Of a stretch of 38,013 nt of DNA, positions 1 through 38,013 are shown piece after piece. The translations under genes and the position numbers were made by a program. The DNA comes from Candidatus Jettenia ecosi (GTDB taxonomy: Bacteria > Planctomycetota > Brocadiia > Brocadiales > Brocadiaceae), in NCBI GenBank assembly GCA_005524015.1, contig SULG01000026.1:1-38013 (forward strand), written 5' to 3'. The stretch's first letter is position 1. Each line of letters opens with the position of its first letter. A model generated the notes under the pieces. It was given only the letters and a program-made list of their open reading frames with translations, was not told the DNA's origin and searched no databases.

Positions 1-546
1 AACAATTGTACACGATTTGTATTGATGAAAAGCCCGGGGTGCAAGCTCTTGCAAATGTTGCCCCCGACCTTCCGCCTCAGCCCAATCAGTATTCTCAAAT
101 TGCAAGAGACCATGAATACAAACGGCTGGGGACTGCATCAATTTTAGCCGGTATAGACTTGCACGATGGTCATGTGTTTGCTCAAGTTCAACGCCGTCAC
201 AGAAGCAGGGAATTCATTGAGCTGTTGAAGGAAATAGATGCATACTATCCTGCTGATGCTCAAATTCGAATAATTCTGGACAATCATTCTTCCCATATTT
301 CCCAGGAAACGCGGGCATATCTGGCAACACGGCCAGGACGGTTCATCTCTGTTCACACGCCAAAGCACGGGTCGTGGCTTAACTTGGCCGAAACCTTATT
401 TTAGCAAAATGGCACGCACTTTTCTTCGTCATATAAGAGTGTCATCATGGGAAGAACTGAAAAAAAGAATAATGCCAGGCGTCCAAGAGATCAATGAGCA
501 ACCCGTGGTACACCGATGGCGTAAATTTGAATTTTTAATGAATTAA
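1..546 (+). pseudogene. IS630-type transposase, 3' part, frameshifted
   Basis: This is the C-terminal DDE catalytic part of an IS630-family transposase, entering from the left window edge with no start inside the window. The first acidic residue lies in CIDEKPG, the second in IILDNHSSH, and the third in the SWLNLAE motif just before the frame stops at 402-404. The remaining family C-terminus (SKMARTFLRHIRV through VVHRWRKFEFLMN) continues in the next frame to a TAA at 544-546. A single-base slip in the TTATTTTAG run near 397-403 therefore separates the two parts. I read this as decay, although some IS630 relatives use programmed frameshifting. No terminal inverted repeat could be identified after 546. 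Confidence 0.85.
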
Positions 547-644
547 TTGTCTACATTTTAATGAAACGTTATACTAGTTTGGTTATACCTTTAAAATTTA
601 GGAAAAGAGGCATTCCAGACAAAAGAACGGAATGTCTCTGCGCA

Positions 645-866
645 TCACATGCAAAATGACTTAGTATTTATCCGTAAATTAGTGATCGCCTTCTTGTCCA
701 TCCTTATACCAATTTGCTTTAAAACATTAAAAGATAATCCAATTGAATCCTGCCATATATAGCATATATATTTCATAATATATTTATTGTTTGAAAGCGA
801 ATTTGTATTAATGTCATTTTCTTGCTCATCCATCGTTTCACCATCCCAATCATTTTCTAGACCCAT
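645..866 (-). CDS. small hypothetical ORF overlapped by a MITE
   Basis: A 73-codon frame starts with ATG preceded by a plausible ribosome-binding site (GGGAG, about 8 bases upstream). The N-terminal 25 or so residues are acidic and polar (MGLENDWDGETMDEQENDIN). Most of the rest is encoded by a 101-bp MITE at 707-807. The natural reading is that a MITE landed in a short gene and supplied a new C-terminus and stop. No family is recognised. It could equally be a non-coding relic. Confidence 0.3.
   Translation of the reverse strand: MGLENDWDGETMDEQENDINTNSLSNNKYIMKYICYIWQDSIGLSFNVLKQIGIRMDKKAITNLRINTKSFCM
707..807. mobile_element. 101-bp MITE, copy 1
   Basis: AT-rich element bounded by imperfect terminal inverted repeats: TACCAATTTGCTTTAAAACA at the left, and reading inward from the right TACAAATTCGCTTTCAAACA. 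It is nearly identical to the copy at 1078-1178, with the same length and the same internal TATATAGCATATATA core. It has no coding capacity of its own, so it must be mobilised in trans. TA dinucleotides at the edges would suit an IS630/Tc1-type transposase, two decayed members of which are in this window, but that link is only an inference. Confidence 0.75.
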
Positions 867-1077
867 TTTTCCTACTCCCTTTCATATCAAAAAGCACCCG
901 TAATACAAAACACGTTTTAATCATCCTGTATATCGCAGGTGAGAAGCATTTGGTGACAAACATTGCAAAATAATTTATGAAATATATTATTTGCTTATTT
1001 GTTTAATCGCTTATATGTTCTTTTAAGTGACGCAATATTCTCAAAAAATGGGTGTTGAGATGTATTCATGCCTCTAA
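867..1077. other. intergenic, no gene seen
   Basis: AT-rich sequence between the small ORF and the second MITE copy. I see no open frame with a ribosome-binding site and no RNA gene signature. Confidence 0.5.
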
Positions 1078-1178
1078 TACCAATTCGCTTTCAAATATTA
1101 AAAGATAGCCCAATTGAATCCTGCCAGATATAGCATATATATTTCATAATATATTTATTGTTTGAAAGCAAATTTGTA
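1078..1178. mobile_element. 101-bp MITE, copy 2
   Basis: Second copy of the element at 707-807, in the same orientation, 371 bp downstream. Its ends are TACCAATTCGCTTTCAAATA and, reading inward from the right, TACAAATTTGCTTTCAAACA. A handful of substitutions separate the copies, so they probably spread relatively recently. The stretch after it (1179-1425) has only weak inverted repeats, such as ATAAATTT near 1192 with AAATTTAT near 1302, and a short TAACCTTT/AAAGGTTA hairpin near 1357-1381. Confidence 0.75.
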
Positions 1179-1425
1179 TAAGATACGAAGGCATAAATTT
1201 AGCCATAGAGTCGTACAGAGAATGTAGAGCAATCCCCGTAACTCGGTAACCTTTGCGGCTACTTTAAAATCTCACGCATTAAATCAGGCGCGGACAAACA
1301 AATTTATGCATGCCACTCTTTTTATTGAAATTCCAATACAAAAATAGATGGTCATTAACCTTTACCTGACAAAAAGGTTACAATAAGGAAGGGAAAGCAG
1401 GATACTTTTTACATGTATTGAAAAC

Positions 1426-1587
1426 ATGTCACAAATTGACGATAAATACCAATTAATGAGGTATGAGTTAAATATCAACGTTCCGGGTGATATGGATTAC
1501 GCAGTTTTGGAAGAGAAGGGAGAGGTAATTATATTGGGATCATTTTCCATTCATAAAGAGTCTGTAATTTCTCTCGATAGAGACTGA
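1426..1587 (+). pseudogene. short frame running into an IS630 copy, possible interrupted gene
   Basis: An ATG-initiated 53-codon frame reads MSQIDDKYQLMRYELNINVPG and onward to a VLEEKGEVIILGS stretch. This part has the look of ordinary protein. The last 15 or so codons lie in the 3' end of the minus-strand IS630 transposase gene. I infer that the insertion cut a real gene near 1530-1540. No continuation was found on the other side of the element, and no family is recognised. Confidence 0.3.
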
Positions 1588-2546
1588 TATTGTGAAAGAA
1601 GTTTAAACACGTTGTCTTAAATCTCTGATACGTCTCATAATATTTGTAATAAAGGGTTTTTTCGTAAAAGAACCTCCAGACTCTCTCGATAAGATTTAAA
1701 TTGGGAGAATACGGAGGCAAGAACAGAAGCTGTATTCGGGAATTCTTTACATACTCTTGTACTGCTTTTGCCCGATAATAGCGAGCATTATCAGCAATAA
1801 CATACAGATTAGATGCCTGAGGATTTTCTCCTCTGGAGTTCTTTCAGAAGGTCTATGGTTGATTGTGCATGAATGCTCTTGTCTTCTCTCAGAATGATTT
1901 CGTGAGTTTCTGTATCAAGTGCTCCGTTGAGGTTTATCCGTTCTCTGCCGGTGTTGGTCGGCAGTTCTTTGGTTGTCCCTTTCTCTATCCATGAGTAAGC
2001 GGGCGGAGAGTTGTAGTGAGGATGAACGCCATCGATAAAGAAGATTTTCTCTGAAGGTAACTTTGTTTCTTTGAGGTGTTGATACTGAGCAAGAAATTCT
2101 TGTTGTGCTTGTGGATTTGCTTTGCCAGGAACTGGAGTGGTCTTTTTATAGACAAATCCGAGTCGGTAAAGAGCATGTACCATCCTTTCTGGGGTATAGC
2201 TTACTCCAAAGGTTTCTCTGACATACGCTCCAATCTCTTTTGTAGTACGATAGAGATGAGTTCTCAGGTGTTCTCTTAAGAGTTCTTCTTGTTTGAAAGT
2301 AAGTTTCGCTACGCATCCCAGATAGTTATCAGAAAGAAGACTCTCTAATCCCTTGGACTGATAAGTTGTTTCATAAGTTCTGATTGTTTGGTTGTCTCAT
2401 AAGAGTGCTTCTGCTACTTGCTCATAAGTCCATCCTGAATCGAGAAGAAGGATGGCTTTAATCCGGTCTGCGGTACGGCGAGATCGTTCTTTCTTGTGTA
2501 CTCTTCTGAGCTCTTTGCGCTGTTCTAAACTCAAAAAATCTTTCAT
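1529..2546 (-). pseudogene. IS630-type transposase, broken by stop and frameshift
   Basis: Read on the minus strand from the ATG at 2546 this is a nearly whole IS630-family transposase. The N-terminal helix-turn-helix region (MKDFLSLEQRKELRRVHKKE and onward) is interrupted by an in-frame TGA at about 2397-2399. The DDE domain begins in FFIDGVHPHYNS, where D is the first catalytic residue. A frameshift near 1810-1830 separates the part ending LLKELQRRKSSGI from the next frame, which carries the second catalytic Asp (LYVIADNARYY) and the glutamate (PPYSPNLNLIERVW). The gene ends at 1529. Both lesions argue for an inactive copy. Matching terminal inverted repeats were not found, so the outer limits of the element are unresolved. 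Confidence 0.85.
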
Positions 2547-2624
2547 ACTTTTATGGATAACAGATGTTTATGGTATTCGTAAGGAATTTTTTACTTATTT
2601 TCGAAAAATAGGTGCTTTTGACTA

Positions 2625-2658
2625 TAACAAAGGCAACTCATATGAGTTGCCTTTGTTA
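2625..2658. terminator. 34-bp perfect palindrome, likely terminator
   Basis: Perfect inverted repeat with half-site TAACAAAGGCAACTCAT. It lies 18 bases after the stop codon of the minus-strand secreted-protein gene. The hairpin could terminate that gene and insulate it from the IS630 remnant. The T-tract is modest, so rho-independent termination is likely rather than certain. Confidence 0.6.
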
Positions 2659-2676
2659 TTTCTGATCTTCCAGGGT

Positions 2677-2955
2677 TTATTGGTGCCTGTGATGGCAATC
2701 GCATCTGCAATCGCCCTCTGGCTGAGACGGTATGTGTTTACACTTCTCACACTTTTCTTCCTTCTGCCCTTCTGCCTTTCCTCCTTCTTTCCCCCCTTCC
2801 TTCTTTCCCTCCTCTTTTGCTACATCCTTTCCATCTGGCTGAAGAACTTGATAGTGTTGTGCTACAGCAGAGCTACTAAAAGAGTTATTTACAACAACGA
2901 TACTAAATATCAGTGCGCCTACAATAGAAAAACTTAAACCAAATTTTTTTAACAT
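2677..2955 (-). CDS. small secreted Lys/Gly/Glu-rich protein with Cys/His tail
   Basis: A 92-residue protein with a strong ribosome-binding site (AAGGAGG, 7 bases before the ATG). Residues 1-33 form a signal peptide: basic MLKK start, hydrophobic GLSFSIVGALIFSIVVV core, and likely cleavage after AVA. A charged low-complexity stretch follows (residues 45-68, repeated Lys, Glu and Gly). The tail contains CEKC, then CRCDCHHRH, i.e. five Cys and three His, which suggests metal binding or disulfides outside the cytoplasm. It is not a c-type cytochrome because no CxxCH is present. It has a transcription unit of its own with a palindromic terminator. Function unknown. Confidence 0.7.
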   Translation of the reverse strand: MLKKFGLSFSIVGALIFSIVVVNNSFSSSAVAQHYQVLQPDGKDVAKEEGKKEGGKEGGKAEGQKEEKCEKCKHIPSQPEGDCRCDCHHRHQ

Positions 2956-3470
2956 TTTTCCGCCTCCTTTTTAAATTGTTAATGAAAAAATTCAGTAAGG
3001 TACGAAAACACTTTCACAAACTTGTAAGGTTTTCCATAGTAAATTTATTGTGACACTTTGCCGTAAGAGTAGCTTTGCTGCACAATATTTACACCTATCA
3101 GCCTCAATTTTAGAAGGAAATACCTGATTTTATTTTATAAAAGATGATTATCTCTTACATGTTGCAACACCACAAGAATTCTTTTATTAGAGAAACTCTT
3201 CGTGGTATTAAAAAGCAACATTCATGCCAATAAATTTTAATAACTTTTGAACGATAAACACACATTTATGAAATGAAGAAATAGTTCTAAAAATTTATTT
3301 TACAATTAGTTAGATTTTGATATGAATAGATAGGGGCAGTAAGTTGTAAAGTTTGAAAGATGTGGCATGGCACACATATGCATTGCAAAAAAGCGTGACA
3401 TGGCACACCGTGAAAGAAGAGGAATCCTGAGTCAACAGTAAGGAATAATTAAAGAAAGAGGTGTTCTTCC
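2956..3470. promoter_or_regulatory. 515-bp intergenic region upstream of tdh
   Basis: AT-rich divergent region between the secreted-protein gene and tdh. It holds two exact copies of CATGGCACAC (3366-3375 and 3399-3408), 33 bases apart. These could be operator half-sites for the tdh-kbl operon. No convincing sigma-70 promoter or RNA gene was found. Confidence 0.35.
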
Positions 3471-4499
3471 GTGAAGGCTATTGTTAAAACAAAACGTACA
3501 AGAGGTATGGAATTTGTGGAAGTACCTGCTCCAAAGGTAGGGTTAAAAGATGTACTGATTAAAGTAAAGGTTGCTTCTATTTGTGGTACAGATGTGCATA
3601 TTTTTGACTGGACACGTTGGGCGCAACACCGTTTTCTACCACCTCGTATTATAGGCCATGAATTCGTTGGAGACGTAATAAAGATAGGTGGTGAGGTTAC
3701 CCAGGTAAAGATTGGAGATCGTGTTTCGGCTGAGAGTCATCTTATCTGTGGATATTGTTATCAGTGTAATAACGGCTATTCGGAGGTTTGTAAAAATTTT
3801 AAGCTGTTGGGAGTTGACCATGATGGCACCTTTGCCGAATTTCTTGTCTTGCCTGAACATGTCTTATGGAAAAATGATTCCCATATTACGGATGAATGGG
3901 CAACTATTCAGGAGCCTTTTGGAAACGCTGTTGATACCGTTTTGGCTGAGAATGTTTCGGCTAAGACTGTTTTAATTCTTGGGGCTGGACCAATTGGACT
4001 TTTTGCTACGGGTATTGCCAAAGCTTGTGGCGCCTCACTCATTATCATTTCTGATCCTAATGATTATCGGTTAGCTATCGGTAAGAAAATGGGAGCACAT
4101 AGTATCATTAATCCCAGAAAACAAGATGTGGTCCAAACTGCTCTGGAGGCTACAAGAGATAATGGAATAGATGTAGTTCTGGAATTTTCCGGTAACAATC
4201 AGGCTCTAAACCAAGGTTTAAAAGCTATCACGCCCGGAGGAAGGATATCTATTTTGGGCATTTATGAAAGGCAGGTACATATCGATTTGAATAAGGATGT
4301 TATCTTTAAAAAGATACGTATTTATGGGATTACTGGTCGCAAGATATTCTCTACGTGGTATAAGACATCACGTTTTTTATCTTCCGGCCTCGTTGACCCA
4401 AGCCCCGTCATTACTCATCAATTTTCACTAAAAGACTATGAGAAGGGTATGAAACTTATGAAAGATGGAAGATGTGGAAAGGTTATTTTAAAAATGTAA
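3471..4499 (+). CDS. tdh: L-threonine 3-dehydrogenase
   Basis: Zinc-dependent medium-chain dehydrogenase that oxidises L-threonine with NAD+ to 2-amino-3-ketobutyrate in the cytosol. Its 342 residues match the family length. The catalytic zinc Cys38 sits in CGTDVH with His43, GHE is at 62-64, and the structural zinc cysteines fall at 93, 96, 99 and 107 (CGYCYQC, then C). The Rossmann GAGPIG is at 171-176. The start is GTG, preceded by AGAGGTG. kbl, which consumes the unstable product, begins 17 bases downstream, so this is the classic two-gene threonine degradation operon. Confidence 0.95.
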
Positions 4500-4516
4500 A
4501 AGGAGCGATATGTATC

Positions 4517-5692
4517 ATGGATAAACTTGATTTTATTACTGAAGAACTTGACAGGCTTAAGGAAACAGGACTATTAATCCATATCCGTACCATAGAGGGA
4601 CCGCAAGAATCGTGGATTATGGTAGAGGGAAAACGGGTATTAAATCTTTGCTCAAATAACTATCTTGGGTTTGCCAACAATCCCAGATTAAAGTTAGCTT
4701 CACAAAAAGCTATTGAAACTTACGGTGTAGGGCCAGCAGCGGTAAGAACTATTGCTGGTACGACACTACTGCACAAACAATTGGAACAAAAGCTTGCACT
4801 TTTTAAGGGGGTGGAGAGCGCTTTATCCTTTCAATCCGGATTCTGTGCAAACCTGGCTGTTATTCCTGTAATTGTTGATGAGGGTGATGCTGTCTTTTCA
4901 GATGAACTTAATCATGCGAGTATTATTGATGGGTGTAGGTTATCAAGGGCTAAGATTATACGATATAAGCATGGTGATCCACAAGACCTTCGGGTAAAGG
5001 TATCCAATGAGAAGAGTGCTATGCGTAAGTTTATTATTACCGACGGGGTTTTTAGTATGGAAGGTGATATTGCACCCCTGCCGGAAATTGTAGAGATCGC
5101 CGAGGCTTTTGGTGCAATTACTATGGTAGACGATGCCCATGGAGAAGGTGTTTTGGGACGAGGTGGCAGGGGTGTTGTTGATCATTTTGGTCTACATGGC
5201 AAAGTCGATATTGAGACAGGTACCATGTCAAAGGCATTCGGGGTGGCAGGTGGTTATGTTGCAGGAAAGAAAAAGATAACAGATTACCTGTCACAAAAGG
5301 GACGCCCATTCCTTTTTTCCAGCGCTGTTGCATCCGCCGATGTAGCAGCTTGTATTGAAGCTGTGAATATCCTCAGTACTTCAGATATATTCGTTAAACA
5401 ACTTTGGAATAACACTGCATTTTTTCAGCAGAAAATGAAACATGCCGGATTTGACCTTGGCTGCACAAGAACACCTATTACTCCTGTTATTATAGGAGAT
5501 GCTAAGAAAGCTAAAGATTTTAGCCAAAAATTATTTCAAGAAGGGATCTTTGCCCAGGCTATTGGTTATCCTACAGTACCTATGGATAAGGCGCGCATTC
5601 GTGTAATGCTTTCCTCTGCACACAATCAGGATGATCTTACCTGGGCAGTGGGGTGTTTTGAGAAGATTGGAAAGTCTTTAAGCGTATTATGA
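4517..5692 (+). CDS. kbl: glycine C-acetyltransferase (2-amino-3-ketobutyrate CoA ligase)
   Basis: PLP-dependent alpha-oxoamine synthase that splits 2-amino-3-ketobutyrate with CoA into glycine and acetyl-CoA, completing threonine breakdown started by Tdh. The 391 residues show the N-terminal NNYLGF motif (47-52), His133 in ELNHAS, the DDAH cofactor motif (205-208) and the Schiff-base lysine K239 in TGTMSKAFG. The ATG at 4517 is chosen because AAAGGAG lies about 11 bases upstream. An earlier in-frame ATG at 4472 lies inside tdh and adds residues that match nothing in the family. Confidence 0.95.
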
Positions 5693-5778
5693 GGAATAAA
5701 AAGTTGATTTTTTGAAGAAGAACGTTTAACATAAAATTTTATTAATTTTCATAAATCTTTAATTTTTAGGTGCCTTAC

Positions 5779-6267
5779 ATGAAGAAATCTATTATTTTAG
5801 CAATTCTCATAGTATGTATGTTCGGTTGTGGCAAAAAAGAAACAGAAAAGCTGGAGGAGAGAGGTGTATCCAGCGAAAAGGGGCAAAAGGAAGTTAAGGC
5901 AAATGAAGAGCTTGGGTTTATTAAAAATGAAGAAGGCTTTCTGGTACATATGAAAAATATTAAGGTGTTGTTAAAACATTTATCAACATCAATTAACCAG
6001 CAAAATTGGGATGATATTAAAGAAGATACAAAAAAACTGAAAGCGGCAAGTCCCGTGGTTTTTACAGGGGCAATTAAAGATGACTTGCCTGTGGAGTTTA
6101 TAAATCTGGATGTTAAATTCCATCTCAGCGCATTACAGTTAATCAGCGCCTGTCAGGAGAAAAATAAAGATAAGGCCACGACAGCCTTTTTCAATGTGGT
6201 AAATAGTTGCGATGAGTGCCATGCTAAATTCAATAAAAAAGAGGCATCGACGTCGTGGTTTCAGTAA
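5779..6267 (+). CDS. lipoprotein with C-terminal CxxCH haem site (cytochrome c'-like)
   Basis: A 162-residue exported protein. MKK followed by a hydrophobic stretch ends in MFGC, an imperfect lipobox with Cys17 as the likely lipid anchor. A charged linker (19-45) and a helical domain follow, with a single c-type haem site CDECH at about 144-148, 14 residues from the end. A helical bundle with haem at the extreme C-terminus is the arrangement of class II (c'-type) cytochromes. The redox partner is unknown. I prefer the ATG at 5779 (AGGTG 6 bases upstream) over the GTG at 5770. Confidence 0.75.
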   Translation: MKKSIILAILIVCMFGCGKKETEKLEERGVSSEKGQKEVKANEELGFIKNEEGFLVHMKNIKVLLKHLSTSINQQNWDDIKEDTKKLKAASPVVFTGAIKDDLPVEFINLDVKFHLSALQLISACQEKNKDKATTAFFNVVNSCDECHAKFNKKEASTSWFQ

Positions 6268-6305
6268 AATCGATAGAACAAATGGTAGCTTTTTTATGAA
6301 AGGGG

Positions 6306-7364
6306 GTGGTACCTCTGTTACGAAGAAAAAAACGATTGATCGATTACGCAACGTGTGGTGGGTGAGCTGGTAAGATCCCCGTTGAAGACATGGCGTATGT
6401 GCTCCGTAATTTACCGGAGTATCCGGATGAACATCTGTTAGTCGGTCCCAAAACCTTTGCTGATGCCGGTATTTATAAGATTACTGAGGAAATAGCTACG
6501 GTATCAACTCTTGATTTTTTTACACCGGTAGTGAATAATCCGTATGATTACGGGCAGATAGCAGCAGCTAATGCCTTAAGCGATGTTTATGCTATGGGAG
6601 GCAAACCTCTCACGGCTATGAATATCCTTTGTTATCCTCTTAAGATACTGAATAAGGATATTTTGATAGAAATACTTAAGGGTGGAGCAGATAAGGTCAA
6701 TGAGGCAGGAGCTGTCATTGTGGGTGGTCACACGTTACAGGATAATGAGATTAAATATGGATTATCTGTTACGGGAATTATTCATCCTAAGAAGATTGTA
6801 ACGAATGCAGGTGCCAGAGTAGGGGATGTATTGGTATTAACAAAACCGTTAGGGACAGGATTAATTATCTCGGCTATTAAGGCCAGGAAAGTTCTTGAAG
6901 AGCATATAAGTATTGTAACGAAGAGTATGGCCTTGTTAAATAAGGCAGCTTCTGAAGTCATGCTGGAGGTAAATGTGAATGCCTGCACAGATATTACTGG
7001 TTTTGGGCTTATGGGCCATGCGTATGAGATGGCAGAAGCCAGTATGGTTACCTTATCCTTCTTTGCTGGCCGTGTGCCTATATTCGAAGGTTGTGAACGC
7101 TATGTCAGGATGGGATTGATACCGGGGGTGTCAAAGCTTAGTAAAAAATATTTAAAAGATGCGATTAGAATAGATCCTAACGTAAGTGAGGAGTTGGTAG
7201 ATGTTTTATTCGATGCCCAGACTTCCGGCGGCCTGCTTATCTCACTTCCGGAAGAAAAAGTTGAAGTGCTTTGTGCAAAACTTAAAGAGAAGGGGGTTAT
7301 GACTGCCGATGTTATTGGCGAAGTACGTACAAGAGAAGATGTTTCCATTATAGTTACGCCTTAG
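6306..7364 (+). CDS. selD: selenide, water dikinase, selenocysteine-containing (UGA at 6363-6365)
   Basis: Makes selenophosphate from selenide and ATP for selenocysteine and selenouridine synthesis. From codon 6390 onward it reads as standard SelD, with the DFFTPVV and ALSDVYAMGG motifs. Upstream, the frame continues through an in-frame TGA at 6363-6365, giving YATCGG-U-AGKIPVEDM. That is the family motif in which Cys or Sec precedes the catalytic Lys (here Sec20 and Lys23 from the GTG at 6306). Read through, the protein is about 352 residues, the normal family length. Starting at 6390 would delete the active site. The start is uncertain: GTG 6306 and TTG 6336 are candidates, and the upstream stop is at 6297. 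A short CCGU/AUGG hairpin 16-30 bases after the UGA is a possible bacterial SECIS but was not verified. Confidence 0.88.
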
Positions 7365-7532
7365 TACGTTGCGCCCATGGTGATGTTGATCGATAATGAG
7401 CTTATATCATGTATGGATTCTCATTTGGTGGATGTAACTAGAAGGTATCCCAAAACCTATTCTGTACGGGAGCCTCTTTCTCTATCTTCAAATGATTCTA
7501 GATACGAGATTGAAGTTTTGGGATTCCAGACT

Positions 7533-7624
7533 GGGTGGCACAGACAAACGGTTTTTTCCGTGCTTATTTACCTACATGCTATGGATTACAAAACACTGAC
7601 AAACAAAGTTTGTCAGTGCCACCC
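7533..7624. repeat. inverted repeat element, 92 bp
   Basis: GGGTGGCACAGACAAAC at 7533-7549 is mirrored by GTTTGTCAGTGCCACCC at 7608-7624 with one mismatch. The right half also forms a tight hairpin with CACTGACAAAC at 7594-7604. A small MITE or a terminator-like structure downstream of selD are both possible. A 100-codon frame across it (7377-7679) lacks family features. Confidence 0.55.
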
Positions 7625-7730
7625 CAAGAACTGGTTTACAGAGTATGAAGAATTCTCTCCTCATACATACTATAGATAACTTAAGGAGAACTGCTCCATT
7701 GTTATTTTTTTACTATTTACGTTAAATTAA

Positions 7731-7753
7731 GCTGCCTTTGGCAGCGACTTTTT
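7731..7753 (+). terminator. rho-independent terminator downstream of selD
   Basis: GCTGCC, a TTT loop, then GGCAGC (7731-7745), followed by GACTTTTT. It lies about 370 bases after the selD stop with no convincing gene between. Confidence 0.6.
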
Positions 7754-7809
7754 GAATATACGGAAAATATCGGTTAAAAATAACCTCCTGACCCTCTTTA
7801 CTAACAGAG

Positions 7810-7883
7810 ACAACCCCCTAGCCCCCTTTCTTAAGGGGGATTTCTTCAAGTCCCCCTTAGAAAAGGGGGATTCAGGGGGTTGT
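7810..7883. repeat. CCCCCTT-type inverted repeat
   Basis: ACAACCCCCTAGCCCCCTTT at the left is mirrored by the AAAAGGGGGATTCAGGGGGT right arm, with further internal CCCCCTTA/TAAGGGGG pairing. Similar C-run/G-run arms recur at 25,040-25,360. It looks like dispersed, non-coding repeat DNA of MITE type. Confidence 0.6.
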
Positions 7884-7930
7884 TTCGTATGCTATGATAC
7901 AAACTTTGAAATTCCTAAACATTAAATTAG

Positions 7931-7966
7931 GTTGGGTTTTAAAAAGCAAAACCCAACGGCTTTTTT
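7931..7966 (+). terminator. strong hairpin with T-tract
   Basis: GTTGGGTTTT (7931-7940) pairs perfectly with AAAACCCAAC (7948-7957), followed by GGCTTTTTT. The form is that of a rho-independent terminator. With no obvious gene just upstream, it may be a relic of a lost gene or part of a dispersed repeat. Confidence 0.6.
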
Positions 7967-7969
7967 ACC

Positions 7970-8034
7970 CACCCCTTAATCCCCTCCCGAGAGGGAACTT
8001 TTCTATTCCCCTCTTTGGAGGGGATTAAGGGGTG
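7970..8034. repeat. CACCCCTTAATCCCCTCC inverted repeat
   Basis: CACCCCTTAATCCCCTCC (7970-7987) has a perfect reverse complement at 8017-8034. The 18-bp arms around a 29-base centre could form a long hairpin. It is one of at least five inverted-repeat units in this gene-free stretch. Confidence 0.7.
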
Positions 8035-8123
8035 AGTTCATTCCCCTGGAGAAACGCAAAATCTTGCGTCTCTACAATTGGGGTAGGGATGTGTTAACGG
8101 CATCACGAAAAATGGAGTCGATG

Positions 8124-8617
8124 TAGGGCGAGGCTAAACAGCCTGTCCGAGAATTCAATCGACCCACAAATGCCATACTATAGTATCCAATAGATGAAAC
8201 CGAACAGAATATGGAGAAAGTTGAGTCTTTGGCTAATAGGTAAGTAAATGAAATGGAGAGGATTCTTAACATGTCATTGCGAGCGTAGTGTCCGAAGCAA
8301 TCCCTTGAATATTTCAGAAGAGATTGCTTCGGAAAAGACCCTCGCAATGACAGACAGGGTAATCCTTCTGCAGTTGATGATATGTTCGGTTTCACATTTG
8401 GATACTATAAATATTGTTATCATGCTAATATTTTGTCAACATATAGCAGGCTGTCCGAGAATTAAAATTTTTAAAATTAGCATACAATATATTGCACTTG
8501 CAAGGTATGATATGCACAACAAATGGTATATTTAAAATTTTTAACCGCATTCTCGGACAACCTGATAGGATTTGCCGTGTGAAAGCATTCTCGGACAGGC
8601 TGTTTAGCCTTGCCCTA
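8124..8617. mobile_element. 494-bp inverted-repeat element with nested inserts
   Basis: The outer arms are 31 bp long and match at 30 of 31 positions (8124-8154 and 8587-8617), each containing CCTGTCCGAGAAT. Inside lies a smaller element of 118 bp (8447-8564) whose ends carry the same 13-mer family (CAGGCTGTCCGAGAAT at the left; ATTCTCGGACAACCTG at the right). A separate hairpin repeat sits at 8273-8351. No credible protein is encoded. This reads as a MITE containing a related MITE. Confidence 0.65.
8273..8351. repeat. GTCATTGCGAG...CTCGCAATGAC inverted repeat
   Basis: GTCATTGCGAG at 8273-8283 and CTCGCAATGAC at 8341-8351, with inner arms GAAGCAATC and GATTGCTTC. This sequence style is a dispersed bacterial intergenic repeat that I recognise from many genomes. 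It sits inside the larger element at 8124-8617. Confidence 0.7.
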
Positions 8618-8706
8618 TGTAATTGAAATTCCTATACATTACATGAGATTGTAAACCAGGATATACCATAACTCGTAACATCTTAGTTTTTTGAACTCAT
8701 AACCCT

Positions 8707-8907
8707 GTAGTTTTTTGAAAAACTCCCCATAGGAGTGAAATGTTTATAGAAACATGTGATATTCAAAACCTTAGCTTCATCGGAGCGGCATGTGACCTTA
8801 ACACAGAAAAACATACCGCTCCGATGGAGCTTGATTGTAGCAGAATGATTTGTCTATAAACATTTCGCTCCTAGCGGAGCTTCTCATGGTATTTTTTCAA
8901 AAAACTA
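8707..8907. repeat. 201-bp inverted-repeat element
   Basis: The ends GTAGTTTTTTGAAAAA and TTTTTTCAAAAAACTAC are inverted copies. The next internal block, AGGAGTGAAATGTTTATAGA, is mirrored by TCTATAAACATTTCGCTCCT. A central pair (CGGAGCGGCATGT and ACATACCGCTCCG) makes the whole element palindromic. A solo end (TAGTTTTTTGAA) lies just upstream near 8684. It is non-coding and ends about 50 bases before the pcm-like gene, so it may affect that gene's promoter. Confidence 0.65.
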
Positions 8908-8959
8908 CCATGTTACCATAATTCTCATAAAGTTATCTATAGGTGAAAAATAAATTCAT

Positions 8960-9715
8960 ATGAAGACAAGTTCACTTATATTTATTACCTCATACATAGT
9001 GAGTACAATCTCTTTTATCAGCTTATCTGCGTTTAACAGCGCGGTTTCTGCTCTGGGGATTAAAAGCTCTGTAACGGACGAGGGTGTCTTTAAACGGCAA
9101 CGGGAACAGATGGTGGAAGAACAGCTTGCCTCCCGGGGCATAAAGGATAAAGAAATACTCGATGCAATGAAGTGTATACCTCGTCACTTCTTTATTCCGG
9201 AAGAAAATCGTGCCCTTAGCTATTCAGACCGACCGGTGCCTATTGGATTTGGGCAAACCATTTCTCAGCCATATGTAGTTGCCTTTATGACAGAATTATT
9301 AAAGGTAGACAAAGATGACATTGTGTTGGAAGTGGGAACGGGTTCTGGTTACCAGGCCTCTGTTCTCTCGAGATTGGTAAAACAGGTATATACAATAGAG
9401 GTTGTAGAAAAACTCGGCAAAGAGGCTATAAAAAATTTAAAAGCGCTGGGTTATACGAATGTGAAGGGCATGATTGGTGATGGTTATAAGGGATGGCCTG
9501 AGCATGCCCCTTTTGATGCCATTATCGTTACCGCATCGGCAGAGCATATTCCTCAACCACTTATTGATCAGCTTAAGCCTGGCGGTTGTATGGTTATTCC
9601 TGTGGGTGGTATGTATGCAGTGCAGGATCTGATGTTGATTACCAAAGACGCTTCTGAGAATATTATAAAAAAATCCATTATCCCTGTACGGTTTGTTCCC
9701 CTTATTCGAAAATAA
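8960..9715 (+). CDS. pcm: protein-L-isoaspartate O-methyltransferase, with N-terminal export signal
   Basis: SAM-dependent enzyme that methylates isoaspartyl residues in aged proteins so they can revert to aspartate. The catalytic domain spans about 45-251: REQMVEEQL, GQTISQP (98-104), SAM motif I LEVGTGSGYQ (123-132), IEVVEKLG, and FDAIIVTAS. Cytosolic Pcm proteins are about 210 residues. This one has about 40 extra N-terminal residues with a hydrophobic FITSYIVSTISFISLSAF stretch, which looks like a signal peptide or anchor and suggests repair outside the cytoplasm. The ATG at 8960 has only AGGTG about 15 bases upstream, so the start is not certain. Confidence 0.9.
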   Translation: MKTSSLIFITSYIVSTISFISLSAFNSAVSALGIKSSVTDEGVFKRQREQMVEEQLASRGIKDKEILDAMKCIPRHFFIPEENRALSYSDRPVPIGFGQTISQPYVVAFMTELLKVDKDDIVLEVGTGSGYQASVLSRLVKQVYTIEVVEKLGKEAIKNLKALGYTNVKGMIGDGYKGWPEHAPFDAIIVTASAEHIPQPLIDQLKPGGCMVIPVGGMYAVQDLMLITKDASENIIKKSIIPVRFVPLIRK

Positions 9716-9867
9716 GATGAGAGCGGTTAAGCTGAGGCGAATCCACATTTTTATACTCCATTGATAAAAGTATGTCCTTGTCTTACAAGGGAAATTTTAG
9801 AGGTATATATTTCATCAGAATTATAACTAAGTGGTTTAACTCGACAGTTACTTTTAGAAGGAGAGGA

Positions 9868-10494
9868 ATGATGAGAAGATTGCAATATTTACTATCTGGA
9901 ATAATCTCTGCTATCCTGCTTTGTAGTAGTATCTCCAGCACCCTTTTGGCTGGTCCGTCCTGGTCAATTGAAGGTGAGTATTTTGAGGGATGTACCTGCA
10001 ATCCGGGTTGTCCTTGTCTCTTCGGAAGTGAGCCAACTCATAATAAAACATGCAGGATTACCGGTGTTTTTCGTGTTCTAAAAGGGAATTACGGGCAGCA
10101 TAATTTAGATGGTCAGACGGTAATAGGAATAACAGATCTGACAGCAACACCAGATAAAAATTGGATTGTCTTTTATATAAATGATAAGGCCGCTTCCGCT
10201 ATTCAGAAAAATGCATTATTGGATATTTTTAAAAATCATGTGTTTCGTTTTGGCAAAGTTCCACCTGAAAGGATTACTGTAAGATATCTACCTATCCAGA
10301 TAGAATCTTCTGAATGGCGCAAGAGGGCTGAAGTAACTAATAGATTATCATTAGATATTGAGTTGTTGCATGGGCAGGGAGATCCAGGAAAACCTACCCA
10401 AACTGTCAATAAGAACTTTACACTCTGGGCAAAAGAATTTGATTTGACATTAGATATGGGAAAGGCTGTTAATCATCGGTTTCATGAGGGATAA
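9868..10494 (+). CDS. exported DUF1326-family protein
   Basis: A 208-residue protein with an N-terminal signal segment (hydrophobic YLLSGIISAILLCSSISSTL, then AGP). The mature part opens with WSIEGEYFEGCTCNPGCPC, the cysteine cluster (42, 44, 48, 50) typical of DUF1326. The family's molecular role is not established. Clustered cysteines in an exported protein suggest metal or thiol chemistry. ATG codons at 9868 and 9871 both follow AGAAGGAGAGG. The second has the better spacing. It lies 150 bases after pcm and could share its transcript. Confidence 0.8.
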   Translation: MMRRLQYLLSGIISAILLCSSISSTLLAGPSWSIEGEYFEGCTCNPGCPCLFGSEPTHNKTCRITGVFRVLKGNYGQHNLDGQTVIGITDLTATPDKNWIVFYINDKAASAIQKNALLDIFKNHVFRFGKVPPERITVRYLPIQIESSEWRKRAEVTNRLSLDIELLHGQGDPGKPTQTVNKNFTLWAKEFDLTLDMGKAVNHRFHEG

Positions 10495-10618
10495 CCAGGA
10501 ATGGAATTATGACGGGAGAAGCGGTTTTGCAACGAAATTTCACTTTACCAGTGATTAGGAGATCCTTAGCTCTTTCGTTTATATTTCGAATAAAAAATAG
10601 TTGTTCACGTAAGGCGTA

Positions 10619-10665
10619 AAATAACCGGTAGGGGAGAACCTTGTGTTCGCCCCTACCAAACTATA
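10619..10665. repeat. GGTAGGGG/CCCCTACC hairpin repeat
   Basis: GGTAGGGGAGAAC and GTTCGCCCCTACC form a short hairpin between the converging DUF1326 gene and glmS. It could act as a bidirectional terminator. A similar GTAGGGGCAGGTT/AACCTGCTCCCTAC unit occurs near 25,469-25,498. The rest of 10495-10718 shows nothing else. Confidence 0.55.
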
Positions 10666-10718
10666 CTTAATAATCCAACGTTATTTTACCTGTTACCTGC
10701 ATCTTTAAAGTGAATCTC

Positions 10719-12545
10719 CTATTCAACCGTTACACTCTTTGCAAGATTTCTCGGTTTATCAACATCGCATCCTCTCATGACTGCCATATGATAGGCCAGC
10801 AATTGGAGAGGAATTACTGACAGGAGAGGTGTCAGGACATCAGTAGTTTTTGGTATGTAAAGGACGTGATTTACCTTTTCTGCAATTTGATTATCTCCCT
10901 CAGTTGCAATTGCAATTACTTTTCCTTTTCTGGATTTTACCTCTTCTATATTGTTTAAAATCTTTCCGTAGACACTGTCTCTTGTAGCGATAAAGACTAC
11001 GGGCATATCTTTGTTTATGAGGGCAATAGGTCCATGCTTCATTTCTGCTGCGGGATAACCTTCGGCGTGGATATATGATATCTCTTTTAGCTTTAATGCG
11101 CCTTCAAGCGCTACGGGGTAGTTGTATCCTCTTCCCAGATAAAGAGTGTGTTCGCTATCTTTGTATAACTTTGCAAGTTCAATGATATGTTCTTCCATGT
11201 TAAGGATAGCCTGGATCTTTTCCGGTATAGATTGTATATCCTTAATCATATTTGAGTCTGGTGGGGAAGAGGGACATCTAAGACCTCTCATGTAAGAGGT
11301 GAATAAATAAAGTACCGCGATTTGTGCCGTAAAGGCTTTGGTAGATGCAACGCCAATCTCCGGGCCGATATGTAAATAAATTCCGCCATCGGCTTCCCTT
11401 GCTATCGTACTGCCGACAACATTGCAGATGGAGAGTATCCTGGCGCCCTTGTTTCTGGCTTCCCGCATAGCTGCCAGGGTATCTGCCGTTTCTCCGGATT
11501 GACTTATGGCAATTACAATGGTATCCTTTTCGATCACAGGGTTTCGATATCGGAATTCAGAGGCATATTCCACTTCAACCGGTATGCGTGCAAATTCTTC
11601 CAGCATGTATTCACCTACAAGTCCTGCATGCCATGATGTGCCGCAGGCTACAATTATAATACGTCTGGCCTGCCGGAGGTCTTGCTCGCAATGGATTAAT
11701 CCTCCCAATCTTACTGAGCCGTTATTACTTTCCACCCGCCCACGCATAACATTCTGTAGGGATTGAGGTTGCTCATGAATTTCCTTCAGCATAAAATGTT
11801 CATAGCCACCCTTCTCAATCATATCCAGATTCCATAGTATTTCTTCAACTTTTTTATGCGTACGGATGTTTTGTATGGTCTTCGTTTCGTAGCGGTCCGG
11901 TGTAAGAATAGCTATCTCATGATCATCCAGATACACCACATCCCGGGTATGTTCCAGTGAAGCAGAAACATCAGAGGTTATAAAATATTCTTGATTTCCA
12001 ATCCCTATCATTAAGGGCGATCCTTTCCTTGCCGCTACAATTTTTCGAGGATTTTTCTGGGAAATCACTGCAATACCATACGTTCCCTCTACCTCTCGTA
12101 ATGCTTCCATGACGGCTGTTTCAAGATCACCATGAAAATATTTCTCAATAAGATGGGCTAGTACTTCTGTATCTGTTTCGCTCTTAAAGATATGTCCTTC
12201 CTGCTCTAATTTTGATTTTAAATAATCATAATTCTCAATAATTCCGTTGTGTACTACGGCAATTTCGTTATTGCAATCAACATGAGGATGAGCATTCTCC
12301 GTGGTAGGGGAGCCATGTGTCGCCCATCGTGTATGAACAATGCCTAAAGAGGTCTTAAAATTATTCCCATTCAGTCTCTTTTCTAACTCAGCTATCTTAC
12401 CCACAGCCTTTTCACAATGTAAAATACCATTCTGAATAAATGCCATTCCAGAAGAATCATATCCGCGATATTCGAGTCTTTTGATGCCGTCTAATAAAAC
12501 CTTGACTGCTTCTTTGCAACCGATATATCCGACAATTCCGCACAT
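10719..12545 (-). CDS. glmS: glutamine-fructose-6-phosphate aminotransferase (isomerizing)
   Basis: Converts fructose-6-phosphate and glutamine to glucosamine-6-phosphate, the entry point to peptidoglycan and lipid A amino sugars. Its 608 residues match the family. After the initiator Met, Cys2 in CGIVGYIG is the N-terminal nucleophile of the class II amidotransferase domain (about 1-220). Two SIS sugar-phosphate domains follow, with ACGTSWHAG and SQSGETADT, and the tail KPRNLAKSVTVE is characteristic. AAGGAG lies 8 bases before the ATG. It is divergent from lpxD, another consumer of the amino-sugar pathway. No ribozyme-like glmS leader was recognised upstream. Confidence 0.97.
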   Translation of the reverse strand: MCGIVGYIGCKEAVKVLLDGIKRLEYRGYDSSGMAFIQNGILHCEKAVGKIAELEKRLNGNNFKTSLGIVHTRWATHGSPTTENAHPHVDCNNEIAVVHNGIIENYDYLKSKLEQEGHIFKSETDTEVLAHLIEKYFHGDLETAVMEALREVEGTYGIAVISQKNPRKIVAARKGSPLMIGIGNQEYFITSDVSASLEHTRDVVYLDDHEIAILTPDRYETKTIQNIRTHKKVEEILWNLDMIEKGGYEHFMLKEIHEQPQSLQNVMRGRVESNNGSVRLGGLIHCEQDLRQARRIIIVACGTSWHAGLVGEYMLEEFARIPVEVEYASEFRYRNPVIEKDTIVIAISQSGETADTLAAMREARNKGARILSICNVVGSTIAREADGGIYLHIGPEIGVASTKAFTAQIAVLYLFTSYMRGLRCPSSPPDSNMIKDIQSIPEKIQAILNMEEHIIELAKLYKDSEHTLYLGRGYNYPVALEGALKLKEISYIHAEGYPAAEMKHGPIALINKDMPVVFIATRDSVYGKILNNIEEVKSRKGKVIAIATEGDNQIAEKVNHVLYIPKTTDVLTPLLSVIPLQLLAYHMAVMRGCDVDKPRNLAKSVTVE

Positions 12546-12738
12546 ATGATTTACTCCTTAAAATTATTGATATTGTTAAATTTACTATGGTTATCATACC
12601 CGTGAAGAGTATCGAAATCTTGAAAATATTTACTCTTTGGCAAATGCATCATAAGAGATTAAAAAGATAGATATATTGATGTGCTTAATGTGTACATTAT
12701 TATTTTTAATAGGAGAATTTGTCAATATAAAAGTTCGT

Positions 12739-12767
12739 TTGACTGTGATTCTCTGCTATGATACGAT
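12739..12767 (+). promoter_or_regulatory. sigma-70-type promoter of lpxD
   Basis: TTGACT at 12739-12744, 17 bases, then TACGAT at 12762-12767, 26 bases before the lpxD ATG. The predicted leader is only about 20 bases and contains no Shine-Dalgarno motif, so initiation may be leader-poor. Confidence 0.55.
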
Positions 12768-12793
12768 GTTCTATAAATATCTTTTGATACATT

Positions 12794-13807
12794 ATGAAAT
12801 ATACACTAAGCCAGATTCAACTCATTACCGGTGGAAAGGTTATTGGTAATTTAAATACCATAATCACAGGCATTGCGAGTATCGAAACTGCAAAAGATGG
12901 AGATATAACCTTTATTAAAGACGATACATTAATTCCACAGGCATTGCTATCGAAAGCTTCTGTGATTGTTACACATCGCGAGATTGGGGCGCTGAAAAGT
13001 CCCCAAATTGTTATAGAAACAAATCCATTTCGGGCTTTTACTAAGCTCATGGAGGTCATAGCTAAAGAGAGACACACTCGCCCTACAGGGATTCATCCTT
13101 TATCTAGTATTAGCAAAGAGGCTATTATGGGAAAAAAAGTTTCTATTGGCGCTTATGTTATTATTGAAGACCGTGTAAGAATAGGCAATAATGTTACCAT
13201 TTATCCAAATACATTTATCGGTAAAGAAAGTTCTATAGGTGATGGTTCTGTTATTTATCCCCATGTTACTATTCGGGAAGAGGTTGCCATTGGGAAACGA
13301 GTGATTATACACAGCAATAGTGTTATTGGAGAAGATGGGTTCGGTTATCTCCAAATACAGGGTAAACATACGAAAATACCTCAGATAGGAACCGTTGAAA
13401 TAGGGGATGATGTTGAGATCGGCGCTATGGTAACAATTTGCCGTGCGGCGCTCGATAAAACGATCATCGGGAACGGTGTAAAAATAGACAATCATTCGCA
13501 TATTGCACATAATGTTACTATAGGAGATAATACCATGCTTATTGCATATGCCAAAATCGCAGGAAGTACCAGGATTGGAAAAAATGTTATGATTGCAGAA
13601 GATGTTGGCATTACCGATCATGTAGATATTGGTGATAACTGTATTATTGGTGGAGGCTCAAATGTTTATAAAAGTTTAGAATCAGGTTCTGTTGTATGGG
13701 GTTCTCCCGCCAAGCCTATCAACGATGAAAAACGCATCCAGGTGGTAATGAAAAAACTACCAGAAATGTATCATGCTATTAAGAAATACATAAAGACCCT
13801 CCCGTAA
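12794..13807 (+). CDS. lpxD: UDP-3-O-(3-hydroxyacyl)glucosamine N-acyltransferase
   Basis: Third enzyme of lipid A synthesis. It transfers a hydroxyacyl chain from ACP to the 2-amino group of UDP-3-O-acyl-glucosamine. Its 337 residues comprise an N-terminal uridine-binding domain (about 1-100), a left-handed beta-helix of hexapeptide repeats (about 105-300, e.g. IGNNVTIYPNTFIG), and a helical tail (DEKRIQVVMKKLPEMYHAIKK). The catalytic His lies in KIDNHSHIAHNVTIGDN. It implies an outer membrane with lipid A-like lipid. The gene is transcribed alone, and its stop codon lies in a terminator hairpin. Confidence 0.95.
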   Translation: MKYTLSQIQLITGGKVIGNLNTIITGIASIETAKDGDITFIKDDTLIPQALLSKASVIVTHREIGALKSPQIVIETNPFRAFTKLMEVIAKERHTRPTGIHPLSSISKEAIMGKKVSIGAYVIIEDRVRIGNNVTIYPNTFIGKESSIGDGSVIYPHVTIREEVAIGKRVIIHSNSVIGEDGFGYLQIQGKHTKIPQIGTVEIGDDVEIGAMVTICRAALDKTIIGNGVKIDNHSHIAHNVTIGDNTMLIAYAKIAGSTRIGKNVMIAEDVGITDHVDIGDNCIIGGGSNVYKSLESGSVVWGSPAKPINDEKRIQVVMKKLPEMYHAIKKYIKTLP

Positions 13808-13832
13808 GACTTACTTACGGGATCCTTTATAG
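13801..13832 (+). terminator. terminator of lpxD
   Basis: CCCGTAAG (13801-13808) and CTTACGGG (13814-13821) form an 8-bp stem with a 5-base loop, followed by ATCCTTTAT. The lpxD TAA is within the left arm. Confidence 0.65.
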
Positions 13833-13926
13833 AGGAAATGGCAATAAGCACTCTTGCTTATCTGTGAATAGACTCAGGGAAAATTACAGAGATATGATAT
13901 ATTTTATTAAATGGTAGTACTTATTC

Positions 13927-15171
13927 TTATAACCCTTTTAAGATAATGCTGGCGTTGTGCCCACCAAAACCAAATGAATTGGAGAGAACTTGTTTGACCT
14001 TCTTTTCACGAGCGACATTAGGAATAAAGTCTAATCCTGAGCATTCGGAATCAGGTGTTTCGTAATTGATGGTTGGAGGAATAATTCCTTCTTTAATTAC
14101 TAAGGCGCAGATTACTACCTCAACACTTCCCGAAGCCCCTAACTGATGGCCTAACATGGATTTTGTTGAACTCACAGGAATTTGCGGCGCGTACGTTCCA
14201 AAAACTCTTTTTATAGCCTTTATTTCGATATTGTCACCGAGAGGAGTTGACGTAGCATGTGCGTTAATGTAGTCAATTTCTTCCGGGTTGCAGTTAGCAT
14301 CTTTTAAGGCGCTATTCATACACCTTGCCGCACCATCACCATTACCTTCTGGCGCTGCAATATGGTAAGCATCGGCATTAAGTCCGTATCCTGATACCTC
14401 CGCATAGATATTTGCGCCTCGTTTCTTTGCTGTTTCAAATTCTTCCAGTACAACGATACCAGCTCCTTCTGAGAAAACAAAACCATCCCGATTTTTATCA
14501 AAGGGGCGACTGGCTTTCTCTGGCGCATCGTTGCGTGTAGAAAGCGCTTTCATGGCGCTAAACCCACTGAGGGCTAAAGGTGTGATTATCGCTTCTGAAC
14601 TTCCTGCGATCATGATCTCTGCGTCCCCTCTCTGAATAATCCTGACTGCCTCTCCGATAGAATTAACGCCTGTGGTGCATGCTGTTACCAGTGCATAGTT
14701 AGGCCCTTTGATCCCGAATCGTATTGCCACCTGCGCCGGAGCGGCATTAACCATCAATTTGGGAATCATAAGGGGGGATATCCTTGAGGGACCTTTATTG
14801 ACAAGAATACTATGTTGGTTTTCAATTTCTAGTAAACCACCCATTCCAGAACCAATTAAAACTCCTATCCTTGTTGCATCGTAGTTCTTTAATTCCAATC
14901 CGGCATCATTGATAGCATTTGCAGAAGCGACTACGGAGAATTGTGCAAAGCGCTCTAACCGACGCGCCTCTTTAACGTCGAACCACCTGCTGGAATCAAA
15001 ATCGCTAACTTCTCCGCCGAAGTGTACATCAAATGCTGAGGTATCAAAAGAAGTGATAGGTTTAATACCGCTTTTTCCCTCGCACAGCGCCGACCATAGT
15101 GTATTCTTTTCCAGCCCTAAAGGCGTAACTGCGCCGATGCCTGTGATAACAACCCTTCGTTTCTGTTGCAT
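13927..15171 (-). CDS. fabF: beta-ketoacyl-ACP synthase II
   Basis: Condenses malonyl-ACP with growing acyl-ACP in fatty acid elongation. The 414 residues follow the KAS II pattern: start RRVVITGIGAVTPLG, catalytic Cys165 in ALVTACTTGVNSIG, His in NAHATSTPLGD, the conserved Lys and His in KSMLGHQLGASGS, and the C-terminal NSFGFGGHNAS motif. It is the last gene of the rpmF-plsX-fabH-fabD-acpP-fabF operon and starts 2 bases after acpP, so the two are surely co-translated. Confidence 0.97.
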   Translation of the reverse strand: MQQKRRVVITGIGAVTPLGLEKNTLWSALCEGKSGIKPITSFDTSAFDVHFGGEVSDFDSSRWFDVKEARRLERFAQFSVVASANAINDAGLELKNYDATRIGVLIGSGMGGLLEIENQHSILVNKGPSRISPLMIPKLMVNAAPAQVAIRFGIKGPNYALVTACTTGVNSIGEAVRIIQRGDAEIMIAGSSEAIITPLALSGFSAMKALSTRNDAPEKASRPFDKNRDGFVFSEGAGIVVLEEFETAKKRGANIYAEVSGYGLNADAYHIAAPEGNGDGAARCMNSALKDANCNPEEIDYINAHATSTPLGDNIEIKAIKRVFGTYAPQIPVSSTKSMLGHQLGASGSVEVVICALVIKEGIIPPTINYETPDSECSGLDFIPNVAREKKVKQVLSNSFGFGGHNASIILKGL

Positions 15172-15173
15172 TT

Positions 15174-15407
15174 TTATTTGTGTTCCTCTATATATTTAAC
15201 GGCATCTCCTACGGTGCGTATTTTCTCCGCATCCTCATCGGGAATATTCATATCGAAGGCATCCTCAAATTCCATGATCAATTCTACAGTATCCAGAGAA
15301 TCAGCTCCTAAATCATTGATAAATGATGTGTCTTTTGTAATCTGATCGTCTTTTACTCCCATTTGTTTTGTAATAATTTCTTTAACCTTATCTTCAACTG
15401 CTGACAC
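15174..15407 (-). CDS. acpP: acyl carrier protein
   Basis: A 77-residue acidic four-helix protein that carries acyl chains on phosphopantetheine. The attachment Ser37 is in [11 protein letters not shown] Shine-Dalgarno AAGGAGG lies before the ATG. It sits between fabD and fabF as in many bacteria, but the usual fabG is absent from the cluster and must lie elsewhere. Confidence 0.98.
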
Positions 15408-15432
15408 GGTTTTTTACCTCCTTGTATTAAAA

Positions 15433-16407
15433 TTAAATTGATTTCATTAAATTTTTAAAGGTTTCCACGGTATCAATATTTACCATTTTTTGAGCAGGAT
15501 CGATCCTTCGCATGAGGCCCGATAATGACTTTCCCGGTCCGATCTCATAAAACTGATTAAATCCGTCTTGTATTAAAGTGCACATCGATTGATGCCATCG
15601 CACAGGGCTGTTCAATTGTATTGATAAAGATGTTTTTATCTCAGCAGGCTCACTCACATACTGTGCATTGATATTTGCCACAACCGGTATATTTGATTTT
15701 AAGACTGATGTTGATTCCAGCTCCTTTGAGAGTTTACTACTTGCGGGGCTCATTAATTCTGAATGGAATGCTCCGTCTACTTTCAAAGGTACAACTATTT
15801 TTGCGCCCCGTTCTTTAGCTAATGCTGATGCTTTTTCCAAAGTTGATCTTTCGCCTGAAATAACCACCTGTCCAGGACAATTATAATTTGCAGCACAAAT
15901 GACCCCTTCTGTCCGTATTTCTATACAAATTTGTTCTACTTTTTCATCTTCTAATCCAATAATAGAAACCATACCTCCGTGATCTGCATTGCAGGCATCC
16001 TGCATGAAGGTGCCTCGCTTATATACCAATCGTACAGCATCGGTAAAAGCTATTGAACCAGCAGATACATGAGCTGTGTATTCTCCCAGGCTAAGGCCGG
16101 CCGTAGCAAGACAGGCGCTTGTTTGGATTGGGGAATTTTTCTTTAAGACTTCTAATATTGCCATACTTGTAACAAGTATAGCAGGCTGACACAGAGAGGT
16201 TTTGTTTAATTCCTCTTGTTTCCCTTCAAAACAAAGCGCCGCGATATCAAACCCCAGTATCTCATTAGCTTCATGGAATACCTCTTGTGCCTCCTTGAAA
16301 TGCACATAAAAATCCTTTCCCATTCCTACATACTGTGTACCCTGTCCAGGGAAAAGAAACGCTGTCTTTTGCATGCTTTCTACCATCGAATAATTGAAGA
16401 CCCCCAC
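15433..16407 (-). CDS. fabD: malonyl-CoA:ACP transacylase
   Basis: Loads malonyl groups from CoA onto ACP. The core begins KTAFLFPGQGTQYVGMG. The active-site Ser is in GLSLGEY, where most homologues have GHSLGE, so the His before the Ser is Leu here. The second catalytic His is in DGAFHSELM. Two starts compete. The GTG at 16407 has a perfect AGGAGG 6 bases upstream and overlaps fabH by 28 bases. The ATG at 16374 gives the usual MQKTAF start without a good ribosome site. I list the longer form. Confidence 0.93.
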   Translation of the reverse strand: MGVFNYSMVESMQKTAFLFPGQGTQYVGMGKDFYVHFKEAQEVFHEANEILGFDIAALCFEGKQEELNKTSLCQPAILVTSMAILEVLKKNSPIQTSACLATAGLSLGEYTAHVSAGSIAFTDAVRLVYKRGTFMQDACNADHGGMVSIIGLEDEKVEQICIEIRTEGVICAANYNCPGQVVISGERSTLEKASALAKERGAKIVVPLKVDGAFHSELMSPASSKLSKELESTSVLKSNIPVVANINAQYVSEPAEIKTSLSIQLNSPVRWHQSMCTLIQDGFNQFYEIGPGKSLSGLMRRIDPAQKMVNIDTVETFKNLMKSI

Positions 16408-17369
16408 GTTAATCCTCCTCCAAATGCGACGAGCATAACAACATCTCCTTTTTTGAGGCGTCCTTCCTTCCGGGCTTCATTAATTGCAATAGGAATCGAG
16501 GCAGATGATGTATTTCCATATTTATCGATATTGACAAATGCCTTCTCCATGGGAAGTCCAAGCTTTTCCATAGTTGCTTCAATAATCCTTAGATTGCTTT
16601 GATGAGGGATGATCAAGTCTATATCGGCGAGTTTCAGCCCATTCTCATCTGCTGTTTCTAAAATTAAGTTCGTTATATTGTTAATAGCCAGTTTAAATAC
16701 TTCTTTCCCTCTGAATTGGATATAATGTGCTCTCTGTTGAATAGATTCCAGAGAGGCGGGATTTTTAGCTCCTCCTCCAGGCATAATAAGCACATCTGCT
16801 TGTGATCCATCTGCAGCCAAACGAGTAGACAAAATCTCGTGTTTTGCAGGATTTTTCTGTATAATGACAGCGCCAGCGCCATCTCCAAACAGAACGCAAG
16901 TTGAGCGATCAGTATAATCGGTGATTTTCGATAAACATTCAGCCCCTACCACTAATGCAGTTTTTATTGCTCCGGAGTTTACGAAGCTTTCTCCAACAGC
17001 TAATGCATAAATAAATCCAGCGCATGCCGCCAATATATCAAAAGCGCCTGCCCTTGTTGCTCCTAATTTCTGTTGTATATAACATGAGGTTGAAGGAAAG
17101 ATATGGTCAGGCGTTATCGTAGAAGTAATAATCATATCTAAATCTTGCGGAGCGACCCCTGCGTCTTCCATCGCATATATTGATGCCTGTGCAGCAAGAT
17201 CCGATGTTATTACACCGTTTTCAACAATATGACGCTCTTTGATACCTGTTCGCTGGATAATCCAATCATTACTGGTTTCAACGAGTTTTTCTAAATCGTA
17301 ATTTGTTAAAATTTTACCTGGCAGGTATGATCCTATCCCTGTAATTGAAGCCCTTTGATTCTGTTGCAT
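16380..17369 (-). CDS. fabH: beta-ketoacyl-ACP synthase III
   Basis: Starts fatty acid synthesis by condensing acyl-CoA with malonyl-ACP. Its 329 residues include catalytic Cys116 in LAACAGFIYAL, His in IPHQSNLRIIEA and Asn in YGNTSSASIP, i.e. the full C-H-N triad. The end FGGGLTWGSSIIRW is typical, and the Gly-Gly-Gly codons there double as a possible Shine-Dalgarno for the downstream fabD. Confidence 0.97.
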   Translation of the reverse strand: MQQNQRASITGIGSYLPGKILTNYDLEKLVETSNDWIIQRTGIKERHIVENGVITSDLAAQASIYAMEDAGVAPQDLDMIITSTITPDHIFPSTSCYIQQKLGATRAGAFDILAACAGFIYALAVGESFVNSGAIKTALVVGAECLSKITDYTDRSTCVLFGDGAGAVIIQKNPAKHEILSTRLAADGSQADVLIMPGGGAKNPASLESIQQRAHYIQFRGKEVFKLAINNITNLILETADENGLKLADIDLIIPHQSNLRIIEATMEKLGLPMEKAFVNIDKYGNTSSASIPIAINEARKEGRLKKGDVVMLVAFGGGLTWGSSIIRW

Positions 17370-17414
17370 GTATAATTTTAATTATCCAGAGGAGATTAAT
17401 AGGTGACTAGTCAG

Positions 17415-18431
17415 TTAAACAACATGTGCCGTAAGCGTATTGATCTTTTCGAATTCGGAAACAATATGCTCATTGACCTTGTATTTTGATAACTTCAACG
17501 CAAGTTTTATAGCATTTAGGATAGCCCTGGAGTCAGATCTGCCATGACAGATAATACAAATACCGTTAACTCCCAGTAAGGGAGCACCGCCATATTCTGC
17601 GAAGTCCATTTTTGCCTTTAATGGTTCGAAGGCGGGTTTGCACAACCATAGACCTAACTTCGTCCAAAAGCTCTTGAGCGCTTCTGTCTTAATTGTTGAC
17701 AGAAGACTCATAGAAAGTCCTTCTGCGAATTTCAATACAATATTTCCAACAAAACCCTCGCAGATAACTATGTTGGCTTTATTATCAAATATTTCGCGGC
17801 CTTCTACGTTTCCTACAAAATTTAAATTCGAATTGGAGAGGAGTGTAAAGGTATCTTTCACAAGGTCGTTTCCCTTCGCATCCTCTTCACCGATATTGAG
17901 AAGCCCAACCTTTGGGTTTTCTACACCGAAGATACATCGATAATAAACTGCTGCCATAACACCATACTGGAAAAGATGGAGTGGCTTACAAGCTATGTTT
18001 GCTCCTATATCAATGATTAAGCATACTCCTTGCCGTGTGGGAAACGCAACCGCAATACCCGGGCGGCGAACACCTTTCAAAGTTCTTAAGTGTAATGTCG
18101 ATGCTGCTACGGTTGCGCCTGTATGTCCGGCGCTTACTACGGCACAGGCTTCTCCATGAGCTACAAGTTCGACACTTTGTGTAATCGATGAATTAATCTT
18201 TTGGCGTATAGAATAGGTTGCAGGATCATCCATCTGGACTATTTGAGATGCGTGATGAATGGTAATATTTTTCGGTATCGTTCCGTAAGTGTTTAACTCT
18301 CGCTTCAGCGTGTTTTCATCACCTACCAATATAATATCATCATCTCGTAATTGTTGTGCAGCGAGAATTGATCCTTTGATAATTTCCTGTGGAGCCTTAT
18401 CTCCACCCATTGCATCTACTGCAACTCTCAT
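17415..18431 (-). CDS. plsX: phosphate acyltransferase
   Basis: Makes acyl-phosphate from acyl-ACP for phospholipid synthesis, linking the fab genes to membrane lipids. The start MRVAVDAMGGDKAPQEI is the family signature. The ATG at 18431 is chosen because AAAGG lies 7 bases upstream, and a 16-residue extension to 18479 would run into rpmF. The product is 338 residues, the usual size. It follows rpmF by 4 bases, the widely conserved rpmF-plsX order. Confidence 0.95.
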   Translation of the reverse strand: MRVAVDAMGGDKAPQEIIKGSILAAQQLRDDDIILVGDENTLKRELNTYGTIPKNITIHHASQIVQMDDPATYSIRQKINSSITQSVELVAHGEACAVVSAGHTGATVAASTLHLRTLKGVRRPGIAVAFPTRQGVCLIIDIGANIACKPLHLFQYGVMAAVYYRCIFGVENPKVGLLNIGEEDAKGNDLVKDTFTLLSNSNLNFVGNVEGREIFDNKANIVICEGFVGNIVLKFAEGLSMSLLSTIKTEALKSFWTKLGLWLCKPAFEPLKAKMDFAEYGGAPLLGVNGICIICHGRSDSRAILNAIKLALKLSKYKVNEHIVSEFEKINTLTAHVV

Positions 18432-18435
18432 GGAT

Positions 18436-18663
18436 TTACCTTTCAACAGTGATAACCTGTTTACCCCGGTAGTATCCACAATTATGACAGACCGTGTGTG
18501 GCTGATTTACCTGTTTACAATGCGAACAAATATACCGCTTTGAGCGTACTCCAGCGCCCTTCTCCATGTTTTCGGCAAGCGGAATGACTGGAGGGGTTAA
18601 TTTATCATGGGTCCGTCTTTTACGCGTCCTTGAATTCGAAAACCTTCTCTTCGGATTAGGCAT
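18436..18663 (-). CDS. rpmF: 50S ribosomal protein L32
   Basis: A 75-residue basic ribosomal protein. The N-terminus MPNPKRRFSNSRTRKRR is typical, and the C-terminal half holds a zinc ribbon with ICSHC and VCHNCGYYRG. GAGGTGAT lies just before the ATG. It is the first gene of the lipid operon and ties membrane synthesis to ribosome supply, as in many bacteria. Confidence 0.96.
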   Translation of the reverse strand: MPNPKRRFSNSRTRKRRTHDKLTPPVIPLAENMEKGAGVRSKRYICSHCKQVNQPHTVCHNCGYYRGKQVITVER

Positions 18664-18841
18664 GTATCACCTCTATAAAAATTCCAAATAATAAAAAAAG
18701 AAGTACAGGGAATAAAAAGGGATTACAGAGACATTCTTTCTTAAACTTCCCGATACTTCATCGTAATTCTTTCTAATCTCACGTATAAATATTCTGGTAT
18801 TGAATTTACGCTATGGTAATATGTCCCTTCTAAGTCAAAAA

Positions 18842-18870
18842 ATTTTATATAGATATACCATTATTGTCAA
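18842..18870 (-). promoter_or_regulatory. sigma-70-type promoter of the rpmF-fab operon
   Basis: On the minus strand, TTGACA (18865-18870), 17 bases, then TAAAAT (18842-18847): a perfect -35 with a near-consensus -10. Transcription would start near 18835, giving an untranslated leader of about 170 bases before rpmF. No clear regulatory fold was identified in it. Confidence 0.75.
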
Positions 18871-18907
18871 GAAAAAACTCATATGCCAGCGTAAGTAAGT
18901 CCGATAC

Positions 18908-21568
18908 TCACGAATTGCCCGTTTGAAGGAGTTTCTTGCTCAATAATTCTGTAGCGAAATGAAGCGCATCATCTAACTTTTCTACCCATTGTCCTCCGGC
19001 CTGCGACATATCGGGTCTGCCCCCTCCTCCTCCACCAACTAATTTTGCCACTTCTTTCGATATATTTCCTGCATGGAAGCCACGCTTAACTAAATTAGGG
19101 CTCATGGCTGCAATTATTGTTACTCGCCCGTCCTGAATAGCTCCTAATATAATGGCTACATTCTCAGCAGATTTTATTAACAGATCAGCCGTTTTTCTCA
19201 AGTCGTCTACCGTTGCATCCTCTAATTTTCTTGTAATAATCTTTACCCCTGACACCTCTTTGGCATTCTCGATAAGAGTATGAATCTTACTGCTGAGTTC
19301 TTTTTGTTTTACCCTGCTGAGCTCTTTTTGTAAACCCTTTAATTCGTGTAAGATATCCTGCGCTTTTGTAACCAATTTGCCCTCAGTCGTATTCAGTATC
19401 TCACATACCTCCTGAATAATGCCTTCTTTTTCTCTTTCTCTCTTTAATGCCGACATGCCTGTTACGGCTTCGATACGTCTGATTCCAGCAGCAACGGATG
19501 ACTCACCAACAATCCTGAATAATCCGATTTCTCCTGAATTGTCTACATGGGTTCCACCGCAAAGCTCCTTGCTAAAATCTCCCATAGAGAGCATTCTGAC
19601 CAACTCTCCGTATTTTTCTCCAAAAAGAGCCAGGGCGCCGGCATTTTTTGCCTGCTGGATGGTTAATTCTTTTGCCGATATCGGTACATTTTCGAGTATT
19701 TTCTCGTTTACCAGGTCTTCAATACGTGTTATTTCCTCCTTTGTTAAGGCGGAGAAATGATGGAAATCAAAACGTATGCGATCATGCGCTACCAGAGAAC
19801 CTGCCTGTTCCGCATGCTGGCCTATTACTCTTCGTAAAGCATAATGGAGAATGTGTGTTGCCGAATGATTCTTGCGGATATCATTTCTTCGCTGGACGTC
19901 AACTTTTGCTTCAACAACGATCCCTGCCTTTAGTTCTCCTTTTATTACCTTTCCTGTATGGAGAGTAAATTCATCATTCCTTCTTGTATCAGTAACCTGG
20001 AGCAGGGTTCCGTCCGACTCCAAAATTCCGGTGTCGCCAATTTGTCCGCCTGATTCACCATAAAAAGGTGTTTGATCTAAAATTACCGTTATCTCACTTC
20101 CAGCAATAGCCACATCTACAAGCTCGTTGTTCTGGATAATAGCAATTATTTTCCCCTGGCAGGTGTTTTGATTATAACCTAAAAATCTCGAACCCTTTGA
20201 AATGTCTTTGATCTTACTGAGCGGACCTGTATCGAAGACCTGTCCGGTCATCTGGGAAGCCGTTCTTGCCTGTAATCGTTGCTTTTTGAGTTCATCTTCA
20301 AAACCGTTTCTATCAACGACAAAACCTTTTTCGTTTAAAATAGCTTCTGTCATATCTAAGGGAAAGCCGTAGGTATCGTATAGTTTAAAGGCCTCTTTGC
20401 CGGAAAGGGTTTTTTGTTTGCTTTTTTGCAAAGTTTCCATGAGCTCTTCCAATATACGTGTTCCCTGTTCCAGCGTTTCGTGAAATTTCTCTTCTTCATT
20501 CTTTATAATTCGGGCAATATTTTCTCTTCGCTGCTTAATATCAGGATAGTAATCTTGCATCACATTGCTCACAATCGGTACCAGTTTGTAAAGAAAGCTA
20601 TCTTTTACACCTAATTGTGTACCGTCACGAATGGCTCGCCTCAACAATCGCCTCTCAACATATCCGCGCCCCTCATTGCCGGGAAGTACACCATCGGAAA
20701 TGCAAAACACACATGCCTTTATATGGTCTGCGATACGACGCATAAGGATAGCATTTTCGACTCTGCCGTTGTATTTTACCTGTGTTATTTCTTCTATGGA
20801 TGAGATAATTGGGCGGAAGATATCAATATCAAAATTTGTTTGCACCCCTTGCATAACACGCGCCATTCTTTCCAAACCCATGCCCGTATCGACATTTTGA
20901 TGGGGTAATGGCTCAAGCTTACCACTCTCTTTGCGGTCGTATTCGGTAAATACCAGGTTCCATATCTCCACGAACCGGTCGCAATCGCACGCAGGTCCAC
21001 ATTCTTTTTGTCCGCAGCCGATTTTTTCTCCCTGGTCAAAAAATATTTCAGAACAGGGGCCGCAGGGCCCATTCGGCCCTAATAGTGGTGCATTTGCTGG
21101 CCAAAAGTTATCCTTTTGATCATATCGGTAAATCATTGATTTCGGTATATGGATGTGTTTTTCCCAAATCTCATATGATTCATGGTCATCTTTGTAAACA
21201 CTTACGCTTAAGCGTTCTTCTGAAATTTTTAGTTCTTGTATCAGGAATTCCCATGCCCATTCAATAGTTTTCTGCTTGAAATAATCACCAAAGGAGAAAT
21301 TTCCAAGCATTTCAAAAAAGGTATGGTGAGAGGCCGTTTTGCCCACGTTATCAATATCTCCGGTGCGAAGACATTTCTGGCATGTAGCTGCTTTTTTAAC
21401 GTTCAGGTTGCCTTTACCCAAAAACATATCTTTAAACTGATTCATCCCTGCGCCGGTAAAGAGAAGGGTCGGATCATTCTGTGGGACTAGTGAGTCGCTG
21501 GGTAAAATAGCGTGAGATTTTTTTTCGAAAAAATTGAGAAATTTACTTCGAATTTCGCTTGTTCTCAT
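18908..21568 (-). CDS. alaS: alanyl-tRNA synthetase
   Basis: Charges tRNA-Ala and edits Ser/Gly mischarging. Its 886 residues have the family domain order: N-terminal class II catalytic domain (MRTSEIRSKFLNFFEKKSHA, with FTGAGMNQFKDMFLG), tRNA-recognition domain, editing domain with zinc ligands HSATHILH and CGGTHVD, and a C-terminal C-Ala domain ending in the Gly-rich VGGGGGGRPDMSQAGG. It starts 9 bases after recA and ends the gltX-thpR-recA-alaS operon. Confidence 0.97.
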   Translation of the reverse strand: MRTSEIRSKFLNFFEKKSHAILPSDSLVPQNDPTLLFTGAGMNQFKDMFLGKGNLNVKKAATCQKCLRTGDIDNVGKTASHHTFFEMLGNFSFGDYFKQKTIEWAWEFLIQELKISEERLSVSVYKDDHESYEIWEKHIHIPKSMIYRYDQKDNFWPANAPLLGPNGPCGPCSEIFFDQGEKIGCGQKECGPACDCDRFVEIWNLVFTEYDRKESGKLEPLPHQNVDTGMGLERMARVMQGVQTNFDIDIFRPIISSIEEITQVKYNGRVENAILMRRIADHIKACVFCISDGVLPGNEGRGYVERRLLRRAIRDGTQLGVKDSFLYKLVPIVSNVMQDYYPDIKQRRENIARIIKNEEEKFHETLEQGTRILEELMETLQKSKQKTLSGKEAFKLYDTYGFPLDMTEAILNEKGFVVDRNGFEDELKKQRLQARTASQMTGQVFDTGPLSKIKDISKGSRFLGYNQNTCQGKIIAIIQNNELVDVAIAGSEITVILDQTPFYGESGGQIGDTGILESDGTLLQVTDTRRNDEFTLHTGKVIKGELKAGIVVEAKVDVQRRNDIRKNHSATHILHYALRRVIGQHAEQAGSLVAHDRIRFDFHHFSALTKEEITRIEDLVNEKILENVPISAKELTIQQAKNAGALALFGEKYGELVRMLSMGDFSKELCGGTHVDNSGEIGLFRIVGESSVAAGIRRIEAVTGMSALKREREKEGIIQEVCEILNTTEGKLVTKAQDILHELKGLQKELSRVKQKELSSKIHTLIENAKEVSGVKIITRKLEDATVDDLRKTADLLIKSAENVAIILGAIQDGRVTIIAAMSPNLVKRGFHAGNISKEVAKLVGGGGGGRPDMSQAGGQWVEKLDDALHFATELLSKKLLQTGNS

Positions 21569-21577
21569 GATAGTAAA

Positions 21578-22663
21578 TTATTTTTCACCCTTCCTGGACT
21601 GCGGTTCTGCCCTGTTTTTTTGTGAGGCTTCTTCAGTGGTCTTTTCTGTAGCCATTCCTGGCCTTAATTTTTTAAGGATAGATTGTTCAATTTCCGCCAT
21701 TAATTGAGGATTCTCCTCGAGAAATTGGCGAGAGTTTTCCCTTCCCTGCCCTAATCGTACCTCACCGCAAGAGAACCAGGTGCCAGATTTATCAATAATT
21801 TGATGTTCAACGCCAAGGTCTATAATATCCCCGGAACGCGATATGCCGGTGTTATAGAGAATATCAAACTCTGCTTTCTTGAAAGGGGCTGCAACCTTAT
21901 TTTTTGCAATGGTAGCACGAACCCTGTTTCCGATTGCTACATCTGCATCTTTTATACTTCCTATTCTCCGTATATCGATACGTACTGAGGAATAAAATTT
22001 GAGCGCCCTTCCGCCTGGTGTCGTTTCGGGATTTCCGCCGTACATAACACCGATTTTTTCTCTAATCTGGTTAATAAAGATAACTGTCGTTTGGGATTTT
22101 GAAATACACCCGGTTAGTTTACGCAATGCCTGCGACATCAACCGCGCTTGTAAACCTACATGGGAATCTCCCATCTCTCCCTCAATCTCTGCACGAGGAA
22201 CAAGTGCGGCTACAGAATCAATTACAATAATATCTACGGCATTACTTCTTACCAGTAATTCTGCAATCTCAAGCGCTTGTTCACCGGTATCAGGCTGGTT
22301 GACCATGAGATTATCCAAATCCACTCCCAATTTCTTGGCATAGTCCGGGTCAAGTGCATGCTCGGCATCGATAAAGGCAGCCGTTCCACCATCTTTCTGT
22401 GCATTAGCAATGATGTGAAGAGTCAGGGTTGTTTTGCCCGAAGATTCAGGACCAAATATTTCAACAACCCTTCCGCGTGGAATCCCTCCCACGCCTAACG
22501 CCATATCCAGGGATAAAGCACCGGTTGAAATTGTGGGAACATCTATCTTGGTGTCACCCCCCAACGTCATTATTGTGCCCTTCCCATATTGCTTCTCAAT
22601 CTGGGAGACTGCCCTCTCTAGCGCTTGTTGCCGTTTCTCTTTATCTGCTTCAGATTTAACCAT
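21578..22663 (-). CDS. recA: recombinase A
   Basis: DNA strand-exchange ATPase and SOS co-protease. Walker A GPESSGKT is at 71-78, with the DNA-binding loop regions typical of RecA and a charged disordered tail. The ATG at 22663 ([18 protein letters not shown]) is preferred because GGGTGA lies 8 bases upstream. An ATG at 22690 overlaps the thpR stop as ATGA and would add nine residues by translational coupling. No LexA box was identified, and expression seems tied to the gltX promoter. Confidence 0.97.
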
Positions 22664-22686
22664 AGTATATTCACCCATATAAAAAG

Positions 22687-23256
22687 TCATAATGAAACTA
22701 AATCAATAGTATGTAACTTCGTATATACGGGTCCTTTCTGCAAAAGATCACTTTTCATCAAAACTATCCGGGTTACCTGTGCTAAACCAAAATGAAACCC
22801 ATTGTACGAATTCAGAATTTCCATAAGCCTTTTTACATTCTTGCGTGTCTTTATACGGCCTACGGTAAGGTGCGCTTCAAATTTGCGATCCTCATGCTTT
22901 ACACCTAATGCTATGAGTTGATGATTCAGTTTTTCATGGATTTTTGCTAAAATCCCGTCTGAATCTATTACATCAGCATAAACAATCCGTGGATTTTTTC
23001 CCGATGGAAAGGCGCCAACACCCATATAATTAAGATCGAATAGTTTTGTGCCGTCTGCCGAATCTTTTATTATGCGGACAACTTCATCGATTTTTTCTTC
23101 ATCAAGAGAACCAATAAATTTGAGGGTAATATGAAGATTTTCAGGAGCTACCCAGCCCACGTCCGCATTTGCATTTTTCAGTTTATCCTGGAACTCTCCT
23201 AATTTTTTTCGGATCTCCTCTGGAATTTCAACGGCGACAAAAAGCCTTACCTTCAT
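22687..23256 (-). CDS. thpR: RNA 2',3'-cyclic phosphodiesterase
   Basis: 2H-phosphoesterase of the LigT/ThpR family. It hydrolyses 2',3'-cyclic phosphates on RNA ends and can ligate some tRNA halves in vitro. The two catalytic HxT motifs are at 42-44 (LHITLKFIG) and 129-131 (AHLTVGRIK). The 189-residue length is normal. The gene is overlapped by a possible recA start, and a thpR-recA neighbourhood is common in bacteria. Confidence 0.92.
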
Positions 23257-23352
23257 ACCTGATATCTTAAGAGTTTTATTATTGACAGGATTTACAGGAT
23301 GAAAAGGGATACATACAAAAGATAAAATAATGTATAAATCTTGATGTCCAAT

Positions 23353-24711
23353 CTAGCAAGTCCTTCCCAATGCGTTTATTTTAACTGTATCTGATTTCTC
23401 ACTAAGATTTTTTAGGGTGCAGTTGAGCCTTTTCAGTGTCTTTTCTTTTCCCAAAAGCTCCATAGTTTCGAAGATGCCAGCGCTTACGCTCTTTCCGGTA
23501 ATAGCTACTCGTAAAGGTTGGGCAAGCTTAGAAAATCCAATGCCAATCTTTACGGTCAATGCACGCAAAGATTCCTCCAGGTTTTTTTTGTCAAAATCGT
23601 TAAGCAGAGAAAGGGCCAAGTACACCTCTTTTAACAATCCGGCAATTCCTTCCTTGTTGAGAAATTTATCTACGGCAACCTGATCGTATTCAATAGTATC
23701 CGTAAAGAAAAACCTTGTTTGATTCAGCAAATCCTGAAACGTCTTAAACCGCTCATGGTACAATTCTACTAAATTTGTTAACCATTCCGGAGAGATTTTC
23801 TCCATAGTAATATCTGATTTTTCAAAAAATCTTTTAACCTCAGCCGCTAGTTGTCCAACAGGAGTATTCTTGATGTATTGGCCAGTCATCCAGTCCAATT
23901 TGGTATTGTTAAACTGAGCGCTGGTTTTATTCACACGCTTTAAGGTAAATTTATCGATCATTTCCTGAATTGATAAAATTTCCAGATCGTTACCGGGCGA
24001 CCATCCCAAAAGGGCAAGAAAATTTACGAGGGCATGAGGAAGATAACCTTTGTCCCGATATTCAGTAACAGAGGTTGCTCCGTGACGCTTACTTAACCTC
24101 GATCCGTCTTCTCCAAGGATCATCGGAATATGAGCGAATTCCGGAACCTTGAATTCAAAGGCCTTATAAAGGGCAATCTGCTTGGGGGTATTCGATATAT
24201 GATCGTCTCCGCGAATAATATGGGTAATCCCCATATCCGCATCGTCTACTACGCAGGCAAAATTATAGGTTGGAAAACCATCTGCTTTAAGAATTACAAA
24301 ATCTTCGATAAGGGCTGTGTCAAACGTAATAGGACCGTGAATAAGATCATCAAATTCTGTTACCCCATCCTGCATCTTGAAGCGAATAGCCTTACGGCCT
24401 TCAGCATCGGTGTCATAAAATGCACTTCCTTGTGCAACTAATTTTTCTGCGTATTCCTTATAGACAGACAATCGTTGACTTTGGAAATACGGACCTTCAT
24501 CCCAGTCTAACCCCAGCCATTTCATGCTATCAAGAATAGCTTGTGTAGCTTCTTTGGTAGAGCGTTGTTGATCGGTATCCTCTATACGTAAAAGAAAAAT
24601 ACCTTTATTATGCCTTGCAAAAAGCCAGTTAAAGAGCGCTGTTCTTGCTCCGCCAATATGGAGGTAACCTGTGGGACTCGGTGCAAAACGGACTTTGACG
24701 TTAGAATTCAG
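23353..24711 (-). CDS. gltX: glutamyl-tRNA synthetase, probable CTG start
   Basis: Charges tRNA-Glu (and possibly tRNA-Gln in organisms with the amidotransferase route). The ATG at 24525 is too far in. The frame continues upstream through VRFAPSPTGYLHIGGARTAL (HIGH motif LHIGG) and the GIFLLRIEDTD signature, and the KMSKS equivalent is SRLSKRHGA. An in-frame TAG at 24727-24729 bounds the frame, and there is no ATG, GTG or TTG between it and the conserved core. The only candidate is CTG at 24709-24711, with AAAGGA 7 bases upstream, giving a 452-residue protein at the expected starting position. It is the first gene of the operon with thpR, recA and alaS. Confidence 0.93.
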   Translation of the reverse strand: MNSNVKVRFAPSPTGYLHIGGARTALFNWLFARHNKGIFLLRIEDTDQQRSTKEATQAILDSMKWLGLDWDEGPYFQSQRLSVYKEYAEKLVAQGSAFYDTDAEGRKAIRFKMQDGVTEFDDLIHGPITFDTALIEDFVILKADGFPTYNFACVVDDADMGITHIIRGDDHISNTPKQIALYKAFEFKVPEFAHIPMILGEDGSRLSKRHGATSVTEYRDKGYLPHALVNFLALLGWSPGNDLEILSIQEMIDKFTLKRVNKTSAQFNNTKLDWMTGQYIKNTPVGQLAAEVKRFFEKSDITMEKISPEWLTNLVELYHERFKTFQDLLNQTRFFFTDTIEYDQVAVDKFLNKEGIAGLLKEVYLALSLLNDFDKKNLEESLRALTVKIGIGFSKLAQPLRVAITGKSVSAGIFETMELLGKEKTLKRLNCTLKNLSEKSDTVKINALGRTC

Positions 24712-24817
24712 ATCGTATTCCTTTCCCTAAAAGCTCATGTATCTATATCTATTCAGATCGTTTATGGAATAATCAGATAGTTAGAAACAATGATAATATG
24801 ATAAAGAATAAGACTAT

Positions 24818-24847
24818 ATAATAACGAATTCGGAATAAAAGTGTCAA
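24818..24847 (-). promoter_or_regulatory. sigma-70-type promoter of the gltX operon
   Basis: Minus strand TTGACA (24842-24847), 18 bases, TATTAT (24818-24823). It predicts a leader of about 100 bases before gltX. No T-box or other riboswitch was recognised in it. Confidence 0.7.
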
Positions 24848-25099
24848 GCGTTTTATTAGCCTCCCGAAGGAGAGTAAGTCCCGAACATTTTCAAAATAAT
24901 TCCTGTTTTGTTACAAGGTATATAATGGTAGCTAAAGTGAAAGAGAATGGAATTGTCTTTGGTCTATGATTTTGTATACCTTCATGGTAATATTAACATG
25001 ATTTAATGTATATGTATAGGAGTTTCAAACGTGTTGCCTCCCCCTTAATCCCCCTCACTGAGGGGGACAAGGTTTGTCCCCCGCTGGCGGGGGTGAAGG

Positions 25100-25414
25100 G
25101 GGTGGACCGCATACGCATCAAGCTAAGAATAGTATTTCATAAAAAAGGAGGTATCTCCTTGGAAAAAGAACAACGTGTGTCCATATTCCTCTCTAATCCC
25201 CCCTGCCCCCCTTTAAAAAAGGGGGGAAAGAAGGGTGCGTTTAGAAAAAGGGGAAGGATTTTCTCTTGAGAAAAGTTTGTCTGATCAAACATATCAAACT
25301 TTTCCCGCTTTTCTAAAGCATTCACTATTTCCCCCTTTTTTAAAGGGGGATTAGGGGGATTATGTTATTCTTCACCATTTCCACATGTTAGCTTGATGCG
25401 TATGGGGTGGACCG
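25100..25414. mobile_element. 295-bp non-autonomous element with 17-bp TIRs and 10-bp target duplication
   Basis: The element at 25110-25404 begins CATACGCATCAAGCTAA and ends with its perfect reverse complement (25388-25404). It is flanked on both sides by the direct repeat GGGTGGACCG (25100-25109 and 25405-25414), a textbook target-site duplication. The TIR resembles that of IS231-type members of the IS4 family, which make 10-12 bp duplications. The interior encodes no transposase. It contains CCCCCTTTAAAAAAGGGGGG and a second C-run/G-run hairpin. It is a MITE or a mobile insertion cassette. Confidence 0.8.
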
Positions 25415-25468
25415 ATGTCGAGAAAACAGGTATTTTAAGCCGCCGAAAGGCCTCATGTAATGTTTAGT

Positions 25469-25499
25469 AGGGGCAGGTTTCAAACCTGCTCCCTACTGA
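25469..25499. repeat. GTAGGGG/CCCTAC hairpin repeat
   Basis: GTAGGGGCAGGTTTCAAACC followed by TGCTCCCTAC folds into a single hairpin about 25 bases before the exonuclease gene. Its relative lies near 10,630. The remainder of 24848-25522 outside the mobile element contains C-run/G-run inverted repeats (about 25033-25100) and no gene. Confidence 0.5.
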
Positions 25500-25522
25500 T
25501 TTATTAATAAGATTAAATATCT

Positions 25523-26407
25523 ATGAATCTTAAAATGGCCATATTATCGATCCTGGGAAGAGATACGCTAAAGCGTATTATCCTCGATTTTAAACTGAAA
25601 AACATTAACCTCCGTAGCAAGAAGAAGATGTGTGAGGCTATATACAGGTTACCCGGTATACCACCAAAAACATTCCTTCGATACGTAAGCGAGTTGGAAG
25701 CTAAAGCAATGTGTGAATACTATGGTATCGTAGATAAAGGAAACTATACGGAGCTCATTGAGTTATTATTGCGAGAAGAAACTCAGAATATTAACCATAT
25801 TCTTCCAGATAGTGTATTTTCCAATAGAGCAATTTTATCACAACAAAATTCATATCCGGGTCTGCAGAGCTCAGTGTCGCCGGTACTATTTAAAAATGTA
25901 GAAAACCTGAATCAGCATGGTTGTTTTGTTGCGATTGATTTTGAGACCGCAGACTATGGGCGTGACAGCGCCTGTTCTATTGCACTCGTTAAAGTTCTTG
26001 GCGATCAGATTATTGACCGGGTGCAATTCCTCATTCGTCCGCCGCGTCGTACCTTTCTCTTTACCTATCTTCATGGCATATCATGGAAACATGTCGCTAA
26101 CGAACCGCAGTTCCACGAACTGTGGCCGCAGATAAATAAAAAGCTTGAAGGCGCTGAATTTATAGCCGCGCATAATGCGAGTTTTGACCGCTCTGTTCTG
26201 ATGGCATGCTGTCAGAACGCTGTTGTATCACCACCAACACTTCCCTTTCAATGTACAGTACGGCTTGCTCGCAGAACATGGAAACTTCGTCGGGCAAATC
26301 TGCCCACCGTATGTACATTCCTTGGCATCCCCTTGAAACATCACGATGCCGCATCCGATGCGGAAGCCTGTGCAAAGATCGTAATTGCAGCACGACAGGG
26401 TAAATAG
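25523..26407 (+). CDS. DnaQ-like DEDDh 3'-5' exonuclease
   Basis: A 294-residue protein with a C-terminal DEDDh exonuclease domain (about 132-294): ExoI motif AIDFET (D139, E141), ExoII HNASFDRSVL (D222), and ExoIII HHDAASDAEA (H274, D279), so all catalytic residues are present. The first 130 residues are a separate helical, basic region (RIILDFKLKNINLRSKKK) of unknown kind, perhaps nucleic-acid binding. It resembles the epsilon proofreading subunit but has no polymerase neighbour. It lies 130 bases upstream of, and in line with, the cas operon. DnaQ-like nucleases can trim prespacers in some CRISPR systems, so a role in adaptation is conceivable but unproven. Confidence 0.85.
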   Translation: MNLKMAILSILGRDTLKRIILDFKLKNINLRSKKKMCEAIYRLPGIPPKTFLRYVSELEAKAMCEYYGIVDKGNYTELIELLLREETQNINHILPDSVFSNRAILSQQNSYPGLQSSVSPVLFKNVENLNQHGCFVAIDFETADYGRDSACSIALVKVLGDQIIDRVQFLIRPPRRTFLFTYLHGISWKHVANEPQFHELWPQINKKLEGAEFIAAHNASFDRSVLMACCQNAVVSPPTLPFQCTVRLARRTWKLRRANLPTVCTFLGIPLKHHDAASDAEACAKIVIAARQGK

Positions 26408-26439
26408 TTTTGCATGTCTTTCAAAATTATAAATTTCTG

Positions 26440-26467
26440 TTGACGCAAATACACGATGTGCTATTAT
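26440..26467 (+). promoter_or_regulatory. sigma-70-type promoter of the cas operon
   Basis: TTGACG (26440-26445), 16 bases, TATTAT (26462-26467), about 70 bases before the first operon ORF. It sits between the exonuclease gene and the degenerate HD ORF, so the cas genes can be expressed independently of the exonuclease. Confidence 0.65.
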
Positions 26468-26537
26468 GGCCTGCGCAAGTTGCCTCAAAATAAGCATTTC
26501 TTTCTATATCGATTAAATAATTAAGAAATTATTTATC

Positions 26538-26876
26538 ATGGAAGAATTCTATGCCCACTCCGCTAATTCAGAAGGCCAAAGACACAAGCTTGCTTGCCAT
26601 GTAAAAGAGGTTGCCCGGCTGGCTAATAAATTTGCTGCTGGAGAATTGGCTTATTGGGAGGGTTTGTGGCATTATGTGAGAAAACACCATCCAGCTTTTC
26701 AGGACTATTTGCGAAAATGTGAAGCAGAGCCAGGCAGAAGTCATCGGGGGTCGGCTCATAAAAGTGACGGAGCTTTACTAACATTACGGAATTTAGAACC
26801 TCTATCCTTTCTCATTACAGGTTATCATGGCATGGTAATAGATCAGGGAATCGCCGGTGGGACGTCCGTTCAATGA
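26538..26876 (+). CDS. degenerate stand-alone Cas3 HD-domain-like protein
   Basis: A 112-residue ORF that follows the type I Cas3 HD domain from end to end, then stops: YAHS opening, helix KLACHVKEVARLANKFA, EGLWHYVRKHHPAFQDYL in place of the usual GLLHDIGK...FQ.YL, then HKSDGALL, and TGYHGMVID in place of the HH-containing motif. The metal-binding Asp of the HD pair is Tyr46, the conserved Gly-Lys after it is lost, and the first His of the later HH pair is Tyr96. Nuclease activity is therefore unlikely. Its TGA overlaps the cas3 ATG (ATGA at 26873-26876), so the two are translationally coupled. It is either a dying paralogue or a repurposed accessory. The start lacks a strong ribosome site. 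Confidence 0.7.
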   Translation: MEEFYAHSANSEGQRHKLACHVKEVARLANKFAAGELAYWEGLWHYVRKHHPAFQDYLRKCEAEPGRSHRGSAHKSDGALLTLRNLEPLSFLITGYHGMVIDQGIAGGTSVQ

Positions 26877-29359
26877 AACAGGATTCAAAAGTTCGCTTTG
26901 CCGCCCACTATAGAAAATCTGACGGAGTACCCCAAAGTGTAATGGAACACCTTGAGGAGGTTTCAGCGTTAGCACGTTCATTTGCTGAAAAAATTGGATT
27001 GCCATCGTTTGGAGAGCTTATAGGACTGCTCCATGATATTGGCAAATACACAAATGTTTTTCAGACATACTTGCTGTCGGCAGTAGGCAAGCTCAATCCT
27101 GATGAAGATGAGTATGTCAATGCAAAAGGAATGAAAGGGAAGATCGACCATTCATCGGCAGGCGCTCAATATGTGTGGGAATTACTCCAGAATAAAGATC
27201 ATCTGCGACGCATAGCTGGGCAGATTATGTCCCTCTGCATAGCGTCCCATCACTCAGGTTTAATGGATTGCCTGTCACCTGACGGTATGGATGTATTCAG
27301 TAAACGCATGGCAAAATCAAAGGACAAAACACATCTTGAAGAGGCCAGAATAAAAATAGATGCATCCATCCAAAGCCATCTCAACAAATTACTTGCGCTT
27401 ACCTCCATAGAGAAAGAACTGTGCCAGGGGCTGGAATCACTTTGGTGCGGTGAGCAATCACACGAGATACACGAGTTTATGCTCGGTTTGCTTGTTCGGT
27501 TTATTTTTAGCGCTCTCATTGATGCGGATCGCTTGAACAGCGCGGATTTTGAGAACGTGACTGCAGCGAGCGAACGTTACAATGGATGCTATCTGGAATG
27601 GGGAGTCCTTATCGGAAAATTGGAGGCACACCTCGCTGGTTTTAAGGTGGGAAATCAGGTGGACAAGATACGTTCTGAAATCTCTTCGTCGTGCCTGAAC
27701 TTTGCATTCCGTGAAAAAGGCATTTTTCAGCTTACGGTACCGACTGGTGGAGGAAAAACCCTGGCAAGTCTCCGATTCGCTTTGCACCATGCGAAACATC
27801 GTAATATGGACCGCATCATTTATGTAGTACCTTACACAACAATTATAGATCAAAATGCAAGGGTCGTCCGCTCCATATTTGAGAATATTGAACACCAATC
27901 GGTAACAAGCGGCAAGCAGATCGTTCTGGAGCATCATTCGAATCTCACGCCGGAAAGAGACACATGGCAGAGCAAGATTCTATCCGAAAACTGGGATGCG
28001 CCCATTGTTTACACGACCGCCGTGCAGTTTCTTGAAACTCTTTTTGCTGCTGGTACCCGTGGGGCAAGGCGAATGCACCACCTTGCCAACGCTGTAATAA
28101 TTTTTGATGAGATTCAGACTATTCCGATAAGGACAGTTCATCTCTTCAACAACGCAATCAATTTCCTTGTCGGGCAGTGCAAATCAACGGTTGTATTCTG
28201 CACGGCTACGCAGCCCCTTCTAAATGAGGTTGATACACGCAAGGGTGCAGTGAAACTTTCTGTAAACCATCAAATAATGCCGGATATTGGCAAACTATTC
28301 AAGGATCTTCGGCGAGTCGAGGTGGACGATAAACGCAAAGCCGGAGGCTGGTCGGAGGATGATGTGGCGGAAGAGGCACAGCAAGAATTAGAGCACCTTG
28401 GCAGTGTGCTAATCATCGTCAACACGAAGGCACAGGCAAGGGAAATTTATCGGCGCTGCAAGCAGATAACGGAGGGGGTTTTCCATTTAAGCACAAGCAT
28501 GTGTCCGGCTCATCGTATAAATGTCCTCGGCAAGGTCAAAGAATGCCTTAACCCGGATAATCCCAAACCTGTGATCTGTGTTAGTACGCAATTAATCGAA
28601 GCAGGGGTTGACGTGGATTTCGGTTCGGTAATACGGTATCTGGCCGGACTCGATTCAATCGCCCAGGCGGCTGGGCGGTGCAATCGAAACGGTCTGCGCC
28701 CAACCGGCAGAGTGCTTGTTGTCAATCCGACAAACGAGAACTTGGATAAATTACCTGATATTAGAACGGCAAAAGAAAAGGCAGAGCGCATATTGGATGA
28801 ATTTCGCAATGACCCGGCCCCGTTCGATCATGATTTGCTTAGCCCGTCGGCCATGTCTCGATATTATCGTTACTATTTCTTCGACAGGGCATATGAGATG
28901 ACCTATCCAGTTACACCTCATGAGGTGGAAAGAAACGATAGCCTTTTTTCCCTCTTATCAACGAATCCCTTATCGGTTGCGGCATACAGTAGAAACAACA
29001 ATAATCAAGCTCCATCAATATCTCTCCGGCAGTCGTTTAAAACCGCAGCGGAGGCGTTTAAAGTAATCGATGCGCCCACGGAGGGTGTAATTGTGCCATA
29101 CGGTGAAGAAGGTAAGCGAATCATTGCTGAACTATTATCAGCGGCGGGTCAGTTCGAGAAGAAATATGATCTTCTTAAGGAGGCGCAATACTACTCGGTA
29201 AACATGTTTCCCCACGAAATCGTTAAACTAAAGGAGATGCGGCGTCTTCATAAAGCTCTGGAAGTGAGTGGCATCATGTATCTCGATTCCCAGCACTACA
29301 GCAATGAATTTGGAGCAAGTGTAGAACAGGTAGGATTAATGGAAACTCTTATCGCATAA
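26873..29359 (+). CDS. cas3: CRISPR-associated nuclease/helicase Cas3, type I-C
   Basis: Nicks and shreds the target DNA strand after Cascade binds. Its 828 residues have an intact N-terminal HD nuclease (H26; H54-D55 in GLLHDIGKYTNVFQTYL; H93 in DHSSAGA; HH126-127 in ASHHSGLMD). An SF2 helicase follows, with Walker A TGGGKT (291-296), box II FDEIQ (411-415), motif III TATQP (444-448) and motif VI QAAGRCNRNG. All catalytic motifs are present. Translation is coupled to the upstream degenerate HD ORF, and no strong ribosome site of its own is visible. cas5c starts 12 bases downstream. Confidence 0.97.
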   Translation: MKQDSKVRFAAHYRKSDGVPQSVMEHLEEVSALARSFAEKIGLPSFGELIGLLHDIGKYTNVFQTYLLSAVGKLNPDEDEYVNAKGMKGKIDHSSAGAQYVWELLQNKDHLRRIAGQIMSLCIASHHSGLMDCLSPDGMDVFSKRMAKSKDKTHLEEARIKIDASIQSHLNKLLALTSIEKELCQGLESLWCGEQSHEIHEFMLGLLVRFIFSALIDADRLNSADFENVTAASERYNGCYLEWGVLIGKLEAHLAGFKVGNQVDKIRSEISSSCLNFAFREKGIFQLTVPTGGGKTLASLRFALHHAKHRNMDRIIYVVPYTTIIDQNARVVRSIFENIEHQSVTSGKQIVLEHHSNLTPERDTWQSKILSENWDAPIVYTTAVQFLETLFAAGTRGARRMHHLANAVIIFDEIQTIPIRTVHLFNNAINFLVGQCKSTVVFCTATQPLLNEVDTRKGAVKLSVNHQIMPDIGKLFKDLRRVEVDDKRKAGGWSEDDVAEEAQQELEHLGSVLIIVNTKAQAREIYRRCKQITEGVFHLSTSMCPAHRINVLGKVKECLNPDNPKPVICVSTQLIEAGVDVDFGSVIRYLAGLDSIAQAAGRCNRNGLRPTGRVLVVNPTNENLDKLPDIRTAKEKAERILDEFRNDPAPFDHDLLSPSAMSRYYRYYFFDRAYEMTYPVTPHEVERNDSLFSLLSTNPLSVAAYSRNNNNQAPSISLRQSFKTAAEAFKVIDAPTEGVIVPYGEEGKRIIAELLSAAGQFEKKYDLLKEAQYYSVNMFPHEIVKLKEMRRLHKALEVSGIMYLDSQHYSNEFGASVEQVGLMETLIA

Positions 29360-29371
29360 AGGAGGTGTTTT

Positions 29372-30064
29372 ATGAAAAACAGCGTCGAATTCAAGGTGTG
29401 GGGGCGCTTTGCGCTGTTCACTGACCCGCTGACAAAGATCGGCGGGGAGAAATGCTCCTATCACATCCCAACATACGAAGCGCTCAAGGGAATTGCCAAG
29501 TCCGTATACTGGAAGCCGACCTTTATCTGGGCAATCGACAAGGTGCGTATAATGCGGCGCATCCGAACGCAAGCAAAGAGTGCCAAACCGCTTGATTATG
29601 GGGGAGGGAATTCTCTTGCAATATACACCTATCTGACCGATGTGGAGTATCAGGTTCAGGCTCATTTTGAATGGAACCCATATCGTAAGGATTTGGCAGA
29701 GGACCGTGATACAGACAAGCATTGGCATGTTGCAAAACGCATGATTGAAAAAGGTGGACGGCAAGATATTTTTCTTGGGACAAGAGAGTGCCAGGGGTAT
29801 GTCGAACCCTGCATATTCGGAGATGGTCGGGGAGAGTATGATGGTTGCGGTGAACTGGCTTATGGTCTTATGTTCCACGGGTTCGATTACCCGGATGAGA
29901 TTGGTGAAAATAAGCTGTATAGCCGCTTTTGGCGGCCTGTGATGAAGGATGGAGTCATAACCTTCCAACACTCAGAAGAGCGCATGGTAAGGAAATTTGT
30001 TCGGGAGATGATTCCAAGGCCACCAAGTTCCATGGGGCTGAAAGAGGAGGGGCTGGAACTATGA
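29372..30064 (+). CDS. cas5c: Cas5c (Cas5d) pre-crRNA endonuclease
   Basis: In type I-C systems Cas5 replaces Cas6 as the repeat endonuclease and then caps the crRNA 5' handle within Cascade. The 230 residues begin with the ferredoxin-like NSVEFKVWGRFALFTDP. The catalytic residues described for Bacillus halodurans Cas5d (Tyr46, Lys116, His117) appear at exactly these positions here (VYW and KHWH), so cleavage activity is expected. A strong AAGGAGGTG precedes the ATG. The stop overlaps the cas8c start (ATGA). Confidence 0.96.
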   Translation: MKNSVEFKVWGRFALFTDPLTKIGGEKCSYHIPTYEALKGIAKSVYWKPTFIWAIDKVRIMRRIRTQAKSAKPLDYGGGNSLAIYTYLTDVEYQVQAHFEWNPYRKDLAEDRDTDKHWHVAKRMIEKGGRQDIFLGTRECQGYVEPCIFGDGRGEYDGCGELAYGLMFHGFDYPDEIGENKLYSRFWRPVMKDGVITFQHSEERMVRKFVREMIPRPPSSMGLKEEGLEL

Positions 30065-31983
30065 GCTGGATAGAGAAGCTATACAGGACATATGAAAATT
30101 GCATGGTGCACATTGGCGATAATAATGATGAAGTCCCATTGTTGCCAGTATGTCACACGACTCAGAAGGCGCATGTAACCATAGTCATTGATGGAAAGAG
30201 CAATTTTTGCAGAGCCTATATCGTTCCAAAATCGGAATCTCGGACAATAATTCCTGCAACGGAAGAGTCGGCAGGGAGAACAAGCGGAACCACACCGCAT
30301 CCTCTGTGTGACAAGTTGCAGTATGTCGCATCAGACTATCTCAGATTTGGAGGTGATAAGGAAGCCTGTCATGAAATGTATTTTGTTCTATTGGAGAAAT
30401 GGTTTAATACCGATAAAAATCATCTAAAGTTAAAGGCTATTTATGAGTATGTAAAAAAAGGACACGTCATTGATGACCTTGTTAAAGCAGGAATTCTATA
30501 TGTGACCCTCAGCGACGGTAAATCGATATTGATGAATCAATGGCGGGACAAGGATAATATTCCTGAAATATTTAAACTTCTTCCTGGCGGAATCGACAAT
30601 AAGGGCAAAAGCAGGCCGTGGCAGGCTGATGCATTTATTCGGTGGTCAGTTGAAATATCCGGTGACCCTCAAGCAGATGTTTGGTCAGATAAATCATTAT
30701 GGGAGTCATGGCAAAGCTATTACGGAAATTTCAATCCAGTGAAAGGCCTATGTTATGTGACTGGTATGGAAAATACTTTAGCCGACCAACATCCTGCCAA
30801 GATACGTAATGATGGCGACAAGGCAAAGCTAATTTCTTCCAATGATCTCACCGGGTTTACTTTTAGAGGACGGTTCGTGTCCTCCGACGAAGCTTGTGGT
30901 GTTGGTTTTGAGGTAACGCAAAAAGCGCATAGTGCACTTCGCTGGCTTATTGCCAGACAAGGCCGAAGGGATGGTGATCAGGCAATTGTGGTTTGGGCTG
31001 TTTCAGGTTCGGAAGTTCCTGACCTCTTAGCTGACACGTATTTTCTCGTGTTTGGTGGTGACCAAGAATTGGCTTCAGAAGTTACAGGATATACCGCACA
31101 AGAAGTCGGAGTTGCTTTTTCAAAACTTATAGCAGGTTACTCCGCAAAACTTGGTTCAACCGAAGACATAGTGGTCATGGGGCTTGATTCAGCTACGCCA
31201 GGTCGAATGGCCATCACTTTTTACAGAGAATTAACCGGTTCGGAACTGCTTAAGAGGGTGCAGGCATGGCACGAAGGGTGTGCCTGGCTCCAGAGATTTG
31301 GCAAGGGCAAAATCTTTGTTGGAGCGCCCTCGCCACGCGACATTGCTGAAGCGGCTTACGGCAGACGCCTTGATGAAAAGCTCCGGAAGGCAACTATTGA
31401 ACGCCTGCTGCCCTGTATTGTTGATGGGGCATCGATTCAGCGGGATATTGTAGAATCCTGTGTCAGGCGTGCAAGCAATAGAAATGGCATTGAATCATGG
31501 GAATGGGAAAAGGCACTCGGAATAGCGTGCGCTCTTTTTAGAAAATTACATGAAAAGGAGGGCTATAGTATGGCATTAGATGAGAGTCGTAAAACAAGGG
31601 ATTATCTGTATGGCAGGTTGTTGGCATTAGCAGATAGTTTGGAGCAATGGGCTTTAAGTAAGGCTGGTGAAGATAGGCCAACAAATGCTGCAAGGTTAAT
31701 GTATCGGTTTGCTGATCACCCTTACAGCACTTGGCGGACTATAGAGCTTTCACTTGCGCCTTATAAAGCTAGATTGGGGGGGCAATCTCAGAAAAGGCAA
31801 GCATTGATTGATAAGGTACATAGTCTGTTTGACCCGCCAGAAGATTACACCAGCGATAAGAAATTGAGTGGCGAATTCCTGCTCGGGTACCATTGTCAGC
31901 GGGCCGCGCTTTGGAAGGGTAAGCCGGACCCAAACGACGCAAATACTGATAGAGATGCAGAAGGCGATGAGGAAGAAATTTAG
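30061..31983 (+). CDS. cas8c: Cas8c (Csd1), large subunit of type I-C Cascade
   Basis: Large subunit that recognises the PAM and helps open target DNA. The 640 residues start MSWIEKLYRTYENC and show the Csd1 pattern (e.g. PHPLCDKLQYVASDYLRFGG). The ATG at 30061 overlaps the cas5c stop, which favours it over an upstream in-frame ATG at 29929 lying inside cas5c. The C-terminal 137 residues are also made separately as Cas11c from an internal start. The sequence ends in an acidic tail (DPNDANTDRDAEGDEEEI). Confidence 0.95.
   Translation: MSWIEKLYRTYENCMVHIGDNNDEVPLLPVCHTTQKAHVTIVIDGKSNFCRAYIVPKSESRTIIPATEESAGRTSGTTPHPLCDKLQYVASDYLRFGGDKEACHEMYFVLLEKWFNTDKNHLKLKAIYEYVKKGHVIDDLVKAGILYVTLSDGKSILMNQWRDKDNIPEIFKLLPGGIDNKGKSRPWQADAFIRWSVEISGDPQADVWSDKSLWESWQSYYGNFNPVKGLCYVTGMENTLADQHPAKIRNDGDKAKLISSNDLTGFTFRGRFVSSDEACGVGFEVTQKAHSALRWLIARQGRRDGDQAIVVWAVSGSEVPDLLADTYFLVFGGDQELASEVTGYTAQEVGVAFSKLIAGYSAKLGSTEDIVVMGLDSATPGRMAITFYRELTGSELLKRVQAWHEGCAWLQRFGKGKIFVGAPSPRDIAEAAYGRRLDEKLRKATIERLLPCIVDGASIQRDIVESCVRRASNRNGIESWEWEKALGIACALFRKLHEKEGYSMALDESRKTRDYLYGRLLALADSLEQWALSKAGEDRPTNAARLMYRFADHPYSTWRTIELSLAPYKARLGGQSQKRQALIDKVHSLFDPPEDYTSDKKLSGEFLLGYHCQRAALWKGKPDPNDANTDRDAEGDEEEI
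31570..31983 (+). CDS. cas11c: Cas11c small subunit, internal in-frame start within cas8c
   Basis: An ATG at 31570, in frame with cas8c, is preceded by AGGAGG at 31556-31561 with 8 bases of spacing, the best possible initiation context. The 137-residue product (MALDESRKTRDYLYGRLLAL and onward) is helical and matches the Cas8c C-terminus. In studied type I-C systems such an internal start makes Cas11, which lines the Cascade belly in several copies. The position and size here agree with that, so I consider it real though it is easily missed by gene callers. Confidence 0.85.
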   Translation: MALDESRKTRDYLYGRLLALADSLEQWALSKAGEDRPTNAARLMYRFADHPYSTWRTIELSLAPYKARLGGQSQKRQALIDKVHSLFDPPEDYTSDKKLSGEFLLGYHCQRAALWKGKPDPNDANTDRDAEGDEEEI

Positions 31984-32020
31984 TAGAAAACAATCCAATA
32001 AAAAGGAGGAGGAAAAAAAC

Positions 32021-32929
32021 ATGAATTTAACTAACAAAATTGATTTTGCAGTAGTTTTCAAGGTGAAGAATGCAAATCCGAATGGAGACCCACTGAATGG
32101 CAACCGTCCGCGTATTACCTACGATGGACTTGGCGAATTGTCTGATGTGTGTATCAAACGTAAGATTCGCAATAGGCTGATGGAAACCTTGCCTAAATCA
32201 AAAGTGAAGATTGGCAATGAAGAAAAGGAGATATGTCCTATTTTTGTTCAATCTGATGATAATAAGGTAGATGACCATCCCAGACTGAGGTCCCGTGCGG
32301 ATGCTGTGCTGTCTAATGTAAAGATTGAAAAAGATATAATTGAAACCGCATGTAAAACATGGTTCGATGTTCGGGCTTTCGGCCAACTCTTTGCCTTTAA
32401 GGGCAAAGGCTCAAAAAAGACCAAAACAAAAGAGGCTAATGAAACCGGTGATGACAAGAGCGTTTCTATCGGAATACGTGGCCCCGTGAGCATCCACTCG
32501 GCATTCAGCATTAACCCTATCAGCGTGACCAGCAACCAGATAACCAAAAGTGTCAGCGGTGAGGGTGATGGGACAAAGCGAAGTTCCGACACCATGGGCA
32601 TGAAGCACCGTGTTGACCGTGGTATCTACGTCTTTTATGGAAGTATGAACTCACAGCTTGCGGTAAAAACTGGGTTCGGTGATGAAGATGCGAATGCAAT
32701 TAAAAAAGTTTTGCCAAAACTCTTTGAGAATGATGCTTCATCGGCCCGGCCAGAAGGAAGCATGGAAGTTCTCAAGGTGATATGGTGGCAACATAACTGT
32801 GCGAGCGGACAATGTTCTTCGGCCAAGGTGCACAGAAGCTTGAAAGTCACAGACACTGATGACTTGGATACTTTGATTTCCTTTGATGCCGTGAATGGAT
32901 TAACTCCAGAAGTAATTGATGGAGTATGA
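32021..32929 (+). CDS. cas7c: Cas7c (Csd2), crRNA backbone subunit
   Basis: Polymerises along the crRNA spacer to form the Cascade backbone. The 302 residues start MNLTNKIDFAVVFKVKNANPNGDPLNGNRP, the hallmark N-terminus of the Csd2 family, and include the Gly-rich-loop fold with HRVDRGIYVF. The ATG at 32021 follows AAAAGGAGGAGG. An upstream in-frame ATG at 31868 would add residues encoded inside cas8c and is rejected. Its stop lies 7 bases before a broken cas4 relic. Confidence 0.96.
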   Translation: MNLTNKIDFAVVFKVKNANPNGDPLNGNRPRITYDGLGELSDVCIKRKIRNRLMETLPKSKVKIGNEEKEICPIFVQSDDNKVDDHPRLRSRADAVLSNVKIEKDIIETACKTWFDVRAFGQLFAFKGKGSKKTKTKEANETGDDKSVSIGIRGPVSIHSAFSINPISVTSNQITKSVSGEGDGTKRSSDTMGMKHRVDRGIYVFYGSMNSQLAVKTGFGDEDANAIKKVLPKLFENDASSARPEGSMEVLKVIWWQHNCASGQCSSAKVHRSLKVTDTDDLDTLISFDAVNGLTPEVIDGV

Positions 32930-32936
32930 CTTACAT

Positions 32937-33108
32937 ATGACAATCAATATTGATTCCATCACGATCTCTCACTTGGAAGCACTACGGTTACAGTCCGCGC
33001 CAGTGTGCCCTTATTCACGTGGAGTAGTCCTTTGATGAAAACTTGTATACCTCCGTGGGCGGGATGTTCATGAGAATGTGGATGCACCGACTTTACATTT
33101 AAGGAGTA
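32937..33108 (+). pseudogene. broken 5' end of an older cas4
   Basis: The start reads MTINIDSITISHLE, then a one-base insertion shifts the frame. Corrected, the sequence runs EHYGYSPRQCALIHVE, an in-frame TAG where the intact cas4 (34236) has a Gln codon, then SFDENLY, a small deletion, and LRGRDVHENVD. This matches the intact gene's SALEHYSYCPRQCALIHVEQ and following residues almost throughout, but with many synonymous changes and with the first cluster Cys replaced by Ser. It stops where the yhcG-like gene begins, and that gene's AAGGAG lies within the relic. It is the stump of the original cas4. Confidence 0.85.
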
Positions 33109-33112
33109 GCTT

Positions 33113-34249
33113 ATGACAAAGAGCAAGAAGTCCATCAAGACTAAATCTCCGGCAGCCACTAGTTACAATGCCATGCTCTCCGACGTCGCTGGATTGCTGG
33201 AAGAAGCCCGCCGTAACTCGGTTCGGTCGGTAAATGCGATCATGACCGTGACCTATTGGGAAATAGGACGGCGGATCGTGGAGTATGAGCAGGGCGGAAG
33301 GGGCAAGGCTGTTTACGGCGAAAAAGTTATCGTTCGATTATCCAACGATCTGACTGAACGTTTTGGGCGGGGGTTTTCCAAAAGAAATGTTGAACAAATG
33401 CGCCTGTTTTATCTTAATTGGCCAATTGCGCAGATTCCGTCTGCGCAATCCGGAATTTGTCGCACAGCATCTGGCGAATCTGGCATAGACTTATTGGCGT
33501 TGGCTGCCCGTTTTCCTCTTCTGTGGTCCCATTATGTCCGTCTTATGTCGGTAAAGAGCCAGGAAGCACGCGCTTTTTATGAAGCCGAAACCTTGCGCAG
33601 CGGCTGGTCAGGTCCCCAACTCGACCGCCAAATTTCAACTCTCTTCTACGAGCGAACTGCCCCGTCCCGTAACAAGGCTGTAATATTGAAAAAAGGAGAA
33701 AAGCCGCACCCTGAGGATGTCGTTACCCCTGAAGGGGAGATCAGGGACCCATTGATGTTGGAGTTTTTGGGACTGAAGGATGAGTACTCTGAGAGCGAGC
33801 TTGAAGATGCCCTTATCAATCACTTGGGGCATTTTCTGCTCGAACTCGGCAGCGATTTCGCCTTTGTTGGCCGTCAGCGACGTTTGCGTATCGGAGATTC
33901 GTGGTACCGGATAGACCTTCTTTTTTATCATCGGCGCCTCCGTTGTCTGGTAGTGATAGACCTCAAACTCGACAAATTCACCCATGCCGATGCCGGGCAG
34001 ATGCACATGTACCTCACCTATGCACAGGAGCACTGGACACATCAGGATGAAAATCCTCCTGTTGGACTAATCCTCTGCGCAGAGAAAGATCGTGTCCTTG
34101 CCAGGTATGCCCTGGAAGGACTGCCGAACAAGGTTTTAGCATCGGAATACAAGACGGTGCTGCCCAGGGAAAAGTCACTGGTGGCGGAGATTGACAAGAC
34201 CCGCAAGGCGCTGGAAGCAAGAAGGAAAGGAGGCGATGATGGCCGCTGA
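33113..34249 (+). CDS. DUF1016/YhcG-type PD-(D/E)XK nuclease, passenger in the cas operon
   Basis: A 378-residue protein of the YhcG-like family. The N-terminal domain (about 18-185: VNAIMTVTYWEIGRRIVEYEQ, SKRNVEQMRLFY) is helical. The C-terminal PD-(D/E)XK nuclease has D268 in YRIDLLFYH and D283-x-K285 in VVIDLKLDKF. Such proteins often travel with restriction-modification and other defence genes; the function is not settled. AAGGAG lies 6 bases before the ATG. It sits between the cas4 relic and intact cas4, overlaps cas4 by 14 bases, and looks GC-richer than cas1/cas2, suggesting acquisition together with the present cas4. Confidence 0.9.
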   Translation: MTKSKKSIKTKSPAATSYNAMLSDVAGLLEEARRNSVRSVNAIMTVTYWEIGRRIVEYEQGGRGKAVYGEKVIVRLSNDLTERFGRGFSKRNVEQMRLFYLNWPIAQIPSAQSGICRTASGESGIDLLALAARFPLLWSHYVRLMSVKSQEARAFYEAETLRSGWSGPQLDRQISTLFYERTAPSRNKAVILKKGEKPHPEDVVTPEGEIRDPLMLEFLGLKDEYSESELEDALINHLGHFLLELGSDFAFVGRQRRLRIGDSWYRIDLLFYHRRLRCLVVIDLKLDKFTHADAGQMHMYLTYAQEHWTHQDENPPVGLILCAEKDRVLARYALEGLPNKVLASEYKTVLPREKSLVAEIDKTRKALEARRKGGDDGR

Positions 34250-34862
34250 ACGTACCTCCGAACCCATCATGGTCTCTGCTCTGGAGCATTATAGTTACTG
34301 TCCACGCCAGTGTGCCCTTATTCATGTTGAGCAGACCTTTGATGAAAATCTGTACACATTGCGCGGCAGGGCGGTACATGAAAATGTTGATGTTGAATCA
34401 TCTCATCTCAAAGAGGCAGTCCGGTGTGAGCGGGCCTTGCCGATATGGTCTGAGCGACTCGGACTCGTGGGTAAAGCCGATATGGTAGAATTCCATGGAA
34501 ACGTTCCTTATCCTGTGGAATACAAATCAGGGAAACATAGGGCAGGTCATCATGAAAGCCTGCAGGTTTGTGCACAGGCTATCTGTCTTGAAGAGATGCT
34601 TAAAGTAACGGTGGAGAAAGGCGCTATCTTCTGGCATGCATCCAGAGAAAGAAAAGAAATATTCTTTACAGAAACCATGCGAAATCAGGTGGAAGAGGTT
34701 GCCTCTGCTATTCACAAGATGATGGTAGAAAGGTTCGTGCCACCCCCTGTTAATGACAAACGGTGCAGGGACTGTTCACTTAAGGAATCGTGTCTGCCTG
34801 AAGCGATACACAATAAGACCAGATACCACAGTTTAATGAAAAAGTTGTTTGTTGTGGAATAA
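34236..34862 (+). CDS. cas4: Cas4 nuclease, type I-C
   Basis: RecB-like Fe-S nuclease that processes prespacers and enforces PAM choice during adaptation with Cas1-Cas2. The first cluster cysteines are in YCPRQC (C22, C26) and the others in the C-terminal CRDCSLKESC. The nuclease core has KADMVEF and the E-x-K motif VEYKSGKH. The 208 residues are normal. ATG codons at 34236 and 34239 both follow AAAGGAGG; the second has the better spacing. The frame opens inside the end of the yhcG-like gene, so the two are coupled. Confidence 0.95.
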   Translation: MMAAERTSEPIMVSALEHYSYCPRQCALIHVEQTFDENLYTLRGRAVHENVDVESSHLKEAVRCERALPIWSERLGLVGKADMVEFHGNVPYPVEYKSGKHRAGHHESLQVCAQAICLEEMLKVTVEKGAIFWHASRERKEIFFTETMRNQVEEVASAIHKMMVERFVPPPVNDKRCRDCSLKESCLPEAIHNKTRYHSLMKKLFVVE

Positions 34863-35010
34863 CATGACAGGATAATCACAACCAAAAAAGATTTTAACCA
34901 CGAAGAACACGAAAGGCACGAAGAAAAATTTTGATTACAGAACAGCGGAGAATTACCATATGACAAAGGACGAGATAATAAACTATCGGTAAAATTAAGG
35001 AGTTTAGACA
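34863..35010. other. intergenic gap between cas4 and the MNT gene
   Basis: Holds a TTAACCACGAAGAACACGAA repeat (about 34896-34925) that is roughly mirrored after the MNT gene (TTTCTTTGTGTTCTCGGCGG, about 35364-35383). A 10-codon stub (MTKDEIINYR, 34960-34992) looks like a truncated gene start. Confidence 0.4.
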
Positions 35011-35334
35011 ATGGCTTGCCAGGAAGATAAGCAGTTAATTTATCAAATTATCAAAAAGTACCTCGATAACCTTAAAAAAAATAATATTCCTGTCTGGCGT
35101 TTGTATCTCTATGGGTCTTATGCGAAAAATACGTACCATAAAGATAGCGACATTGACCTTGCCATCTTTTGGGATAAAGACAATATTGATGGTTTTGACG
35201 AAGATGTTCAATTGATGAAGTTGACACGAGATGTGGATTTGAGAATAGAACCACACTCATTTGCCAGGACTGATTTTGACGAAACCAACCCTTATATTAA
35301 AGAAATAATCGAAACAGGTGAACAGATCATTTAA
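35011..35334 (+). CDS. MNT-type nucleotidyltransferase domain protein
   Basis: A 107-residue minimal nucleotidyltransferase. The signature LYGSYAKNTYHKDSDIDLAIFW gives GS at 35-36 and the metal-binding Asp47 and Asp49. Proteins of this type are usually the antitoxin half of HEPN/MNT pairs and can AMPylate or adenylylate the HEPN toxin. No HEPN partner is seen on either side. AAGGAG is 7 bases before the ATG. Its place between cas4 and cas1, which usually abut in type I-C loci, marks it as an insertion, possibly guarding the locus or simply a passenger. Confidence 0.85.
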   Translation: MACQEDKQLIYQIIKKYLDNLKKNNIPVWRLYLYGSYAKNTYHKDSDIDLAIFWDKDNIDGFDEDVQLMKLTRDVDLRIEPHSFARTDFDETNPYIKEIIETGEQII

Positions 35335-35405
35335 ATTAAATGCGTAATCTTTGAAAGCTCTGTTTTCTTTGTGTTCTCGGCGGTAAATACTACCAGGAGG
35401 GAAAT

Positions 35406-36434
35406 ATGAAGCAGCTTCTGAATACACTTTACGTAATGACCCAGGGTGCTTATCTCACGTTAGACCACGAGACGGTGAAGGTAGAGGTTGAAGGCAAGGC
35501 ACAGCTTCAAGTGCCATTGCATCATTTGGGAGCGATATTTACTCTTGGAAATGTGATGATGAGTCCATTCCTTATGCATCGCTGTACGGAAGATGGCAAG
35601 GCCATTGTCTTCCTCGATATGAATGGGCGTTTTCTTGCCAGAGTAGTTGGTAAAATAACGGGGAATGTCCTCCTCCGTCAAGCACAGTATGAGGCTGTAA
35701 GGGATACACAGAAAGCCGCATCGATTGCGAAAAATATTGTAGCCGCAAAACTACAGAATTCTCGGCAGATCCTTTTAAGGGGTGCCAGAGAGACGGAGAA
35801 CAACGAGACAGAAACACGATTAAGACAAGCGGCAACTATTTTTTCCGATACACTCATTCACCTTAAGAAAAGTAGTAACATCGATGAGACCAGAGGTTTT
35901 GAGGGTATATCAGCCAATGCCTATTTTCAGGTTTTTGATACAATGGTCAAGGAGAACAGAGAAATATTTATAATGAATGGCCGTACCCGGCGTCCACCAA
36001 AAGATCTGATGAATGCATTACTATCGTTTCTCTATACGCTACTTCTGAATGATTGCGTTTCGGCAGTGGAGGGCGTGGGGTTGGATCCTCAGATGGGTTT
36101 TTTACATGCCCTCAGGCCAGGGAGACCTTCTCTCGGATTAGATCTCATGGAGGAGTTGCGTTCGGTATTAGCAGATAGACTTGCCCTCACTCTTATAAAT
36201 CTGAAACAGCTTACCAAAAAGGATTTCGAAGAGAGAGAAGGAGGTGCGGTTTATTTAAATGAAGGGGGAAGAAAGACCGTTGTTGTTGCTTACCAGAAAC
36301 GGAAGCAGGATGAATTTACCCACGCATTATTGGAGGAAAAGGTTCCCTTTGGTCTGGTTCCTCACATCCAGGCCAGGCTCCTGGCAAGGCACACAGGGGA
36401 TATGGAAGAGTATATACCAATTTTATATTCTTAA
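35406..36434 (+). CDS. cas1: Cas1 integrase, type I-C
   Basis: Catalytic subunit that inserts new spacers at the leader end of the array. The 342 residues hold the metal ligands E166 (GFEGISANAYF), H234 (GFLHALRPGRPSLGLDL) and D246. AGGAGGG is 4 bases before the ATG. It lies 71 bases after the MNT gene and 80 bases before cas2. Confidence 0.97.
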   Translation: MKQLLNTLYVMTQGAYLTLDHETVKVEVEGKAQLQVPLHHLGAIFTLGNVMMSPFLMHRCTEDGKAIVFLDMNGRFLARVVGKITGNVLLRQAQYEAVRDTQKAASIAKNIVAAKLQNSRQILLRGARETENNETETRLRQAATIFSDTLIHLKKSSNIDETRGFEGISANAYFQVFDTMVKENREIFIMNGRTRRPPKDLMNALLSFLYTLLLNDCVSAVEGVGLDPQMGFLHALRPGRPSLGLDLMEELRSVLADRLALTLINLKQLTKKDFEEREGGAVYLNEGGRKTVVVAYQKRKQDEFTHALLEEKVPFGLVPHIQARLLARHTGDMEEYIPILYS

Positions 36435-36514
36435 GGAATGAAAGAAGAAAAAGGCACAGAGTTTGAACATGGTATTATCGTTCGATAAAAACTGAGAAAC
36501 TTAAGGAGGAAGAC

Positions 36515-36805
36515 ATGTGGGTAATAGTTACCTATGATGTTACCACCGAGACAAAAGATGGGCGTAGAAGATTGCGCAGGGTAGCCCAGGCATGTAAGGA
36601 TTTCGGACAGAGGGTTCAGAAGTCTGTATTTGAATGCTCTGTAGATCAGGCACAATTTGAGACGTTAAGGCGTAAATTACTGAAAGAAATTGATGTGAAA
36701 GGAGATAGCCTTAGATTTTACAGGTTACATGAGCCAAGGGATGAACATGTAGAAGAATATGGTATTAATAAGACAGTATTTTTCGACGAGCCTTTAATTA
36801 TATAA
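36515..36805 (+). CDS. cas2: Cas2, spacer-integration partner of Cas1
   Basis: A 96-residue ferredoxin-like protein that dimerises to bridge two Cas1 dimers. MWVIVTYDVTTE carries the conserved Asp8. AAGGAGG is 5 bases before the ATG. It is the last protein gene of the operon and ends 178 bases before the first repeat. Confidence 0.97.
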   Translation: MWVIVTYDVTTETKDGRRRLRRVAQACKDFGQRVQKSVFECSVDQAQFETLRRKLLKEIDVKGDSLRFYRLHEPRDEHVEEYGINKTVFFDEPLII

Positions 36806-36983
36806 CGCGAACCTATTGTAGCATCGAAAATAGTGAAGGTTCGCAAACCTGTATATAGTATTGAAGTTGAATACTTTAAGGAGGTGATATATTGGGAAAG
36901 AGGCATTTTTACAGAGTAAGAATAGAGATTTCGCAGATTGTAGTACATAAGTACAGGAGTTTAAATAACTAAAAAGTAGTAGC
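36806..36983 (+). promoter_or_regulatory. CRISPR leader
   Basis: A 178-bp AT-rich region between cas2 and the first repeat, oriented to place the leader upstream of repeats ending in ATTGAAAC. It should hold the array promoter and integration signals, but no clear -35/-10 pair was identified. It contains an inverted repeat GCGAACC/GGTTCGC (36807-36844) with an inner CTATT/AATAG, whose loop includes GTAGCATC, the first eight bases of the repeat. It also holds a consensus ribosome site (AAGGAGGTGAT) before a 26-codon TTG frame at 36892-36972. Confidence 0.7.
36892..36972 (+). CDS. possible 26-residue leader peptide
   Basis: A TTG codon follows AAGGAGGTGAT, an 11-base match to the standard 16S anti-Shine-Dalgarno complement, with short spacing. 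The frame reads MGKRHFYRVRIEISQIVVHK, then six more codons to TAA, 11 bases before the first repeat. The peptide is basic and matches nothing I recognise. It may be a chance frame or a relic, but such a strong initiation site in a CRISPR leader is odd. Confidence 0.3.
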   Translation: MGKRHFYRVRIEISQIVVHKYRSLNN

Positions 36984-38013
36984 GTAGCATCCAGTCTTCG
37001 GACTGGATGAGGATTGAAACCGTATCCCAATACGGCGATCTGCATTTGGAACACGTAGCATCCAGTCTTCGGACTGGATGAGGATTGAAACAAATGGTGA
37101 GTTTACTACTGACCTGACAAGCTGGTCGTAGCATCCAGTCTTCGGACTGGATGAGGATTGAAACAGGGTGAATAATGTTGATGTGACAGCAGGTGGGTAG
37201 TAGCATCCAGTCTTCGGACTGGATGAGGATTGAAACTTGATGCATGGGTTACGCCTGGTGGTGGCATATCGTAGCATCCAGTCTTCGGACTGGATGAGGA
37301 TTGAAACTGGCGGTAAGCCAGTTGTGCAGCCTCCACAATCTAGTAGCATCCAGTCTTCGGACTGGATGAGGATTGAAACTTTGAACCAGAGAACAAGCTG
37401 TAATCGGGAGGCAATGTAGCATCCAGTCTTCGGACTGGATGAGGATTGAAACAAAACACTAAGGTCTCTAATCGAAGATAGCCACATGTAGCATCCAGTC
37501 TTCGGACTGGATGAGGATTGAAACATTGACAGTATTCGGCGAATCGCCTGGGTTGCAAGCGTAGCATCCAGTCTTCGGACTGGATGAGGATTGAAACCTC
37601 TTGAACTCAAGTCTACATTGGCTGCGCTGGCGTAGCATCCAGTCTTCGGACTGGATGAGGATTGAAACGGGTTATAACCCATGTGCGTGCCGTCCGTCCA
37701 CGCGTAGCATCCAGTCTTCGGACTGGATGAGGATTGAAACTTGCATGATCTATCTCACCGACCTGGAATGTTCAGTAGCATCCAGTCTTCGGACTGGATG
37801 AGGATTGAAACTTGTTAACCTCTCCGTGTATATCCCAACTGTACGGGTAGCATCCAGTCTTCGGACTGGATGAGGATTGAAACTTTTATATTGTCATAAA
37901 AGAATATATGTAAATAGTAGCATCCAGTCTTCGGACTGGATGAGGATTGAAACATTAGCACCTGTTGCTAATGCCGCATTCGGAATGCGTAGCATCCAGT
38001 CTTCGGACTGGAT
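36984..38013 (+). CRISPR. CRISPR array, 15 repeats (last cut), 14 spacers
   Basis: The 37-nt repeats begin at 36984, 37055, 37128, 37200, 37271, 37343, 37416, 37488, 37561, 37632, 37704, 37775, 37847, 37917 and 37989; the last is truncated by the window end after 25 bases. By eye all are identical. Spacers are 33-36 nt and all different. Each repeat starts GTAGCATCCAGTC, then TTCG, then GACTGGATG, then AGGATTGAAAC. CATCCAGTC and GACTGGATG form a 9-bp perfect stem with a UUCG loop, and the final 11 bases are the expected crRNA 5' handle after Cas5c cleavage. Type I-C by the adjacent cas genes. Lack of repeat decay suggests that the window shows only the leader-proximal part. Confidence 0.99.

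Follow-up and report, generated by a model that had tools for sequence, protein, structure and literature searches.

Organization of the Locus

The window analyzed here, a stretch of 38,013 nucleotides from Candidatus Jettenia ecosi, belongs to the genome of an anammox bacterium, which also encodes hydrazine synthase. From 25.5 to 38 kb it holds a complete type I-C CRISPR locus that ends in the array, with the genes in the order exonuclease gene, 112-codon open reading frame, cas3–cas5c–cas8c–cas7c, a decayed gene fragment, yhcG, and cas4–MNT–cas1–cas2–array (Table 1). Membership in subtype I-C follows from the signature gene cas8c, found together with cas3, cas5c, and cas7c; cas4, cas1, cas2, and an array are present as well.

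Table 1. Features of the type I-C locus, in window coordinates
Feature	Coordinates	Strand	Evidence or remark
DEDD exonuclease-like gene, RNase_T domain	25523..26407	+	Pfam RNase_T, E 3e-17
Left scar: truncated 5' end of a resident cas3 from a different lineage	26538..26876	+	cas3 similarity to G022
cas3 of the incoming I-C effector module	26873..29359	+	PADLOC Cas3c, E 2e-223; 82% amino acid identity to G004
cas5c	29372..30064	+	PADLOC Cas5c, E 5e-73
cas8c, subtype signature	30061..31983	+	Cas_Csd1, E 2e-125; TIGR01863 over cut-off
cas7c	32021..32929	+	Cas_Cas7, E 9e-70
Right scar: decayed 5' cas4 stump	32955..33083	+	stop, frame changes, Cys to Ser
29-nt spacer holding the yhcG ribosome-binding site	33084..33112	+	no cas4 similarity
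yhcG: DUF1016_N + YhcG_C PD-(D/E)XK nuclease, CRISPR-linked clade	33113..34249	+	Pfam, PADLOC, tree
Intact cas4	34239..34862	+	Cas_Cas4, E 3e-27; 11-nt overlap with yhcG
MNT-type nucleotidyltransferase, antitoxin-like, resident adaptation block	35011..35334	+	Pfam; 95% amino acid identity in G001
cas1	35406..36434	+	TIGR03640 cas1_DVULG over cut-off; 96% amino acid identity to G001
cas2	36515..36805	+	96% amino acid identity to G001 cas2; position after cas1
CRISPR array; its 37-nt repeat is the same as in G001	36984..38013	+	runs past the contig end

Gene Fragments at Both Ends of the Effector Genes

The 112-codon reading frame ahead of cas3 aligns with the intact cas3 of a relative, G022, at 63% amino acid identity over 102 codons; it is the 5' stump of another, resident cas3, cut where the I-C module starts. 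DNA homology to the G022 gene stops at 26831 and homology to the I-C module of a second genome, G004, begins at 26849, placing the left junction between these two positions. The sister species, G001, retains the start of the same cas3 lineage in decayed form, cut earlier than in the window, and the simplest reading is that, within the genus, this site has seen two or more replacements of its effectors.

At the other end, the first-pass annotation had placed a decayed cas4 start upstream of a yhcG-like gene, and careful alignment confirms the similarity to cas4. Aligned locally at the DNA level, 32930–33112 and the first part of the intact cas4 reach a score of 134, compared with at most 32 for 300 shuffled sequences, with 77% identity over 130 columns including indels and 84% identity in 73 ungapped bases (32978–33050 in the stump, 34285–34357 in the intact gene). 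The stump's translation reads HYGYSPRQCALIHVE*SFDENLYT, with an in-frame TAG, a Cys-to-Ser change, and frame changes on both sides, and cas4 genes of relatives match 32956–33083. The overlap between the yhcG-like gene and the intact cas4 was also correctly called, with the cas4 ATG at 34239. The extent of the fragment needs revision: its recognizable core is only about 129 bp instead of the 172 bp claimed, and the cas4 similarity fades near 33083, about 30 bp short of the yhcG start at which it was said to end. In the spacer that follows, the ACTTT...AGGAG spacing weakly resembles that of the yhcG leader in locus L236.

The cas4 stump is a remnant of separate origin from the intact cas4. It sits directly behind the I-C cas7 in the window; G004 has matching intergenic sequence, and there the cas7–stump unit is followed by a RhuM gene, not by yhcG. 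This places the stump on the side of the effectors. The starts of many cas4 genes match it about equally well, and its donor cannot be singled out.

Exchange of the Effector Genes in Place

In G001, the DNA flanking the same site is approximately 94% identical to that of the window, Cas1 and Cas2 are each 96% identical, and the 37-nt repeat is the same. The G001 effectors are of another I-C lineage, with 31–41% identity where they can be aligned at all (Cas5, 41% over 61 aligned residues), and an S23 gene occupies the position of yhcG, which is absent. The converse case is provided by G019, with 70% identity in Cas5 but 47% in Cas1 and a repeat of 32 nt, the length found in relatives of the window's effectors. 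The contrast between these two genomes shows that the effectors moved relative to the adaptation genes and the array. With near-identical adaptation genes beside distant effectors, syntenic flanks, and its own array kept, the locus is one in which the effector module was exchanged in situ.

The inherited, resident part comprises most of cas4 along with MNT, cas1, cas2, and the array. Beyond its first 200 bp, cas4 is 97% identical to its counterpart in G001; its first 200 bp or so are only 89% identical (11% of positions differ, versus 3% in the rest; p = 1e-4). Given this divergent start, yhcG and the beginning of cas4 may have traveled together, and the stump may have been formed in a donor before the block reached the window's genome. 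Some joins, it seems, are homologous and fall within cas4.

In G004, whose effectors are 82–88% identical to those of the window, the matching sequence starts 24 nt upstream of cas3 and reaches into the cas4 stump. There the stump measures 52 bp and is fused to a residual cas7 tail from a different I-C lineage; RhuM and cas4 come next. Hence, the stump travels with the effectors, and the cas7 tail is a relic of a displaced effector set. Stumps of cas3 likewise lie on the left side of the G004 and L236 loci. The latter, a single Geobacteraceae locus present in two collections (L038 and L236), is scarred at both ends: a foreign cas3 stump lies at one end, and cas7 is followed by a cas4 stump, a second cas7 tail, yhcG, and a frameshifted cas4. 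The frameshift lies at a short repeat (L038, 8460–8530), and the locus may have no working Cas4 or may carry an assembly error there. In G022, a cas4 stump precedes an S23 gene.

Scars in Other Loci

Similar fragments recur in other loci. A cas3 5' stump lies ahead of an intact cas3 in 15 of 48 loci with readable upstream DNA, a count that leaves out five further weak hits judged by eye not to be cas3-like; for cas3, an opposite-strand control of the stump scan came up empty. In G007 (L162, 3180–3600), an intact cas3 is preceded by two stacked cas3 starts that differ in lineage. The second of them corresponds to the start of a cas3 lineage that G028 retains intact, and the junction sequence is shared. 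This stack constitutes a layered record of two successive effector replacements.

Type I-E loci tell a comparable story. In the class to which L038 belongs, Cas7e proteins with pairwise identities down to 34% precede Cas1e proteins that are 80–95% identical. In one such locus (L279, 3885–5583), the intact cas1e is preceded by the tail of an old cas6e and by a cas1e stump of 30 codons, and cas6e tails are kept in three further type I-E loci.

An Accessory Slot at the Joint

The gap between cas7 and cas4 in relatives holds an S23 gene, RhuM, DUF559, yhcG, a RAYT transposase, or nothing; at the counterpart joint of type I-E loci we find yhcG, Bro-N proteins, RAYT, DUF559, S23, or, again, nothing. 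Most accessory genes in the slot come without a stump. RhuM (PADLOC PDC-S05) is the commonest cas7–cas4 gene in I-C loci of the Desulfuromonadia (L119, L203, L204, L208–L210, L213, L214, L224, L225, and L231), and it lies between cas4 and cas1 in L216 and L226. Bro-N genes, which are phage antirepressor-like, fill the cas6e–cas1 gap in L280, L283, L288, L300, L301, and L305; two of them were confirmed by Pfam. Pairs of yhcG and cas4 also occur in L236 and, degraded, in L206. The L206 locus (1475–5728, genome G525) consists of a cas3 fragment, a truncated yhcG, an intact cas4, DUF559, and cas2, and a cas1e fragment nearby indicates a mixture of I-C and I-E pieces.

A CRISPR-Linked Clade of YhcG Nucleases

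As had been proposed from the initial reading, a PD-(D/E)XK nuclease gene now lies within the operon. Its product contains DUF1016_N and YhcG_C domains, both far above the Pfam cut-offs, and matches the PADLOC models PDC-S02 and PD_DExK (PDLC01464, CAS-associated; residues 138–283, E 1e-41). The catalytic residues D268, D283, K285, and Q296 are intact. With a dN/dS of about 0.1, estimated from pairs near synonymous saturation, yhcG is under purifying selection, and its 11-nt overlap with cas4, like its overlap of a few nucleotides with cas1e in several I-E loci, suggests that it could be translationally coupled to its neighbor. The AlphaFold model (mean pLDDT 69) gave only weak Foldseek matches to PD-(D/E)XK nucleases such as MGME1, AdnA, and SSO0001, which we leave out of the evidence, and a sequence search of the PDB with YhcG found no relative.

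Among 89 YhcG matches (L025–L113), the seven that lie near cas genes or arrays all belong to the window's clade, although some of the surrounding DNA stretches are short and more distant CRISPR links could be missed. The sisters of the window's protein are found in type I-E loci. Across 277 genomes of one class, all eight YhcG matches of at least 76% identity sit at the effector–adaptation border, seven of them directly before cas1e, whereas none of the 23 matches of at most 47% identity adjoins the same cas1e. The CRISPR-linked proteins form one clade (support 99/94, recovered in all 200 bootstrap trees with close outgroups included), within which the three I-C members cluster together (91/79). 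Each of its 10 members is located at the effector–adaptation border, before cas4 in I-C and before cas1 in I-E. The nearest outgroup proteins with readable context (L317 and L318) lie between genes that we named, by eye, hsdM-like and hsdS-like, in type I restriction operons.

The gene is found in seven of 38 genomes with the same Cas1e. In type I-E, YhcG and Cas1 identities showed no correlation that would indicate co-inheritance, Cas1e being too uniform.

Discussion

Our analysis revealed a cas3 stump and a cas4 stump bounding a swapped set of effector genes, adaptation genes and an array that stayed in place, and like scars in relatives. We consider it probable (about 0.78) that the region marks the place where effector modules of a type I-C locus were exchanged in situ, a scarred joint now occupied by an accessory nuclease gene of the CRISPR-linked YhcG clade. 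In this model, a foreign I-C set comprising cas3, cas5, cas8c, cas7, and the first codons of the following cas4 would have recombined into the resident operon, with the left join inside the first 110 or so codons of the resident cas3 and the right join connecting the start of the donor's cas4 to the accessory gene and cas4 of a second locus. Only joins that preserved a single intact copy of both cas3 and cas4 would have survived selection, and each of these would therefore leave a useless 5' stump. The scars in the other loci would likewise be accounted for by non-homologous joins, of which selection kept those leaving a single intact copy of every gene. We infer both the order of events and the non-homologous nature of the joins, and adjacent scars could stem from separate events.

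The first-pass annotation had offered a different account, in which the resident cas4 gave way to a yhcG–cas4 block acquired from another I-C locus and survives only as the stump. Its central idea, recombination between diverged I-C loci, holds, and the account agrees with the divergence of the first 200 bp or so of the intact cas4 and with the yhcG–cas4 pairs of L236 and, in degraded form, L206. The unit that was swapped, however, is the whole effector module, as the effectors differ from those of G001 at the same site and have the resident cas3 stump at their left end. The stump itself lies on the effector side, with RhuM rather than yhcG behind the equivalent unit of G004, while most of the intact cas4 and everything from MNT to the array is inherited. 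We regard this account as improbable. Still less credit is due to a mobile-cassette model, in which yhcG or some other gene of the slot inserts close to the cas4 start and reconstitutes cas4, the stump being what remains of the former 5' end. The succession of stump, accessory gene, and intact cas4 is indeed seen with yhcG, RhuM, and S23, but the same behavior would be required of three unrelated genes, most accessory genes in the slot lack a stump, and the leftover cas7 tails and cas3 stumps require effector exchange regardless. We rejected a cassette of this kind after finding neither a recombinase nor a shared border repeat. Least probable of all is a misassembly that joined two strains of a metagenome bin. 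Although the genome is a draft of 223 contigs with 3% contamination, the same I-C cas7–stump unit is present in the independent genome G004, overlaps and reading frames are intact, and similar arrangements exist in another phylum.

What might the nuclease contribute at this position? The data support a retained gene for a predicted nuclease, tied to the adaptation genes. We lean slightly toward a self-standing DNA nuclease directed against invaders, akin to the YhcG proteins of type I restriction operons and expressed together with the adaptation genes. More doubtful is the alternative that YhcG is a nuclease of the adaptation module, which would cut or trim invader DNA into prespacers, be translated with cas4 in I-C or cas1 in I-E, and be kept with cas1–cas2 through repeated effector exchange. 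In that event, type I-C loci would have two PD-(D/E)XK enzymes, YhcG and Cas4, and in I-E, which lacks Cas4, YhcG would take its place. Its presence in a minority of the genomes with the same Cas1e and the unrelated genes in the same slot mean that its position, possible translational coupling, and purifying selection do not demonstrate an adaptation role. Because unrelated genes occupy the slot, the association of yhcG with the border may also be one of hitchhiking. A direct part in making prespacers is possible yet rather unlikely, and a carried defense nuclease is likelier than a spacer-acquisition factor.

In domains, length, and catalytic residues, the protein resembles the YhcG/DUF1016 family at large (PF06250, PF17761; PADLOC PDC-S02). 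Unlike the wider family, its clade resides at the effector–adaptation border of CRISPR loci, whereas the nearest outgroups with readable context reside in type I restriction operons. The match to the CAS-associated PADLOC model indicates that some CRISPR link of such proteins had been recorded before, although that model specifies no position, subtype, or clade. A search of the open literature found no paper on YhcG or DUF1016 in CRISPR loci. Given that this branch has so far been seen only at the joint, in two subtypes, a role in adaptation or defense is straightforward to test.

Replacement of effector modules in situ with a fixed adaptation module is established, and swaps within a subtype, in which effectors are replaced while adaptation genes, repeat, and flanks stay, have been described (Hudaiberdiev et al. 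2017, PMC5704561; PMC6452270; PMC12669027). In the published Cas4 tree, subtype I-C is monophyletic and compact (PMC5704561); here, lineages within I-C were exchanged. Such shuffling is usually inferred from trees and synteny. In the loci described here, the joins can be read directly as 5' gene stumps and cas7 or cas6e tails, sometimes layered, and they give the position and, in part, the order of the exchanges. The joint is, in addition, marked by a crowded accessory slot in which a few defense-like genes settle. What is new, then, are the paired gene-fragment scars, the stacked cas3 stumps of one relative, the cas1 and cas6 scars of type I-E, and the crowded slot. The mosaic joins of phage genomes, which arise by non-homologous exchange and are kept by selection, are alike in lying near gene starts and leaving gene fragments; the present case concerns a chromosomal CRISPR operon.

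Two flanking genes deserve mention. The DEDD exonuclease-like gene just upstream of the operon belongs to a resident left flank shared with G001, where it is kept in synteny at 84% amino acid identity; elsewhere, prespacers are trimmed by exonucleases of a DEDD-like kind. Between cas4 and cas1, G001 and G004 have a HEPN gene ahead of MNT, forming a HEPN/MNT toxin–antitoxin-like pair. In the window (34950–35010), about 313 bp are deleted relative to G001, which reduces HEPN to approximately its first 12 codons and leaves its MNT partner intact.
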